Shown: piece after piece, positions 1 through 64,000 of the stretch
Position numbering within the stretch: the first letter of the stretch is position 1
How the letters are laid out: the number at the start of each line of letters is the position of its first letter
Assembly: GCA_037481935.1 (NCBI GenBank)
Contig: JBBFKQ010000001.1
Span: 18,741-82,740 of the forward strand
Length of the DNA: 64,000 nt
Origin: Aquificaceae bacterium
GTDB lineage: Bacteria; Aquificota; Aquificia; Aquificales; Aquificaceae
Direction of reading: 5' to 3'
The notes under the pieces: model-generated
Seen by the model: the letters and a program-made list of their open reading frames with translations, nothing else
The model's database searches: none
Told to the model about the DNA's origin: nothing
Position numbers and translations under genes: made by a program

Positions 1-448
1 GCTCTGGGTCGTCTACCATGTCGCACTTGTTCATAAAGACTACTATGTATGGCACGTTCACCTGACGGGCTAGCAATACGTGTTCTCTTGTCTGGGGCAT
101 GGGTCCGTCTGCTGCTGATACCACCAGTATTGCCCCGTCCATCTGTGCTGCTCCTGTTATCATGTTCTTTATGTAGTCTGCGTGTCCAGGACAGTCCACG
201 TGGGCATAGTGCCTCTTGGGTGTCTCGTATTCTACGTGTGTGATGTTTATGGTTATTCCCCTTTCCTTCTCTTCTGGTGCCTTGTCTATCTCCTCATACC
301 TCATGCACTTTGCCTTTCCTCCTGGCATGACCCCTGCTGCAAGCACACAGGTTATGGCTGAGGTGAGTGTAGACTTTCCGTGGTCCACGTGCCCTATGGT
401 GCCCACGTTCACATGCTCCTTTTCCCTTACAAACTTCTCCTTTGCCAT
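1..448 (-). CDS. tuf: Elongation factor Tu, first copy (partial, 3' part outside window)
   Basis: EF-Tu carries aminoacyl-tRNA to the ribosomal A site as a GTP complex. Only the N-terminal 149 codons are in the window. The GTPase signatures GHVDHGKST (residues 19-27), DCPGHADY and NKCDM are present. The start is fixed by a GGAGG site just upstream and by identity with the second copy at 16485-17702. It is the last gene of the str operon (rpsL-rpsG-fusA-tuf), 12 bp after fusA. Over the 448 shared bases I find only two differences from the other copy (positions 2 and 137), both synonymous, which points to gene conversion between the copies. Confidence 0.97.
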
Positions 449-460
449 CGCCTTACCTCC

Positions 461-2545
461 TTATTTTGCTGCTAAGGTTCTTTCCCCAACTATCTGCTCT
501 GCTATGCTCTGGGGAACCTCATCGTAATGAGAAAATTTCATTATAAAGGTTCCTCTTCCCTGTGTCAAGCTCCTGAGTGTGGTGGCATAACCAAACATCT
601 CCGCAAGGGGCACGTATGCCCTTATGGCGGTTATTATGCCCTTGTTTTCCATACCCATGATTTTGCCGCGTCTTGAGTTGAGGTCTCCTATCACATCACC
701 CACATAATCCTCAGGTGTTTCCACTTCCACTTCCATTATGGGCTCAAGAAGAACAAGCCCCGCCTTCCTTGAAGCTTCTTTGAAGGCGAGAGAGCCAGCA
801 ATCTTGAAGGCCATCTCTGAAGAGTCCACCTCGTGGTAGGAACCATCAAAGAGTTTGACCTTTACGTCCACCACTGGATAACCAGCAAGCACACCGTTCT
901 GCATGGCCTCTTTTACGCCTTCTTCTACCGCAGGAATAAACTCCTTGGGTATTATTCCACCCACTATGGCGTTTTCAAAGATAAAGCCCTGACCCCTTTC
1001 AAGGGGTTCTATTTCTATGACTGCATGTCCATACTGACCCCTACCACCCGTCTGACGTATGAACTTACCCTCCGCCACCGCCTTACCCTTTATGGTCTCC
1101 TTGTAGGCAACCTGAGGCTTGCCTACGTTTACCTCAATACCGTATTCTCTCTTCATTCTGTCCACTATTATCTCAAGGTGAAGCTCTCCCATACCATGTA
1201 TGAGGGTCTGGCCAGTTTCCGGGTCTGCGCTTGCCTTGAAGGTGGGGTCTTCCTTCATAAACTTGTTTAGCACCTGAGACAGTTTTTCCTGGTCTTTCTT
1301 TGTTTTGGGCTCTATTGCCATAGATATAACAGGCTCTGGGAACTCTAACTTTTCAAGAAGTATGGGATGCTTTTCATCGCAGAGGGTGTCTCCAGTTGCC
1401 GCGTCCATTCCCACAGCAGCCACTATTTCACCAGCGGAGACTTCCTGCACATCTTCCCTTGAGTTGGCGTGCATGAGAAGAAGCCTTCCCACCCTTTCCT
1501 TCTTGTCCTTGGTGGCGTTGTAAACATAAGAACCTGCTGTGACCTTTCCAGAGAATACCCTGAAGTAGGTGAGCTGACCTGCGTATGGGTCGCTCATTAC
1601 CTTGAAGGCATAGGCACAGAAAGGCTCTTCATCAAGAGGTTTTCTTTCCTCTTCCTCTGAGGTTTTTGGGTTTATTCCGCGCACAGGTGGAACATCAAGG
1701 GGAGAGGGCAGGTAATCCAGAACTGCGTCCAGAAGGGGCTGAACACCCTTGTTCTTGAAGGCTGAACCGCAGAGGACTGGAACGAGCTCCTTGTTTATGG
1801 TTGCCTTCCTGAGGACCCTCTTGAGGTCCTGTGTGGGTATTTCCTCTCCCTCAAGGTATCTCATCATGAGCTCATCGTCCTTTTCCACGATAGCCTCCAC
1901 CATCTTTGCACGCCATTCCTGAGCCCTGTCAGCATACTCTGAAGGAATATCCACCACCTCATACTTTGCACCCAGGGTCTCCTCAAGCCAGATTATGGCC
2001 TTCATGTCCATGAGGTCCACCACGCCCTTAAACTGGTCCTCGGCACCTATGGGTATCTGGACTGCCACCGGCTTTATGCTGAGCTTTTTCTCTATCTCGT
2101 TGAAAACCCTGTAGAAGTCTGCACCCAGTCTGTCCAGCTTGTTTATAAAGGCGATTCTGGGAACACCAAACCTGTCTGCCCACCTCCAGTTTGCCTCCGA
2201 CTGGGGCTGGACACCTTCCACCGCTGAGAAGATGAAGATTATGCCATCCAGCACCTTCATGGAACGGACCACTTCCACCGAGAAGTCTACGTGCCCTGGC
2301 GTGTCTATGATGTTTATCTGATGGTCCTTCCAGTAGCAGGCGGTGGTTGCGGCGGTTATGGTTATGCCCCTTTCCCTCTCCTGAGGCATCCAGTCCATTG
2401 TGGCAGCACCCTCGTGCACCTCACCTATCTTGTAAGTTTTGCCCGTGTAATAGAGTATCCTTTCCGTAGTTGTGGTTTTACCTGCGTCTATGTGAGCCAC
2501 TATTCCTATGTTCCTGAGCCTTTCTATGGGAACAAGCCTTGCCAT
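461..2545 (-). CDS. fusA: Elongation factor G
   Basis: Translocase GTPase of the ribosome, 694 residues, the usual length. The P-loop AHIDAGKT lies at residues 17-24, followed by the switch motif DTPGHVDF and NKLDR. A longer frame starts ten codons upstream (2575), but the start at 2545 is preferred: GGAGG sits 5-6 nt ahead of it, and the protein then begins [12 protein letters not shown] as in other EF-Gs. The gene follows rpsG by 10 bp and precedes tuf by 12 bp in a classical str operon. Confidence 0.97.
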
Positions 2546-2555
2546 GGGAACCTCC

Positions 2556-3038
2556 TTACCATCTGAAATGTGCAAAGACCTTGTTGGCCTCTGCCATCTT
2601 GTGGGTGTCTTCCTTTTTCTTTATGGCGCCACCCTTTTCCTGAAGAGCATCAAGAAGCTCAGCTTTTAGCCTTTCCACCATTGTGTAGCTTCCCCTGTGT
2701 TTTGACCTCTCCCTTGCAGACTGAACGAGCCACTTGAGGGCAAGGCTTACCTGTCTGCGGGGTGGAACCTCCACGGGAACCTGGTAGGTGGCACCACCTA
2801 CCCTTCTGGGACGCACTTCAAACTCTGGTTTTAACTTTTCCACCACCTTGTGAAGTAGCTCAACAGGATGCATGTTGACCTCTTTTGCTGCAGATTCAAG
2901 GGCGTTGTAGACTATCCACTCCGCCACAGACTTTTTGCCGCTTTCCATTACCTTGTTAATCAGCTTGTGGACTACAACATCCCCGTATTTGGGGTCTGGC
3001 GCTATCTCTCTTGCAGGAACTGGACCTTTCCTTGGCAT
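2556..3038 (-). CDS. rpsG: 30S ribosomal protein S7
   Basis: S7 is the primary assembly protein of the 30S head and binds the 3' major domain of 16S rRNA. The protein has 160 residues and starts [12 protein letters not shown]. The conserved stretch [17 protein letters not shown] is visible. The start codon shares one base with the rpsL stop (TAATG), with GGAGG upstream inside rpsL, so the two genes are translationally coupled. Confidence 0.97.
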
Positions 3039-3445
3039 TACTTCTTACCTCCCTTTGCCTGAGCCTGTTGACCGGGTTTTGGCCTCTTGGCTCCATACTT
3101 TGACCTTGATTGTCTCCTGTTTGCCACTCCGGCAGTATCCAGGGCACCTCTCACCACCTTGTATCTTACTCCGGGCAGGTCCTTTACCCTTCCACCCCTC
3201 ACAAGAACAAGAGAGTGCTCCTGAAGGTTGTGTCCCTCACCCGGTATGTAGGCAGTAACCTCAATGCCGTTTGATAGTCTGACCCTGGTAACCTTTCTCA
3301 GGGCTGAGTTGGGCTTTTTGGGGGTTACCGTGTAAACCCTCACGCAGACTCCTCTCTTCTGAGGGTTGCCCTGAAGTGCGGGGGCCTTGCTCTTCTTTTT
3401 TCTCGCTTCCCTACCTTGCTTCACAAGCTGGTTTATGGTAGGCAT
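3038..3445 (-). CDS. rpsL: 30S ribosomal protein S12
   Basis: S12 lies at the decoding centre. The protein has 135 residues, with the typical N-terminus [12 protein letters not shown] and the decoding loop [12 protein letters not shown], whose lysine is the classical streptomycin site, followed by the PGVRYK loop. AGGAGG lies upstream of the start. The gene follows rpoC by only 24 bp with no visible promoter or terminator, so the str genes here appear to be a continuation of the rpoBC operon. The C-terminal tail is rich in Lys, Gly and Gln ([13 protein letters not shown]). Confidence 0.97.
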
Positions 3446-3469
3446 ACCTGAAACCTCCTAAGCCAATTA

Positions 3470-6400
3470 TTATAGCACATCTTTCAAAACTTTTGCCTTC
3501 TCTTCTTCAAGCACCTCTACCTCTGCATATTCCCACAGACCTGTTCCTGCAGGTATGAGGTTTCCTATTATCACGTTTTCCTTTATACCTCTCAGGTCGT
3601 CCACCTTCCCTTCGCAGGCAGCATCTGTGAGGACCTTTGTGGTTTCCTGGAAGGAGGCTGAAGATATCCAGCTTCTGGAAGTAAGGGCTGCCTTTGATAT
3701 GCCCACGAGGATGGGCTCCGCCTTTGGTATCTTGCCTCCTTCCTCCCTTATTCTCTCTATCTCTTGCTGAAGCTCTTCCACTTCCACTTCCTCGTTCATT
3801 AGAAATCTGCTGTCGCCCGGGTCCACTATGCGTCTGCGTCTGAGCATCTGGCGTATGATTATCTCAAAGTGCTTGTCGTTTATGTCCACTCCCTGAAGCC
3901 TGTAAACCATCTGAACCTCTTTCAGGAGAAACCTCTGAAGCTCCTCCACGCCCTTTATCCTGAGTATTTCCTCTGGGACAGGTGTTCCATCGGTAAGTGG
4001 GTCTCCGGCGTTTACAAGGTCTCCATTCTTCACGAGAAGATGTTTACCCTTGGGCACAAAGTATTCCTTCTGAAGACCAGTTTCCCTGTTATAAACCACA
4101 ACCCTGTAACCCCTTCCCTTTATCCGGACCTGTCCTTCTATCTCTGCCTCTATGCGGTCTGTTATCTTCGTTCCCTTCTGCACATACTGTCCGTGGCTCA
4201 CAAGGATGTATTCGTCCTTCTTTATGTCATACTTTCTTGTCTCGCCGGTTCTGGGGTTAAAGACTATAACCTCGTCTGCATCCTCAAAGATTCTCACAAT
4301 GCCGTCAATCTCCGTCAGGATAGCGGGGTTTTTGGGCCTTCTTGCCTCAAAGAGCTCCTCAACTCTGGGAAGACCTCCCACTATGTCTCGCACCTTTGCC
4401 ATTTCCTTTGGAATGCGTGCCAGCACATCTCCTGGCTGAACCATGTAGTCTTTAACCACATAATACTTGTGCTGTATCTCTGTTCCCTCAGACTCACTGC
4501 AGGTTGGACATACCACCCATTCAAAACTTACCCTCTCTGCAGGCACGTTGAGTATGGAGTTGACTGGAAGGTCGTAGGAAACCTCTCTTCCATCCTCTGT
4601 GTGGACCACTATCTTTGGCGTGTGGAGCATAGCATCTTTGGGTCTCGTGAAGGAGACTATGGTGGAGGTTTTGCCGGTAAGGGGGTCTCTCTCTTCCTTT
4701 ACTGTTATGTCAAGGGCTATGTCCTTGAACTCAACCCTTCCAGGTTCCTCTGCGATTATGAAGGTGTTGAAGGGGTCCCACTCTGCAAGGAGGGTATTTT
4801 CTGAGACTTCTTTTCCTTCTTCCGCAAGTATGCTGGCTCCGTATGGCACCGCGTGACGCTCCACCATCCTTCCCTCGGAGTCCAGTATACCTATTGCACC
4901 ATCCTTGGATATGTTTATCCTCTTTCCTTCTCTGTTGGTTATGAGCCTTATGTTGTAATATCTGACCACTCCTGCCTTCTCGTTGAAGAGTTCACCCTTC
5001 ACCCTCTCAGCTACGGCGGCACCACCTATGTGGAAGGTTCTCATGGTAAGCTGTGTTCCTGGCTCTCCTATGGACTGGGCTGCTATTATTCCCACCGCCT
5101 CACCCACGTCCACCAGCTTCCTCTGGGAAAGGTCCCATCCGTAGCACATGGCACATATGCCATGCTGGGACTCACAGGTGAGGGAAGACCTGACCATAAC
5201 CCTTTCTATTCCTGCATGCACTATCCTGTCCGCAAGCTCCTCGTCCACAATTTGGTTCCTCTGGGCTATCGCCTCACCCGTGTAAGGGTCAAACACATCC
5301 TCTGCAAGGGTCCTACCTATTATCCTGTCCTTGAGGGATACCTTTTCTTCACCCCCCTCCACTATGGGCTCCATAACTATGCCCCTGTATGTTCCACAGT
5401 CTTTCTCCACTATGGTTATGTCCTGTGCCACATCCACAAGCCTTCTTGTAAGGTATCCTGCAAAGGCGGTCTTGAGTGCAGTATCTGCAAGGCCCTTTCT
5501 GGCTCCGTAGGTGGAGATGAAGTATTCAAGCACGGAAAGGCCCTCTCTGAAGTTGGATACAATTGGTGTCTCTATGAACTCTCCCGTATGCTTTGCCATG
5601 AGGCCCCTCATGGCAGCAAGCTGTCTTATCTGGTCCCTGTTTCCACGGGCTCCAGAGTTTGCCATCATGTATATGGGGTTGAATATGCCCGTGTATACCT
5701 TTTCCCCCTCTCTTCTCGTGCTTTTTTCTATCTCCTCAAACATAGCCTTTGAGACCCTGTCCGTTATCTCAGACCAGAGGTCAATTATCCTGTTATAGCG
5801 CTCCTTTGCAGTTATTATGCCGTTCCTGTGAAGCTCTGCGATTTCGTCTGTCTGTTCAAAAGCCTGAGAGAGAACCTCCTTCTTTACACCCGGAATCTGA
5901 AGGTCTTCAACACCTATGGATACCGCAGCCCTCGTGGCAATGTTATAGCCGAGCTCTTTCAGATCATCGAGGAACCTGGCGGTTCTTTCAGTACCGTATC
6001 TGTTGTATATGCTTGCTATGAGCTTGGAGACCTTTTTCTTGTCCATGGGCTCGTTTACAAAGGGATGTCCTTCTGGTAGTATGCTGTTGAAGAGAACCCT
6101 ACCAGGGGTTGTCTCGACAAGCTTTCCATCCTCAAGCCTGAGTTTTATGCGGGCGTGCATGTCCACTCTCTTGTTTTCAAGAGCAAGAAGCACCTCCTCT
6201 CTGCTGAAGAAAAGCTTGCCCTCACCCTTCACTCCAGATATCTCCTGAGTCATGTAGTAAACGCCCAGTATCATATCCTGAGAGGGCATGGTTATGGGCT
6301 TGCCATGTGCTGGGGAGAGTATGTTCTGGGTGGAGAGCATAAGAATGTAGGCTTCAAGCTGTGCTGTAATCCCCAGAGGAACATGCACCGCCATCTGGTC

Positions 6401-8167
6401 CCCATCAAAGTCCGCATTAAAGGGAGGACACACTAGAGGATGAAGTTGTATGGCTTTTCCATCCACAAGGACTGGCTCAAAGGCCTGTATGGACATTCTG
6501 TGAAGGGTTGGTGCACGGTTAAGGAGAACTGGATGCTGTTTTACCACTTCCTCCAGGCACTCCCAGACCTCTGGCGTCTTCTGGTCCACAAGCTTCTTGG
6601 CGTTCTTTATGGAAGTTGCGTAGCCCTTTTCCTCAAGCCTTCTGTAAACAAAGGGCTTGAAGAGCTCAAGGGCCATTATTCTGGGGAGACCGCACTGGTG
6701 CATCTTGAGCTCTGGACCTACCACTATGACGCTTCTTCCCGAGTAGTCAACCCTTTTACCAAGCAGGTTCTGCCTGAAGCGCCCCTGCTTACCCCTCAGG
6801 TAATCTGATAGGGACTTGAGAGCCCTTCCGTTCTGGGTAACGACCCTTCCACGCTTTCCGTTGTCAATGAGGGCGGAGACCACCTCCTGAAGCATCCTCT
6901 TTTCGTTCCTTATGATTATCTCGGGTGCATCAAGCTCTATGAGCCTCCTTAACCTGTTGTTGCGGTTTATGATTCTTCTGTAGAGGTCATTGAGGTCCGA
7001 TGTGGCAAAACGCCCGCCATCAAGGGCAACCAGTGGTCTGAGCTCTGGTGGAAGAACAGGGAGCACCTCAAGTATCATCCACTCTGGCCTGCTACCGCTC
7101 TTTATAAAGTCCTCCACAAGCTTGAGGACCCTCAGTATCTTTTTTACCTTTGATTCTGAAACCTCTTTCAGGACCGCGCTCCTTATGTCACCCTTTATCT
7201 TCTCAAATACAGGGAGGTCCTTTTTCTTTTGACGGAGTTTTTCATAATAGGACTGAATAGCCTCTCTTCCCGTCATGAAGCCCTCTGCAGGCTCCTGAGA
7301 AAGGCTACCGCTTTCAGGGTCAAGGTAAAGCTTTTCGCATATGATATTATGCAGAACCTCATTGAGCGCCATACCCTCGGGAGCCTTGATGTCTGCACCA
7401 TACAGGCTCAGGTCTTCCGCCAGCACCCTGACCATACGCTCGTAAAGCTTTCTGTACCTGTTAAAGAGCTCCTCTGAAAGGTCCTCATAACCCAGACTGT
7501 AGGGCCTTATCTCCTCCCTGAGCTTCTTTGCATAGGTTTCAAGGTCAAGGGAAGAAAGAATTTTCTTTATTATTTCAGCACCCATACCCCCTTCATACTT
7601 GTGCTCCAGGCTTGTTGCAAACTCGGCGTTGTAAGTATCCTCATCCACCACATGGAGCCGGACAAACCTCGTGTTGCCCATATCATCCTTTAGGGGAAGG
7701 GTATCTTCCTGCTGGGCAAAGGCCCTTTCTTCTTCCTCGTTCATGGGATACTCTATAACCAGATAGGACTCAAAGTAGATAACCCTTTCCACATCCCTTA
7801 CAGAAAGACCCATTAGGGTGGCTATTTTTGAGGGTGTGCTTTTGAGAAACCATATGTGGGCTACAGGTGCAGCAAGGTCTATGTGTCCGAATCTCTTCCT
7901 CCTTACGTAGGATTTTGTAACCTCAACACCGCATCTGTCGCATATAGTGCCCTCAAAACGCTTGCCCCTGTATTTTCCACACAGGCACTCGTAATCCTTT
8001 ATTGGACCGAATATCTTGGCACAGAATAGTCCATCCTTTTCAGGCTTGTGGGTTCTGTAGTTTATGGTTTCTGGCTTTTTCACCTCCCCATAGCTCCAGC
8101 TCCTTATCTCCTCAGGAGAGGCGAGCATGAGCTTTATTCTTTCAAAGGGGAGAAGTCCTTTCCTCAT
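3470..8167 (-). CDS. rpoC: DNA-directed RNA polymerase subunit beta'
   Basis: Catalytic beta' subunit of RNA polymerase, 1565 residues. The N-terminal zinc site is formed by Cys 61, 63, 76 and 79. The Mg-binding NADFDGDQ motif is at residues 584-591. A second Cys cluster ([17 protein letters not shown]) is in the C-terminal half, and the C-terminal bridge-helix/jaw segments are intact. Its ATG overlaps the rpoB stop in an ATGA, so it is translationally coupled to rpoB. The length is larger than the E. coli protein, consistent with lineage-specific insertions. Confidence 0.98.
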
Positions 8168-11100
8168 GGTTGTTCCTCCTCAACTTCTATCTGGTCACAG
8201 GGCATTACTGCCCCGTTCTCACACCTCACATCCAGCCCGAGGGCTTTCAGCTCACGCACAAGCACTCTGAAGGACTCCGGCACTCCTGGCTGGTATATGT
8301 ATCTGCCCTTTACTATGGACTCGTAGACCTTTGTCCTTCCCTCTATATCGTCGGATTTGACGGTAAGCATCTCCTGGAGGGTATGTGCTGCACCGTGTGC
8401 CTCAAGAGCCCACACCTCCATCTCTCCAAGTCTCTGACCACCAAACTGGGCTCTACCACCGAGAGGCTGCTGGGTCACCAGCGAGTAGGGTCCCGTGCTT
8501 CTTGCATGTATCTTGTCGTCCACCATATGAATGAGCTTGAGCATGTGCATGTATCCAACGGTGACCCTCATGTCAAAAGGCTCTCCAGTCCTTCCATCGT
8601 AGAGCACTGTCTTGCCATCTTCAGGAAGACCTGCCATCCTGAGGAGCTCCCTTATGTGCTCCTCGCTTGCACCCTCAAAGGCGGAGGTTGCCATGGGCAC
8701 GCCCCTTTCTGCATAGAGGTTAATAACCTCCTCAAAGCTCTCTTCCTCCAGACCTTGCAGAAATTCTTCCACATACTTCTGGTTTTCACCCTTCACATCA
8801 CCCACTGCGTAAATCTCCTTGAGAAAGTCTATGAGCTCCTGTTTCTCTGCACCCTCTTCAACAAGCTCTCTGAGCCTTTTGCCCAGCTCTCTGGAGGCCC
8901 AGCCAAGATGAGTTTCCAGTATCTGTCCCACGTTCATACGGGAGGGAACACCAAGGGGATTTAGCACCACGTCAACCGGGGTTCCATCCTCAAGAAAGGG
9001 CATGTCCTCCACAGGAAGAACCACAGATATGACGCCCTTGTTCCCATGCCTTCCTGCCATCTTATCGCCAACTTTTATCTTCCTCTTCTGGGCTATGTAT
9101 ACCTTTACGAGGGTATTTACGCCTGGTGGTAGCTCACTTCTTTTGCCTATGGACTCCATCTTGTCCTCGTATAGTTTTGAAACCATATCCACCTGGAAGC
9201 GGGTTCTTTCCCTCAGGTCGTTTATCCTTCTGCACAGTTCCTCATCTTCAAAGAGGTTTTCCGGCTTGGTTATGATGTAGTTGAGCAGCGCTTCAAACAC
9301 CTGTTCGTCCACCACAGTGCCCGGTCTGTATACCTTCTTCTTGACAGTTATCTCCTTATCAAGCTTTTTGCCCAGCACGAGGTCCTTTACTATTCGGTTT
9401 CTCCCCTCAACTATGAGCCTCTTTTTCTTCTCAAGCTCCCTTTCAAGCTCTTCCCTTTCAGCTCTCTCCACGTGCTCTGCAAGGTAGTTTCTTCTCTCTC
9501 CGGTCTTTCTTACAAAGACCTTCACATCAACCACCACACCTTCCACACCCGGAGGACATCTCAGCGAGGAGTCTTTCACATCCCTTGATTTCTCACCAAA
9601 TATGGCCTGAAGGAGCTTCTCCTCTGGCGTTAGCTGAGCTTCTCCTTTTGGAGTTACCTTTCCAACCAGTATATCACCGGGCTTTACGTAGGTCCCCAGC
9701 TTTACTATTCCGAATTCGTCCAGGTGAGATAGCAACCTCTCAGGAATCCCCGGTATTTGACGGGTTATCTCCTCGTTTCCAATCTTTGTCTCCCTTGCTT
9801 CCACTTCCAGCTCCTCTATGTGTATGGAGGTGTAAACATCTTCTTTCACAAGCCTTTCTGATATGACTATGGCGTCTTCAAAGTTGTATCCCCTCCATGG
9901 CATAAAGGCAACAAGCACATCTTTGCCCAGAGCAAGCTCTCCCCTGAAAGTGGACTGACCATCCGCAAGGAGGTCTCCCTTCTGGACCTTCTGTCCCTTT
10001 ACCACAAGAGGTCTCTGATTGACGCAAGTGTTCTGGTTTGTCCTTTCAAACTTCTTGAGCTCATAAAGGTCTATACCTATGTCAGTAGGGTCGGCAAAGT
10101 TTATCTCCTCAGGGTTTACCCTTATGATTATCCTTCTAGAGTCCACTTCCTCCACATGGCCGCCCCTCCTGGCCACAACCACTGCACCGCTGTCAAAGGC
10201 CACCTTCTTTTCCATACCGGTGCCTATAAGAGGAGAAGAGGTAAACATGAGAGGGACGGCCTGTCTCTGCATGTTGGAGCCCATGAGGGCTCTGTTGGCA
10301 TCGTCGTGCTCAAGGAAGGGTATCAGAGAGGCGGACACGGATATGACCTGCCTTGGTGAGACATCCATGTAGTGAACCTGCTCAGGCTTTACTATCTGTA
10401 TGTCATTTCTGTAGCGCACATAAACTCTATCGCTGAGGATTCTACCTTCGCTGTCTGTGGGTGTGTGCTGGGCTATGACAAAGTTTTCCTCCTCGTAGGC
10501 GGCCAGGTGTTCCACCTTATCGGTTACTATTCCCTTTTCCACCTTCCTGTAGGGAGTCACGATAAAGCCGTATTCGTTTGTCTGGGCATAAACGGTAAGG
10601 GAAGTCACCAGTCCTATGTTCTGACCCTCTGGAGTTTCAATGGGGCAAATCCTTCCGTAGTGGGATGGATGAACGTCTCTTATCTCAAACTTTGCACTCT
10701 CCCTTGTAAGTCCACCCGGTCCGAGGGCGGAGAGCCTCCTCTTGTGCGTAAGTGCTGAGAGGGGGTTTGTGTTGTCAAGATACTGAGAGAGCATACCACC
10801 CTTGAGAAACTCATAGAGAGAGCTTGTGAGATACCTGGGGTTGAGAAGGTCCTGAGGCTTGAGATTTGGGTCTTCTGGGTTTGCAACGGTGCACCTGTCC
10901 CTGAAGAACTTTTCCATGCGGGCTATGCCTATTCTTGCCTGATTTTCCAGCAGCTCGCCCACAGCCCTTATCCTTCTGTTTCCAAGGTAGGCTATGTCAT
11001 CCTTTTTCTCCCTTCCGTATCTGAGGTTTATTAGATACTTTATGGTGTTCACAAGGTCAAGGGCATTCAGAAACCTTGCCTGTCCTTCTGTGTAATCCTT

Positions 11101-12570
11101 TACCTTTACACTGTCCTTTTGTTTGAAAATCTCGGAGAGTATTTCCTCAGTGAGCGGTGTGCCGGCCCTGAAATCGCCCACGTCTTCTGCAAGAGCAAGA
11201 TGAGGAAGTTCTGAGAGCCTTTCAAGGTCTGCAGGCCTTAGCTCTTTGGGAACTCTGTAAACCTTTGCATTGAGCTTTACCCTTCCCACCTTTGAAAGGT
11301 CATACCTGGTGAGGTCTCTAAAATACAGGTCAAAGTGGGACCTTGCCCTGCTTATGAGGTGTTCAAGCTCCATCACCATGGGCTCCACAGCCCTGAGCTT
11401 TTTGTATATGTCCACAAGGGCGTAGTCTCTTAGGGTAAACCTTGCAGGTATCTTGAGGGGGCTTCTCTTGTCCTGGTCTTTGGGTGCAGTTTCTGCCACG
11501 AGGGTCTCTATAAGTATCTTTCCGTATGGGCTTTTGACAGCGCTTTCCCTAGGGACTGCCGAAATAAGGTCTATTTTTATTCTCTCATCCTTAAGAAGTC
11601 TTTCAAGCTGAGAGAGTTCCTCAATAAACCTCTCCTCAAGTATGTCCTCTTCCACGCCTCTATCTTCCACCTTTGCCCTGTAGCGCAGAATGGCAAAAAG
11701 GTAGAAGCCTTCAAGGTCTTCAAGCCTGAACTCCTCACCTGTATCTCTGTCAAATATTACACCATTCTGCACAAAGAAAGCCCTTGCATCCGGATAGAAG
11801 GGCTTCAGGATGTCATAGGCGGTTTCAAGACCAAGAGCCCTGAGAACAAAGGTTCCACCAACCTTCCTTCTGTCTATCCTTGAAGAGAGTATGTCGGTGG
11901 TGCTGGAAAGCTCAAACTCAACCCTTGGTCCCTTGTCGGGTATGATGCTTGCCCTGTATATCATCCGGATTATGGTTGTCTCCTTCTGACGCTCTTCTTT
12001 TTCCTCAAAGAAAACGCCAGGGGAGCGTATGAGCTGGCTTACCACGATTCTCTCACTGCCGTTTATAATAAATGAGCCCGTCTGCGTCATCATGGGCACT
12101 TCGCCGAAGTATACCTTCCTGGGCTCACCCACCCTCTCACCCTTCTTCGTCTTTGTCCTGAGTCTTACCATCACCCTGAGAGGTATGGAATAGGTAAAGC
12201 CCTTTACCTTACACTCTTCCTCCGTATACTTCTCCTTGTGCACCAGCAGAGTCCCACACTTTGGACAGTTAACCCCATAACCTCCCAGAAAGCTCTGGTC
12301 TGTGTAGGCCTTGTAGCCACACCTGTTGCACTCCCAGTCTCCCACCTCGTAGCCCAGATACTCAAGATTTATCTTCTCATCAGGGTCCTTAAAAGGGAAA
12401 GAGGTAGAAAACACATACTCAAGACCTTTCTGCTCCCTGCTGGTGGGAGGAGTGTAAAACTGGAGGAAGGTTTCAAAGGATTCCTTTGGAAGGAAAAGCA
12501 GGTTTGGCGGACTGACAAGCTCTTCCCTTCTACCAAAGAACTTTCTTGGTAAGGGCATATTTTTTCTCAT
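8164..12570 (-). CDS. rpoB: DNA-directed RNA polymerase subunit beta, with an N-terminal zinc-ribbon insertion
   Basis: Beta subunit, 1468 residues, with conserved rifampicin-pocket and catalytic regions (for example [36 protein letters not shown]). Unusual feature: at residues 81-105 there is a CX2C-X17-CX2C module (Cys 81, 84, 102, 105) between the segment matching 'YELG' and the conserved '[11 protein letters not shown]' stretch. It reads as a zinc ribbon inserted in the beta1 lobe. The start at 12570 is supported by GAGGG about 8 nt upstream; the Met at codon 5 has no such site. The gene has its own consensus promoter at 12603-12631. Confidence 0.98.
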
Positions 12571-12602
12571 CTTTCAACCCTCTAAGATAGGATAAACTTA
12601 TA

Positions 12603-12631
12603 ATTATACACCGGTATTCTAAAGCTGTCAA
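12603..12631 (-). promoter_or_regulatory. Consensus sigma-70 promoter for rpoB
   Basis: On the minus strand TTGACA (12631-12626), a 17-bp spacer and TATAAT (12608-12603) match the consensus at all twelve positions. The predicted start is near 12596, giving a leader of about 25 nt with a GAGGG site. It lies directly after the rplL attenuator hairpin, so rpoBC can be transcribed independently of the ribosomal protein genes. Confidence 0.9.
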
Positions 12632-12632
12632 C

Positions 12633-12667
12633 ACAAAAACAAAATACCCCCTGCATACACAGGGGGT
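12633..12667 (-). terminator. Intrinsic terminator / attenuator between rplL and rpoB
   Basis: The minus strand reads ACCCCCTG, a 6-nt loop and CAGGGGGT (an 8-bp perfect stem, 12646-12667) followed by a T-rich run (TATTTTGTTTTT). It sits in the same place as the partial terminator between rplL and rpoB in E. coli. Its T-tract ends at the -35 box of the rpoB promoter, so termination and re-initiation are back to back. Confidence 0.85.
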
Positions 12668-12699
12668 GAGCCTTATAAAACCCTCTCATAAGGATGAGT

Positions 12700-13089
12700 T
12701 CACTTTATCTCTACTTCAGCACCGGCCTCCTTCAGCTTTGCCGCAATCTTCTCCGCCTCCTCCTTCGGAACTCCCTCTTTGACAGGTTTGGGAGCACCTT
12801 CCACAAGGTCCTTTGCCTCTTTGAGGCCGAGCCCCGTGAGCTCCCTGACCACCTTAATGACGTTTATCTTGTTGGCTCCAGGGGACTTCAGGATTACGTC
12901 AAACTCTGTTTTCTCCTCAGCCGCTGGTGCTCCAGCTGCAGGTGCTCCGGCTGCTGCCACAGGTGCTGCAGCCACCATTGCTGCAGACACGCCAAACTTC
13001 TCCTCAAGCTTTTTGACGAGCTCTGAAACCTCAAGCAGGGTCATGTTGCCTATGGCTTCAACGATCTCGTCAATGGTAAGTGTTGCCAT
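12700..13089 (-). CDS. rplL: 50S ribosomal protein L7/L12
   Basis: Stalk protein that recruits translational GTPases. The protein has 129 residues: an N-terminal dimerisation helix region, an Ala/Pro-rich hinge near residues 37-56 (coded by a repetitive GCT/GCA-rich stretch), and the C-terminal domain with the conserved [18 protein letters not shown] motif. GGAGG lies about 9 nt upstream of the ATG. It follows rplJ by 15 bp. Confidence 0.97.
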
Positions 13090-13104
13090 GTCTATACCTC
13101 CTTA

Positions 13105-13638
13105 TTAAGATTTCTTTTCTTCTAAAGCCTTAATGGTAAGCACAAGCTTCTGAGGTGCAGACTTGAGAGCCATGAGGAGGGCGTATATGGGTCCCTGAAT
13201 GGCTCCCATGAGCTTTGAGACCAGCACCTCCTTGGGCGGAAGCTCTGCAAGTGCTTGCACATCTGCAGGTTTTAAAAACTTCCCCTGCATGTAAGCCCCC
13301 TTTATTTTAGAGAGGGGCTTTTCCTTGTCTATCTCCTTCACAAAATCATAGAGCATTTTGGCAACTCTGACCGGGTCACCATAGGCGAAGGCAAGGGCGG
13401 TAGGTCCCGTAAGAACCTCTCTGTGGTCCGCCATAACAGTGTTCATGAAGGCTCTGTAGAAAAGGGTGTTTTTACCCACAAGCACTTCTCCTTCAGCCTC
13501 CTTTACATCCGCCCTGAGCCTTGTGATAGCTTGAGCATCAATTCCCGTAAAGTCAAAAAAGATTACAAGGCTTGACCTGTCTATCCTCTCGCTATAGGAG
13601 TTAATAACTTGTTCCTTCTGTTCCCAACTCTTTCTCAT
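13105..13638 (-). CDS. rplJ: 50S ribosomal protein L10
   Basis: L10 anchors the L7/L12 stalk on 23S rRNA. It has 177 residues, with the family's N-terminal fold (VIFFDFTGIDAQAITRLRADV, then VGKNTLFYRA) and a C-terminal helix for L7/L12 dimers. It lies between rplA (21 bp upstream) and rplL (15 bp downstream). I see no obvious separate promoter in front of it, so it should be expressed with the upstream genes. Confidence 0.96.
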   Translation of the reverse strand: MRKSWEQKEQVINSYSERIDRSSLVIFFDFTGIDAQAITRLRADVKEAEGEVLVGKNTLFYRAFMNTVMADHREVLTGPTALAFAYGDPVRVAKMLYDFVKEIDKEKPLSKIKGAYMQGKFLKPADVQALAELPPKEVLVSKLMGAIQGPIYALLMALKSAPQKLVLTIKALEEKKS

Positions 13639-13659
13639 GTTAGCCTCCTGTATTTCTTA

Positions 13660-14385
13660 TCATGCTACGAGCTCCTGAAGCCTTTTCAGCGTTGTGGGCA
13701 CATCCAGCTTCACAGAAGGGCTCATGGTAAGAGCGAGAGCCATGCCCTTCACATACTGACCCTTCGCACCAGGGGGCTTTGCCTTCACCACCGCATCTAT
13801 GGCGGTGTAAATGTTCTGAATGAGCTTCTGTTCTTCAAAGGATATCTTCCCCACGGGCATATGAAGATTTCCTGTTTTATCTACTCTGAATTCGACTCTT
13901 CCCTTCTTGGCCTCTTCTATTGCCTGTCTTATGTTGGTGGTGACTGTTCCAGTTTTGGGGTTGGGCATAAGACCCTTGGGACCGAGTATCTTACCCAGCC
14001 TTGCCACCTTTGGCATTATTTCAGGAGTGGCTATAACCACATCGTAGTCCACCCATTCTTCTTTGGCTATTTTGTTTATGAGGTCTTCACCACCCACATA
14101 GTCTGCACCAGCATCCTTTGCCACTTTCTGATACTCACCTTCTGCAAGCACAAGCACCTTCAGCTCTCTACCTAGCCCGTTGGGCAGAACAACAGAGCCT
14201 CTCACCATCTGGTCCGCATACTTGGGGTCAACCCCGAGCCTCATGGCAAGCTCCACCGTCTGGTCAAACTTCGGACCACACTCTGCGTGCAGTTTCTTGA
14301 GAACTTCCACAGCCCCTTCTACCGTGTAGAAGGAGTCCTTCTCATAAAGCTGTAGACATTTCTGGTATCTTTTTCCCTTTTTCAT
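13660..14385 (-). CDS. rplA: 50S ribosomal protein L1
   Basis: L1 forms the mobile stalk at the E site and in many bacteria represses its own operon. The protein has 241 residues, with the conserved [21 protein letters not shown] segment followed by [11 protein letters not shown]. It starts 4 bp after the rplK stop, so the L11-L1 pair is arranged as in the classical rplKA unit. Confidence 0.97.
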
Positions 14386-14389
14386 GGCT

Positions 14390-14824
14390 TTACTCCTTCC
14401 ATCCTTCTACTTCTATGCCCATGCTTCTTGCTGTTCCAACGACCTGCCTCATGGCAGCCCTGAGGTCCTTCGTATTCATATCTTTAAGTTTAAGCTTTGC
14501 TATTTCCTCCACTTGCTGAAGGTTTACCCTACCCACCTTTTGCTTTTTGGGGTCTGAAGAACCTTTCTGGAGCTTTGCTGCTTTCTTGAGGAGGTAAGAA
14601 ACCGGAGGAGTTTTGAGTATAAAGCTAAAGCTTCTATCCTGATAAATGGTTATCACCACGGGCACAACAGTTCCCGGCTCAAAGTCCTTGCTTGCAGCGT
14701 TGAACTGCTTTACAAACTCCATTATGTTCACACCATGCTGACCCAGGGCAGGACCCACAGGGGGTGCAGGCGTTGCCTGCTGGGCGGGCAGCATCAGTTC
14801 AACCTTTGCAGATACCTTTTTCAT
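14390..14824 (-). CDS. rplK: 50S ribosomal protein L11
   Basis: L11 binds the GTPase-associated centre of 23S rRNA. It has 144 residues, with the proline-rich N-terminal loop ([19 protein letters not shown]) and the [12 protein letters not shown] segment. Its ATG overlaps the stop of the upstream coiled-coil ORF (ATGA), with GGAGG inside that ORF. This makes L11 synthesis coupled to translation of an unrelated protein, which is unusual. Confidence 0.97.
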
Positions 14825-15315
14825 CCTCTTTCCTCCTTTTTCCTTTCCATATAAAGAGTAAGGAGCATGTTCATCAGAGTATCAAGCCTCTGGTTTATGT
14901 GCCTCAATTCTGCCCTCGTTTCCTCCTGATACTTTTCCTGTCTGTCTTCTACTCTGTTGAGACGTTCTGTGAATTCATCCCTGAGTGATTTTATATGCCC
15001 CAGCAATTCTTGTTTATCTTTCTCCTGCCTTTCTTCAATCCTTCTTATGTATGCCAGCAGTTCTTGCTTGTCTTTTTCATGCTTCTCCAGAAATTCCTGC
15101 TTGTCCCTTTCCTGCCTTTCCTCAATCCTTCTTATGTGCCCCAAAAGTTCCTGCTTATCCTTTTCCTGTTTTTCCTCAATCCTCCTTATGTATCCCAACA
15201 GTTCTTGTTTGTCTTTTTCCTGCTTGTCCAGAATAGCGGCTGTCCTTTCGTCCACTATGTTATAGATGAGCTCAAGAGTCACCTTCTTTATTGCACCACC
15301 TATCCATTCCTTCAT
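14821..15315 (-). CDS. Unknown coiled-coil repeat protein inserted between nusG and rplK
   Basis: 164 residues, function not recognised. An N-terminal segment (residues 1-30) is followed by near-identical helical repeats with consensus [18 protein letters not shown]: 31-48, 49-66, an 11-residue partial unit 67-77, then 78-95 and 96-113. The tail is again helical. Eighteen residues equal five alpha-helical turns at 3.6 residues each, so the repeats would give an almost straight helix rather than a supercoiled heptad rod. It overlaps both nusG and rplK by 4 bp, so it is a genuine, coupled member of the operon, yet bacteria normally have nusG directly before rplK. A structural or scaffolding role is only a guess. 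Confidence 0.85.
14977..15225 (-). repeat. In-frame 54-bp (18-codon) tandem repeats
   Basis: Four 54-bp units and one 33-bp unit encode the 18+18+11+18+18 residue helical repeats of the coiled-coil ORF. The sequence is similar at the DNA level, and length change by slippage or recombination is possible. Confidence 0.8.
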
Positions 15316-16037
15316 AGCTTTTCCACCTGAGAATAATCTAATTCAACGGGCGTAAGCCTTCCAAATATGCTCACCAGAACAACCACCTTTTCTTTTTCTG
15401 GATGAACTTCTTCCACAGTGCCCGTGAAGTTCATGAAAGGACCTTCTATAACCCTCACCTGGTCACCCTTTTCAAAGAGCACTCGCACAGGTTTAACACC
15501 CTTCTTCACAAAGGCGATTATCCTTTCCACTTCCTTCTCGTCAAGGGGTGCAACCCTTCCCCCCACAAGAACGGGCTTGTAAACATGAGGCGTTTTCTCT
15601 ATGGCCCTCATAAGGGCATCGTTCATAACAGCCTTGATAAGGAGATAGCCCGGGAACATCTTTGATTCAAGGATTACCTTTGCCTCGGTTTTATTCTCCT
15701 TGCAGGTTATCTTCTGACCGGGCTTTGATATGGGTGGTGCCTCCACGCATATGTCTCCTTCAACGCTCTCCACAACCCTCACTTCACCATTCTCTATTCT
15801 GAAAGTGGTAACTCCCTTTTTACCAAGCACACTTATATCTCTGTTGTTGCCAAGTAGAGACAGCCTGTATTTTTCCTTGCCCATAGTCTTTATGACCACC
15901 TTTTCCTCTGCAGGCACTATAACATCCTCTACCTGCTGGAGAAGTCCCTCAAGCTCAAGCACCTTCAGCAGGTTTTCCCTTGCCGTGGCCTCCTTGCCTG
16001 CCTCTACCTGCAACGCATACCATTTAAACTCATCCAT
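15312..16037 (-). CDS. nusG: Transcription antitermination factor NusG with Aquifex-type inserted domain
   Basis: NusG binds RNA polymerase and links it to Rho or the ribosome. The protein has 241 residues, against about 180 in E. coli. The NGN domain begins with [18 protein letters not shown], is interrupted at about residues 45-125 by an extra domain, and resumes at [14 protein letters not shown]. The C-terminal KOW domain contains [22 protein letters not shown]. The insertion matches the known domain II of Aquifex NusG. The stop overlaps the start of the coiled-coil ORF (ATGA); secE ends 2 bp upstream. Confidence 0.97.
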
Positions 16038-16039
16038 CC

Positions 16040-16231
16040 TTAGCCCCTCAAAGAAAGCAAGAAGTGTATAAGCCTGGTAAACACAAGGTCAAAGACCCAC
16101 AGGCTTATACCAAAAGCCAAAGAAAATATTATAACACTTATTGTGGCTTTCAGCACAAGATTCCTTGTGGGCCATGAAACCTTGTCAAGTTCCCTCTTTA
16201 CACTTCTTATGAACTCTTTAAGTCTCTCCAT
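16040..16231 (-). CDS. secE: Preprotein translocase subunit SecE
   Basis: Small essential membrane subunit of SecYEG. It has 63 residues, with an amphipathic helix containing the conserved [14 protein letters not shown] motif followed by one transmembrane segment (about residues 27-50). A longer frame reaches back to 16270, but that part lies inside the tRNA-Trp gene. The start at 16231 has AGGAA in the 12-nt spacer right after the tRNA 3' end. Confidence 0.95.
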
Positions 16232-16243
16232 GATTCTTTCCTG

Positions 16244-16316
16244 CGGGGCGCGGAGGACTCGAACCCCCAACCGCGGGATTTGGAGTCCCGCGCTCTGCCA
16301 GTTGAGCTAGCGCCCC
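16244..16316 (-). tRNA. tRNA-Trp (anticodon CCA)
   Basis: 73-nt cloverleaf: acceptor GGGGCGC/GCGCCCC, D stem GCTC/GAGC, anticodon stem CGGGA/TCCCG with loop CTCCAAA, T stem GGGGG/CCTCC, discriminator G. The 3' CCA is not encoded. It lies between rpmG and secE within the operon. Its first G is also the last base of the rpmG stop codon. Confidence 0.97.
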
Positions 16317-16474
16317 TATTTTACCTCTCTGTGCAGTGTGTGCTTTTTGCACCACTTGCAGTATTTTTTAAGCTCCATCCTCTGGGGATGCTTCTGCTTG
16401 TTTTTTGTGGTGGAGTAGTTCCTCCTTTTGCACTCTGTGCAGGCAAGAACTATGATTTCTCTTACTGCAGCCAT
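16316..16474 (-). CDS. rpmG: 50S ribosomal protein L33, zinc-binding form
   Basis: 52 residues, [20 protein letters not shown] followed by a C-terminal [17 protein letters not shown]. The two Cys pairs (CTEC, CKWC; residues 12, 15, 39, 42) make this the zinc-containing C+ form. GAGGTG is upstream of the ATG. It lies 10 bp after the tuf stop. The stop codon TAG ends on the first nucleotide of tRNA-Trp, so mRNA and tRNA share a base. Confidence 0.96.
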
Positions 16475-16484
16475 CTTTTACACC

Positions 16485-17702
16485 TCACTCAATAATCTTA
16501 GTGACCACACCAGCACCCACAGTCCTTCCACCCTCTCTTATGGCAAACCTGAGCTGCTCCTCCATAGCCACAGGCTTGACTAGCTCCACCTCTATCTCCA
16601 CATTGTCACCCGGCATCACCATCTCCTGACCCTCAGGAAGTTTTACCACCGTCCCAGTCACATCAGCCGTCCTGAAGTAAAACTGTGGCCTGTAGTTGAG
16701 GAAAAAGGGTGTATGCCTTCCACCTTCCTCCTTGCTAAGCACGTATACCTGCGCCCTGAACTTCCTGTGAGGCTTGACTGTCCCAGGCTTCGCCAACACC
16801 TGCCCCCTCTCCACATCGTCCTTGCCCACTCCCCTCAGCAGCACTCCCACGTTGTCCCCCGGTAGCGCCTCATCAAGTATCTTCCTGAACATCTCTATGG
16901 ATGTGGCCACTGTCTTGAGTGGCTCCTCTCTCAGCCCCACTATCTCCACTTCCTCTCCCGGCTTTAATACCCCTCTCTCCACTCTCCCAGTCACCACTGT
17001 TCCACGCCCTGATATGGTAAACACGTCCTCTATGGGCATGAGGAAGGGTTTGTCCGCTTCCCTCTGTGGTGTGGGTATATACTGGTCCAGTGCATTCATA
17101 AGTTCTACTATGGCGTTGCACCACTGGTCTGGTTTGCCCGCGTCAAGCTCCTGAAGTGCTCCAAGAGCTGAACCACGAATCACTGGCACTTCATCCCCAG
17201 GAAATTCATACTTGGAAAGAAGTTCCCTTACTTCAAGTTCTACAAGGTCAAGTAGTTCTGGGTCGTCTACCATGTCGCACTTGTTCATAAAGACTACTAT
17301 GTATGGCACGTTCACCTGACGGGCTAGCAATACGTGTTCTCTTGTCTGGGGCATGGGTCCGTCTGCTGCTGATACCACCAGTATTGCCCCATCCATCTGT
17401 GCTGCTCCTGTTATCATGTTCTTTATGTAGTCTGCGTGTCCAGGACAGTCCACGTGGGCATAGTGCCTCTTGGGTGTCTCGTATTCTACGTGTGTGATGT
17501 TTATGGTTATTCCCCTTTCCTTCTCTTCTGGTGCCTTGTCTATCTCCTCATACCTCATGCACTTTGCCTTTCCTCCTGGCATGACCCCTGCTGCAAGCAC
17601 ACAGGTTATGGCTGAGGTGAGTGTAGACTTTCCGTGGTCCACGTGCCCTATGGTGCCCACGTTCACATGCTCCTTTTCCCTTACAAACTTCTCCTTTGCC
17701 AT
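16485..17702 (-). CDS. tuf: Elongation factor Tu, second copy (complete)
   Basis: 405 residues, full-length EF-Tu: GTPase domain with GHVDHGKST (19-27), DCPGHADY and NKCDM, then domains 2 and 3 ([53 protein letters not shown]). TAAGGAGG lies upstream of the ATG. It follows four tRNA genes in the order Thr-Tyr-Gly-Thr, exactly as E. coli tufB does. Confidence 0.98.
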
Positions 17703-17720
17703 CCTTTTACCTCCTTATTA

Positions 17721-17793
17721 AGCCCAGGACCGGACTTGAACCGGCGACCTCACCCTTACCAAGGGTGTGCTCTGCCTACTGAGCTACCTGGGC
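17721..17793 (-). tRNA. tRNA-Thr (anticodon GGT)
   Basis: 73 nt: acceptor GCCCAGG/CCTGGGC, D stem GCTC/GAGC, anticodon stem CACCC/GGGTG with loop TTGGTAA, T stem GCCGG/CCGGT, discriminator T, no encoded CCA. It is the last tRNA before tuf, 18 nt upstream of its start. Confidence 0.97.
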
Positions 17794-17806
17794 GAGTTTA
17801 ATAAAA

Positions 17807-17878
17807 AGCGGGCGATGGGACTCGAACCCACGGCCTGCTGCTTGGAAGGCAGCTGCTCTACCACTGAGCTACGCCCGC
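17807..17878 (-). tRNA. tRNA-Gly (anticodon TCC)
   Basis: 72 nt: acceptor GCGGGCG/CGCCCGC, D stem GCTC/GAGC, anticodon stem GCTGC/GCAGC with loop CTTCCAA, T stem GTGGG/CCCAT, discriminator T, no encoded CCA. Its 5' end directly abuts the CCA of tRNA-Tyr. Confidence 0.97.
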
Positions 17879-17965
17879 TGGTGGAGGGGGCAGGATTCGA
17901 ACCTGCGTAGGGCGGAGCCCGGGGGATTTACAGTCCCCTGCCTTTGGCCGCTCGGCCACCCCTCC
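17879..17965 (-). tRNA. tRNA-Tyr (anticodon GTA), class II, with encoded CCA
   Basis: Acceptor GGAGGGG/CCCCTCC, anticodon loop CTGTAAA with GTA, and a long variable arm (CGGGCTCCGCCC region), as expected for bacterial tRNA-Tyr. Discriminator A is followed by CCA (17881-17879), the only encoded CCA among the seven tRNAs here. No spacer remains before tRNA-Gly, so the CCA might be a coincidence of packing or a real 3' end. Confidence 0.96.
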
Positions 17966-17974
17966 TGACCTCAG

Positions 17975-18046
17975 AGCTGGCGGTGGGGGTCGAACCCACG
18001 CCCGCGGGATTACAAATCCCGCGCTCTGCCACTGAGCTACGCCAGC
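17975..18046 (-). tRNA. tRNA-Thr (anticodon TGT)
   Basis: 72 nt: acceptor GCTGGCG/CGCCAGC, D stem GCTC/GAGC, anticodon stem CGGGA/TCCCG with loop TTTGTAA, T stem GTGGG/CCCAC, discriminator T, no encoded CCA. First gene of the tRNA4-tuf transcript. Confidence 0.97.
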
Positions 18047-18062
18047 TTAAGGGCAATATTAT

Positions 18063-18091
18063 ATCATACTACCTTCGGGACTTTCAGTCAA
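18063..18091 (-). promoter_or_regulatory. Promoter of the tRNA(Thr-Tyr-Gly-Thr)-tuf super-operon
   Basis: On the minus strand TTGACT (18091-18086), 17-bp spacer, TATGAT (18068-18063). The predicted start is near 18056, about 10 nt before tRNA-Thr(TGT). This is the upstream promoter for the run of genes down to at least rplL. Confidence 0.8.
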
Positions 18092-18101
18092 GAGAAGTGT
18101 A

Positions 18102-18174
18102 TAGGCACGGGCGGACTTGAACCGCCGACCTCCTCCTTGTAAGGGAGGCGCTCTGCCAGCTGAGCTACGCGCCT
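18102..18174 (-). tRNA. tRNA-Val (anticodon TAC)
   Basis: 73 nt: acceptor AGGCGCG/CGTGCCT (one G-U pair), D stem GCTC/GAGC, anticodon stem CCTCC/GGAGG with loop CTTACAA, T stem GGCGG/CCGCC, discriminator A, no encoded CCA. A 5'-terminal A is less common for tRNA-Val. The tuf-operon promoter lies between it and tRNA-Thr(TGT), so it may be a separate unit that can also read through. Confidence 0.95.
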
Positions 18175-18185
18175 TGGAGGTAAAT

Positions 18186-18191
18186 AGTATA
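18186..18191 (-). promoter_or_regulatory. Extended -10 promoter for tRNA-Val
   Basis: The minus strand has TGCTATACT: the -10 hexamer TATACT (18191-18186) preceded by the TGN extended -10 element. No good -35 is seen. The predicted start is about 5 nt before the tRNA. Confidence 0.6.
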
Positions 18192-18212
18192 GCACAATCC
18201 TGGCAACAAGAC

Positions 18213-18218
18213 TATAAT
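18213..18218 (+). promoter_or_regulatory. -10 element of a leaderless start
   Basis: TATAAT ends 7 nt before the ATG at 18226. There is no Shine-Dalgarno sequence, so transcription would begin at the start codon. The -35 region is poor. Confidence 0.55.
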
Positions 18219-18225
18219 ATAACCA

Positions 18226-18333
18226 ATGGACCGGATGCAGGCAATCACCATAGTAGTTAGCATCCTTGGAGGGCACGCGGTGATTCCGGGGATGGTAGCA
18301 GCACTGCTAAACGAGTGTATTGACAAAGAATAA
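18226..18333 (+). CDS. Possible 35-residue hydrophobic peptide
   Basis: A short ORF starts at the predicted transcription start and stops 3 nt before the radical SAM gene. It begins MDRMQAITIVVSILGGHAVI, continues with a hydrophobic stretch and ends in a polar tail (NECIDKE), so it could be one membrane helix. I recognise no family. In favour of it: the consensus -10 at leaderless distance, and the fact that the downstream gene lacks its own ribosome-binding site and would be coupled to it. Against it: the very short length. Confidence 0.45.
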   Translation: MDRMQAITIVVSILGGHAVIPGMVAALLNECIDKE

Positions 18334-18336
18334 GCC

Positions 18337-19275
18337 ATGGTCACCACAGAAAGACTTTATTATTCACTCAAGGATTACCTGAAGGAAAAATATGGTAGAA
18401 GAGTTCAGAAGATAACCGTTGCTCTTCCCTTTACCTGTCCAAATATAGATGGCACCAAGGCGAGGGGTGGCTGCACCTACTGTTTTTCAGGCACCCGACC
18501 TGCACATCTTGAGCCTTATATACCCCTGCGCCAGCAGATAGAAGAGGGCATAAGGAGGGCAAAAAACAGATACGGAGAAAAAATCCTGTTTTTTATCTAC
18601 TATCAGTCTTATTCCAACACTTACGGAGAGTATGAATACCTCAAATCCATATACGATACGGCTCTTGAGTTTGAAGAAGTAGTAGGGATAGATGTGGGCA
18701 CAAGACCTGACTGTGCTCCCGAATGGGTGCTTGACCTTCTGGAGAGCTATTCAAACAGGGGGCTTGAGGTATGGGTGGAGTACGGGCTTCAGAGCGCCAA
18801 CTTCAGGACCCTCAGGTTCATAAACAGAGCACATGGAGTTTCAGACTTTGTGGACGCAGTGCTCAGAACAAAAAGAAGAAACCTGAAAGTATGCGCTCAC
18901 ATAATCCTCGGGCTTCCCGGGGAAGACAGGGAGGATATGTTGGAGACAGGCAAGCTCCTTGCCAGCCTTCCCATAGACGGCGTGAAGATACACCCTCTGC
19001 ACGTAATAAAGAACACCAGAATGGCGGAGCAGTATATGAGAGGCGAGTTTGAAGTCCTGAGCCTGCAGGAATACGCAGAGCGTGCCGCAGACATAATAGA
19101 GATACTTCCCCCTTCTGTGGTCATTCACAGGCTCACCGGTGAGGTAGAACCAGACAGGCTTATAGCACCGGACTACTGCACCTACGCAAAAAAGCAGGAA
19201 GTTATAAAGGCTATTGAGGAAGAGCTGAGGAGGCGAGAGAGCCATCAGGGGTGTAAAATAGCCTTTAACCGATGA
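18337..19275 (+). CDS. Radical SAM protein, YhcC family
   Basis: 312 residues. The Fe-S cluster motif CPNIDGTKARGGCTYCFSGT (residues 30-50 region), with cysteines in the spacing typical of the TIGR01212/YhcC group, is followed by radical-SAM barrel motifs (VEYGLQSANFRTLRFINRAH, LGLPGEDREDM). The molecular substrate of this family is not established as far as I know. There is no Shine-Dalgarno sequence; translation may be coupled to the small ORF that stops 3 nt upstream. The stop overlaps the next start (ATGA). Confidence 0.9.
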   Translation: MVTTERLYYSLKDYLKEKYGRRVQKITVALPFTCPNIDGTKARGGCTYCFSGTRPAHLEPYIPLRQQIEEGIRRAKNRYGEKILFFIYYQSYSNTYGEYEYLKSIYDTALEFEEVVGIDVGTRPDCAPEWVLDLLESYSNRGLEVWVEYGLQSANFRTLRFINRAHGVSDFVDAVLRTKRRNLKVCAHIILGLPGEDREDMLETGKLLASLPIDGVKIHPLHVIKNTRMAEQYMRGEFEVLSLQEYAERAADIIEILPPSVVIHRLTGEVEPDRLIAPDYCTYAKKQEVIKAIEEELRRRESHQGCKIAFNR

Positions 19276-20474
19276 AAAAGCATCACTGGGCTCTGATTTC
19301 TCTTACGGTTAATCTGCTGCAGGCATTTCTGAAGCTGGTAGCAGGGCTCTTCACAGGGAGTCTTTCCCTCATTGGAGAAGCTGTGCATTCTCTGTCTGAC
19401 TCCTTCGCATCAGTGGTAGCCTTTGTTACCATAAAGCTCTCCGATAAAAAAACCAGTAAGTTCCCCTATGGTCTTTACAGACTTGAAAACATAGGCTCCA
19501 TAGTGATAGCCTTCTTTCTGCTCCTGACAGCCTACGAGATGATAAGGAGGGCTATAGGGAAGGAGGTGGTTGTAAGGGAGGAGTATTTAGGATTTGGTCT
19601 TGGCGTGGTAGTCTTTTCTCTTTTCAGCTCACTGGCTCTATCGGTGCTGGAAAGAAGGGCAGGTAAAAGGCTCAACTCACCAACGCTTATAGCAGACTCC
19701 TATCATACCCTTACAGATGCCTTCGGTTCTTCTCTGGTGCTCATGAGCTTCCTTGGAGTTTACATGGGCTATCAACTGGACAGATACTTTGCCCTTGGTG
19801 TTGCCCTGCTTATCAGCTACACCGCCTTTAACATACTCTGGAGGGAGGTCTCTGTGCTTTTAGATGTTTCCGTGGATGAAAGGACCCTTGATAGAATAAG
19901 GCATGTTCTTCTCTCTTTTCCTGAGGTTAAGGAAATAAAGGGGCTCTTTGTGAGAAGTTCTGGTGGGAGGCTCTTTGCGGACCTTGTGCTTGTGCTGGAG
20001 GGTAGAGATTTTATAAGGATGCATCAGCTTGTTGACCACATAGAGGAAAGGCTCAAGGAGGAAATAAAGGAGTTAGATATGGTGTTTATTCACTACGAAC
20101 CCACAGATGGTGAAGACCTGAGGATTGGTGTGCTTGTAGACGAGGGGGGCAGTATAAGTCAGAAGTTTGAAAAAGCTAAGGAGCTTCTCATTTTTGGTGG
20201 CTCTCCCGAAAGGATACGGGAACTGCCGGAGGATGAAAAAGTTCTCTCAGAGCTTATAAGGAGTAAAGGTCTGCTCGTGGTGGTATGCGGACATCATCCT
20301 GAGTCATCAACTGCAAAGGGCATACTTAGTCAGGGGGGCGTTTTTGTGTGGGAAACGGATGAGAAGAACCCATACAAAGCCCTGAAGGAGGTGGTTTATA
20401 ATCTTTGTAATGTCCAGAATCCTGATAAAGAAGGCAAGGCTTATAGACCCCTCTCAGAAACTGGACAGCATTAA
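19272..20474 (+). CDS. CDF-family cation efflux protein with a C-terminal NifX-like domain
   Basis: 400 residues. Residues 1-205 are a cation diffusion facilitator membrane domain with the two metal-site pairs HSLSD (His39, Asp43) and HTLTD (His145, Asp149). A cytoplasmic CDF domain follows (about 205-280). The last 110 residues (LRIGVLVDEGGSISQKFEKA onward) resemble the NifX/dinitrogenase iron-molybdenum cofactor fold. Likely a divalent metal/proton antiporter with a sensor-like tail. The last 65 bp overlap the start of pyrC in another frame, which is a long overlap; the very C-terminus is therefore constrained by two proteins. Confidence 0.88.
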   Translation: MKKHHWALISLTVNLLQAFLKLVAGLFTGSLSLIGEAVHSLSDSFASVVAFVTIKLSDKKTSKFPYGLYRLENIGSIVIAFFLLLTAYEMIRRAIGKEVVVREEYLGFGLGVVVFSLFSSLALSVLERRAGKRLNSPTLIADSYHTLTDAFGSSLVLMSFLGVYMGYQLDRYFALGVALLISYTAFNILWREVSVLLDVSVDERTLDRIRHVLLSFPEVKEIKGLFVRSSGGRLFADLVLVLEGRDFIRMHQLVDHIEERLKEEIKELDMVFIHYEPTDGEDLRIGVLVDEGGSISQKFEKAKELLIFGGSPERIRELPEDEKVLSELIRSKGLLVVVCGHHPESSTAKGILSQGGVFVWETDEKNPYKALKEVVYNLCNVQNPDKEGKAYRPLSETGQH

Positions 20475-21684
20475 AGATATACTTATAGAAAAGGGAAGGA
20501 TAAGGGCAATAGGGGATGACCTCTTTGAGCTTGAGGCTCAGGTTATAGAGGCAAAAGGGCTCATCGCATGCCCCGCTTTTGTGGACCTTCATGTGCATCT
20601 GAGAGACCCTGGTCAGGAATACAAGGAAGATTTAGAGAGCGGGATGAGATGTGCGGTAGCAGGTGGATTCACCACTCTGGTATGCATGCCCAACACGAAA
20701 CCACCCATAGACTCACCTGAGGTCGTGGAATATGTAAGGAGAAAGTCTGAGGACATAGGGCTCTGTAGAGTTCTGCCTGCGGGTGCCATAACAAAGGGCA
20801 GAAGGGGACAGGAACTTGTGGACTTTTATGCCCTGAAAAGGGCTGGCTGTGTTGCCTTTACCGACGATGGTGCACCCCTCATGGACTCAGCCCTGATGGA
20901 AAGGGCTCTAAAGCTCACCGCACAGCTCGGGTCTTTTGTGATGAACCACTGTGAGGATGACAGGCTTGCATACGGACACATTAACGATGGATACGTTAGC
21001 TCCGTGCTGGGTCTATATTCAAGACCTGCGAGCGCAGAAGATGTGCTTGTGGCAAGGGACTGCATCCTTGCCTATCATACAGGGGGACATGTGCACATCC
21101 AGCATCTGAGTAGCAGGCTGGGTGTTGAAATAATAAGGCTATTTAAGGAAAAGGGAGTGAGGGTTACATGTGAAGTAAACCCCTATCATCTTATGTTTAC
21201 GGAGGAGGAGCTCCTCAGGTCTTCTTCATACGCAAAGGTAAACCCACCTCTGAGAAGGGAAGAAGACAGAAGTGCTCTGATTGAAGGTCTGAAGGATGGC
21301 ACAGTAGATTGTATAGCAACAGACCATGCACCCCATGCGGTATGGGAAAAAGGACAGTTAGAAAGTGCCATGCCTGGCATTATAGGGCTTCAGACCGCAT
21401 TGCCTATGATGCTTGAGCTTGTAAGACAGGAAATCATCAACCTTTCAAAGCTGGTAGAGCTAATGTCCTGCAGACCTGCAAGAATACTTGGTCTTGAGGA
21501 TTGCGGAAGTCTGAAGGAAGGCTCAAGGGCAAACCTGGTGCTTTTTGACCCAGAGATAGAATGGGTGCTAAACGATGAGACAAACCTCTCAAAGTCCAGA
21601 AACACGCCCATCTGGGGCAAAACACTCAGAGGGAAAGTGATATACACAATTTTTGAGGGCAGGATAGTTCATCAGGATGTTTAA
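20410..21684 (+). CDS. pyrC: Dihydroorotase
   Basis: Third step of pyrimidine synthesis (carbamoyl-aspartate to dihydroorotate). The protein has 424 residues. Zinc ligands are seen in DLHVHLRDPG, with further metal or substrate motifs FTDDG, MNHCEDD, HIQHLSS and ATDHAPH. The Asp in FTDDG corresponds to the position where the Aquifex enzyme has Asp instead of a carbamylated Lys. The start MSRILIKKARLIDPSQ is convincing by homology, so the 65-bp overlap with the CDF gene is real. It overlaps tyrA by 8 bp. Confidence 0.95.
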   Translation: MSRILIKKARLIDPSQKLDSIKDILIEKGRIRAIGDDLFELEAQVIEAKGLIACPAFVDLHVHLRDPGQEYKEDLESGMRCAVAGGFTTLVCMPNTKPPIDSPEVVEYVRRKSEDIGLCRVLPAGAITKGRRGQELVDFYALKRAGCVAFTDDGAPLMDSALMERALKLTAQLGSFVMNHCEDDRLAYGHINDGYVSSVLGLYSRPASAEDVLVARDCILAYHTGGHVHIQHLSSRLGVEIIRLFKEKGVRVTCEVNPYHLMFTEEELLRSSSYAKVNPPLRREEDRSALIEGLKDGTVDCIATDHAPHAVWEKGQLESAMPGIIGLQTALPMMLELVRQEIINLSKLVELMSCRPARILGLEDCGSLKEGSRANLVLFDPEIEWVLNDETNLSKSRNTPIWGKTLRGKVIYTIFEGRIVHQDV

Positions 21685-22528
21685 AAGGGTTATGATAATC
21701 GGTGTTGGCTTTATGGGAGGCTCTTTTGCTCTTGCCTGCAGAGAGGCAACAGGCTGTGAGGTCTTTGGAGTGGACATAAAGCCGGAGGCGATAGAAAAGG
21801 GCAAAGAGCTGAGAGTGTTAGATAATGGCTCTACAGAGCTGGAAGCCATAAAAACCTATGAGCCAGAACTGGTGGTGCTGGCGACCCCTGTTAGGACATT
21901 CCTGCCCATAGCCGAAAGGCTGAAGGACCTCATAACCCCAGACTGTATAGTTTCTGACCTTGGCTCGGTGAAAGGTTCTCTGGTCTACAGGCTTGAGGAG
22001 ATTCTGGGCAACAGGTTTGTGGGAGGGCATCCCATAGCGGGCACTGAAAAGGCAGGAGTGGAAAATGCACTCAGAGACCTCTTTAGAGGAAAAAGGCTTA
22101 TACTCACGCCTACAGAAAGGACAGACCTTGAAGCCAAGGAAAAGATAAGGAATTTATGGACAGATATAGGCTCGGTGGTGGAGGAGATGGACCCACAGCT
22201 TCACGACTTTGTCTTTGGTGCAGTGTCGCACCTTCCCCATGCGGTGGCCTTTGCCCTCATGAACACCATAGAGAGGCTCAGCACGGAAATAGACCTTTTC
22301 AAATACCCCGGGGGCGGCTTCAAAGATTTTACCCGCATAGCGGCTTCAGACCCAATAATGTGGAGAGACATATTTATGGAAAATTCGCAGGAGGTTATGA
22401 AGGCTATAGAAGCTTTCACTTCCTCACTTCAAGAGCTGAGGAAACTCATTGAGAAGGGGAAGGAAATGGAGCTCACACAATACCTTCAGAGGGCAAGCAT
22501 AAGAAGGAGGTCTTTAGAAGAAGCTTAA
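21677..22528 (+). CDS. tyrA: Prephenate dehydrogenase
   Basis: NAD(P)-dependent oxidative decarboxylation of prephenate in tyrosine synthesis. 283 residues: Rossmann motif IIGVGFMGGS near the N-terminus, LATPVR, the conserved GGHPIAGTEKAG catalytic segment and SHLPHAVAFAL. No ACT domain or chorismate mutase fusion. Last gene of the radical SAM-CDF-pyrC-tyrA run; its stop codon lies within the Pho-box-like repeat of the next gene. Confidence 0.94.
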   Translation: MFKRVMIIGVGFMGGSFALACREATGCEVFGVDIKPEAIEKGKELRVLDNGSTELEAIKTYEPELVVLATPVRTFLPIAERLKDLITPDCIVSDLGSVKGSLVYRLEEILGNRFVGGHPIAGTEKAGVENALRDLFRGKRLILTPTERTDLEAKEKIRNLWTDIGSVVEEMDPQLHDFVFGAVSHLPHAVAFALMNTIERLSTEIDLFKYPGGGFKDFTRIAASDPIMWRDIFMENSQEVMKAIEAFTSSLQELRKLIEKGKEMELTQYLQRASIRRRSLEEA

Positions 22529-22556
22529 CAGAAGTTTAACAGTCTGTCTGTAGAAT
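22525..22556 (+). promoter_or_regulatory. Pho-box-like direct repeat and promoter of the phoD-type gene
   Basis: TTAACA (22525-22530) and TTAACA (22536-22541) are repeated with an 11-bp period. A -10 TAGAAT (22551-22556) follows 9 nt later and lies 7 nt before the GTG start. TTAACA at one-turn spacing matches the Bacillus PhoP-box rule, and placement just upstream of the -10 is that of PhoB/PhoP-activated promoters. The gene controlled encodes an exported phosphatase, which fits. Confidence 0.6.
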
Positions 22557-22563
22557 TAAGACT

Positions 22564-24144
22564 GTGCTCACGAGAAGAAGTTTTCTTGAAAGTTGTTTTG
22601 CAAGTGTCCTACTCTTTCACATAAACAACCTCAGCTTTGCACAGGATGCAGAGGAAGTATTTCCCCAGGGAATTGCCAGCGGAGACCCCACACAGACGGG
22701 AGCTATACTCTGGACACGGGTAAACCCCGCCGTCCACAAGAAGATGAATAGAGACCTTATACTGCAGATATCGGAAGAGCCAGACTTCAAAAGAGCCTTT
22801 ACTGGCAGGATTCCTGCGGGCTCTATAAATGTCGGCGACGACTTTACGGTGCGTATAGACCTTGATGGTAAGCTCCAGCCCGGAAAGACCTATTACTACA
22901 GGTTTATTTACGCAGATGTGCCCTCCATGGTGGGCAGGTTCAGAACCCTTCCAGAAAGGGCTGAGGAGTTCTCCCTTGCTTTCGTGGTATGCCAGAATTA
23001 TGCGGATGGATACTACACTGCCTACAGGCATCTGGCACAGGAAGACGTGCACTTTGTGGTTCACCTTGGGGACTTTATCTACGAAAAAATATACGGACCG
23101 GCAAGGGTGCCCGGAAGAGACCTTCGCATGCCCTCGGGTGAAGACATATGCGTAAACCTTGAGGACTACAGGTATCTATACAGGACCTACCTTTCCGACC
23201 CAGACTTCAGGCTCGCCCGTGCCATGCACCCCTTTATAGCCACCTGGGATGACCACGAGTTTCTCAACGACCACTACTTTGACTATCATAGGGGCACATG
23301 GGGGTATTTTACAAAGCACCCCTTCGGTGGTGACAGGGAAAAGATACTGCGCCTGAGGCAGGAAGCCCTCAAGGCATGGCTTGAATACGTGCCAGCGAGG
23401 GTAAAGACTGACTTTGGAAACAGAGACCCCCTCTCATGGATTACCATATACAGGGACTTTGACCTCGGAGGTCTGGGGCATCTTATTGTGACAGACCTGC
23501 GAAGCTACAAAGATAGGCCCCCATGCGAGGGAAGGTTTGGAGTAGAAGGTTGCAGAGAACAGTTCAGGACCTCCATGCTGGGTGCGGACCAGAAAAGGTG
23601 GTTCTTCTCAAAACTGGCAGAAGGCAGTTATCGCTGGAAGGTATGGGCAAGCAGTGTTCAGCTTTCAAGGTCCATGACAGATGGAAGGTTTGGCTCGCTG
23701 GATGCGTGGGACGGATACGCCGGCGAGCGTCAGCAAGTGCTGGACTTTCTGAAAGAGAAGGGCATGCAGAACCTCATCGCCATAACGGGCGACAGGCACG
23801 CAAGCCTTGTGGCAGAAATTCCAGACAGCTACGAAAAACCCGAAAGGGTCTTAGGTGCAGAGTTTATGACGCCGGCGGTTTCCTCCATCAACGCTAACGA
23901 AGGAGGCTGGTGGAGAAGGAGCTGGAGCTACCCCTCCCTTGAGGACTTCCAGAGGGCTGAAATGGCTCAAAACCAGTGGATAAAGCACATCAACTCCATA
24001 AACTGCTGGGGCTACAGCGTGCTGACGCTTGGCAGAGAAAAGGCAGAATGCACCATATACTCGGTAAACAAATACAGAAGGGACGCAGATAAGAAGATAG
24101 ACGCAAGATTTTTCTATAGTGGGGGATTACTTGAAAGAGCCTGA
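22564..24144 (+). CDS. phoD: PhoD-family alkaline phosphatase/phosphodiesterase, Tat-exported
   Basis: 526 residues. The N-terminal Tat signal has the twin-arginine TRRSFLES (Arg4-Arg5), a hydrophobic stretch and cleavage near SFAQD. An N-terminal beta-sandwich (FPQGIASGDPTQTGAILWTR) is followed by the metallophosphatase core with HLGDFIYE, TWDDHEFLND and TGDRHAS, as in Ca/Fe-dependent PhoD enzymes. It likely releases phosphate from esters in the periplasm. The start is GTG with no ribosome-binding site and a -10 at 22551-22556, so it is probably leaderless. Its 3' end overlaps the opposing cupin gene by 31 bp. Confidence 0.93.
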   Translation: MLTRRSFLESCFASVLLFHINNLSFAQDAEEVFPQGIASGDPTQTGAILWTRVNPAVHKKMNRDLILQISEEPDFKRAFTGRIPAGSINVGDDFTVRIDLDGKLQPGKTYYYRFIYADVPSMVGRFRTLPERAEEFSLAFVVCQNYADGYYTAYRHLAQEDVHFVVHLGDFIYEKIYGPARVPGRDLRMPSGEDICVNLEDYRYLYRTYLSDPDFRLARAMHPFIATWDDHEFLNDHYFDYHRGTWGYFTKHPFGGDREKILRLRQEALKAWLEYVPARVKTDFGNRDPLSWITIYRDFDLGGLGHLIVTDLRSYKDRPPCEGRFGVEGCREQFRTSMLGADQKRWFFSKLAEGSYRWKVWASSVQLSRSMTDGRFGSLDAWDGYAGERQQVLDFLKEKGMQNLIAITGDRHASLVAEIPDSYEKPERVLGAEFMTPAVSSINANEGGWWRRSWSYPSLEDFQRAEMAQNQWIKHINSINCWGYSVLTLGREKAECTIYSVNKYRRDADKKIDARFFYSGGLLERA

Positions 24145-24410
24145 GCCTTCCTGCTCCCACACAAGTATCTCACACCTCTCTCTGTCTTTGCCCAGTGCCT
24201 TGTGCCGGCCTTTACCTCAAGGAGGTCTCCGGCCTTTAGATGGTAGACTCCCTCCTCCGTGCCGATGGTTATCTCTCCCTCCAGCACATAACGGACTTCA
24301 TCCTCAGGGTGCGTATGCCAGTCGTAGAAGGTGCCCGGCGGGTCATACCAGACATAAAAACCTTCATAGCCCATGTTTCTGAGCCTTTCCTCTGCGGTTT
24401 TTATGTCCAT
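24114..24410 (-). CDS. Small cupin-domain protein
   Basis: 98 residues, a single cupin barrel: motif 1 in YDWHTHPEDEVRYVLEGE (metal-binding HxH...E) and motif 2 in GDLLEVKAGTRHWAKT. The start at 24410 (MDIKTAEERLRNMGYEGF) is chosen over upstream starts because the protein then aligns with cupin lengths; no clear ribosome-binding site. It lies 11 bp after the HEAT/zinc-ribbon gene. Substrate unknown. Confidence 0.8.
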   Translation of the reverse strand: MDIKTAEERLRNMGYEGFYVWYDPPGTFYDWHTHPEDEVRYVLEGEITIGTEEGVYHLKAGDLLEVKAGTRHWAKTERGVRYLCGSRKAQALSSNPPL

Positions 24411-24421
24411 GGTTGAAGATT

Positions 24422-24790
24422 TTAACCCAGAAGTTGCTCTATGTGTTTTTTCAGGATGTGATTGTTCTTTCTGTCTGCAAGCTCTTTCATACATTCAAGA
24501 GCTCCCTGTGCACCTATGGCATGAAGGGCGTTGAATATGGTCACAAGCTCATAGGTATCTTCGCTGTCTCTGGCAAGCTGGCACAGATGTTCAACCGCCT
24601 TCTCTACGCGTCTCCTGCCTATGAGCTCTATTACAAACATCCTTGTCTGTGTGATGGGGTTTTTCAGCCCAAGAATTAGCTTGTCGTCAAAATCCATGCT
24701 GTGAAAGCTCTCAAGGTCTGCACCACAGTTTGGGCACTTAAGGTCCTTCTCTGTGACCTCATGCCAGCAATAGGGACAGAACCACTTCAC
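24422..24790 (-). CDS. Small zinc-ribbon plus HEAT-like helical repeat protein, function unknown
   Basis: 122 residues. The N-terminal zinc ribbon CPYCWHEV...CPNCGADL has four cysteines in two CX2C pairs. About 80 residues of paired helices follow (VEKAVEHLCQLARDSEDT, LVTIFNALHAIGAQGALECM) resembling HEAT repeats, so a protein- or nucleic-acid-binding adaptor is likely. The start is GTG with no ribosome-binding site, and a TATTTT element lies 7 nt upstream. Divergent from serS with only 21 bp between start codons. Confidence 0.8.
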   Translation of the reverse strand: MKWFCPYCWHEVTEKDLKCPNCGADLESFHSMDFDDKLILGLKNPITQTRMFVIELIGRRRVEKAVEHLCQLARDSEDTYELVTIFNALHAIGAQGALECMKELADRKNNHILKKHIEQLLG

Positions 24791-24793
24791 ACC

Positions 24794-26084
<1,291 letters not shown>

Positions 26085-26092
26085 ATAACACC

Positions 26093-28834
26093 ATGCGAAA
26101 CTACGCAGAAACGCTAAACCTTCCAAAAACAGACTTCCCCATGAAGGCAAACCTGCCAGAGAGAGAGCCTCAGATACTTCAGAAGTGGCAGGGGCTATAC
26201 AGAAAGCTCAGGGAAAGAAACAGGGTAAAGCCCCTCTTTGTCCTTCACGACGGACCGCCCTATGCCAATGGACACATACACATAGGACACGCCCTCAACA
26301 AGGTATTGAAGGATGTTATCGTAAAATACAGGCTCCTTACGGGGTATGATGTGGACTTTGTGCCCGGATGGGATTGCCATGGGCTTCCAATAGAGCAGCA
26401 GGTGGAAAAGGAGCTAAAGGCTAAAAAGCTCACAAAGGAGGATATTGGAAAGGTTCAGTTCAGAAGGCTCTGCAGGGAGTATGCAAAGAGGTTTATAGAA
26501 GTTCAAAAGGAGGAGTTTATCCGCCTTGGCGTGCTCGCAGACTGGGAGAACCCCTACATAACCATGGACCCAACCTATCAGGCTCAGGAAGTTAGAGAGC
26601 TGGGAAGGGTCTTCCAGAGGGGCTTTGTAGTGAGGAGCAAAAAGCCTGTCTACTGGTGCATATACGACAAAACCGCAGAGGCAGAGGCTGAGGTAGAATA
26701 CTACGAGAAGGAAGACCCCAGCATATATGTGAAGTTTCCCCTAAAAGACCAGCCAGACACATACCTTTTAATCTGGACCACCACCCCGTGGACACTGCCG
26801 GCAAACCTTGGAGTTATGGTGGGCGAGGAATACGACTATGTGTTCTTCAGTGTTGGAGAGGAAACCTATGTGCTTGCAAAGGCTCTGCTTGAAAGCCTCA
26901 AAAGCCTAACGGGCGTTGAGGGGGAGGTCATAAGGGAGGTAAAGGGCTCAGAGATAGTGGGTCTTGAGTATATTGCCCCCTACGGGGAAAGAGTGAACAG
27001 AACATACCCCTCCGAGTTTGTGGAGCTCTCCACTGGAACGGGTCTTGTCCACATGGCACCGGGACATGGTAGGGAAGACTACATGGTGGGTCTCAGATAC
27101 GGACTTGAGCCCTTTGCACCCCTTGACGATGAAGGAAGGTTTACTGAGGAGGCTCCAGAGTTTATAAGGGGCATGAGGGTCTTTGAAGCAAACCCCCTCA
27201 TAGTGGAGGACCTGCGCTCCAGAGGGCTTTTGCTGCACGAGGGCAGGATAAGGCACTCCTATCCCCACTGCTGGAGGTGCAAAAACCCCGTCATCTTCAG
27301 GGCAACGCCCCAGTGGTTTATAAGCATGACAGGATTGAGGGAAAAGAGCCTTGAAGAGATAGAGAAGGTTCAGTGGATACCCTCTTATGGCAGAAACAGG
27401 ATAGCGTCAATGGTGGAAAATAGACCCGACTGGTGCATATCCCGTCAGAGGTTCTGGGGAGTGCCCATAACGGTTTTCTACTGCAAAAACTGCGGTCATG
27501 TGGTGGCAGAAAAAGAGGTCTTTGAAAGAGTCTCCAGCCTGATAGAGGGCTCCCCAGAGGGTGCAGACCTCTGGTTTGAAAAATCCCCGCATGAGCTTCT
27601 GCCAGAGGGATACACCTGTCCAGCCTGCGGCTCTAAAGAGTTCATAAAAGAGGAAGACATACTGGATGTGTGGTTTGACTCTGGCTCTTCCCATGCCCAT
27701 GTGCTCAGAAAAAGGGGAATAGACAGGGCAGACCTCTACCTTGAGGGCTCAGACCAGCACAGGGGGTGGTTTCAGGCATCGCTTTTGGAGTCCGTTGCCA
27801 GCTACGGACATGCACCCTACAGGGCGGTTCTGACCCACGGCTTTGTGGTGGACGAAAAGGGCAGAAAGATGTCCAAGTCGCTGGGTAATGTGGTCTCCCC
27901 TCAGGAGGTCATATCCCAGTATGGTGCAGATATCCTCAGGCTCTGGGTAGTTTCCGAAGACTACACTGAAGATGTCAGGCTTGGAAAGGGTATAATTCAG
28001 AGGCTTGTGGAAGACTACAAAAAGATAAGAAACACTATAAGGTTTCTTCTGGGAAACCTCTACGATTTTGAATTGTCAAGGTCTATATCCTTTGATGAGC
28101 TCCACCACTTTGACCGCTGGATGCTCTCTTACCTGCAGAAGGTTCTTGAGGAAGTCCACAAGCACTACGAAAATTATGCCTTTCACAGGGTCTATCACCT
28201 CATAAGAAACTTCTGCTCTGTAGAGCTTTCCAGCCTCTACCTTGATGTGCTCAAAGACAGGCTTTATGTTTACGTACCCCAGAGCCCGGAAAGAAGGTCT
28301 GCCCAGACGGTGCTATACGCTCTGGCTGAAGCCCTGATAACTTCGGTGGCACCCTTCCTGAGCTTCACCGCAGAGGAGGTATGGGAGCATCTTAGAGGCA
28401 TAAACCCGGAGCTTCCAGAAAGCGTCTTTATGCACCAGATACCCCAGCCAAGGAAAGAGCTGACCGATGAAAAACTCCTGAAAGACTACGAGTATCTCAT
28501 AAAACTGAGGGAGGATGTGATGAAGACTATAGAGGTAGCCCGAAGGGAAAAGGCGGTGAACCATCCTTACGAGGCTCAGCTCTTTCTCTGGGGAGATGGG
28601 CTGGAAGTGGCAAGAGAGTATGAAGACTATCTCAAATACTTTTTCACAGTCAGCAGGGTTCACTTCTCCGAAGGTGGTCAGTATGTGCTGGAGGGCGAGT
28701 CCGTAAAAGGCGTAAAGGTGGGCGTGTCCCCTGCAGAAGGGAGGAAGTGCCCGAGGTGCTGGCTTTACTATCCTGAGGAGGAGTTTGAGGGAGAAGTATG
28801 CAGAAGATGTGCAGGGGTGCTTCAGGAGGTATAA
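26093..28834 (+). CDS. ileS: Isoleucine--tRNA ligase
   Basis: Class I synthetase, 913 residues. HIGH motif in [10 protein letters not shown], the KMSKS signature in [10 protein letters not shown], the CP1 editing domain between ([12 protein letters not shown] region), and a C-terminal zinc site (CPRCW ... CRRC). Full bacterial type. It follows serS by 9 bp and has its own -10 but no ribosome-binding site. Confidence 0.97.
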
Positions 28835-28859
28835 ATTTAGTATGTTTGGAGGTCTAATT

Positions 28860-29861
28860 ATGATGAAGCAAAGCATACCTCTCATAGAGCTTTTAAAGGA
28901 AGAAGAGGGTCCAATCCTAATCGCAAGCCATGAAAATCCCGATGCGGATACTCTTGGCAGTGCTCTTGCTCTTTACATGTTTCTCAGGAAAAAGGGCAAA
29001 AGGGTTGTGGTAGGATGCAAGGATAGGGTGCCCCACTTCCTTGACTTTCTACCGGGTGCTGAGGAGGTGGTCAGGTTGCCGGTTAATGAGGTATTCAGTC
29101 TTGCTATAGTGGTGGATGCCAGCGGTTTCTACAGGGTTAACGCAGAAGTGAAGACTTTCAAAAGGGTAAGGATAGACCATCACGTGGGTGGAGAGTTCTA
29201 TGGAGAGTATGATTACATAGACCCCGACGCACCATCCACCACAGCACTTATATACAGGTTAATCTGTGAATGGGACAGGTCTGCCATAGACAGAGATATG
29301 GCGGAAAACCTCTATGCCGGACTTGCAACAGATACTGGCTTTTTTAAATATTCCAACACAGACGCAGAAACCTTCCAGCTGGCTAAGGAGCTGGTGGAGC
29401 TGGGGGCTCAGCCCCACTGGACCTTTGTGAACTTTGCAGAAAGAGAAAGCTTAAACAAAATGAAACTTATATCAAAGGTGCTTGAAACTATGTCTCTTCA
29501 CGAAGATGGGCTCGTGGCAGGCATAACCATCTTTGACAGGTTTTTCAGAGAAACGGGCTGTGAATACCCGGACAGTGAAGGGCTTGTAAACTATCCTAGG
29601 TCTCTGGAAGGGGTTGAAGTAGCCTACGCTATTATAGAAAAACCAGAGGAGGGCGTGTGGAAGGTGTCTCTCAGGTCAAAGGGTAGGGCAGATGTAGCAA
29701 AGATTGCGGAAGCCCTGGGCGGTGGAGGGCACAAATACGCCTCTGGATGCAAGATTCAGGCAGGTGGTTATCAGGAAGCTCTTGAGAAACTCCTGAAGGC
29801 TGTGAGAGAAGGCCTTGAGAGAGACGGTCTAATAAAACACGCTGTAAGCCAGACCGCCTAA
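28860..29861 (+). CDS. DHH-DHHA1 phosphoesterase, NrnA-like (oligoribonuclease / pAp phosphatase)
   Basis: 333 residues. The DHH domain has the metal motifs ASHENPDADTLGSALAL, VVDASG and RIDHHVGGE; the DHHA1 domain ends with the nucleic-acid-binding GGGGHKYASG loop. NrnA enzymes degrade nano-RNAs and dephosphorylate pAp. A frame extends back to 28785 inside ileS, but the start at 28860 has GGAGGT 6 nt upstream. Its 3' end overlaps the convergent ydcF-like gene by 33 bp. Confidence 0.88.
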   Translation: MMKQSIPLIELLKEEEGPILIASHENPDADTLGSALALYMFLRKKGKRVVVGCKDRVPHFLDFLPGAEEVVRLPVNEVFSLAIVVDASGFYRVNAEVKTFKRVRIDHHVGGEFYGEYDYIDPDAPSTTALIYRLICEWDRSAIDRDMAENLYAGLATDTGFFKYSNTDAETFQLAKELVELGAQPHWTFVNFAERESLNKMKLISKVLETMSLHEDGLVAGITIFDRFFRETGCEYPDSEGLVNYPRSLEGVEVAYAIIEKPEEGVWKVSLRSKGRADVAKIAEALGGGGHKYASGCKIQAGGYQEALEKLLKAVREGLERDGLIKHAVSQTA

Positions 29862-30548
29862 GTGTTCCCTGAGAGCCTTGTAGCTGTCATTGAGAACACT
29901 CATGCGAGGGATGAAGCTGTAAAGATTATAAGTTTTATCTTGCTTGAAATCTGTAGGGTAGGGCACAACCTCCAGACCTGACCTTTTAAAAGTTTCAACA
30001 GCCCTCGGCATGTGATATGCGGATGTTATGAGGGCAACTCTTTCAAAACCTCTCCTCTTGCATATTTCCTTCACATACCTCGCATTTTCAAAGGTATCCC
30101 TGCTTCTGACTTCTGTGATTATGCTGTTTTTGTCCACTCCCAGCTCCTCAAGAACCTGTCTCATGACCTCCGCCTCAGGGAGCTTTCCTATGCTTGCACC
30201 ACCTGAGAGTATGAGAGGGAGCCCATATTTTTTGTGAAGTATAAAGCCAGTTAGAAGCCTTTTCATGGAGTCCTCCTTGAGAATCCCCGTGTTATAGGCT
30301 CCGCCACCAAGAACTACCAGTGCATCAACCCTCAGACTCTCCGGAACAGGGTAGGCTTTCTCCAGAGGTCTGTAAAGCATATCTTTTACAGGCTCTACCG
30401 ATAGCAAATACAGACTCAGAGCACCGAAGATTGCTATGAAATTCACAGATTTCCTCTTTGAAATCATGGCTATAAGAAAGAACATGAGAATAAATATGGC
30501 AGGTGGAAGAAGAAGAAAGCTCAGGAGCTTTTTCAGAAAAAAGCTCAT
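29829..30548 (-). CDS. DUF218 (YdcF/ElyC/SanA-like) membrane-anchored protein
   Basis: 239 residues. Two hydrophobic segments at the N-terminus (about 5-28 and 37-50) anchor a DUF218 domain with the motif VDALVVLGGGAYN, ILSGGAS and VALITSAYHMPRA. Relatives affect cell envelope integrity, but their reaction is not settled. Last gene of the aminotransferase-pspA-TPR-exbB-exbD operon; its start overlaps exbD by 4 bp. Confidence 0.85.
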   Translation of the reverse strand: MSFFLKKLLSFLLLPPAIFILMFFLIAMISKRKSVNFIAIFGALSLYLLSVEPVKDMLYRPLEKAYPVPESLRVDALVVLGGGAYNTGILKEDSMKRLLTGFILHKKYGLPLILSGGASIGKLPEAEVMRQVLEELGVDKNSIITEVRSRDTFENARYVKEICKRRGFERVALITSAYHMPRAVETFKRSGLEVVPYPTDFKQDKTYNLYSFIPRMSVLNDSYKALREHLGGLAYSVFY

Positions 30549-30937
30549 CTCCCTGTCCGGACACCTATGAGCACATTTTCCACGCCAGCACCTTTACCCA
30601 CATCCATGAGGGCAACCACAAACTTGTGTGGCACATCCTCATCAGCCTCCACCACAAGGGTCTTTGGCTTCTTTTCCTGAATATCCCTTTCTATATCTTT
30701 CAGGCTCATATCCCTCCCACCTACCTGATACCTGCCATCCCTGAGCACCTGAACCCTGAAAACCTCAAGGCTCAGCTTTTCACCCTCCTTTGCAAAGGGA
30801 AGCTTTACTGCAAGAAAGGTCACGGGCGACTGAAAGGCAATGACTGCAAGAAATAGAAAGACCGCAAGAAGCGTGTCCACAAGAGGGACAACATCTATGT
30901 ATGCCCTTTCGTCGTAGCTCAGCCTTCTTCTTCTCAT
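30545..30937 (-). CDS. exbD: ExbD/TolR-family biopolymer transport protein
   Basis: 130 residues: a short cytoplasmic N-terminus, one transmembrane helix starting at VVPLVDTLLAVFLFLAVIAF with the conserved membrane Asp (VDTLL), and a periplasmic domain. Works with ExbB as a proton-driven energiser for outer membrane transport or envelope tethering. Overlaps both neighbours by 4 bp, so strongly coupled. Confidence 0.9.
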   Translation of the reverse strand: MRRRRLSYDERAYIDVVPLVDTLLAVFLFLAVIAFQSPVTFLAVKLPFAKEGEKLSLEVFRVQVLRDGRYQVGGRDMSLKDIERDIQEKKPKTLVVEADEDVPHKFVVALMDVGKGAGVENVLIGVRTGR

Positions 30938-31548
30938 CTGAGTATCCTCAAAACCTCAAAGACTTCAGACTCAATCCTGTTAAGGATGCTGTTGCCCCAT
31001 ATCCTGAAGAGCCAGTAGGCAATCAATGCGGGTATGGCAACCGCAAGCCCTGTCGCCGCAGCCACAAGAGCCTCACTTATACCCTTTGAAAGCAAAACCA
31101 TTGCCTGCTCGGGGTTTGCCGTGGCAAAGGCTGAAAAAACCTTTATGAGTCCAGTAATGGTCCCAAACAGACCTATCAGGGGGGCAACGCTTGCCACGGT
31201 GGACAGCAGAGGAAGATTCTTCTCCAGCTTTGGCACGAGCAGTGAGAGCTCAAGGTCAAGGCTTTTTATCATATCCTCCCTGCCAGCCTTGCCTTCTCTG
31301 TAATTCTGCAGCATTTCTTTGAGCATGCCTGCGGTATGGGAGCTGTCAGTGGAAAGCAGTTTTATGGCCCCCTCTATGTCCCCACTTGCGATAAGAGGCT
31401 TCAGGTCCCTTACAGTCCTGCTTATGTAGTTGGAGGCACGGAGATGAAATATGCGTTCCACTATCACAGCCCAGGAAAGCACTGAAAGAAATAGCAAAGG
31501 ATACATGGCAAGTCCGCCTTTCTGCAATAGCTCAAAAAGTCCTTCCAT
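30934..31548 (-). CDS. exbB: ExbB/TolQ-family proton channel
   Basis: 204 residues with three membrane helices: one near residues 13-30, and the MotA/TolQ/ExbB signature pair (STVASVAPLIGLFGTITGLI and AATGLAVAIPALIAYWLFRI). GAGGTGA lies upstream of the start. It follows the TPR gene by 1 bp and overlaps exbD, so this TPR-ExbB-ExbD trio probably forms a Tol/Ton-like energised envelope system. Confidence 0.92.
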   Translation of the reverse strand: MEGLFELLQKGGLAMYPLLFLSVLSWAVIVERIFHLRASNYISRTVRDLKPLIASGDIEGAIKLLSTDSSHTAGMLKEMLQNYREGKAGREDMIKSLDLELSLLVPKLEKNLPLLSTVASVAPLIGLFGTITGLIKVFSAFATANPEQAMVLLSKGISEALVAAATGLAVAIPALIAYWLFRIWGNSILNRIESEVFEVLRILR

Positions 31549-31549
31549 A

Positions 31550-34090
31550 TCACCTCACCTCACACTTTGGTAGACCCTGCCTCAGCCTGTTGTATAAGTT
31601 AACATCCTCGGGACTTGACCTGCTAAGGTCAAACCTCTCCAGCATACAGCTGGCATCTCTTCTTGCACCAAGCTCCAGAAGCACACGGGCACCCTCAAGC
31701 ACTGCCTGATTGTAGTAGGGTTCCCCCCTATAGTTGAGAGATACTTCCACAAAGTTCTCAAGGGCTTTTTTCTTATCACCCTTTTTCAGGTTGTCAAAGC
31801 CCAGAAGAAGAATCGCTTCCCCTCTTAGGCTTCTATCTGGGCTTTTTACAACATAGTCCAGTAAAGCTGTATCCCCACTCTGCCTGTAAAGGTCTATGAG
31901 ATACCTTTCAAACTCCTGACTTCTGTATCCCCCCTTTATGATATCACGGGAGAGGGAGAGGGCAGAGGAAGTATCTCTCAGAGCTAGGTAAAGACCCACA
32001 GCCCTCACCCTGTCGGGGTTTTCCCCTTCAGCAAGAAGGTCCGCAAGGCTCTTAGTATCACCCGCTGATGTGTAGAGCTTTATAAGCTCTTCCCTTGCCT
32101 GCCTTCTGTCTTCTTCAAGCTCTGCCTCCCTGTAAACTTTGTAATACAGGACAAGTTTTTTGGGAATCTCCTCTTCCAGTTGGGCAAGCTTAAGGATGGC
32201 CTTGAACTTCAGAGGCGTGTTAAGTAGTCTGAGAAGTTCCTGCTCAGCCCCCTTTCTATCTCCCCTCTTTGCCTGAAGCACTGCGTACTGATAGATTATT
32301 TCGGGTGGTGGGTTTTTCTCCCTTTCCATGTAGCCTTTTATAAGCCTCTCCATCTCCTCATCCCTTATATCCTTGCCAGAAAACTCAAGAAGGGAGAGGG
32401 TTGCCTGTTTTGCCTCCTCCCTGTCAGGAAACCTGCGCAAAACCTCATAGTAGCTTTCCTTTGCTTTTTCTCTGTTTCCCATATTGTAGTGAGCATCTCC
32501 CACCCTCAGCATAGCTCTCGCTTTGAGGGGGCTTTTTTCTGAAACTCTGTCAAAGAAGGATATGGCTCTCTGATAGTTACCCTCAAGAAAATAGGACATG
32601 CCCAGAAGGTAAACTTCCTCGTCGGACCTGTCTGTGAGAAAGCTCCTTGCCAGCCCCGTATCTCCCAACATCAGGGCGGAGCGGGCTTTGAGTAATTTTG
32701 ACCTCTGGTCATTCCTTCCCTGGAGCAAACTAATGACCTCTCTGTATCTCTTAAGGTTGTAAAGGGCTATGGACCTGTAGTAAGGGTCTTGGAAGAACCC
32801 CAGAGCTCCTAGCCAGTCTCCTCTCCTGAACCTTTCCCATCCGCTGAACTCTCTGGCAAGCTCTGGATATAGCCCCGCCGCCTCAGAAAGCAAAGAGTTC
32901 ATGTCCCCACCAGTCCAGTAGAGAGCCTCAAGAAGCCACATGTAATCTTCCCTGTCCTTACCTCTCTTGTTTTCTAAAAGACTTATAACCCTTTTGTAGT
33001 CTCCCACCCTGACTGCAGAGTATACCGCATACCTGAGATTTCCAGCCTCAAGAAAGCTCTTGAACGCAAGGGAGTAATCCCCTGCGTTGTAAGCTATGAT
33101 GCCAGCGTTTTCTAAAAAGCGGGGATTTTTTGTCATAGCATATGTGAGCCTTGAAAGATAAAAGTCCTTCTCCGATATGAAGGCATAGAGCTCACCCGCA
33201 AGTCTTGGGCTGAGGCTTTCCAGCACTCCTGCATACCTGAAAGCCTGCTCTCCCTTCCCTTCCCTGTATTCAATCAGTGCAAGGTAATAAAGAGCTATGT
33301 CTCTGTATGGCTTTCCTGGGGTAGAATAGGAGGAGAGTATGCCTTTTGCCTCAGGCAGGCTTCCTGCAAAGTATTTTATGATAGCAGCCCTCAGCAATGT
33401 GCTGTCCCTGTATAGAGGGTTTTCCTTACCTTCCACAAAATCTGATACATACTGACAGTATTGGCTAAAGACCGCACTTTTACAATCTGGTTTTTCTGCC
33501 TTGCCTTCTTTTATATTCCTTACCACTTGCCAGAGCCCGTCCCTATTTTCAGGAACAGAGCCTTTCAGGACAAAGTGAAGGGCATAGTAAGCCTCACAGG
33601 CAGGTTTCTGATACATGTGGGAAAACTGACAGGAATTACTGAAAAGCTCAAGGGCTCTGCCTTTCTGGTCTTTTGAGTAGGCTATTATTCCAAGCACATA
33701 CTCTGCCATAGGTTTGAAGGGTGAGTTGGGAATCACAATAACCTTCCCGAGCTCCTCCTCAGCCTGAGAGCTTCTGCCCTTCAGGTAGTAGTCAACACCA
33801 AGCCTGTAAGACAGGGCGTCCTTTGGCTCTCCGCAGCTTATACTGCTTGCTCTCTCCACCGGCTTGACCTGAGCGAATTCCATAACCCTTGGAGTTTCAA
33901 GCAGGGTAGGAGTCAGGTCGAGCTCTCTTGCGATAGGCATGGGAAGCTTCTCCGGAGGCATTAGCCTGGGCTTTTCCTCAAAAACCTTTCCGGTAAGCTC
34001 CACGCTTACGTCAAACTCCTTACTTATCTGCTGGGCAAAGGCAATAGCCAGAAGTAGTAATAGGCTAAAGAGCCTTATAGGCTTCCACAT
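31550..34090 (-). CDS. Large exported TPR-repeat protein
   Basis: 846 residues. The signal peptide MWKPIRLFSLLLLLAIAFA is cleaved before QQ. After a linker (to about 85), many TPR-like helical repeats run to the C-terminus (e.g. ALSYRLGVDYYLKGRSSQAE, AMLRVGDAHYNMGNREKAKE). It presumably acts in the periplasm as a scaffold, comparable to TPR partners of TolQR/ExbBD in other bacteria (YbgF-type), but much longer. The 5' end overlaps the phosphatase gene by 26 bp. Confidence 0.85.
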   Translation of the reverse strand: MWKPIRLFSLLLLLAIAFAQQISKEFDVSVELTGKVFEEKPRLMPPEKLPMPIARELDLTPTLLETPRVMEFAQVKPVERASSISCGEPKDALSYRLGVDYYLKGRSSQAEEELGKVIVIPNSPFKPMAEYVLGIIAYSKDQKGRALELFSNSCQFSHMYQKPACEAYYALHFVLKGSVPENRDGLWQVVRNIKEGKAEKPDCKSAVFSQYCQYVSDFVEGKENPLYRDSTLLRAAIIKYFAGSLPEAKGILSSYSTPGKPYRDIALYYLALIEYREGKGEQAFRYAGVLESLSPRLAGELYAFISEKDFYLSRLTYAMTKNPRFLENAGIIAYNAGDYSLAFKSFLEAGNLRYAVYSAVRVGDYKRVISLLENKRGKDREDYMWLLEALYWTGGDMNSLLSEAAGLYPELAREFSGWERFRRGDWLGALGFFQDPYYRSIALYNLKRYREVISLLQGRNDQRSKLLKARSALMLGDTGLARSFLTDRSDEEVYLLGMSYFLEGNYQRAISFFDRVSEKSPLKARAMLRVGDAHYNMGNREKAKESYYEVLRRFPDREEAKQATLSLLEFSGKDIRDEEMERLIKGYMEREKNPPPEIIYQYAVLQAKRGDRKGAEQELLRLLNTPLKFKAILKLAQLEEEIPKKLVLYYKVYREAELEEDRRQAREELIKLYTSAGDTKSLADLLAEGENPDRVRAVGLYLALRDTSSALSLSRDIIKGGYRSQEFERYLIDLYRQSGDTALLDYVVKSPDRSLRGEAILLLGFDNLKKGDKKKALENFVEVSLNYRGEPYYNQAVLEGARVLLELGARRDASCMLERFDLSRSSPEDVNLYNRLRQGLPKCEVR

Positions 34091-34700
34091 AAAGTTCCCC
34101 CAGATGACAGGTTATGTTAAGCCTCATTATAACATTCCTGTCCTTTTCCATGTGAACAAGAGAATAGCTGGCATTATCGCATCCAAAAGACCAGAACTTA
34201 GAAAGGTCCACCTTAAGAAGACCGCAATACATACACCTTATGGGAACGGTATGTGAGACAACAGCCACATTCTGACCCCAGTGCCTTTCCTTCAAGTATT
34301 CCATAAAGCTATTCACTCTGCTGTAAACATCCTGCAGACTCTCACCACCCTCAAAGCTCACCCTGTGAGGCTCTTCCAACCACTGTCTGAACTGCTCAGG
34401 ATATCTTTCCTGCACCTCTTCCACAAGAAGCCCAGACCAGTTGCCGTGGTCAATCTCTATAACTCTCCTTTCTTCCACCACCTCAAGACCTTTCACACTG
34501 GCTATCTCCTGAGCCGTCTGAAGGGTCCTTTTAAGAGGGGAGGAGTAAAGGGCATGGAGTTCTACATCCTTGAAGTGCTCTCCAAGCCTTCTGGCCTGCT
34601 CTCTGCCCCTTTCTGAAAGCTCTGGGTCAAGAAGCCCCTGATACCTGCCTATGGGATTCCACTGACTCTCTGCGTGCCTTATGATGTAGAGCTTTACCAT
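34065..34700 (-). CDS. pspA: Phosphoserine phosphatase of the histidine phosphatase superfamily (PspA type)
   Basis: 211 residues. Catalytic RHG-type motif LYIIRHAESQWN (His9), SSPLKRT, acid motif EIDHGNWSG and VVSHTVPIR second His. It closely resembles the metal-independent phosphoserine phosphatase described from Hydrogenobacter thermophilus, including the KFWSFGCDNASYS and NITCHLGE stretches, so this role is preferred over phosphoglycerate mutase. It sits directly after a class V aminotransferase (7-bp overlap), which fits a serine biosynthesis pair. Confidence 0.85.
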   Translation of the reverse strand: MVKLYIIRHAESQWNPIGRYQGLLDPELSERGREQARRLGEHFKDVELHALYSSPLKRTLQTAQEIASVKGLEVVEERRVIEIDHGNWSGLLVEEVQERYPEQFRQWLEEPHRVSFEGGESLQDVYSRVNSFMEYLKERHWGQNVAVVSHTVPIRCMYCGLLKVDLSKFWSFGCDNASYSLVHMEKDRNVIMRLNITCHLGELYVEAYKAL

Positions 34701-35818
34701 ATTCTGTGTTCTATAAGGGTCTGGCTGTAAGCTTTTACACCTTCCCCGAGGTTTACGGGAAAACCCGACCTCTTTAGCACCACCTCAAGCATACCAAGAA
34801 GCATAAGACCATCTTTGGGGTCAACGCCCATGTGGGATATGCGGAATATTTTACCCTTGAGCTCATCCTGACCACCTGCAACCCTTATGCCGAGCTTGAG
34901 AAGCTCTTTTCTTAACTCTTCAGACCTTTCAGAACTTATCGCACTTACCGAGAGGGCGGGGTTCTCTGCAAACCTCCTCAGACCAAGGGCTTCAACCGCC
35001 CTTATAGTTCCCTCAGAGACAGCCCTGTGCCTTTTTTCAACTCTTTCCATACCTTCCTCAAGGAGCATGTGCAGAGACTCTCTCAGAGCAAGTATAAGGC
35101 TTATGGCAGGTGTCCATGCAGTCTGACCCTCCTTCTGTTTTGATAGTTCTTTCCTTATGCTGAAGTAGAAGGCTCTGTCTGTGAGATTTTTTTCTGCCCT
35201 TTCCGAGAACCAGAGGGTGGAAAGCCCGGGAGGGAGGAGAAAGCCCTTCTGCGAGCCACCCACAAGCACATCAAGACCCCACTCTGAGGGCTTAATGTGA
35301 TAAACTCCAAGAGCGGTTATGGCATCCGCAATGCACAGGGCATCAAACTCCCTGCATATTCTTCCTATCTCCAGAGCTGGGTGGTAAACACCAGTAGAGG
35401 TTTCAGATATCTGAAAGAGAACTCCTCTGCAATCCGGGTTTTCCTTGAGAAGCTTCCTTACCCTTTCCGGGTCTGCAGACTTGCCCCACTCTACCCTGTA
35501 TTCTATGGGCTTTAGCCCCCAGTGCTGTGCAAGCTTTAACCATCTTTCGCCAAATTTCCCCCCGTTTATCACAAGCACCTTCTCACCTTCTCTGAAAAAG
35601 TTGAGAACTGTTGCCTCCATGGCCCCAGTGCCTGAAGAGGCAAAAAAGACAAAGCTCTCCGAGGGCTCATCAAGAAGCTTTTTGAAGAGCTCTCTAACTT
35701 CAAGAAAGGCGTGCCTGAACTCTTCGGTTCTGTGATGTATTATTTGCCTTCCGAGAACTTCTCTTACTCTCTCGGGAAGCTCAACAGGACCGGGTGTGAA
35801 GATTCTTTCCTGAGACAT
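34694..35818 (-). CDS. Class V aminotransferase (serine/phosphoserine/alanine-glyoxylate type)
   Basis: 374 residues. PLP-dependent fold type I with the start TPGPVELPERV, SSGTGAMEA, and the PLP lysine in GGSQKGFLLPPGL. The family includes alanine-glyoxylate, serine-pyruvate and phosphoserine transaminases; coupling to pspA suggests phosphoserine formation. A longer frame begins at 35887, but the start at 35818 matches family N-termini and has TAAAAT 8 nt upstream without a Shine-Dalgarno sequence, so a leaderless transcript is likely. Confidence 0.88.
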   Translation of the reverse strand: MSQERIFTPGPVELPERVREVLGRQIIHHRTEEFRHAFLEVRELFKKLLDEPSESFVFFASSGTGAMEATVLNFFREGEKVLVINGGKFGERWLKLAQHWGLKPIEYRVEWGKSADPERVRKLLKENPDCRGVLFQISETSTGVYHPALEIGRICREFDALCIADAITALGVYHIKPSEWGLDVLVGGSQKGFLLPPGLSTLWFSERAEKNLTDRAFYFSIRKELSKQKEGQTAWTPAISLILALRESLHMLLEEGMERVEKRHRAVSEGTIRAVEALGLRRFAENPALSVSAISSERSEELRKELLKLGIRVAGGQDELKGKIFRISHMGVDPKDGLMLLGMLEVVLKRSGFPVNLGEGVKAYSQTLIEHRIW

Positions 35819-35825
35819 GGTAGAA

Positions 35826-35832
35826 TATTTTA
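35826..35832. promoter_or_regulatory. Overlapping divergent -10 elements (aminotransferase operon / EamA)
   Basis: Minus strand TAAAAT (35832-35827) ends 8 nt before the aminotransferase ATG; plus strand TATTTT (35826-35831) ends 7 nt before the EamA ATG. Only 20 bp separate the two start codons, so both transcripts must be leaderless or nearly so. Confidence 0.55.
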
Positions 35833-35838
35833 CCCCAA

Positions 35839-36669
35839 ATGCTCGGACTTTCTCTTGCTTTGCTCTCCTCCCTTTTCTGGGGAACAAACGACTACCTGAG
35901 CAAAAGGGTTCTACTAAAGGGGGTTGATGAGAACTTCACTCTTTGGGTCAGGTTTCCCATAGCATGCCTCCTGCTTGCACCTCTGGGTGCCCTTTACTGG
36001 GATTTAAGCGTAAAAGTAGTCCTGTATGCCCTCCTGTGGCTCCCCCTTGAGGTTCTGGGTGGAGTCTTCTTTATGAAGGGCCTGAAACACGCACCTCTCT
36101 CTGTCGCCATGTCCTTCTACTCCTTCATGCCAGTCTTCTCAGCCTTATTTGGCTGGCTTCTCCTCTCCGAGGAGCCTTCCCTCGCTGGTATACTGGGTAT
36201 GTCTCTGGTGGTGATGGCAAGCCTCCTTCTCGTGGGCTTTTCTCCAAGAGAGTTTTTTAGAAAAAACAGGGGAGTTCTCTACATGCTTATCTCCACCGCC
36301 CTTTTTGGTTTTAATGTGGTTCTTGGCAAGGCTTCCATAATGGAGAGCAATAGCCTCTTCTTCAGCTGGTTCTATACTTTCTGCATGAGCCTGGGAACTC
36401 TACTGTTTGTGAAGCCCTCTGAAGTTCTCAAAAAGGAAAACTACGCGCACTGGGAGGTCCCACTTCTGGGTTTATTCTTCGCCATAGGTGATGTGCTCTA
36501 CAACCTGGCACTTTTCTTCACCCTTTCATCTTATGTTGCCTCCGCAGAAAGGCTTTCTCTGCTCGTGGTCCTCCTCTATGGAAAGCTCTTCTTGAGGGAA
36601 AGGGCGGAGAGGATATTGCTTCCAGCCATGCTTATGGTAGCAGGCAACGCACTTATGGCCTCTGACTGA
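35839..36669 (+). CDS. EamA/DMT-family transporter
   Basis: 276 residues, about ten predicted transmembrane helices in two EamA repeats (first repeat MLGLSLALLSSLFWGTNDYL onward, second from NRGVLYMLISTALFGFNVVL). Drug/metabolite transporter superfamily; the substrate cannot be told from sequence. No ribosome-binding site. The 3' end overlaps the convergent carbonic-anhydrase-like gene by 17 bp. Confidence 0.85.
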   Translation: MLGLSLALLSSLFWGTNDYLSKRVLLKGVDENFTLWVRFPIACLLLAPLGALYWDLSVKVVLYALLWLPLEVLGGVFFMKGLKHAPLSVAMSFYSFMPVFSALFGWLLLSEEPSLAGILGMSLVVMASLLLVGFSPREFFRKNRGVLYMLISTALFGFNVVLGKASIMESNSLFFSWFYTFCMSLGTLLFVKPSEVLKKENYAHWEVPLLGLFFAIGDVLYNLALFFTLSSYVASAERLSLLVVLLYGKLFLRERAERILLPAMLMVAGNALMASD

Positions 36670-37174
36670 GGTATGAGTTCTTATAGGATATGTAGTTTCT
36701 GGCAGACTCTTCAATAAGCCTTATTTCCTCCTCTTTCAGGTCCCTAACCACCTTTGCGGGAAAGCCCGCCACAAGCACGCCTGAAGGGAATTTCTTTCCT
36801 GGCGTAAGAAGTGCACCAGCCCCTATGAGCACGTAGTCTCCTACCTCAACCCCATCCATCACTACAGCGCCCATCCCCACCAACACATGGTTCCCTATCC
36901 TGCACCCGTGCAGTATAACCCTGTGTCCCACCGTTACAAAGTCTCCTATTATGGTGGGATGTGTGTCATGAGTTACATGCACCACCGAGTTGTCCTGTAT
37001 GTTTGTCCCCCTTCCTATGCGTATGTAATTCACATCACCCCTTATGACGGTGCCGAACCAGACAGAAGAATCCTCACCCATCTCCACATCTCCGATAACT
37101 ACCGAGTTTTCTGCAAGAAAGACTGAAGGTGGTATGAGAGGGTGCTTGTCTCTGTAGGGCATCAGGAGCGCCAT
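36653..37174 (-). CDS. Gamma-carbonic-anhydrase-like left-handed beta-helix protein
   Basis: 173 residues of hexapeptide repeats (VIGDVEMGEDSSVWFGTVIRGD, VRIGN-like turns) with metal-type histidines in VVHVTHDTHP and GHRVILHGC. The layout fits the YrdA/PaaY/gamma-CA family. These proteins are trimers binding a divalent metal; CO2 hydration is not assured for every member. The start at 37174 has TAAAAT 6 nt upstream and no ribosome-binding site. Confidence 0.88.
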   Translation of the reverse strand: MALLMPYRDKHPLIPPSVFLAENSVVIGDVEMGEDSSVWFGTVIRGDVNYIRIGRGTNIQDNSVVHVTHDTHPTIIGDFVTVGHRVILHGCRIGNHVLVGMGAVVMDGVEVGDYVLIGAGALLTPGKKFPSGVLVAGFPAKVVRDLKEEEIRLIEESARNYISYKNSYLSQRP

Positions 37175-37180
37175 AGGAAT

Positions 37181-37186
37181 ATTTTA
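37181..37186 (-). promoter_or_regulatory. -10-like element overlapping a stop codon
   Basis: TAAAAT on the minus strand (37186-37181) includes the TAA stop of the upstream propeller-like gene and ends 6 nt before the ATG at 37174. It suggests an internal leaderless start for the carbonic-anhydrase-like gene. Confidence 0.4.
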
Positions 37187-38242
37187 AGGGAGCTTCCCGC
37201 ATTCTTCCCAAGTGTATGCAACCTCACTGACAGGAAAATTTTGCTCCCTGAGCTCTAAAGAGCCTCTCTTTGCAGACAGTTTGAGACTCTTCCACTTGAG
37301 AGGTTTATGTTCAGTAAGGTAATTAAACCCCGATTCAACATGGGAGTGCCTGAGCCTGAAGGCATAAGCTCTCCACTCTTTGTAGACATATCCGTAGGCA
37401 TTCATGGACCTCTCATCATAAAACCTCACCGCAGAGAAACCTTCACCAAGCAGCGAGCCGTGCCTGTTGTGCACAAGCAAGGCTTTCCTCACCTGATTCT
37501 GCCCATCACCCTCACCGGCTATGAAAAGCCCGTCCGAGGATACAAATCTGAAATAATCAAAGCCTGGTCTTTTGTAAAGTATACTCTCGAGGCCTGCGAG
37601 CTTAACAAGGAAACCCTCCGAGTCCCCACCAATTTCCATCCTCCCAGCAGCCCACCTTCCGTTTGTGTATCTTAGATAGTCGTTCTCCTTCCATCCGCTT
37701 CTTATGGCCTTCAGAGGTTTCATATAAGGGTCTGTCCACAATATAAAGCCATCGTATTTCCCTTCTTCTCCTACCCTTCCCACCACCACATAGCCACCTC
37801 CTGTCCCTGCAAGGCTGTAGGCGTATATGTTATTGTCAGCAGAATAGGCTCTGCCCCTTCTTTTCGCCACTTCTACAATGAAGAGACGCCAGAGATTTTC
37901 CCTCAGGCCTCCTACCGCATACTCACAGCTGACCTGCCAGAGTATACCCTCTGGACCCAGAAAAGAGCTTATAACTCCAGAGGTGCTGTTGTAAATCAGA
38001 AGCAAGGACCTTTCTCCCGAGTGTCCTGCTGCCACATAATTCCCACCACATTTTTTCACGCTGTATAAACTCTCATCCCTTTTATCCCCTATGAGAAAGG
38101 CAATCCTCCTCCTTTCATCCAGGAGAAGGGCCTGGTATCCCTCGCCCTCACTGAAAACCCTTCCTGTAAGGACATGCCCGTCGGATGCAAAGATAGCGCT
38201 GTTGAATAGCCCTTCTGCTTGCAATAGGAGGCACTCAAACAC
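37184..38242 (-). CDS. Unknown protein with propeller-like repeats
   Basis: 352 residues, no family recognised and no clear signal peptide. Segments of 40-55 residues recur with the pattern hydrophobic strand, GG-Y-V-hydrophobic-AG, then LLL/FIL strand (for example CGGNYVAAGHSGERSLLLIY, GTGGGYVVVGRVGEEGKYDG, FVSSDGLFIAGEGDGQ). This suggests a beta-propeller of five or six blades. The start is GTG with AGAGGA about 6-7 nt upstream; an alternative in-frame start was not found. It has a leadered promoter (TATAAT at 38275-38270), unlike most single genes here. Confidence 0.7.
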   Translation of the reverse strand: MFECLLLQAEGLFNSAIFASDGHVLTGRVFSEGEGYQALLLDERRRIAFLIGDKRDESLYSVKKCGGNYVAAGHSGERSLLLIYNSTSGVISSFLGPEGILWQVSCEYAVGGLRENLWRLFIVEVAKRRGRAYSADNNIYAYSLAGTGGGYVVVGRVGEEGKYDGFILWTDPYMKPLKAIRSGWKENDYLRYTNGRWAAGRMEIGGDSEGFLVKLAGLESILYKRPGFDYFRFVSSDGLFIAGEGDGQNQVRKALLVHNRHGSLLGEGFSAVRFYDERSMNAYGYVYKEWRAYAFRLRHSHVESGFNYLTEHKPLKWKSLKLSAKRGSLELREQNFPVSEVAYTWEECGKLP

Positions 38243-38269
38243 CTTTCATCCTCTTTTCATTTTTGAGTG

Positions 38270-38292
38270 ATTATACTCCTCCATAAGGAGGA
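38270..38292. promoter_or_regulatory. Bidirectional promoter core and GGAGG palindrome
   Basis: Minus strand TATAAT (38275-38270) and plus strand TATACT (38272-38277) overlap by four bases. Adjacent is the perfect palindromic hairpin TCCTCC-ATAA-GGAGGA (38277-38292), whose right arm is the Shine-Dalgarno sequence of the gene at 38299. If transcription starts near 38284 only the right arm is in the mRNA, so the palindrome would then be a DNA site or a coincidence. Confidence 0.5.
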
Positions 38293-38298
38293 AGTGCC

Positions 38299-38562
38299 AT
38301 GAAAAAGCTCGTCCTTTTGTCTGCAGCCCTTATGGGCCTAAGTGGAGTAAGCGCCGCAGGCGACAGGGTTTACCTTTCCCTAGGGGTAAACCTTGGATAC
38401 CCGTCCTGTCCTGAAAGGAGGGTGGTGTATGCGGACAGAAGCCCGGATGTGGTCATAATAAGGCCCACACCCGTATATTACTATGCCCCTTACGAAAAGG
38501 TGGTCATAATAGAAAAGCGTGGACCCAAGCGCTGGAAAAAACACCCACGCTGGGACTGGTAA
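38299..38562 (+). CDS. Small exported basic protein, function unknown
   Basis: 87 residues. Signal peptide MKKLVLLSAALMGLSGVSAA, predicted cleavage near residue 20; the mature part is rich in Tyr, Pro, Lys and Arg (TPVYYYAPYEK, KRWKKHPRWDW). AAGGAGGAA lies about 6 nt before the ATG. It resembles short periplasmic or surface proteins with PxYY stretches, but I know no function. Confidence 0.8.
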   Translation: MKKLVLLSAALMGLSGVSAAGDRVYLSLGVNLGYPSCPERRVVYADRSPDVVIIRPTPVYYYAPYEKVVIIEKRGPKRWKKHPRWDW

Positions 38563-38602
38563 AGCTTACAGAGATGTAACTAAGTTAAAGGTAAAACCCT
38601 TC

Positions 38603-38652
38603 TTGACCGCACCTGAAGAGAGACATATACTTTCAGGGAAGGAGGTGCGGTC
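38603..38652 (+). promoter_or_regulatory. Promoter of the pfpI operon flanked by a 10-bp inverted repeat
   Basis: TTGACC (38603-38608), 17-bp spacer, TATACT (38626-38631). The perfect inverted repeat GACCGCACCT (38605-38614) / AGGTGCGGTC (38643-38652) brackets the -10 and start site, and the right arm includes the GGAGGTG ribosome-binding site next to the ATG. The arms are 28 bp apart, which suggests an operator bound at two half sites or, in a longer read-through RNA, a hairpin hiding the ribosome-binding site. Confidence 0.7.
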
Positions 38653-39201
38653 ATGAAGAAGGTTCTTATCCTCACTGGAGATGCTTCAGAAGCCCTTGAG
38701 GTCTTCTATCCCCTTTACAGGTTAAGAGAAGAGGGTTTTGATGTGAAGGTGGCAACGCCTGGCAGAAAGCTGGTTCAGACAGTTGTCCACGACATGGAGC
38801 CAGGTGTGATGGAGACCTATACGGAGAAGCTTGGCTACAGGCTGGAGGCAGACCTTACCCTCAAGGAGGTAAATCCCGAAGACTTTGATGCCCTTTTTAT
38901 ACCCGGGGGGAGAGCTCCCGAGTATGTAAGGACTCATCAGAAAGCTGTAGAGGTTGTCAGGCACTTTTTTGAGAAGAACAAGCCTGTGGCAACTCTCTGC
39001 CATGGTCCTCAACTGCTGGTGGCGGCAGGTGTGGTAAAGGGCAGGAAGGTGAGCGCCTTTTATGTGCTGAAAGCCGATGTTGAGATGGCAGGGGGTGAGT
39101 ATGTGGACGGTGTGGTTGTGGATAAGAACCTTGTTTCTGGCAGAGCCTGGCCAGACCTTCCAGAGATAATGAGAGAGTTTCTTAAACTCTTAAAGGGTTA
39201 A
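38653..39201 (+). CDS. DJ-1/PfpI-family protein
   Basis: 182 residues, one class I glutamine amidotransferase-like domain. Nucleophile elbow VATLCHGPQLL (Cys116-His117), GG in FIPGGRAPEY. Relatives are proteases, chaperones or glyoxalase/deglycase-like enzymes; the exact activity cannot be assigned. First gene of an operon with a flavodoxin-like protein and a molybdenum hydroxylase, under the promoter at 38603-38631. Confidence 0.9.
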   Translation: MKKVLILTGDASEALEVFYPLYRLREEGFDVKVATPGRKLVQTVVHDMEPGVMETYTEKLGYRLEADLTLKEVNPEDFDALFIPGGRAPEYVRTHQKAVEVVRHFFEKNKPVATLCHGPQLLVAAGVVKGRKVSAFYVLKADVEMAGGEYVDGVVVDKNLVSGRAWPDLPEIMREFLKLLKG

Positions 39202-39203
39202 AG

Positions 39204-39761
39204 ATGGGGAATGTGCTCGTGTTATACGACAGCAGAACGGGAAACACGAAGAAGATGGCAGAGCTGGTGGCAGAGGGAGCAAGGAGGGTAGCAGACACTG
39301 AGGTCAGGCTCAGGTCTGTTGAGGAAGCCACTAAGGAAGATGTGCTCTGGTGCCATGGTATGGCTGTGGGCACGCCCACCAACATGGGTATAGTGTCCTG
39401 GAAGCTCAAGAGGTTTTTTGACGATGTAATAGGAGACCTGTGGGGAAAGATTGATGGCAAGATTGGCTGTGCCTTTTCCTCTTCAGGTGGATGGGGCGGT
39501 GGCAATGAAGTGGCGTGCCTCTCTGTGCTTTATATGCTGATAAACTACGGCTTTTTAGTCTTTGGGCTCACTGACTACACTGGAAAAAAGTTTACCCTTC
39601 ATTATGGCGCAGTTGTGGCAGGAGAGCCAAGAACTCAAGAGGAAAAGGAAGCCTGCCTGCGACTGGGCGAAAGGCTTGCCCAGTATGTGGCGGTGGTTTA
39701 CGGGGGAAGAAGAGAGCTTTTAGAGCACATAATAAGCTTTGGAGGTAAGTTTCCATGGTAA
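39204..39761 (+). CDS. Flavodoxin-like / NAD(P)H:quinone oxidoreductase (WrbA-like) protein
   Basis: 185 residues. FMN phosphate loop VLYDSRTGNTKKMAE near the N-terminus, GTPTNMG and FSSSGGWGGGNE loops for the flavin ring. Likely a soluble FMN protein carrying electrons or reducing quinones. It starts 2 bp after the pfpI-like gene and overlaps the Fe-S subunit gene by 7 bp. Confidence 0.87.
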   Translation: MGNVLVLYDSRTGNTKKMAELVAEGARRVADTEVRLRSVEEATKEDVLWCHGMAVGTPTNMGIVSWKLKRFFDDVIGDLWGKIDGKIGCAFSSSGGWGGGNEVACLSVLYMLINYGFLVFGLTDYTGKKFTLHYGAVVAGEPRTQEEKEACLRLGERLAQYVAVVYGGRRELLEHIISFGGKFPW

Positions 39762-40216
39762 AAGACTTTGAACTGAAGATAAACGGCAGACTATACAGGG
39801 TTAGGGCTTACGAAGATGAGCCCCTTCTGTGGGTTATACGCGAGAGGCTTAGATTGACTGGCACAAAGTTTGGGTGTGGTATTGGCATGTGTGGTTCCTG
39901 CACGGTTCTGATGGGCAGGCAGGCGGTCCGGTCCTGTCTTCTGCCTGTAAAGGATGCGGTGGGAAAGGAGATAACAACCATAGAAGGCATACCCTCCGAC
40001 CATCCCCTCAAAAGGGCATGGCTTGAGCTTCAGGTGCCTCAATGTGGATACTGTCAGCCCGGTCAGCTCATGGAGGCATATGCACTTCTGATGGAAAATC
40101 CAAGACCCACAAGGGAGCAAATCATCCAGAGGCTCTCTTCTCACATATGCAGGTGTGGCACCTACAACAGGATAGTCAGGGCGGTAGAAACCGCCTCAAG
40201 AGGAGGCAAAGCATGA
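39755..40216 (+). CDS. (2Fe-2S) subunit of a xanthine dehydrogenase-family molybdenum hydroxylase
   Basis: 153 residues: N-terminal plant-type [2Fe-2S] cluster (CGIGMCGSC ... C) and C-terminal helical [2Fe-2S] domain (CGYCQPGQ ... CRCGTY). This is the small subunit of IorAB/CoxSL-type enzymes. It has no signal peptide and is probably exported bound to the Tat-bearing large subunit. Overlaps the large subunit start by 4 bp (ATGA). Confidence 0.93.
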   Translation: MVKDFELKINGRLYRVRAYEDEPLLWVIRERLRLTGTKFGCGIGMCGSCTVLMGRQAVRSCLLPVKDAVGKEITTIEGIPSDHPLKRAWLELQVPQCGYCQPGQLMEAYALLMENPRPTREQIIQRLSSHICRCGTYNRIVRAVETASRGGKA

Positions 40217-42297
40217 TTACGAGAAGAGAACTTTTAAGACTGGGTGGTCTTACTCTTTCCGTCATGTTAACGCCCGGCGGCTACAGAATTCTCAAGGCTC
40301 AGGAAGTGCCAAGAAGGTATGCCCCAAACCTCTGGATAAACCTTTCAAAAGACAACTATCTTACTGTCTTTGTAAACAAGTCAGAGATGGGTCAGGGCGT
40401 CTACACAGGTCTTCCCATGCTCATAGCGGAGGAGCTTGACTTTCCCTGGGAAAGGGTAAGGGTAAGACCAGCTCCTGCAGGCAGAGCCTATGTAGACCCC
40501 AAGATGGGTATACAGCTTACTGGGGGAAGCACCAGCGTAAGAAACATGTATGAGACCCTCAGGCTCGCCGGTGCCAGCATGAGGGAGATGCTTATCAGTT
40601 CTGCCAGCAAAAAGCTGAGTATTCCAGCAGAGCAGATAAGGGCTGAGAGGGGACTGATTGTTGCAGGCGGCAGGCGCTACACCTACGGTGAGTTTGCAGA
40701 CCTCGCCATGAAAGAGCCTGTGCCGTCAAAACCCAGACTCAAAAAACCGGATGAGTTTATATATATTGGCAGGTCTGTGCCCAGGCTTGATGCACCGGAG
40801 AAGGTAGAGGGCAGAGCAATCTTTGGCATAGATACCTTTGAAGATGGCATGGTCTATGCGGTGGTAGAAAGACCTCCCTACTTTGGTGCAAAGCCTATGA
40901 AGGTGGAGGCCAGCGAAGCAAAGTCTTTGCCTGAGGTGGTGGATGTCTTTCCCATATCCACAGGTGTGGCGGTATGCGGGCAGTCCTTCTGGTCCTGTCA
41001 GAAGGCAAGAGAAAGGGTAAGGATAGAGTGGAGTGAGAGCCTTGTGAAGGGCTGGGGGAATGAGGACCTTGAAAGATACTTTTTGCAGAAGTTGAAAGAG
41101 AGAGGTGAAGTGGTAAAGGTTAAGGGAAGCCCCCAGAAGGTTTTTGAAAGCTCATCCACAAGGCTGGAAGAGACCTATATACAACCCTATCTATATCACG
41201 CAACCATGGAGCCCATGGCGTGCCTTGCCTGGGTAAAGAAGGACGAGTGCATAGTCTACGCTCCCACTCAGTCCCAGACATGGGTTCTGGAGGCGGCAAA
41301 GAGAATAAGCGGGCTTCCAGAGAGCAGGATAAGGGTCATAACCACATATCTTGGGGGTGGCTTTGGAAGAAAGGCAAACGCAGAGTTTGTGGCAGAAGCC
41401 CTTGAGATATCAAAGAGGCTTGGAAAGCCCGTCAAGCTCATATACACGAGAGAGGACGACATCAGGTCTGGCTACTTCAGACCTTACAGTGCAACCCTTC
41501 TGAGAGCTTCCGCAGACCAGAAGGGCAACATAACCTCTCTTAGCTTTAAGATAGCAGTCCAGCCACTTCTGGGTGGGAGAGCATCAGTAGAGGGTGTGGA
41601 AAACATGTTTTATGACATTCCCAACCTGCATGTAGAAAGGGTGGATGTGGAGCTTCCAGTTAGCGTGTGGTTCTGGAGGTCAGTGGGCTCAACCCACAAC
41701 GCCTTAAGCCTTGAGACATTTATAGACCGTATAGCCTACCAGACAAGGCAGGACCCGGGTGAGCTCAGGCTAAGGCTCCTCAAAAACAACCCGGTAGCCT
41801 ACAGGGTAGTCCAGACCGCCATGGAAAAGGCAGGCTGGGGCAGGAAGAAAAACCTCGGCATTGCCTACCACTACTCCTTTGGAAGTCATGCCTGCCATGT
41901 GGCGGAGGTAAGCCTTGACAGAAAAACCGGTCAGGTAAGGGTTCACAGGGTGGTGGCGGTCATAGATGTGGGTCCTGTGGTGGTCCATCCCGACCTTATC
42001 CGCTCTCAGGTGGAAGGGGCTGTGGTTATGGGGCTCAGCATGGCTCTAAAAGAGCAGGTGAAGTTTGCAGGCGGTGGCGTTGAGAACACAAACTTTGGCA
42101 CATACCAGCTTCTGAGGACCGATGAAGCGCCGGAGATAGAGGTTCACATACTCACCTCAAGGCGTGAGATGGGTGGGGTTGGAGAGCCAGGACTACCACC
42201 CACTGCGCCTGCGGTCGCCAACGCCCTCCTGTGGGGCTATGGCATAAGGGTAAACAGATTGCCCATGAGCCCAGAATACATAAAGAGCCTGCTGTGA
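40213..42297 (+). CDS. Molybdopterin-binding large subunit, isoquinoline 1-oxidoreductase/aldehyde oxidase type, Tat-exported
   Basis: 694 residues. The start at 40213 has AGGAGG upstream and gives a Tat signal, MITRRELLRLGG (Arg4-Arg5); a longer frame from 40042 lies inside the Fe-S gene. Conserved Mo-cofactor segments include YLGGGFGRKANAEF and GGVGEPGLPPTAPAVANA. No FAD subunit is encoded nearby, which fits the IorB group, where electrons leave to a cytochrome or membrane carrier. Substrate unknown (aldehyde or N-heterocycle). Confidence 0.92.
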   Translation: MITRRELLRLGGLTLSVMLTPGGYRILKAQEVPRRYAPNLWINLSKDNYLTVFVNKSEMGQGVYTGLPMLIAEELDFPWERVRVRPAPAGRAYVDPKMGIQLTGGSTSVRNMYETLRLAGASMREMLISSASKKLSIPAEQIRAERGLIVAGGRRYTYGEFADLAMKEPVPSKPRLKKPDEFIYIGRSVPRLDAPEKVEGRAIFGIDTFEDGMVYAVVERPPYFGAKPMKVEASEAKSLPEVVDVFPISTGVAVCGQSFWSCQKARERVRIEWSESLVKGWGNEDLERYFLQKLKERGEVVKVKGSPQKVFESSSTRLEETYIQPYLYHATMEPMACLAWVKKDECIVYAPTQSQTWVLEAAKRISGLPESRIRVITTYLGGGFGRKANAEFVAEALEISKRLGKPVKLIYTREDDIRSGYFRPYSATLLRASADQKGNITSLSFKIAVQPLLGGRASVEGVENMFYDIPNLHVERVDVELPVSVWFWRSVGSTHNALSLETFIDRIAYQTRQDPGELRLRLLKNNPVAYRVVQTAMEKAGWGRKKNLGIAYHYSFGSHACHVAEVSLDRKTGQVRVHRVVAVIDVGPVVVHPDLIRSQVEGAVVMGLSMALKEQVKFAGGGVENTNFGTYQLLRTDEAPEIEVHILTSRREMGGVGEPGLPPTAPAVANALLWGYGIRVNRLPMSPEYIKSLL

Positions 42298-42677
42298 AAT
42301 TGAGCCTGCCCTTTCTGGAACACATAGGTGCGGAGCTGGTGAGCCTCTCCCCAGAGGAGGCGGTTCTGATGATAGATGTGAGGGACTATCACCTTCAACA
42401 CCTTGGCTATGTGCATGGTGGAGTCATATCAAGCCTTGCGGACAACACAGGCTGGTATGCGGTGGTGGCAAACCTCCCAGAAGACAGAACCTCTGTCACC
42501 ATAGAGATAAAGGTTAACTACCTCAAGCCTGCGGAGAGGGGTGAGCTGGTCGCAAAGGGGAAAGTTCTTAAGATGGGTAAAAGAGTTGCCTTTGCAGTGG
42601 TGGAGGTCTGGCAGGGCTCAGAGCTGGTTGCCTACGCCACGGGCACCTATGCGGTGCTTGAATTCAGAAGCTCCTGA
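42294..42677 (+). CDS. PaaI/YbgC-type hotdog thioesterase
   Basis: 127 residues. Hotdog-fold motif YVHGGVISSLADNTGW and TVSIEIKVNYLKPA-like strand. The start is GTG overlapping the stop of the Mo subunit by 4 bp (GTGA); the alternative ATG at 42231 would need a 67-bp overlap. Probably hydrolyses an acyl- or aryl-CoA; its presence with the hydroxylase hints at clearing an aromatic or aldehyde-derived CoA ester, which is inference. Confidence 0.85.
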   Translation: MKLSLPFLEHIGAELVSLSPEEAVLMIDVRDYHLQHLGYVHGGVISSLADNTGWYAVVANLPEDRTSVTIEIKVNYLKPAERGELVAKGKVLKMGKRVAFAVVEVWQGSELVAYATGTYAVLEFRSS

Positions 42678-42679
42678 AC

Positions 42680-43042
42680 CTAATCCCCACTCTCCTCCGG
42701 ATAGGTTATGCCTTCAACGGACATAAACTCTATATACTTCAGACCCCAGCGGTGCATGGCTTCAAAGATATCCTCAAGGCTTCTGCCTATTTCCGTAAGC
42801 TCGTATTCCACCATGGGAGGCACCACGGGATAGATAGTTCTGCTTACAAGCCCACAGGCTTCGAGCTCCCTGAGCTGTTTTGAGAGCATTCTCTGGGTGA
42901 TTCCAGGTATTGCCCTTTGAAGCTCAGAAAACCTCTTTTTGCCGTTCATGAGGTTTTTTAGTATGTAGAGCTTCCATTTACCGCTCAGCGTCTGTATGGC
43001 GAGCTCTGCAGGGCAAACTACTGAGTTGTTTCTATGTTTCAT
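42680..43042 (-). CDS. HxlR-family transcriptional regulator
   Basis: 120 residues, a winged helix-turn-helix typical of HxlR: CPAELAIQTLSGKWKLYILKNL, GITQRMLSKQLRELEACGLV and the wing VVPPMVEYELTE. A conserved Cys (residue 10) near the N-terminus is the redox-sensing position in YodB/HypR/QorR relatives. TATACT lies 7 nt before the ATG and no ribosome-binding site is present. It lies between two redox operons, 2 bp from the end of the thioesterase gene. Confidence 0.92.
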   Translation of the reverse strand: MKHRNNSVVCPAELAIQTLSGKWKLYILKNLMNGKKRFSELQRAIPGITQRMLSKQLRELEACGLVSRTIYPVVPPMVEYELTEIGRSLEDIFEAMHRWGLKYIEFMSVEGITYPEESGD

Positions 43043-43049
43043 GGAAGAT

Positions 43050-43101
43050 AGTATATATCAAAACAGACCGTTCTTGACAGACATGCATCGGGGGATAAAC
43101 T
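43050..43101. promoter_or_regulatory. Divergent promoters: HxlR gene (-) and redox operon (+)
   Basis: Minus: TATACT (43055-43050), 7 nt before the HxlR ATG. Plus: TTGACA (43074-43079), 16-bp spacer, TAAACT (43096-43101), leader of about 15 nt with AGGAGGT. CAGAC occurs twice (43064-43068 and 43078-43082) between them, a possible but unproven regulator contact. Confidence 0.65.
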
Positions 43102-43121
43102 CAAAGGCAGGAGGTATAACC

Positions 43122-43544
43122 ATGAGCGTAATGAAGGGGGTAAACTTCTGGAGCTTTCTCTTCGCATCTCAGATGGGGGGATGGGCTATGGTGGTGCTTG
43201 ATATGGTGTATGCAGGATGGTTTGGGCTTTTTGGCGTATTCCCCGGCACAAAGGACTGGGGCTGGGTTCTCAAGCATCAGATAGATGCCACCCTTTTTGC
43301 CATACCTCTGGTGCTTCCCTATGTATGGAGGCTTCTACCGGGTCCGGGACTTCTCAAGGGCATAATCTACGGAGTGCTCTGGCACATATTTGTCATGATA
43401 GTTTCCTTTGTGGGAAGCCTTGGCAACGCCCTGTGGTTTCAAAAGCCCATGCCCGTGAATGCACAGATAAGCACCTTTGTGCTCCACGCAGTGTGGGGTG
43501 GAGTAACTGGCTTTCTTTACAATCCACCACAAAAGGAGGTGTAA
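43122..43544 (+). CDS. Integral membrane protein of unknown function
   Basis: 140 residues with about four hydrophobic helices (near 8-35, 50-72, 80-100, 115-132), rich in Trp and Gly. No family recognised. GGAGGT lies 7 nt upstream of the ATG. First gene of the operon running through the CDGSH protein, methyltransferase, quinone reductase, nitroreductase and TauE. The frame extends upstream to 42996, but that part overlaps the regulator and is rejected. Confidence 0.8.
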   Translation: MSVMKGVNFWSFLFASQMGGWAMVVLDMVYAGWFGLFGVFPGTKDWGWVLKHQIDATLFAIPLVLPYVWRLLPGPGLLKGIIYGVLWHIFVMIVSFVGSLGNALWFQKPMPVNAQISTFVLHAVWGGVTGFLYNPPQKEV

Positions 43545-43546
43545 AC

Positions 43547-43741
43547 ATGGCAAGACTTGTAAAGCTTACAGAAAAAGGACCCTACAAGTTAGAGGCTGGC
43601 GAGGAAACCTATTATCTTTGCCAGTGCGGTCTTTCTAAGAAGTTTCCCTTCTGCGATGGCTCTCACAAAAGAACAAAGGACGAAGAGGACGGTAAGCTAT
43701 ACTTATATGATGAAAACTCAAGGATAGAAATAAAGCTATAA
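43547..43741 (+). CDS. CDGSH-type iron-sulfur protein
   Basis: 64 residues carrying the full CDGSH signature CQCGLSKKFPFCDGSH (Cys25, Cys27, Cys36, His40), which holds a redox-active [2Fe-2S] cluster with 3-Cys-1-His ligands as in mitoNEET. AGGAGG is 8 nt upstream. It follows the membrane protein by 2 bp. A small soluble electron or cluster carrier is likely. Confidence 0.93.
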   Translation: MARLVKLTEKGPYKLEAGEETYYLCQCGLSKKFPFCDGSHKRTKDEEDGKLYLYDENSRIEIKL

Positions 43742-43753
43742 AGGAGGCTTTTT

Positions 43754-43981
43754 ATGAAGAACTTTGACAGGGAAAAGGCGGTTGAGTATGTGAAAAGGCT
43801 TGAAAGCCTTAAAGACCTTCTTTCAGCCTGCCTTGAAGAGGTGGAGGTATGCGCAAGCTACGCTCCTGTGGAGGGTTGTGAAGTCTTCATGAAGAGGCTA
43901 TACGATAGCCTAAAGGAGCATCAGGAGGCAGTTCAAGAAGCTATAGAACACTGGAATTACATGGTATCTGTGGAGGAGTAA
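43754..43981 (+). CDS. Small helical protein of unknown function
   Basis: 75 residues, mostly helical and acidic, with three cysteines (LLSACLEEVEVC, VEGC). Good ribosome-binding site (AAAGGAGG). It lies 12 bp after the CDGSH gene and its stop directly precedes the methyltransferase ATG. No family recognised; it may bind a metal or pair with the CDGSH protein. Confidence 0.75.
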   Translation: MKNFDREKAVEYVKRLESLKDLLSACLEEVEVCASYAPVEGCEVFMKRLYDSLKEHQEAVQEAIEHWNYMVSVEE

Positions 43982-44548
43982 ATGGTCTTTAAGTTTCCAG
44001 AAACCAACTGGCAGGTGCTTTTGCTTCCACAAAGAGAAAGCTGGCAAAGCGTAGAGGATTTCTTCAAGGTGGTGGAGCCAAAAGAATATGAGGTCTGGGC
44101 GGACATAGGCTGTGGTCCGGGATACTTTACCCTGCCTTTAGCTCAGCATGTAAAAAAGGTATATGCCATAGACCAGTCCTCCTTTATGCTGGAAAGGTGC
44201 AGGGAAAGGGTTCAGAAAGAGGGACTGAAAAACATAGAATATATGCTCTGTGAGGAAGACCACATGCCTTTAGAGGACAGAGCGGTCAGTGTGAGCCTTC
44301 TTGCCAATCTCTTTCATGAACTCTTAAAGCCCGAGGATTTTTTGGAAGAAGTTGGCAGGATAACCAGTCACAGAATAATACTTATAGACTGGCATCCTGT
44401 GCACTCACCAGCTGGTCCACCCCTTGAAGAGAGAGTGCCAGAGGATGAGGTGCTCAGCTTCATGGAAAAGAGAGGCTTTAAACTGCTGGAGAGACACTCT
44501 GTCTTCCCCTACCACTACTTTTTAATCTTCAGAGCAAAGGAGGCATAA
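43982..44548 (+). CDS. Class I SAM-dependent methyltransferase
   Basis: 188 residues. SAM-binding motif I VWADIGCGPGYFTLPLA, motif II acid in VYAIDQS, and a later LLANLFHEL motif as in UbiE/ArsM-like enzymes. The start follows the previous stop without a gap, with GGAGGAG upstream. Substrate unknown. Confidence 0.87.
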   Translation: MVFKFPETNWQVLLLPQRESWQSVEDFFKVVEPKEYEVWADIGCGPGYFTLPLAQHVKKVYAIDQSSFMLERCRERVQKEGLKNIEYMLCEEDHMPLEDRAVSVSLLANLFHELLKPEDFLEEVGRITSHRIILIDWHPVHSPAGPPLEERVPEDEVLSFMEKRGFKLLERHSVFPYHYFLIFRAKEA

Positions 44549-44549
44549 C

Positions 44550-45128
44550 ATGATAACAGTAATTTACGCCCATCCCAATCCCAAGAGCTTCAATCACGCC
44601 ATAAAGGAAGAGGTGCTCGGCTTTCTCTCCTCAAAGGGTCTCAGGTATGAACTTAGAGACCTGTATGCCATGGGCTTTGACCCTGTGCTTTCTGCGAGGG
44701 ATTTTGAGACCTTTCTTTCTGGAAATGTGCCCGAGGACATAAGGAGAGAGCAGGACATTATAAAGGCGTCCAGCCTGCTTCTTTTTATCTACCCCATATG
44801 GTGGACGGGTATGCCCGCCATCCTCAAGGGCTACATAGACAGGGTCTTTAGCTATGGCTTTGCTTATGAGGAAAGGGATGGTGAGCTTGTAGGGCTTCTT
44901 TCTGACAAGAAAGCATTCATAATAAACACCCTCGGAGCTTCAGAGCTTGATTATAGACCGTCAGGTATGGAAGAATGTCTGATAAAGACCACAGACACGG
45001 GTATTTTCAAGTTCTGTGGCGTGGAGGTGCTCAGACACCTTTTCCTCTACTCGGTGCCTTACATAACCGAGGATGAAAGGAAGGCCATGCTGGAAATGAT
45101 CAGAAAAGAACTGGAGGAGGTCCTATGA
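44550..45128 (+). CDS. NQO1/KefF-type NAD(P)H:quinone oxidoreductase
   Basis: 192 residues with a flavodoxin-like fold: VIYAHPNPKSFNHAIKEEV phosphate-binding start, LLLFIYPIWWTGMPAILKGYIDRVF (flavin/quinone pocket typical of the NQO family). Two-electron reduction of quinones avoids semiquinone stress. Overlaps the nitroreductase by 4 bp. Confidence 0.9.
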   Translation: MITVIYAHPNPKSFNHAIKEEVLGFLSSKGLRYELRDLYAMGFDPVLSARDFETFLSGNVPEDIRREQDIIKASSLLLFIYPIWWTGMPAILKGYIDRVFSYGFAYEERDGELVGLLSDKKAFIINTLGASELDYRPSGMEECLIKTTDTGIFKFCGVEVLRHLFLYSVPYITEDERKAMLEMIRKELEEVL

Positions 45129-45745
45129 GAGAGTGTCTGAAGCTAATCACAGAAAGAAGGTCCATCACCTTTTTTGACCCTACAAAAGATGTGCCCGATG
45201 AGCTTATAAAGGAGATTCTTGAGGTCTCCGCCACTGCTCCTTCTGGCTACAACATACAGCCCTGGGAGGTCATTGTGGTAAAGGACAGGGAAAAGAAAAG
45301 GAAACTAAAGGAAATCTGCTATAACCAGCAGAAGGTGGAAGACGCCAGCGCCAACATAGTGCTCCTTGCCAACACAAGGGCTGGATTTGAGCATGTGGAC
45401 AGAGTTCTTGACAGCTGGATAGAGCTGGGATATGTAAAGCCAGAGGCAAGGGAGAGCCTGAAGGCTCAGATTACCGCAGGCTGGCAGGACCCACAGAGGG
45501 CTTTCAGGAAAGCGGTCAGGGACACAGCCCTCTTTGGCATGACCATAATGATTGTTGCCAGAGCCTACGGACTTGAAACCCACCCCATGGAAGGCTACGA
45601 CGAGCAAAAGCTTAAGGAATTTCTCCTTATAGAAGAGCACAAGGTGGTGCCCATGATAATAGCCATAGGCTACAAGGACCCTTCAAAAGAGCTACTGCCG
45701 AGGGCTTACAGGTTCAGGTTCGAGGAGTTTGGAAGGATAGTTTAG
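45125..45745 (+). CDS. Nitroreductase-family FMN oxidoreductase
   Basis: 206 residues. N-terminal RRSITFFDPTKDVPDELIKEIL and TAPSGYNIQPWEVIVV are the FMN-binding hallmarks; FGMTIMIVARAYGLETHPMEGYD is in the second half. NAD(P)H-dependent reduction of nitro or quinone compounds is likely. Followed by a TauE gene whose GTG shares a base with this stop. Confidence 0.9.
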   Translation: MRECLKLITERRSITFFDPTKDVPDELIKEILEVSATAPSGYNIQPWEVIVVKDREKKRKLKEICYNQQKVEDASANIVLLANTRAGFEHVDRVLDSWIELGYVKPEARESLKAQITAGWQDPQRAFRKAVRDTALFGMTIMIVARAYGLETHPMEGYDEQKLKEFLLIEEHKVVPMIIAIGYKDPSKELLPRAYRFRFEEFGRIV

Positions 45746-46497
45746 TGGAGTCCTTTTTTATATCCTTCGGCTCTGCCTTCCTCGCGGGGGCAATAAACGC
45801 AGTGGCCGGCGGTGGAACTCTCATCACCTTTCCCGCTCTTCTCTGGCTTGGGCTTGACCCTGTAGTTGCCAACATTACCAACACGGTAGCCCTCTGGATA
45901 GGTTCACTTTCTGGTGCCTTTGGCTTCAGAAAAGAATTCAAGGAGATAAAAAGCCTCATAGCACCCTTTTTCCTGTCTTCTGCTCTTGGTGCATTGGCTG
46001 GTGCCCTTCTTCTCCTCAATACACCCTCCCAGACCTTCAGGTCAGTGGTGCCCTTCCTCATATTCTTTGCAGTCTCCATGCTTGCCCTGAGCGAGGTGAT
46101 AAAAAGGCTCATCTCCAGGTTTTCCCCTGAGAAAAGGGGGCTATACCTGCTCTTGCCTCTTTTTCTTCAATTCCTTACAGGTGTATACGGGAGCTACTTT
46201 GGCGCAGGCATTGGCATAATGATGCTGGCGAGCCTGACCCTTTCTGGAGTTCATCGCATCCACACCGCCAACGCCCTCAAAAACCTTCTGGGCTTTTCAA
46301 TAAACCTTCTGGGTGCTTCCATCTTCGTGCTTAGCGGAAAAGTGAGCTGGCTTTATGCCCTTTCTATGATGCCAGGCTTTGCACTGGGTGGATATGTGGG
46401 AGCGAGGGTTTCTCTGGGACTAAGACCCAGGGTGGTCAGGCTTTTTGTGGTCATGTGGGGGTTTTCTATTGGAGTTTACATGCTGGTGGTAGAATAG
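45745..46497 (+). CDS. TauE/SafE-family membrane transporter
   Basis: 250 residues, about seven to eight transmembrane helices. N-terminal SFGSAFLAGAINAVAGGGTLITFPALL and the second repeat GVYGSYFGAGIGIMMLASL are family signatures. Members export sulfite, sulfoacetate or other sulfur anions. GTG start overlapping the upstream stop (TAGTG), GGAAGG about 8 nt before. Confidence 0.88.
   Translation: MESFFISFGSAFLAGAINAVAGGGTLITFPALLWLGLDPVVANITNTVALWIGSLSGAFGFRKEFKEIKSLIAPFFLSSALGALAGALLLLNTPSQTFRSVVPFLIFFAVSMLALSEVIKRLISRFSPEKRGLYLLLPLFLQFLTGVYGSYFGAGIGIMMLASLTLSGVHRIHTANALKNLLGFSINLLGASIFVLSGKVSWLYALSMMPGFALGGYVGARVSLGLRPRVVRLFVVMWGFSIGVYMLVVE
46490..46495 (+). promoter_or_regulatory. Extended -10 element for aroA
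   Basis: TGGTAGAAT: the TGN extension plus TAGAAT (46490-46495), 6 nt before the aroA ATG and inside the end of the TauE gene. No ribosome-binding site, so a leaderless aroA transcript is likely. Confidence 0.5.
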
Positions 46498-46501
46498 TTG
46501 T

Positions 46502-47797
46502 ATGCTCAAGCTCAACAGGGCAAAAACTGCAAAAGGAGAGCTGAGAGTCCCTTCCGACAAGTCCATATCCCACAGGGCTGTGATACTCTCTGCACTGGCA
46601 GAGGGCGAAAGCTACATAAGAGAGTGGCTCCCTTCCGAAGACACTAAGGCAACCCTCAAGATTGTTCAGAGCCTTGGCGTGGAGGTAAAGAGAAGGGGCA
46701 GGAACCTAAGGGTGGTGGGAAAGAACTTCCACTTCTGTGAGCCTGCTGATGTGCTGGACGCCAGAAACTCCGGCACCACAGCAAGGCTTATGATGGGAAT
46801 GCTTTCAACTCAGCCTTTCTTCAGCGTAATAACGGGAGATGAGAGCCTCAGAGGCAGACCCATGCTGAGGGTTGTAGAGCCTCTCAGGCAGATGGGGGCC
46901 TTCCTTGACGGAAGAGAGAGTGGAAACAGACTGCCTGTATGCATAAGGGGTGGTCAGCTCAGAGGCATTTCCTTCTTTAACAAGAAGGCGTCCGCTCAGG
47001 TAAAGTCCGCCCTGCTTCTTGCAGGACTCAGAGCTGAAGGCTATACGGAGGTGGTTGAGCCAGTCCTCTCAAGGGACCACACGGAGAGAATGCTCAGAGC
47101 CTTTGGAGTGGAAGTCCTGCAGATGGAGGGTGAAAAGGGCCATGTGGCAAAGCTGAAAGGAGGTCAGAAGCTCACAGCCACAGAGGTTTTCTGTCCTTCA
47201 GACCCATCCTCCGCCAGCTTCTTTGTGGCTTTTGGCACCCTGCTGGAAGGCTCAGAGCTACTTCTGAAAGATGTGCTGGTAAATCCCACAAGGGATGGCT
47301 TTTTCAGAAAGCTCAGGCAGATGGGGGCAGACATAAGATACGAAAACATGAGAGAAATCTCGGGTGAACCCATAGCGGATGTTTATGTGCAATACAGGGG
47401 AAGGCTCAGGGGCACGCATGTGTCTGCGGAGGAAGTGCCCTCAATGATTGACGAACTTCCAATACTTGCTGTTGTCATGGCTCTGGCAGAGGGCAGGTCT
47501 TCCGTGAGGGGTGCTCAGGAGCTCCGTGTCAAAGAGAGCGACCGCATAAAGGCTGTGGTGGAAAACCTCAGAGCCATGGGAGCCATAGTAGAAGAATACG
47601 AGGATGGTTTTGAGATTGAAGGCGTTGAAGTGCTCAGGGGTGCGGTCATAAAAACCTACTCAGACCACAGAATAGCCATGGCTTTCTCTGTTGCAGGGCT
47701 TGTGGCAGAGGGAGAGACACTGATTGACAATCCAGAGTGCGTTGCTGTATCTTATCCAGCCTTCTACAGGCACCTTGACTATATTTTAAAGGGATGA
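46502..47797 (+). CDS. aroA: 3-phosphoshikimate 1-carboxyvinyltransferase (EPSP synthase)
   Basis: Sixth step of the shikimate pathway. 431 residues with PSDKSISHRAVILSALAEG, LDARNSGTTARLM and the PEP-site segment RVKESDRIKAV. The inner residues (GNSGT versus ARNSGTTA) indicate a class with Ala at the glyphosate-relevant position, comparable to class II enzymes. The stop overlaps the coiled-coil gene by 4 bp. Confidence 0.95.
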   Translation: MLKLNRAKTAKGELRVPSDKSISHRAVILSALAEGESYIREWLPSEDTKATLKIVQSLGVEVKRRGRNLRVVGKNFHFCEPADVLDARNSGTTARLMMGMLSTQPFFSVITGDESLRGRPMLRVVEPLRQMGAFLDGRESGNRLPVCIRGGQLRGISFFNKKASAQVKSALLLAGLRAEGYTEVVEPVLSRDHTERMLRAFGVEVLQMEGEKGHVAKLKGGQKLTATEVFCPSDPSSASFFVAFGTLLEGSELLLKDVLVNPTRDGFFRKLRQMGADIRYENMREISGEPIADVYVQYRGRLRGTHVSAEEVPSMIDELPILAVVMALAEGRSSVRGAQELRVKESDRIKAVVENLRAMGAIVEEYEDGFEIEGVEVLRGAVIKTYSDHRIAMAFSVAGLVAEGETLIDNPECVAVSYPAFYRHLDYILKG

Positions 47798-48756
47798 GAG
47801 TGGATGACCTTCTTCTCAGAATGCGAGCGGTCTTTACTCCAGAGCAAGTGGAGGTGCTCACTGAACTTATCAAGTTTATGGACCAGCTTGTGAAAGCCAC
47901 AGACTTTCTTGAAGTAAAAGAGGCAATAAATTCCCTCACAGATGTGGTGAGAGAACTTGCTCTTACTCAGAAGAAAACAGAAGAGGAGCTGAGGGAGCTG
48001 AAAGAGGTTCAGAAGATAACCGAGCAGAAGGTGGCAGAACTTGCAGAGGCTCAGAAAAGAACTGAAGAGGAGCTCAAAAGGCTCTCAGAAGCTCAGAAGA
48101 TAACTGAGCAGAAGGTAGCAGAACTTGCAGAGGCTCAGAAAAGAACTGAAGAGGAGCTCAAAAGGCTCTCAGAAGCTCAGAAGATAACTGAGCAGAAGGT
48201 GGCAGAACTTGCAGAGGCTCAGAAAAGAACTGAAGAGGAGCTGAGAGAATACAAGAAAATCACAGAGCAGAGGTTTGCGGAGCTGGCTTCTGAAGTTAGA
48301 AAAACGCAGGAAATACTCCAGGATATGCTGATAGCTCAAAGGGAAATGAACAAAAAACTCGGTGGTATAGACCAGACTATGGGGTATATGCTTGAGAACG
48401 AGGCCTACAGGCATCTACCTGCCTACCTTGAGAAGCACCTGGGAATAAAAGTGATAAGTCGCATCATAAGAGAAGAAATTGGCGGAAAAGAGATAAACCT
48501 TCTGGCGGAAGGTGTGCGTAATGGCACTAAGGTGTTGATAGTGGGTGAAGCAAAAAGCAGGCTATCTATAGGACCAGAAAGAGCAAGAGATGTATTTGAA
48601 GAAGTGGAGGACAAAATAAGGACAGTGCTTGAAAGATTTGTGGAATACACTCCAGAGCAAGTATTGCCAGTTATTGTGACTCACTTTGCCAGCAAAGCCT
48701 TTCTGGAAGAGGCTCAGAAGCAGGGATACATAGTTGTTCAGAGTTTTGAATGGTGA
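47794..48756 (+). CDS. Coiled-coil protein with a C-terminal PD-(D/E)XK-like domain
   Basis: 320 residues. An N-terminal helical part (1-70) leads into a rod of 28-residue repeats (72-155, consensus AQKITEQKVAELAEAQKRTE plus EELKRLSE; four heptads each). From about residue 195 there is a restriction-endonuclease-like domain: ENEAYRHLPAYL, EINLLAEG and GEAKS (Glu252, Lys254). The usual acidic residue before the ExK strand is Asn235 here, so catalysis is doubtful. Such coiled-coil/nuclease-like ORFs recur in thermophiles without known function. Confidence 0.82.
   Translation: MRVDDLLLRMRAVFTPEQVEVLTELIKFMDQLVKATDFLEVKEAINSLTDVVRELALTQKKTEEELRELKEVQKITEQKVAELAEAQKRTEEELKRLSEAQKITEQKVAELAEAQKRTEEELKRLSEAQKITEQKVAELAEAQKRTEEELREYKKITEQRFAELASEVRKTQEILQDMLIAQREMNKKLGGIDQTMGYMLENEAYRHLPAYLEKHLGIKVISRIIREEIGGKEINLLAEGVRNGTKVLIVGEAKSRLSIGPERARDVFEEVEDKIRTVLERFVEYTPEQVLPVIVTHFASKAFLEEAQKQGYIVVQSFEW
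48007..48258 (+). repeat. Three 84-bp in-frame tandem repeats
   Basis: Three 28-codon units encode residues 72-155 of the coiled-coil protein and are nearly identical in DNA sequence. Each unit is itself two related 14-residue halves. Copy number may vary between strains. Confidence 0.85.
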
Positions 48757-49235
48757 TTAGAAAGGCAAGGCTCAAGGACACTTCCGAGATTTATAACCTT
48801 ATAAACCATTATGCCAAAAGTGGCATACTTCTTCCCAGAAGTCTCAACTCCATATACGAAAACATCAGAGATTTCTGGGTGTATGAGATGGACGGAAAGG
48901 TGGTGGGATGTGCAGCGCTTCATGTGGTCTGGGAGGACCTTGCAGAAATTAAGAGCCTTGCTGTGAGTGAAGATTACAGAGGCCTGGGTATAGGAACCAT
49001 GCTTGTGGAGGCATGTCTGAAGGAAGCTGAAGAGCTTGGGGTAAAAAGGGTCTTTGTGCTTACTTATGCCCAGAGTTTCTTCTCAAAGCTAAGCTTTGAG
49101 GAAGTGGAGAAGATAAAACTACCTCACAAGGTCTGGGGCGAGTGCATAAACTGCGTCAAGTTTCCCTCCTGCGATGAAGTTGCCATGTGGGTTGACCTTG
49201 AAAAAGTTGCCTTTAAACATGACGCCAAAGTTTAG
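48750..49235 (+). CDS. GNAT N-acetyltransferase, short ArgA-like
   Basis: 161 residues. Typical GNAT core with the acetyl-CoA loop VSEDYRGLGIGTMLVEACL and a C-terminal KVWGECINCVKFPSCDE segment, which is characteristic of stand-alone N-acetylglutamate synthases. It probably supplies N-acetylglutamate for arginine synthesis, but other amino acid substrates are possible. Overlaps the upstream gene by 7 bp and polA by 17 bp. Confidence 0.8.
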   Translation: MVIRKARLKDTSEIYNLINHYAKSGILLPRSLNSIYENIRDFWVYEMDGKVVGCAALHVVWEDLAEIKSLAVSEDYRGLGIGTMLVEACLKEAEELGVKRVFVLTYAQSFFSKLSFEEVEKIKLPHKVWGECINCVKFPSCDEVAMWVDLEKVAFKHDAKV

Positions 49236-50952
49236 CTACATAACTTCAAGGGAAAGGCTGAGTAGCGTATACGAGCAACTCAGGGAGGAAAGATACCTCT
49301 TCCTTGATACTGAAGTCTCTGGTGACCAGATAAGGTTAGTTCAGGTTGGGGGAAAGGATGAAATATTCATACTGGACCTCTTTGACCTGGGTGAGGAGGG
49401 TATTCTTTTTCTGAAAAGACTACTTTCTGGCAGAGGTATAGTTGGCCACAATCTGAAGTTTGACCTCAAATACCTGTATGCTTATGGGATAGAGCCCTAC
49501 GCTGTCTTTGATACCATGATAGCCAGTCAGCTCCTCGGCGATACGGACAAGCACTCCCTCCAGAAGGTTGCCATGCATTATCTTGGGCAGGTTCTGGACA
49601 AAGGCCTTCAGGCATCCAACTGGGGGCAGCCCTTTCTGGGAAGAGAACAGCTTGAGTATGCAGCGCTGGATGTAAAGGTGGTCAGAGAGCTTTTCCATAT
49701 TTTCCTTGATAAGCTCAACGAGCATCCTCACAGGGAGGAGGTTCTTTTAAAAACCAGAACCTCAAAGGTTTTTGGACTTCTTAACCCGGTCGCCATAGTG
49801 GAGATGGCCTTTGTGCAGGAGACTGCAAAGCTGGAGCTGAAGGGCATACCTGTGGATAGGGAGGAGTTGGAAAGAAAGCTGAGAGAACAGGAAAAACTCC
49901 TTCAGAAAAAGGTCATGGACTTTATGTTCCGCTACAGAGCAGACCCCATGTCCCCAAAGCAGGTGGGAGAGCTTCTCACAAAAAAGTTTGGTCTTGACCT
50001 GCCAAAAACAGAAAAGGGGAACGTCTCAACAGACGATAAAGTTCTTGCAGAGCATTCACTTCACCCTGCAGTTTCTGAACTTCTTGAGATAAGAGGATTA
50101 AAAAAGACCATAGAAAAGCTTCAGGAAATCAGAGATAAACTCAGAGGAAACAGAGTTTATCCAGAGTTCAAGCAGATTGGTGCCATAACTGGAAGGATGG
50201 CAAGCATGAACCCAAACGTGCAGAACATACCAAGAAACCTCAGAAGCATATTTAAAGCAGAAGAAGGAAAAACCTTTGTAATAGCAGACTTCTCCCAGAT
50301 AGAGCTCAAAATCGCAAGCGAGTATGTGGGAGAAGAGAAGATGATTCAGGCTTTTCTGCAGGGTAGAGACCTCCACAGGTATACCGCAAGCGTATTTCTG
50401 GGAAAAGCTGAAGAAGATATAACAAAAGAAGAGCGTCAGCTTGCGAAGGCTGTGAACTTCGGGCTCATATACGGCATATCTGCAAAAGGTCTTGTGGAGT
50501 ATGCAAAAACCTACGGAGTGGACCTCTCCCCTGAATCTGCACAGAAAATAAGGGATAGCTTTTTCAACTATTACACCTCCATAAGGGCATGGCACGAAAG
50601 AGTAAAAAAGGAACTCAGAGAGTTCAAAGAATCAAGGGGGCATACCCTTCTTGGAAGACCATACATTGCCCATACTTTCCCTGATGCGGTGAACTACCCT
50701 ATACAGGGGACGGGTGCAGACCTTCTAAAGCTCTCGGTGCTCATGTTTGATGCGGAGGCAAGAAGGGAAAACCTGAAAGCCAGTGTGGTCAACCTGGTTC
50801 ACGACGAAGTGCTCGTTGAGTGTGAAGAAACTCAAGCAGAGAAGGTGAAAGAAGTTCTTGAGAGAACCATGAAGCATGCAGGCAGGATAGTTCTAAAGCA
50901 AGTTCCGGTGGAGGTTGAGGTTTTTGTAAACAAAAGATGGGAGAAGGATTAA
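49219..50952 (+). CDS. polA: Family A DNA polymerase, Aquificae type without 5' nuclease domain
   Basis: 577 residues, against about 900 for typical Pol I. N-terminal 3'-5' exonuclease with FLDTEVSG (Asp/Glu), GHNLKFDLKYL and YAALDVKVV; polymerase domain with motif A VIADFSQIELKIAS, motif B RQLAKAVNFGLIYGIS and motif C LVHDEVLVE. The 5' nuclease domain is absent. This compact type is reported to be shared by Aquificae, thermophilic viruses and apicoplast polymerases. The start at 49219 overlaps the acetyltransferase by 17 bp; a frame to 49174 is less likely. Confidence 0.95.
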   Translation: MTPKFSYITSRERLSSVYEQLREERYLFLDTEVSGDQIRLVQVGGKDEIFILDLFDLGEEGILFLKRLLSGRGIVGHNLKFDLKYLYAYGIEPYAVFDTMIASQLLGDTDKHSLQKVAMHYLGQVLDKGLQASNWGQPFLGREQLEYAALDVKVVRELFHIFLDKLNEHPHREEVLLKTRTSKVFGLLNPVAIVEMAFVQETAKLELKGIPVDREELERKLREQEKLLQKKVMDFMFRYRADPMSPKQVGELLTKKFGLDLPKTEKGNVSTDDKVLAEHSLHPAVSELLEIRGLKKTIEKLQEIRDKLRGNRVYPEFKQIGAITGRMASMNPNVQNIPRNLRSIFKAEEGKTFVIADFSQIELKIASEYVGEEKMIQAFLQGRDLHRYTASVFLGKAEEDITKEERQLAKAVNFGLIYGISAKGLVEYAKTYGVDLSPESAQKIRDSFFNYYTSIRAWHERVKKELREFKESRGHTLLGRPYIAHTFPDAVNYPIQGTGADLLKLSVLMFDAEARRENLKASVVNLVHDEVLVECEETQAEKVKEVLERTMKHAGRIVLKQVPVEVEVFVNKRWEKD

Positions 50953-50962
50953 ATTATTAAGC

Positions 50963-51625
50963 ATGGGGAGGCTGTGGGTTCTCTTAGGAATTTTAATCTT
51001 CTCCTGCGGTCCAAAGCTGAGCACGCTGGAAGAATACGAGAAGAAAAACCCATACCCCGCCGGTGAAGAGAGGCTCCAGTATGCTTCAAAAGGAAGCCTT
51101 ATGCCCAGAAATGGCTATCAGGACCTATACTCAGAGAGGAGGGCCTCAAGGGTTGGAGACTTAATATTCCTTCAGGTGGTGGAAAGCATAAACGCAGTGG
51201 AGAGTGTCTCAAACCAGACTCAGAGGTCTTCAGCCTTTCAGCAGGGAATAAGCTCCTTCTTCGGGCTTTCTCAGAATACCCTTACAGACATAGGAGGTCA
51301 GGGCTCTGGGCAGATAAACACAAAGGGCTCAGGCAAAGTGCAGCAGACAGGTGTTCTGACCACAAAGCTCGCCGGAAGGGTGATGAAAGTTTATCCTAAC
51401 GGCACCATGCTTGTGGAGGCGAAGAAAGAAATAATCATGAACAAGGCACAGAGAGAGGTGGTCCTCAGGGGCATAGTCAGACCTGAAGATATAGACAGCA
51501 CCAACACTGTCTCCAGCGACAGAATAGCAAACCTTGAAGTTTTTATAGATGGAAAGGGTTTTCTGGCTGACGGAGGTAGCCCCGGATGGTTTGCAAGAAT
51601 ACTTGCAAAGGTTTTGCCCTTCTGA
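50963..51625 (+). CDS. flgH: Flagellar L-ring lipoprotein
   Basis: Outer membrane ring of the flagellar basal body. The 220 residues include a lipoprotein signal MGRLWVLLGILIFSCGPK with lipobox Cys15. The conserved VGDLIFLQVVESINAVE and NGTMLVEAKKEI...LRGIVRPEDID segments identify FlgH. It is the only flagellar pair in this window (with flgI). TAAATT, including the polA stop, lies 7 nt before the ATG and no ribosome-binding site is present. Confidence 0.93.
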   Translation: MGRLWVLLGILIFSCGPKLSTLEEYEKKNPYPAGEERLQYASKGSLMPRNGYQDLYSERRASRVGDLIFLQVVESINAVESVSNQTQRSSAFQQGISSFFGLSQNTLTDIGGQGSGQINTKGSGKVQQTGVLTTKLAGRVMKVYPNGTMLVEAKKEIIMNKAQREVVLRGIVRPEDIDSTNTVSSDRIANLEVFIDGKGFLADGGSPGWFARILAKVLPF

Positions 51626-52671
51626 TGCTTCTTTTTTCTCTTAGCTTTGCCACACGCATAGGAGATGTGGCCACCATAGAGGGAAACAGAAGTAACTATC
51701 TTGTGGGCTACGGTCTTGTGGTGGGTCTTAGAGGAACTGGTGATGGAAAGAGCACCCTCTTCACAGTAAGAAGTATAGCCAACATGCTGAGCAGAATGGG
51801 TATTGTGGTGGACCCCAGACGCATGACCACAAAGAACGTGGCCGCAGTGATGGTCACCGCCAAGCTTCCACCCTATGCAAAGCCAGGAATGGCTATGGAC
51901 GTGGAGGTCTCTTCCATAGGTGATGCAAAAAGTCTTGAGGGTGGCACTCTCCTGCTTACTCCACTGAAGGGTCCAGACGGCGAAGTATACGCCCTTGCGC
52001 AAGGGCAGGTAATCGTGGGGGGCTACGAAGCAAGGGGAAGAGGAGCTCAGCAGATAAAAAACACGCCCACAGTGGGGAGAATACCAAACGGGGCTATCGT
52101 AGAAAGGGAGCTGCCCCTTCAAGGGATGCCAGAGGAGCTCAACATCTATCTGGACAACCCCAGCTTTTCCATGGCAAGGCTAATTCAGGACAGGATAAAC
52201 GCAGAATTTGGCATGCAGGTTGCTCAGGCACTTGACGCAGGCACAGTCAGACTGAGAATCCCCGCCGGCGTTAACCCTGTTGACTTTCTCGCAAGGGTTG
52301 AGGACATAAATATAGATGTGCCTTCTGTGGCAAGGGTTGTTATAGACGGCAGGACCGGGACGGTTCTGCTTGGTGGTGATGTGACCATAAACCCCGTGTC
52401 CGTGGCTGTGGGGAGCCTTACAGTCACTATAAGGGAAACACCGGAAGTGGTCCAGCCCCCACCCCTATCGCCAGGAGAGACAAGGGTCGTTCCCAGAACG
52501 GAGCTGAAAGTTCAGGAAAAAGAGGCAAGGCTTCTCGAGCTCAGAGGTGCCAGTGTTTCACAGCTTGTGGAGTCTCTAAACAGAATAGGTGCAACGCCAA
52601 GGGAGATAATCTCCGTCCTTCAGGCAATAAAGGCTGCAGGAGCTCTAAGGGCAAAGCTGGAAGTGCTCTAA
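51586..52671 (+). CDS. flgI: Flagellar P-ring protein
   Basis: 361 residues: signal peptide MVCKNTCKGFALLMLLFSLSFA, then the FlgI body (RIGDVATIEGNRSNYLVGYGLVVGLRGTGD, NVAAVMVTAKLP). I chose the start at 51586 because GGAGGT lies 8 nt upstream and the n-region is positively charged; a second ATG at 51624, overlapping the flgH stop, would lose the charged n-region. The chosen start gives a 40-bp overlap with flgH. Its 3' end overlaps rnr by 4 bp. Confidence 0.93.
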   Translation: MVCKNTCKGFALLMLLFSLSFATRIGDVATIEGNRSNYLVGYGLVVGLRGTGDGKSTLFTVRSIANMLSRMGIVVDPRRMTTKNVAAVMVTAKLPPYAKPGMAMDVEVSSIGDAKSLEGGTLLLTPLKGPDGEVYALAQGQVIVGGYEARGRGAQQIKNTPTVGRIPNGAIVERELPLQGMPEELNIYLDNPSFSMARLIQDRINAEFGMQVAQALDAGTVRLRIPAGVNPVDFLARVEDINIDVPSVARVVIDGRTGTVLLGGDVTINPVSVAVGSLTVTIRETPEVVQPPPLSPGETRVVPRTELKVQEKEARLLELRGASVSQLVESLNRIGATPREIISVLQAIKAAGALRAKLEVL

Positions 52672-54752
52672 AGGAGCTGAAGCTCAAGCCTTGCCCTTTC
52701 CTCGTCCACACCCACCACTGTGACCTTTACCCTGTCACCCAGCCTGAAAACTTTACCACTGCTCACTCCCACAAGCCTGTGAGCGGGTTCATCGTAAATA
52801 TACTGGTCTTCCTTCAAGCTCGTTATGCTCACAAGCCCTTCCACAAGATACTCCTGAATCTCTACAAAGATACCAAAGGAAGTCACGCCGGTTATTATTC
52901 CCTCAAACTCTTCACCTATGTGGGCTTTCATAAAGCGAGCTTTGAGTCTGTCTATTGCCTCCCTTTCCACATCCTCTGCAAGCCTTTCCTGCTGTGAGAG
53001 GTGCATGCCAGCCATTTCAAGGTATCCAACTGTTTTTTCGAAGTCTATATCCTCACCTCTGAGAGCCTTCTTCAGAAGCCTGTGAACTATGAGGTCAGGA
53101 TACCTTCTTATTGGTGAAGTAAAGTGGGCATAGTGTTCAGAGGCGAGGCCGAAGTGTCCCAGATTGTGGGGCGAATAGTGGGCCCTTTTCATGCTTCTTA
53201 AGGTAAGAAACCTCACCAGATTTTCCTCAGGTCTTCCCTCAAAGTCCTCTATTATCTTCTGGAAAAACTTGGGGCTCAGAGAGGGCTTTTTAACCTTGTA
53301 GCCAAGCCCCGCAAGAATCTCAAGCAGATTCTCCACCTTCTGAGGGTCTGGCTTTTCGTGAACCCTGTAAAGACAGGGATAGCCTGCCCTTTCAAGGTGC
53401 ATGGCAACCGTCTCGTTGGCAGACACCATAAACTGCTCTATTATCCTGTGGGCAACATGTCTTTCATAGGGCATAAGGGCAACAGGCTCCCCATATTCGT
53501 CCACGATGAGCTCCGCCTCTGGCAGGTCAAAGTCTATGCTCCCCCTCTCCCATCTTACCTTTGAAAGTATCCTGTAAAGGTTTTCCATAAGCCTGAGAGG
53601 TTCCACCAGCTGTGGATACCTGTTCTCAAGAGCCGGGTCGCCCACAATAAGCATAAGGGCTTCCCTATAGGTGAGCCTTGCCTTGCTCCTTATTACGCTT
53701 TCATATATATCATACTCTAAGAGCCTTCCCCCCTCATCAAAGAGCATCTCGCAGGTAAAAGCCAGCCTGTCCTCGTAAGGTTTAAGACTGCACAGGTCTC
53801 CTGCAAGCCTCTCTGGAAGCATGTGAAGTGCCCTGTCTGGCAGATAAAAGGTAAAACCTCTTTTAAATGCTTCCTTGTCCGTTGCAGACCCCTCCTGCAC
53901 AAAATGAGAAACATCTGCTATATGAACCCAGAGTCTGTAACCTTCTGGAGACTTTTCTATTGCTACCGCATCGTCAAAGTCCTTTGCCTTCTCTGGGTCT
54001 ATGGTAAAGCACAGCTGGTCTCTCAGGTCTTTCCTTCTTTTAAGTTCTCTTTTGAAGTCTACCCCCATACCACCCACTTCTCTGAGCACTTCCTCAGGGT
54101 ATGAGATGGGCAAGTCATACTTTCTTATGAGCACATCTATGATAAGGTTCCTCTCTTCCGGATGTCCAAGCACCTCCCTTATCCTGCCCACAGCAGGACC
54201 TTCCTTTGTGGGAAATTTTTTTATCTCCACCACCACAAGTGTCCCATCCCTAAGGTCACCGCATGCGTTTCCCTCAAGGATTATGGTCTGATGCTGATTT
54301 TCATCCACAGGCAGGGCAAGGCAGGATTTTTTCTTCTTCTGAAGCTTGCAGACTATCTCCTTTTTTGCCCTTTTTAAAACCCTGAGAACCCTCACTTCCT
54401 TCTTTCCTCTGTATTCAACCACCCTGGCTCTCACCACATCCCCGCCGAAGAGCCTCGCCATCTCAAAAGGGGGTATGTATATGTCCTTTCTGCCCTCCCC
54501 AATCTGCAGAAAGCCAAAGCCAGCAGGATAGGGTATTACCCTGCCGCTAACTATCTCCTCTTCAGCACAGAAATACTTACCCTTTTGCAGACTCACCTTG
54601 CCTGACTTTCTGAGAGCCTTCAAGGTTTTCTTGAGAGCCTTTCTTCCCTTCTGGTCTAGCCCAAGCTGTCTGGCTATCTCTTCAAAGCTAAGGGGCTTCT
54701 TGCTGCCCTTGAGCAGGTTTAGAGTTAACTCTTCTATGGAAACCCCTTCCAT
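52668..54752 (-). CDS. rnr: Ribonuclease R
   Basis: 3'-5' exoribonuclease of the RNB family, 694 residues from this start. N-terminal winged-helix (TLNLLKGSKKPLSFEEIARQL), cold-shock domains, RNB catalytic core with TIDPEKAKDFDDAVAIE (metal-binding Asp residues), and a C-terminal S1 domain (GEEFEGIITGVTSFGIFVEI). A start six codons earlier (54770) is possible but would share its ATG with the divergent gene. The start at 54752 leaves a 16-bp gap, with an A/T -10-like block 7 nt upstream. Confidence 0.92.
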   Translation of the reverse strand: MEGVSIEELTLNLLKGSKKPLSFEEIARQLGLDQKGRKALKKTLKALRKSGKVSLQKGKYFCAEEEIVSGRVIPYPAGFGFLQIGEGRKDIYIPPFEMARLFGGDVVRARVVEYRGKKEVRVLRVLKRAKKEIVCKLQKKKKSCLALPVDENQHQTIILEGNACGDLRDGTLVVVEIKKFPTKEGPAVGRIREVLGHPEERNLIIDVLIRKYDLPISYPEEVLREVGGMGVDFKRELKRRKDLRDQLCFTIDPEKAKDFDDAVAIEKSPEGYRLWVHIADVSHFVQEGSATDKEAFKRGFTFYLPDRALHMLPERLAGDLCSLKPYEDRLAFTCEMLFDEGGRLLEYDIYESVIRSKARLTYREALMLIVGDPALENRYPQLVEPLRLMENLYRILSKVRWERGSIDFDLPEAELIVDEYGEPVALMPYERHVAHRIIEQFMVSANETVAMHLERAGYPCLYRVHEKPDPQKVENLLEILAGLGYKVKKPSLSPKFFQKIIEDFEGRPEENLVRFLTLRSMKRAHYSPHNLGHFGLASEHYAHFTSPIRRYPDLIVHRLLKKALRGEDIDFEKTVGYLEMAGMHLSQQERLAEDVEREAIDRLKARFMKAHIGEEFEGIITGVTSFGIFVEIQEYLVEGLVSITSLKEDQYIYDEPAHRLVGVSSGKVFRLGDRVKVTVVGVDEERARLELQLL

Positions 54753-54754
54753 TG

Positions 54755-54765
54755 TAAAATATTTA
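54755..54765. promoter_or_regulatory. Overlapping divergent -10 elements (rnr / 101-residue protein)
   Basis: Plus TAAAAT (54755-54760) ends 8 nt before the ATG at 54769; minus TAAATA (54765-54760) ends 7 nt before the proposed rnr ATG at 54752. Neither gene has a Shine-Dalgarno sequence. The plus -10 is the stronger of the two. Confidence 0.45.
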
Positions 54766-54768
54766 ACC

Positions 54769-55074
54769 ATGAAAGACTGGAAAAATTACAGTGCAAAAAT
54801 CGAAGAGCTTAGAAAAGCCCTTGAAGAAAGCCTGAGCGGTCTTGATGTGGAGTATGAACTTAAAACTCCCGAAGACCCAGACTTTGATACCCGTTTTAGA
54901 GTGCCCTACGTGCTTCTGAGGTATTACACCGATGAAGAGCATGCACACGAGAGAAAGATAGAGCTCTTTGAGTATTACTTTGAGGCACCTGCTGAAGAGA
55001 CCGCAAAGCTAATAAAGGATATGGTAGAGGAGTTTCTTATGGAGATAGACCAGAGCGAATACGGTGGTGGTTGA
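54769..55074 (+). CDS. Small acidic protein of unknown function
   Basis: 101 residues beginning MKDWKNYSAKIEELRKALEE; helix, then beta strands (VEYELKTPEDPDFDTRFRVP, VLLRYYTDEEHAHERKIELF), then a helix. No family recognised. The open frame extends back to 54598, but that part is antisense to rnr and has no start signal. It lies 40 bp upstream of rpsO. Confidence 0.75.
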   Translation: MKDWKNYSAKIEELRKALEESLSGLDVEYELKTPEDPDFDTRFRVPYVLLRYYTDEEHAHERKIELFEYYFEAPAEETAKLIKDMVEEFLMEIDQSEYGGG

Positions 55075-55076
55075 GA

Positions 55077-55082
55077 TATAAT
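55077..55082 (+). promoter_or_regulatory. -10 element for rpsO-pnp
   Basis: TATAAT between the small acidic gene and rpsO. The predicted start near 55089 gives a 25-nt leader with AGGAGG. The -35 region is weak. This is a leadered start, in contrast to many others in the window. Confidence 0.55.
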
Positions 55083-55114
55083 AATAAATTTTGAAGAAAC
55101 CCAGGAGGAAAAAG

Positions 55115-55387
55115 ATGGCATTACCAAAGGCATTAAAGGAAGAGGTCATAAGAAGCTTTCAGAGGCATGAGAAGGACACAGGCTCACCCGAAGTGCAGAT
55201 AGCCATACTAACCGAGCGCATAAACAAGCTTACTGAGCATATGAAAAAGCACAAAAAGGATGTGCATTCAAGACGTGGCCTTATAGCACTCATACATGCA
55301 AGGAGAAAACATCTTGAATACCTTAAAGAAAGAGATTACAGGAAATACCTGGAGGTAGTAGAAAGACTTGGGCTGAAGGTAAGATGA
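55115..55387 (+). CDS. rpsO: 30S ribosomal protein S15
   Basis: 90 residues, the standard length. Conserved [22 protein letters not shown] and [20 protein letters not shown] contact the 16S rRNA three-way junction. The start at 55115 has AGGAGG 6 nt upstream; an upstream TTG frame is rejected. The stop overlaps pnp (ATGA), conserving the rpsO-pnp pairing of E. coli. Confidence 0.97.
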
Positions 55388-57462
55388 TGGAAAGAGTTTC
55401 TGCAAAGCTGGGAGAATCGGAGATTGTAATAGAGACTGGGCTCTACGCCAAACTTGCCGATGGTGCTGTTGTTGTTCGTCAGGGTGATACGGCGGTTCTG
55501 GTTACTGCGGTGATGTCGGAAGAGCCCGTTCAGGGCATAGACTTTGTCCCGCTTTCTGTGGACTACAGGGAGCAGTCCTCTGCATGGGGTAAAATCCCCG
55601 GAGGTTTTGTCAAGAGAGAGGGCAAGCCCACAGACAGGGAGGTGCTGGTCTCAAGGGTCATAGACAGACCCATAAGACCCATGCTTCCAGAGGGCTTTTT
55701 TCACGATGTGATAATCACAGCCCTGACCCTTTCGGCAGATGACAGATATGACCCGGATGTGCTTGCCATAACCGGTGCCTCTGCAGCCCTGCACATTTCA
55801 AGAATACCCTTCGAAGGTCCCATAGCGGGTGTTAGAGTTTGCAGGATAGATGGGCAGTTTGTGGCAAACCCCACCTACGAGGAGCGTCAGAAGGCAGACC
55901 TTGAGATAGTTATGGCGGGAAGCAAGGACGCCATAGTGATGGTGGAGGGCGGTGCAAAGGAGGTGGACGAGGATACGCTCACAGATGCTCTATACTTTGG
56001 ACTCCATGCAATTCAGGACATCATAAGGGCTCAGGAAGAGCTCAGAAGCAGGGTAGGCGTGACAAAGGTATCCTTTGAAGGTATGGAACTCCCTGAAGAC
56101 CTTCAGAGGGCTCTGGAGGATTTCTGCACGGAGGGCATATTCCAGTCTTTTAGCATAGCAGATAAGCGGGAAAGAAAGAACTTCCAGTCAAACCTGTTAA
56201 AGAGCTTTATAGAAAGCCATCAGGTGCCGGAGGAGCTTCATTTCAAGCTGAGCTACAACTACAAAAAGCTCATAAGCAAGCTCATGAGAAAGAAAGTGCT
56301 CCTTGAGGGTGTGCGTATTGACGGAAGGGGTCCAAAGGACATCCGGCCCATAAGTATAGAGGTTCATCCTTTTGAAAGGCCGCACGGAAGTGCCATATTC
56401 ACCAGGGGTCAGACTCAGGCTTTTGCCACTGCAACGCTGGGATCTCCAGAAGAAGCCCAGATGGTGGAAAGCATATACGAGGGAGAAACCTTCAAAAGGT
56501 TCATGCTCCACTACAACTTCCCTCCCTTCTCCACAGGAGAGGCAAAGCCCTGGGGTCCACCCAGAAGGAGAGAAATAGGGCATGGAGCCCTTGCAGAGAG
56601 GGCAATAGAGCCTCTCATACCACCAGAGACGGAGTTCCCCTACATCATAAGGGTGGTTTCCAACATCCTTGAGTCCAACGGATCCACCTCTATGGCAACC
56701 GTATGCGCCGGTTCTCTGGCTCTTTTTGATGCAGGAGTGCCCCTCAAAAAGCATGTGGCGGGCATAGCCATGGGGCTTATCATGGAAGGAGACAGGTATG
56801 CCATACTTTCAGACATACTGGGAGATGAGGACCAGCTTGGGGACATGGACTTCAAGGTGGCTGGCACAAAAGATGGAATCACCAGCGTGCAGATGGATAT
56901 AAAGGTAAAGGGCCTCAGAAAGGAAATCATGAAAGAAGCCCTTCAGCAGGCAAAAGAAGGAAGGCTCTACATACTGGAAAAGATGTACGGGGCAATGCCA
57001 GAGCCAAGAAAAGAGGTCTCCCCCTACGCACCTAAGATTGAGATAATCACCATACCCGAAGACAAGGCTCTTGTGGTTATAGGACCCGGTGGCAGGAACG
57101 TGAAAGAGTTTAGGGACAAGATGGGGGTATCTGTATGGGTGCATGAAGGTGGTAGAGTTTCTCTCACATCCAGCTCAAGGGAAGCTATAGAGGAAGTAAA
57201 GAGGGCAATTCAGAACCTTATTGCGGAAGTAGAGGTTGGAAAAGTGTATAAAGGGAAGGTCACAAGGGTAGAGCCCTATGGAGTCTTTGTGGAGATACTG
57301 CCCGGCAAGGTGGGACTTCTGCACGTGAGCAAGATGGAGGGTTATATTAAAGACGTGAGGGCCCGTTTCAGCGTGGGGGATGAGCTTCTGGTGAAGGTGC
57401 TCGAGGTGGACGAACAGGGAAGGGCGAAGCTAACCAACATGGGCATAAGGGAGCCGGCGTAG
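55384..57462 (+). CDS. pnp: Polyribonucleotide nucleotidyltransferase (PNPase)
   Basis: Phosphorolytic 3'-5' exoribonuclease. 692 residues: two RNase PH domains (first with [18 protein letters not shown]; second with [13 protein letters not shown]), a KH domain ([12 protein letters not shown]) and a C-terminal S1 domain ([26 protein letters not shown]). The final codons and the TAG stop lie inside the tRNA-Thr(CGT) gene: positions 57453-57462 are both pnp and the tRNA 5' acceptor strand, and the stop codon is tRNA nucleotides 8-10. Confidence 0.97.
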
Positions 57463-57524
57463 CTCAGAGGCAGAGCGAGGCACTCGTAATGCCTAGGCCG
57501 TGGGTTCAAATCCCACCGCCGGCT
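57453..57524 (+). tRNA. tRNA-Thr (anticodon CGT), overlapping the end of pnp
   Basis: 72 nt: acceptor GCCGGCG/CGCCGGC, D stem GCTC/GAGC, anticodon stem AGGCA/TGCCT with loop CTCGTAA, T stem GTGGG/CCCAC, discriminator T, no encoded CCA. It is sandwiched between pnp (10-bp overlap) and dut (11 nt after it), so it must be cut out of a pnp-dut transcript. It is the third threonine tRNA in the window. Confidence 0.97.
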
Positions 57525-57535
57525 TGGAGAAGACC

Positions 57536-57982
57536 ATGAAGATAAAGGTCAAGAGGCTTCCACACTCAGAGGGACTCCCACTGCCCTTTTATGCCACAGA
57601 GCATGCCTCTGGCATGGACCTGCTGGCTGCAGTCTATGAGCCCCTAGTTCTAAGGCCCCTGCAGAGGGTCCTCGTGCCCACAGGCATCGTAATTGAGCTG
57701 CCACAGGGCTACGAAGCTCAGATAAGACCGAGAAGTGGCCTCGCCATAAGACACGGCATAACCCTTCTCAATACCCCAGGTACCATAGATGCGGACTACA
57801 GAGGGGAGATAAAGGTGATTCTCATAAACCTCGGGGAAGAGGGCTTTACCATAAACAGAGGGGACAGAATAGCGCAGATGGTCATATGTCCTGTGGTAAA
57901 GGTGGAGCTGGAGGAGGTGGAGGAACTCAGCGATACACATAGGTCTGATGGAGGCTTTGGCTCAACGGGATATAATATATAG
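57536..57982 (+). CDS. dut: dUTP diphosphatase
   Basis: 148 residues, trimeric dUTPase with all motifs in order: [44 protein letters not shown] and the C-terminal GGFGSTG. The start is chosen by GGAG 6 nt upstream, located 1 nt after the tRNA 3' end; an upstream frame overlaps the tRNA. Co-transcription with pnp and the tRNA is likely. Confidence 0.96.
57971..57976 (+). promoter_or_regulatory. -10 element for the CPA2 antiporter
   Basis: TATAAT inside the end of dut, 9 nt before the ATG at 57986. There is no ribosome-binding site in front of that ATG. Confidence 0.45.
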
Positions 57983-57985
57983 GCC

Positions 57986-59173
57986 ATGGACCTTCATACC
58001 ATATTCCTCTATCTTGCCATAATACTGTTTCTCGCCAGAATAATAGGAGACACCTTTGGAAGGCTCGGGCTTCCCCCGGTTCTGGGGGAGATACTGGTGG
58101 GTGTTATCCTCGGAAAGAGTGCCCTGGGGCTTATTGAGCCCAGTGAGGTTATAAGACTTCTTGCAGAGATAGGGGTAATACTTCTTCTTTTTCACATCGG
58201 CCTTGAGGCAGACATAAACCAGCTGAAAAAGGTTGGTATTTCAGCCTTTGTGGTGGCTACTGTGGGGGCTTTTACGCCCATGGCGCTTGGAACACTCCTG
58301 AGCTACTACGCGCTTAACCTGCCCCTTACCGTTTCCCTCTTTATAGGCGGAACGCTGACCGCCACCAGCATAGGCATAACGGTAAGGGTGCTCGATGACC
58401 TCGGGAAGATGAAGGAGAGGTTTGCCCAGATTGTTCTGGGTGCGGCGGTGCTTGATGACATCTTTGGGGTTATAGTGCTTGCAGGGCTGTATGAATTTTC
58501 AAGGGAGGGCGTGGTTCACTTTGATGCCCTTACCATGCTCATTTTGTATATTGCCACCTTCTTCATCTTCTCGCCCATACTTGCCCAGATTCTTGCAAGG
58601 ATAATAGCCATGCTATCAAGAAAGCTAAGAACGGAGGACTTCATACCACCTACAGTGGTTGCCACCATATTCCTCTTTGCCTTTCTTGCTCATGAGGTGG
58701 GCTCTCCGGAAATACTGGGTGCCTTTACCGCAGGACTTGCCCTCTCAAGACGTTTTGCCCTACCCTTTGCCCTCTTTTTGAGAACTGATGAAAGGCTCGC
58801 CCACAAGGTGGAGCATACCATAATGCCCCTTGTATGGGTCCTCACGCCCATATTCTTCGTGTATGTGGGTCTTCAGCTCAACCTCAAGGCGATAGACTTT
58901 TCCTCAGCAAAGTTCTGGACGCTATCGGCGCTAATACTGCTTGTGGCAATCGTGGGTAAGGTCATCTCTGGCTTTTTTGTCAGCGGCACCATGAGGGAGA
59001 AGCTCCTTGTTGGCTTTTCCATGCTGCCCAGGGGCGAGGTGGGGCTCATCTTTGCAGAGTTTGGAAGGCAGAGCAAGCTCTATGATGACACACTATACGC
59101 AGTTGTTATCTTTGTGGTGGCGGTCACCACACTGATGGCACCCATCGTGCTCAAATACCTTGCAAGAGAATGA
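57986..59173 (+). CDS. CPA2-family cation/proton antiporter
   Basis: 395 residues with about twelve to thirteen membrane helices. Motifs: GLPPVLGEILVGVILG, LLLFHIGLEADI and the ion-binding AVLDDIFGVIVL helix typical of KefB/NapA-like antiporters. There is no TrkA-N regulatory domain, so it is the short form. It probably exchanges Na+ or K+ for H+. The stop overlaps queA by 4 bp. Confidence 0.9.
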   Translation: MDLHTIFLYLAIILFLARIIGDTFGRLGLPPVLGEILVGVILGKSALGLIEPSEVIRLLAEIGVILLLFHIGLEADINQLKKVGISAFVVATVGAFTPMALGTLLSYYALNLPLTVSLFIGGTLTATSIGITVRVLDDLGKMKERFAQIVLGAAVLDDIFGVIVLAGLYEFSREGVVHFDALTMLILYIATFFIFSPILAQILARIIAMLSRKLRTEDFIPPTVVATIFLFAFLAHEVGSPEILGAFTAGLALSRRFALPFALFLRTDERLAHKVEHTIMPLVWVLTPIFFVYVGLQLNLKAIDFSSAKFWTLSALILLVAIVGKVISGFFVSGTMREKLLVGFSMLPRGEVGLIFAEFGRQSKLYDDTLYAVVIFVVAVTTLMAPIVLKYLARE

Positions 59174-60174
59174 AGGTAGAAGACTTTGACTATCACCTTC
59201 CGGAGGACCTCATAGCAAAGTATCCAGCCCAGCCAAGACACAGTGCAAGGCTCATGGTGCTTGATAGAAAGGACCAGAGCTTAAGGCACGACACCTTCTG
59301 GAACCTGCCCCTTTACCTTCAGGAGGGGGACCTTCTTGTCTTTAACAACTCAAAGGTTCTGCCCGCAAGGCTCTATGGAAGAAAGCCCACAGGTGGAAGG
59401 GTGGAGGTGCTTCTTACAGACTTTATCAGCAGGGAGGAGTGGTATGCACTCATAGGAGGCAGGGGCATAAGGGAAGGTCTCAGCATTGAGGTTGCGGAGG
59501 ACCTTAGGGTGGAGATATTAGAGCACCTTGAGGAAGGACGCTTCCGTGTCAGGCTTCACTCTCCTGACCCCATAAAAGCCCTTGACAGACATGGGAAGAT
59601 TCCCATACCACCATACCTGAAAAGAGAAGAAGAGCCATTAGACAGGGTTTACTATCAGACAGTTTTTGCCCAGATGGAAGGCTCTGTGGCGGCGCCCACC
59701 GCCAGCCTGCACTTTTCTGAAGAGCTTCTTAAAAGGCTTGAGGAGCATGGCATAAAAAGGACCTTCATAACCCTTCATATATCCTACGGCACCTTTAAGC
59801 CTGTAAGGGTTCAGGAGGTGGAGCTGCACAGGGTGGACCCTGAGTATGTGAAGGTCTCGGAGGAGGCGGTAAGAGCCATAAGAGAGGCAAAAGCCCTGGG
59901 CAGGAGGGTTGTGGCTGTAGGCACCACAGTGGTTAGAGCCTTAGAAACTGCAGGCTATGAGCCTTTTGAGGGATGGACGGACCTGTATGTATATCCGGGA
60001 TACAGCTTCAGGGTGGTGGACGCCCTTATCACCAACTTCCACCTTCCAAGGTCTTCTCTCCTCTTTCTTGTCTGTGCCTTTGGAGGTAGGGAGTTTATAC
60101 TCAGGGCTTACGAAGAGGCTGTAAGGGAGAAATACAGGTTTTACAGCTACGGGGATGGGATGCTTATACTCTGA
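59170..60174 (+). CDS. queA: tRNA preQ1(34) S-adenosylmethionine ribosyltransferase-isomerase
   Basis: 334 residues, makes epoxyqueuosine on tRNA. Characteristic motifs DYHLPEDLIAKYPAQPR, LPARLYGRKPTGG, the GSVAAPTASLHF segment and ITNFHLPRSSLL. ATGA overlap with the antiporter gene. Ends directly against the convergent guaB with no base between. Confidence 0.95.
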   Translation: MKVEDFDYHLPEDLIAKYPAQPRHSARLMVLDRKDQSLRHDTFWNLPLYLQEGDLLVFNNSKVLPARLYGRKPTGGRVEVLLTDFISREEWYALIGGRGIREGLSIEVAEDLRVEILEHLEEGRFRVRLHSPDPIKALDRHGKIPIPPYLKREEEPLDRVYYQTVFAQMEGSVAAPTASLHFSEELLKRLEEHGIKRTFITLHISYGTFKPVRVQEVELHRVDPEYVKVSEEAVRAIREAKALGRRVVAVGTTVVRALETAGYEPFEGWTDLYVYPGYSFRVVDALITNFHLPRSSLLFLVCAFGGREFILRAYEEAVREKYRFYSYGDGMLIL

Positions 60175-61635
<1,461 letters not shown>

Positions 61636-61638
61636 TTA

Positions 61639-61644
61639 ATTATA
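61639..61644 (-). promoter_or_regulatory. -10 element for guaB built on the upstream stop codon
   Basis: Minus strand TATAAT (61644-61639) includes the TAA stop of the sigma-54 activator (61642-61640) and ends 6 nt before the guaB ATG. No ribosome-binding site, so guaB probably has a leaderless transcript of its own. Confidence 0.5.
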
Positions 61645-62980
61645 TTCCAACCTCTATTTCATACTGTCTTATCTTTCTGTAGAGATTGGAGAGGTCTATA
61701 CCTATGGCTTCTGCAGTCTTTTTCAGGTCGTAGCCATATTCTCTGAGTTTGCGTTCTATAAACAGCCTTTCAAAGCCCTGCCTTGCCTTTCTAAGGTCCT
61801 TTTCCATCAGCAGTGAGTTTATATCCTCCGGCTCATGGTCAAAGCCAAGAAGGCTTCTCAGGTCTTTTTCCGTTATCTGCGTGCCCTCATGAAGTATGGC
61901 GAGCCTTTCCATGAGGTTTTTAAGCTCCCTCACGTTGCCCTTCCACTGGTAGGTCTCAAGGAGTCTCTTTGCCCCCTCGCTGAGATATTTGGGAGGCTTG
62001 CCATATTCTTTTAGAAACCTGCTCAGAAAATGCTCTGCCAGCAGGGCTATATCTTCGCCCCTTTCTCTGAGAGGTGGCAGAGTTATCACAAAGGTAGATA
62101 TGCGGTGGTAAAGGTCCTCTCTGAAGTTGCCCTTTTTTACCTCTTCCTGCAGGTTTTTGTTGGTAGCACACACAAGCCTGAAGTCTGACCTTATCACCTG
62201 ATTGCCCCCAAGCCTTGTGAACTCCCTTGTTTCAATCACCCTCAGGAGTTTTGCCTGAGCCTTCTGGCTCAGCTCTGAAACCTCATCAAGAAAAAGAGTT
62301 CCGCCGTGTGCCAGCTCAATCTTTCCCAGCTTCCTCTGGCTTGCGGAGGTAAAGGCCCCCTTCTCGTAGCCGAAGAGCTCCGCCTCCACCAGTTCATCAG
62401 GAAGCCCCGCGCAGTTTATGTCCACAAAGGGACCTTCTGACCTTTCTGAAAGGCTGTGAATTCTTCTGGCTACAAGCTCCTTTCCCGTCCCACTCTCGCC
62501 CAGAATCAGGATGCTGGCACCGGTAGGTGCCACCTTGCTTATGAGCTCCTTTACCTGAAGGATTTGCCTGCTGTTGCCCAGAATAGGGTCTTCTTCCTCC
62601 TCCCTCCTTGACCTTATGCTTTCCCTGAGAGACCTCTCCACAGTGGTTATGAGCCTATCCATGGAGAAGGGCTTTTCTAAAAAGTCGTAGGCACCTTCCT
62701 TAACCGCCCTTACCGCATGCTCCGTTTTGCCATGTCCCGTTATCACTATTACCGCAGAGCCCGGGAGCTTTTCCTTCAGATAGGATATGTATTCAAGACC
62801 GTTTCCATCGGGAAGCCACAGGTCCAGAAGCACGCAGTGAAAGAAGCTCCTCTCCACCCTATCCTTCATGGACTTAATGCTGTCGGCGGTAAAGACCCTG
62901 TATCCCTCCTCCTCAAGAATGCTCCTGAGCGTTTCCCTAATGGATCTTTCGTCGTCCACAACAAGGATGCTGGCTTCCAT
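61640..62980 (-). CDS. NtrC-family sigma-54-dependent response regulator
   Basis: 446 residues: receiver domain with phospho-acceptor Asp53 (LLDLWLPDGNG), AAA+ domain with Walker A GESGTGKE (160-167) and Walker B GTLFLDEV, and a C-terminal Fis-type helix-turn-helix (LKKTAEAIGIDLSNLYRKI). The sigma-54-contacting loop reads GAFTSA (207-212) instead of the usual GAFTGA. No sensor kinase is adjacent. It lies between pgl and guaB with -10 elements on both sides, so its target is not evident. Possibly NtrX-like. Confidence 0.93.
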   Translation of the reverse strand: MEASILVVDDERSIRETLRSILEEEGYRVFTADSIKSMKDRVERSFFHCVLLDLWLPDGNGLEYISYLKEKLPGSAVIVITGHGKTEHAVRAVKEGAYDFLEKPFSMDRLITTVERSLRESIRSRREEEEDPILGNSRQILQVKELISKVAPTGASILILGESGTGKELVARRIHSLSERSEGPFVDINCAGLPDELVEAELFGYEKGAFTSASQRKLGKIELAHGGTLFLDEVSELSQKAQAKLLRVIETREFTRLGGNQVIRSDFRLVCATNKNLQEEVKKGNFREDLYHRISTFVITLPPLRERGEDIALLAEHFLSRFLKEYGKPPKYLSEGAKRLLETYQWKGNVRELKNLMERLAILHEGTQITEKDLRSLLGFDHEPEDINSLLMEKDLRKARQGFERLFIERKLREYGYDLKKTAEAIGIDLSNLYRKIRQYEIEVGI

Positions 62981-62986
62981 AGGAAA

Positions 62987-62992
62987 ATTATA
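62987..62992 (-). promoter_or_regulatory. -10 element for the sigma-54 activator built on the pgl stop codon
   Basis: Minus strand TATAAT (62992-62987) contains the pgl TAA stop and ends 6 nt before the ATG at 62980. No Shine-Dalgarno sequence. Confidence 0.5.
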
Positions 62993-63632
62993 AAAGGTCA
63001 GTGAATATGCATGTCTTCAGCATTCCCCTGACCCTGCCTGCCGGAATTTTTTCACCTCTGAGCATGGCTTCAAGAGCAGGCCTTTTTTCTTCTCCCTTTA
63101 GGAAAAAGACAACTACGCAGGTAGAGTTCAGATACTCCTCCTTGAGGGACAGCCTCAAAAGTCCATCGGGAGACCTGCTCATGCATACCTTTGGACTCAC
63201 ATCCTCACATTCAACACCCGGGAAGAGAGATGCAGTGTGACCGTCCGCACCCACACCCAGAAGGGCTATATGAAGCCTCCGAGGCAGCTGAAAGCTGTAA
63301 TCCATAGCACACTCCTCCGGAGACATCTCCGTCTTGAAAAAGGCAAGCCTTGCCCTCTCACCCAGAGCTTCCCTGACAGCTCTGTAGTTGCTAAGTTCAG
63401 AAGAGAGGGGAACATACCTCTCGTCAGTGAGGTAAAACCTCAGCCTCTCCCACGAAAGCCTCTCTCTGGAGAGCATCCTGTAAAGCTCAAGAGGTGTTCT
63501 GCCACCTGCAAGAGCTATATGACAGACCCTTTCCCTCCTCAGAAAAAGCCCGGAAACTCTCCTGAGAAAACTAAGAAGAAGGGCATCCACCCTCGGAGAG
63601 GAAAAAACCGCATACTTTTTGTTGACAGGCAT
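62988..63632 (-). CDS. pgl: 6-phosphogluconolactonase
   Basis: 214 residues of the DevB/NagB-like fold: HIALAGGRTPLELY, FYLTDERYVPLSS, and the hallmark LLGVGADGHTASLFPG. It hydrolyses 6-phosphogluconolactone in the oxidative pentose phosphate pathway. TATAAT lies 8 nt before the ATG without a ribosome-binding site. No zwf or gnd is adjacent in the window. Confidence 0.9.
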   Translation of the reverse strand: MPVNKKYAVFSSPRVDALLLSFLRRVSGLFLRRERVCHIALAGGRTPLELYRMLSRERLSWERLRFYLTDERYVPLSSELSNYRAVREALGERARLAFFKTEMSPEECAMDYSFQLPRRLHIALLGVGADGHTASLFPGVECEDVSPKVCMSRSPDGLLRLSLKEEYLNSTCVVVFFLKGEEKRPALEAMLRGEKIPAGRVRGMLKTCIFTDLL

Positions 63633-63640
63633 GTGTTATA

Positions 63641-63671
63641 ATTATACAAACAGGTAGGGAGTTTAACTCCC
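63641..63671 (-). promoter_or_regulatory. pgl promoter with an upstream palindrome
   Basis: Minus strand TATAAT (63646-63641) is followed after 8 nt by the pgl ATG. The perfect 15-bp palindrome GGGAGTTTAACTCCC (63657-63671) sits ten bases upstream of the -10, over the position where a -35 would be, as an activator or repressor site would. No other -35 is convincing. Confidence 0.55.
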
Positions 63672-63792
63672 TTGACATCTTGGCAACTGAATTGGGCTTT
63701 TTAAATCCAGAGAAGAGGGAGCTTTCTGCCTGTAAGGCCTATTCTCTGTGTTTTCCCTTTTTCTGAGCCTTGCCTTTCATAGTCTTTATTAT

Positions 63793-63830
63793 GCCATACG
63801 ACCGTATGACCATATGACCATACGTATGGC
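63793..63830. repeat. Short tandem and inverted repeats
   Basis: Outer arms GCCATACG (63793-63800) and CGTATGGC (63823-63830) are a perfect inverted repeat. Between and within them the 8-bp unit ATACGACC / GTATGACC / ATATGACC occurs three times in a row (63796-63819). Further TTACGG and GGTATGGC copies follow to 63853. It is iteron-like in form; function unknown. Confidence 0.6.
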
Positions 63831-63964
63831 TTTACGGTTTTACGGCGGTATGGCGTGTGCTTCTGAGCGTTGAAAGACAGAGCTCTGAACTTGACAACAA
63901 CACACTCAAGTCTGCAGAACCTCCGACTTCTGGCAAATAACCCCCTTTTGAGAGGGGTGGGGGG

Positions 63965-63993
63965 TTGACAAAAGGCTTGATATTTCTTATTAT
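63965..63993 (+). promoter_or_regulatory. Strong sigma-70 promoter reading out of the window
   Basis: TTGACA (63965-63970), 17-bp spacer, TATTAT (63988-63993), eleven of twelve consensus positions. The transcript would start just beyond the window end; the gene served is not visible. Confidence 0.75.
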
Positions 63994-64000
63994 TTCTAAG

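Follow-up and report, generated by a model that had tools for sequence, protein, structure and literature searches.

For the sigG gene of B. subtilis, it has been proposed that a large hairpin in the read-through RNA from PspoIIG blocks translation; this hairpin cannot form in RNA made from PsigG (PMC5942855). A related arrangement is found in phage T4. Early and middle read-through RNA hides the ribosome-binding site of I-TevI, and the late promoter starts inside the structure, which frees that site. Sequestration of the ribosome-binding site has also been shown for the T4 genes e and soc (both PMC2988022).

The locus described here is in several ways similar. It lies in a window of 64,000 nucleotides from an Aquificaceae bacterium, where "window" means the entire stretch of DNA that was analysed. 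As with sigG, a long hairpin is predicted solely for RNA that reads through from upstream, and not for transcripts that begin at the gene's own promoter. As with I-TevI, the own promoter is predicted to start its RNA within the structure, which would leave the ribosome-binding site free, a release that has been described for I-TevI. There are also differences. The phylum and the gene are not those of sigG, the sigG stem measures 20 or more base pairs, and the sigG read-through transcript has been described, whereas here we infer one. The T4 cases are part of a phage timing switch with experimental support, while the present case is a prediction for a chromosomal operon of a thermophile. The logic is already known from sigG and T4 I-TevI, and this repeat would join that kind rather than found a new one.

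The gene concerned, pfpI, is the first of its operon and is located at 38653 to 39201 on the forward strand. It belongs to the DJ-1/PfpI family (Pfam PF01965, E=9.8e-48; TIGR01382). The operon as a whole encodes this protein, a flavodoxin-like protein, a 2Fe-2S protein, a molybdopterin hydroxylase and a thioesterase. At its end, on the opposite strand, is a gene for an HxlR-family regulator (42680 to 43042; Pfam PF01638, E=1.6e-34), with YtcD, HxlR, HypR/YybR and YodB as the nearest solved relatives. Upstream of pfpI, on the same strand and 90 bp away, is an open reading frame of 87 amino acids (38299 to 38562) without a Pfam match. No intrinsic terminator was found between this 87-aa gene and pfpI, and the gene is the likely source of read-through.

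The 87-aa gene has some features of its own. Ahead of it lies a direct repeat, TTTCAT-N5-TTTCAT, with an 11-bp period (38244 to 38260), which is kept in the related genomes G004, G007 and G013. A -10 follows at 38272 to 38277, without a good -35. Because this repeat sits like a PhoB/OmpR-type box, its placement suggests that the 87-aa gene may be inducible by a response regulator. The sequence TCCTCC-ATAA-GGAGGA at 38277 to 38292 makes a small anti-Shine-Dalgarno hairpin on the gene's own Shine-Dalgarno sequence, and a C-rich stretch is also present in that region in G004, G007 and G013.

The pfpI promoter consists of a -35 hexamer TTGACC (38603 to 38608) and a -10 hexamer TATACT (38626 to 38631), separated by a 17-bp spacer. 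These are followed by the Shine-Dalgarno sequence AAGGAGGT (38639 to 38646) and the ATG start codon at 38653. All of these elements are on the forward strand, and both hexamers and the Shine-Dalgarno sequence are conserved in relatives. Judging from the -10, transcription of the operon is predicted to start at around 38637 to 38639, which would give a leader of about 15 nt.

A first-pass annotation of this DNA had reported a perfect 10-bp inverted repeat around the promoter, with the left arm over the -35 and the right arm over the ribosome-binding site up to the ATG. That description is right. The arms GACCGCACCT (38605 to 38614) and AGGTGCGGTC (38643 to 38652) match exactly and are spaced 28 nt apart. 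The repeat also extends outward beyond these 10 bp, to CTTCTTGACCGCACCT (38599 to 38614) and AGGTGCGGTCATGAAG (38643 to 38658), both read on the forward strand, which are complementary at 15 of 16 positions. The left arm includes the -35, and the right arm runs from the 3' part of the Shine-Dalgarno sequence through the spacer and the ATG into codon 2 of pfpI.

Our main reading, to which we assign a probability of about one half, is that the inverted repeat works in RNA as a read-through insulator. Polymerase arriving from the 87-aa gene would transcribe both arms, and in the resulting RNA these would pair over about 15 bp, so that the Shine-Dalgarno sequence and start codon of pfpI end up inside the stem. 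Translation of pfpI from this RNA would then be blocked, and the tightly packed later genes would probably fare likewise. RNA from the operon's own promoter should lack the left arm, because that arm precedes the predicted start and holds the -35; therefore only read-through RNA from the 87-aa gene could fold in this way. The own-promoter RNA would start at about 38638, past the left arm, with its Shine-Dalgarno sequence open. This would mean that expression of the operon depends entirely on the activity of its own regulated promoter, with the regulation probably exerted by HxlR at 38566 to 38579.

Folding calculations are in line with this. The read-through RNA is predicted to form one long hairpin of -32.1 kcal/mol (z = -5.0), and none of 200 shuffled sequences is as stable. 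Freeing the region from the Shine-Dalgarno sequence to the ATG is predicted to cost 16.1 kcal/mol at 37 C and 9.7 at 75 C in the read-through RNA, against about 4.6 and 2.0 kcal/mol in the own-promoter RNA. Among the 59 starts ranked in the window, the pfpI start in read-through RNA is the most occluded (rank 1/59); such ranks were taken within the window and within sampled stretches of relatives. Occlusion of the Shine-Dalgarno sequence was also considered as a general trait of promoters with short leaders, and it is not the rule among the sampled starts. A search of Rfam gave no match above threshold.

The first-pass annotation had called the repeat unlikely by chance. For the bare 10-bp repeat this argument fails, because perfect 10-bp repeats are common in this window: with loops of 3 to 60 there are 13 overlapping matches, in about 6 places, where simulation gives a mean of 6.4. 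For the extended repeat the argument holds within the window, which contains one 15/16 repeat against Markov simulation means of 0.03 (n=30) and 0.017 (n=60). Scaled to the genome of 1.69 Mb, this rate comes to about one such repeat expected by chance. The placement of the repeat and its fate in relatives must therefore carry the argument.

This genome-wide expectation favours the main rival, which is a serious one: that the palindrome is fortuitous and without function. In this lineage, the -35 and its flank would by coincidence be complementary to the Shine-Dalgarno sequence and start codon, and template switching (quasipalindrome mutation) may have improved the match. Template switching can make perfect stems in a single event (PMC8794818). 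We regard this as quite plausible, at somewhat less than even odds. Besides the present genome, the operon is intact in G004 and in the near-identical pair G007 and G013 within the genus. The -35, the -10, the Shine-Dalgarno sequence and hxlR are kept in all three.

In G004, where the pfpI DNA is 78% identical to that of the window, an RNA helix of 13 bp forms in the same register. The start ranks first of 83 for occlusion, with 18.2 and 8.3 kcal/mol as the corresponding energies. All three base pairs that differ between the two stems are still paired, having gone from G-C to U-A, from C-G to U-G and from A-U to G-U; the first of these is a compensatory change, with both bases replaced. When random bases were placed at the 16 sites where G004 differs, occlusion was retained in 3% of trials, in what was a post hoc test on two sequences. 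These results speak against a chance palindrome. A covariation shuffle on the two rows was uninformative (267/500). G007 and G013 on the other hand favour chance: the promoter, Shine-Dalgarno sequence, upstream gene and operon are kept there, yet the stem is absent and occlusion is at background (rank 17/72 in G007). The retention of the RNA stem in G004 is as such suggestive evidence for function, and not strong evidence.

Conservation of the arms in relatives was also where the first-pass annotation had placed its own test. As a DNA repeat the arms are not conserved, which counts against the annotation; as an RNA stem they are partly kept, in G004 and not in G007 or G013. The annotation had offered two explanations for the repeat. 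Its hairpin in read-through RNA finds support in the anatomy, in the calculated energies of folding and in the retention of the RNA stem in G004. The other explanation, that the arms are half-sites for the HxlR protein, is not supported.

In this second explanation the arms would be a DNA operator, two half-sites bound by a regulator (HxlR or a different one) that loops the promoter or spans it. The arms are indeed positioned over the -35 and the start region, and an HxlR gene is found where the operon ends. The half-sites are however lost in G007 and G013, although both genomes retain this promoter and HxlR, and in G004 the arms are not symmetric as DNA, owing to the G-U changes. Since G-U pairs preserve RNA helices and not DNA half-sites, such changes point to a role in RNA more than to a repeat bound by protein. 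The hairpin also fits better because the stem is kept in G004 and absent from G007 and G013, while the promoter and hxlR are present in all four genomes. In addition, the intergenic region with hxlR's own promoter (43043 to 43121) contains no copy of the half-site. The search for further half-sites that the first-pass annotation had suggested found no enrichment, with 13 matches in the window at up to 2 mismatches versus 13.3 expected. Genome-wide, the exact half-site occurs only as the two arms and one further copy. MarR-type regulators usually bind palindromes of 16 to 20 bp (PMC10458429), unlike these arm half-sites, which are 38 bp apart. With a far better conserved operator candidate nearby, described below, we consider the half-site reading very improbable.

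Least probable of all is a role of the hairpin at the 3' end of the 87-aa gene's mRNA, either as a terminator or as a barrier to decay: there is no other terminator-like structure between that gene and pfpI, but no U run follows the stem, and the stem is missing in G007 and G013 despite the same gene pair.

The better operator candidate is the palindrome TTACAGAGATGTAA at 38566 to 38579, of the form TTACAN4TGTAA. It is conserved, and is located exactly 17 bp before CCNTTCTTGAC (38597 to 38607), which holds the -35. The combination TTACAN4TGTAA-N17-CCNTTCTTGAC occurs with this fixed spacing in six genomes from two genera (G000, G004, G007, G013, G009 and G014), in every case beside this operon or the hxlR that goes with it; the G009 palindrome has one mismatch. 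In G014, which is of another genus, hxlR and flavodoxin-pfpI are divergent, and the palindrome is in the intergenic region that separates them. Genome-wide there are 7 copies of TTACAN4TGTAA, versus 2 for a reversed-pattern control. Further matches to the palindrome exist in G022, G062, G084 and G086, where the operon genes are absent.

HxlR thus probably acts at this separate palindrome, as a candidate operator regulating the operon. The palindrome is centred about 65 bp before the predicted transcription start. B. subtilis HxlR is a positive regulator (PMC7835342), and activation by HxlR would be consistent both with this and with the position of the palindrome. The situation resembles that of the HxlR/MarR-DUF24 operators of B. 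subtilis (YodB, HypR, HxlR), in that a family member is in the operon and a short conserved palindrome is upstream of the promoter. The inverted repeat, in contrast, has neither the conservation nor the spacing expected of such operators. In the literature we found no base-level HxlR or YodB operator for comparison.

The N-terminal Cys of the regulator (C10) is kept in 4 of 4 aligned genomes of the genus, and the G014 protein also has an N-terminal Cys. Two residues after this Cys the regulator has no Lys. A Lys at that position is what we take to be the crosslinking partner in the formaldehyde switch of B. subtilis HxlR.

In compact genomes, where genes are tightly spaced and clear terminators are few, neighbouring operons must be kept apart. 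If the read-through insulator is real, a -35 with a second role as an anti-Shine-Dalgarno sequence, in foreign RNA only, would achieve this at little cost. In a thermophile the stem must also survive high temperature. A fuller version is put forward tentatively, and taken as a whole is rather more probably wrong than right: the genus would have placed a stress-detoxification operon behind an unrelated inducible gene and insulated it translationally with a promoter-internal hairpin that does not melt at growth temperature. A single stretch of DNA would then be both the -35 and, in read-through RNA, the anti-Shine-Dalgarno sequence. As a side result, the palindrome provides a cross-genus HxlR operator candidate over a DJ-1/flavodoxin/molybdenum-hydroxylase operon, and this is directly testable.

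Some smaller observations concern the same promoters. The element ACCNTTCTTGAC was considered as a regulator site; the pfpI promoter and the intergenic region of hxlR both contain it. Because it overlaps the -35, it may be no more than promoter context. Between 43066 and 43078, in the same intergenic region of hxlR, the sequence GACCGTTCTTGAC matches AACCCTTCTTGAC at 38595 to 38607 in the pfpI promoter, and relatives are similar in this respect. In G009 (L036:8396-8544), pfpI has eroded to a remnant with a large internal deletion, while the promoter, flavodoxin and hydroxylase remain; the hydroxylase frame there is reported with one TGA.
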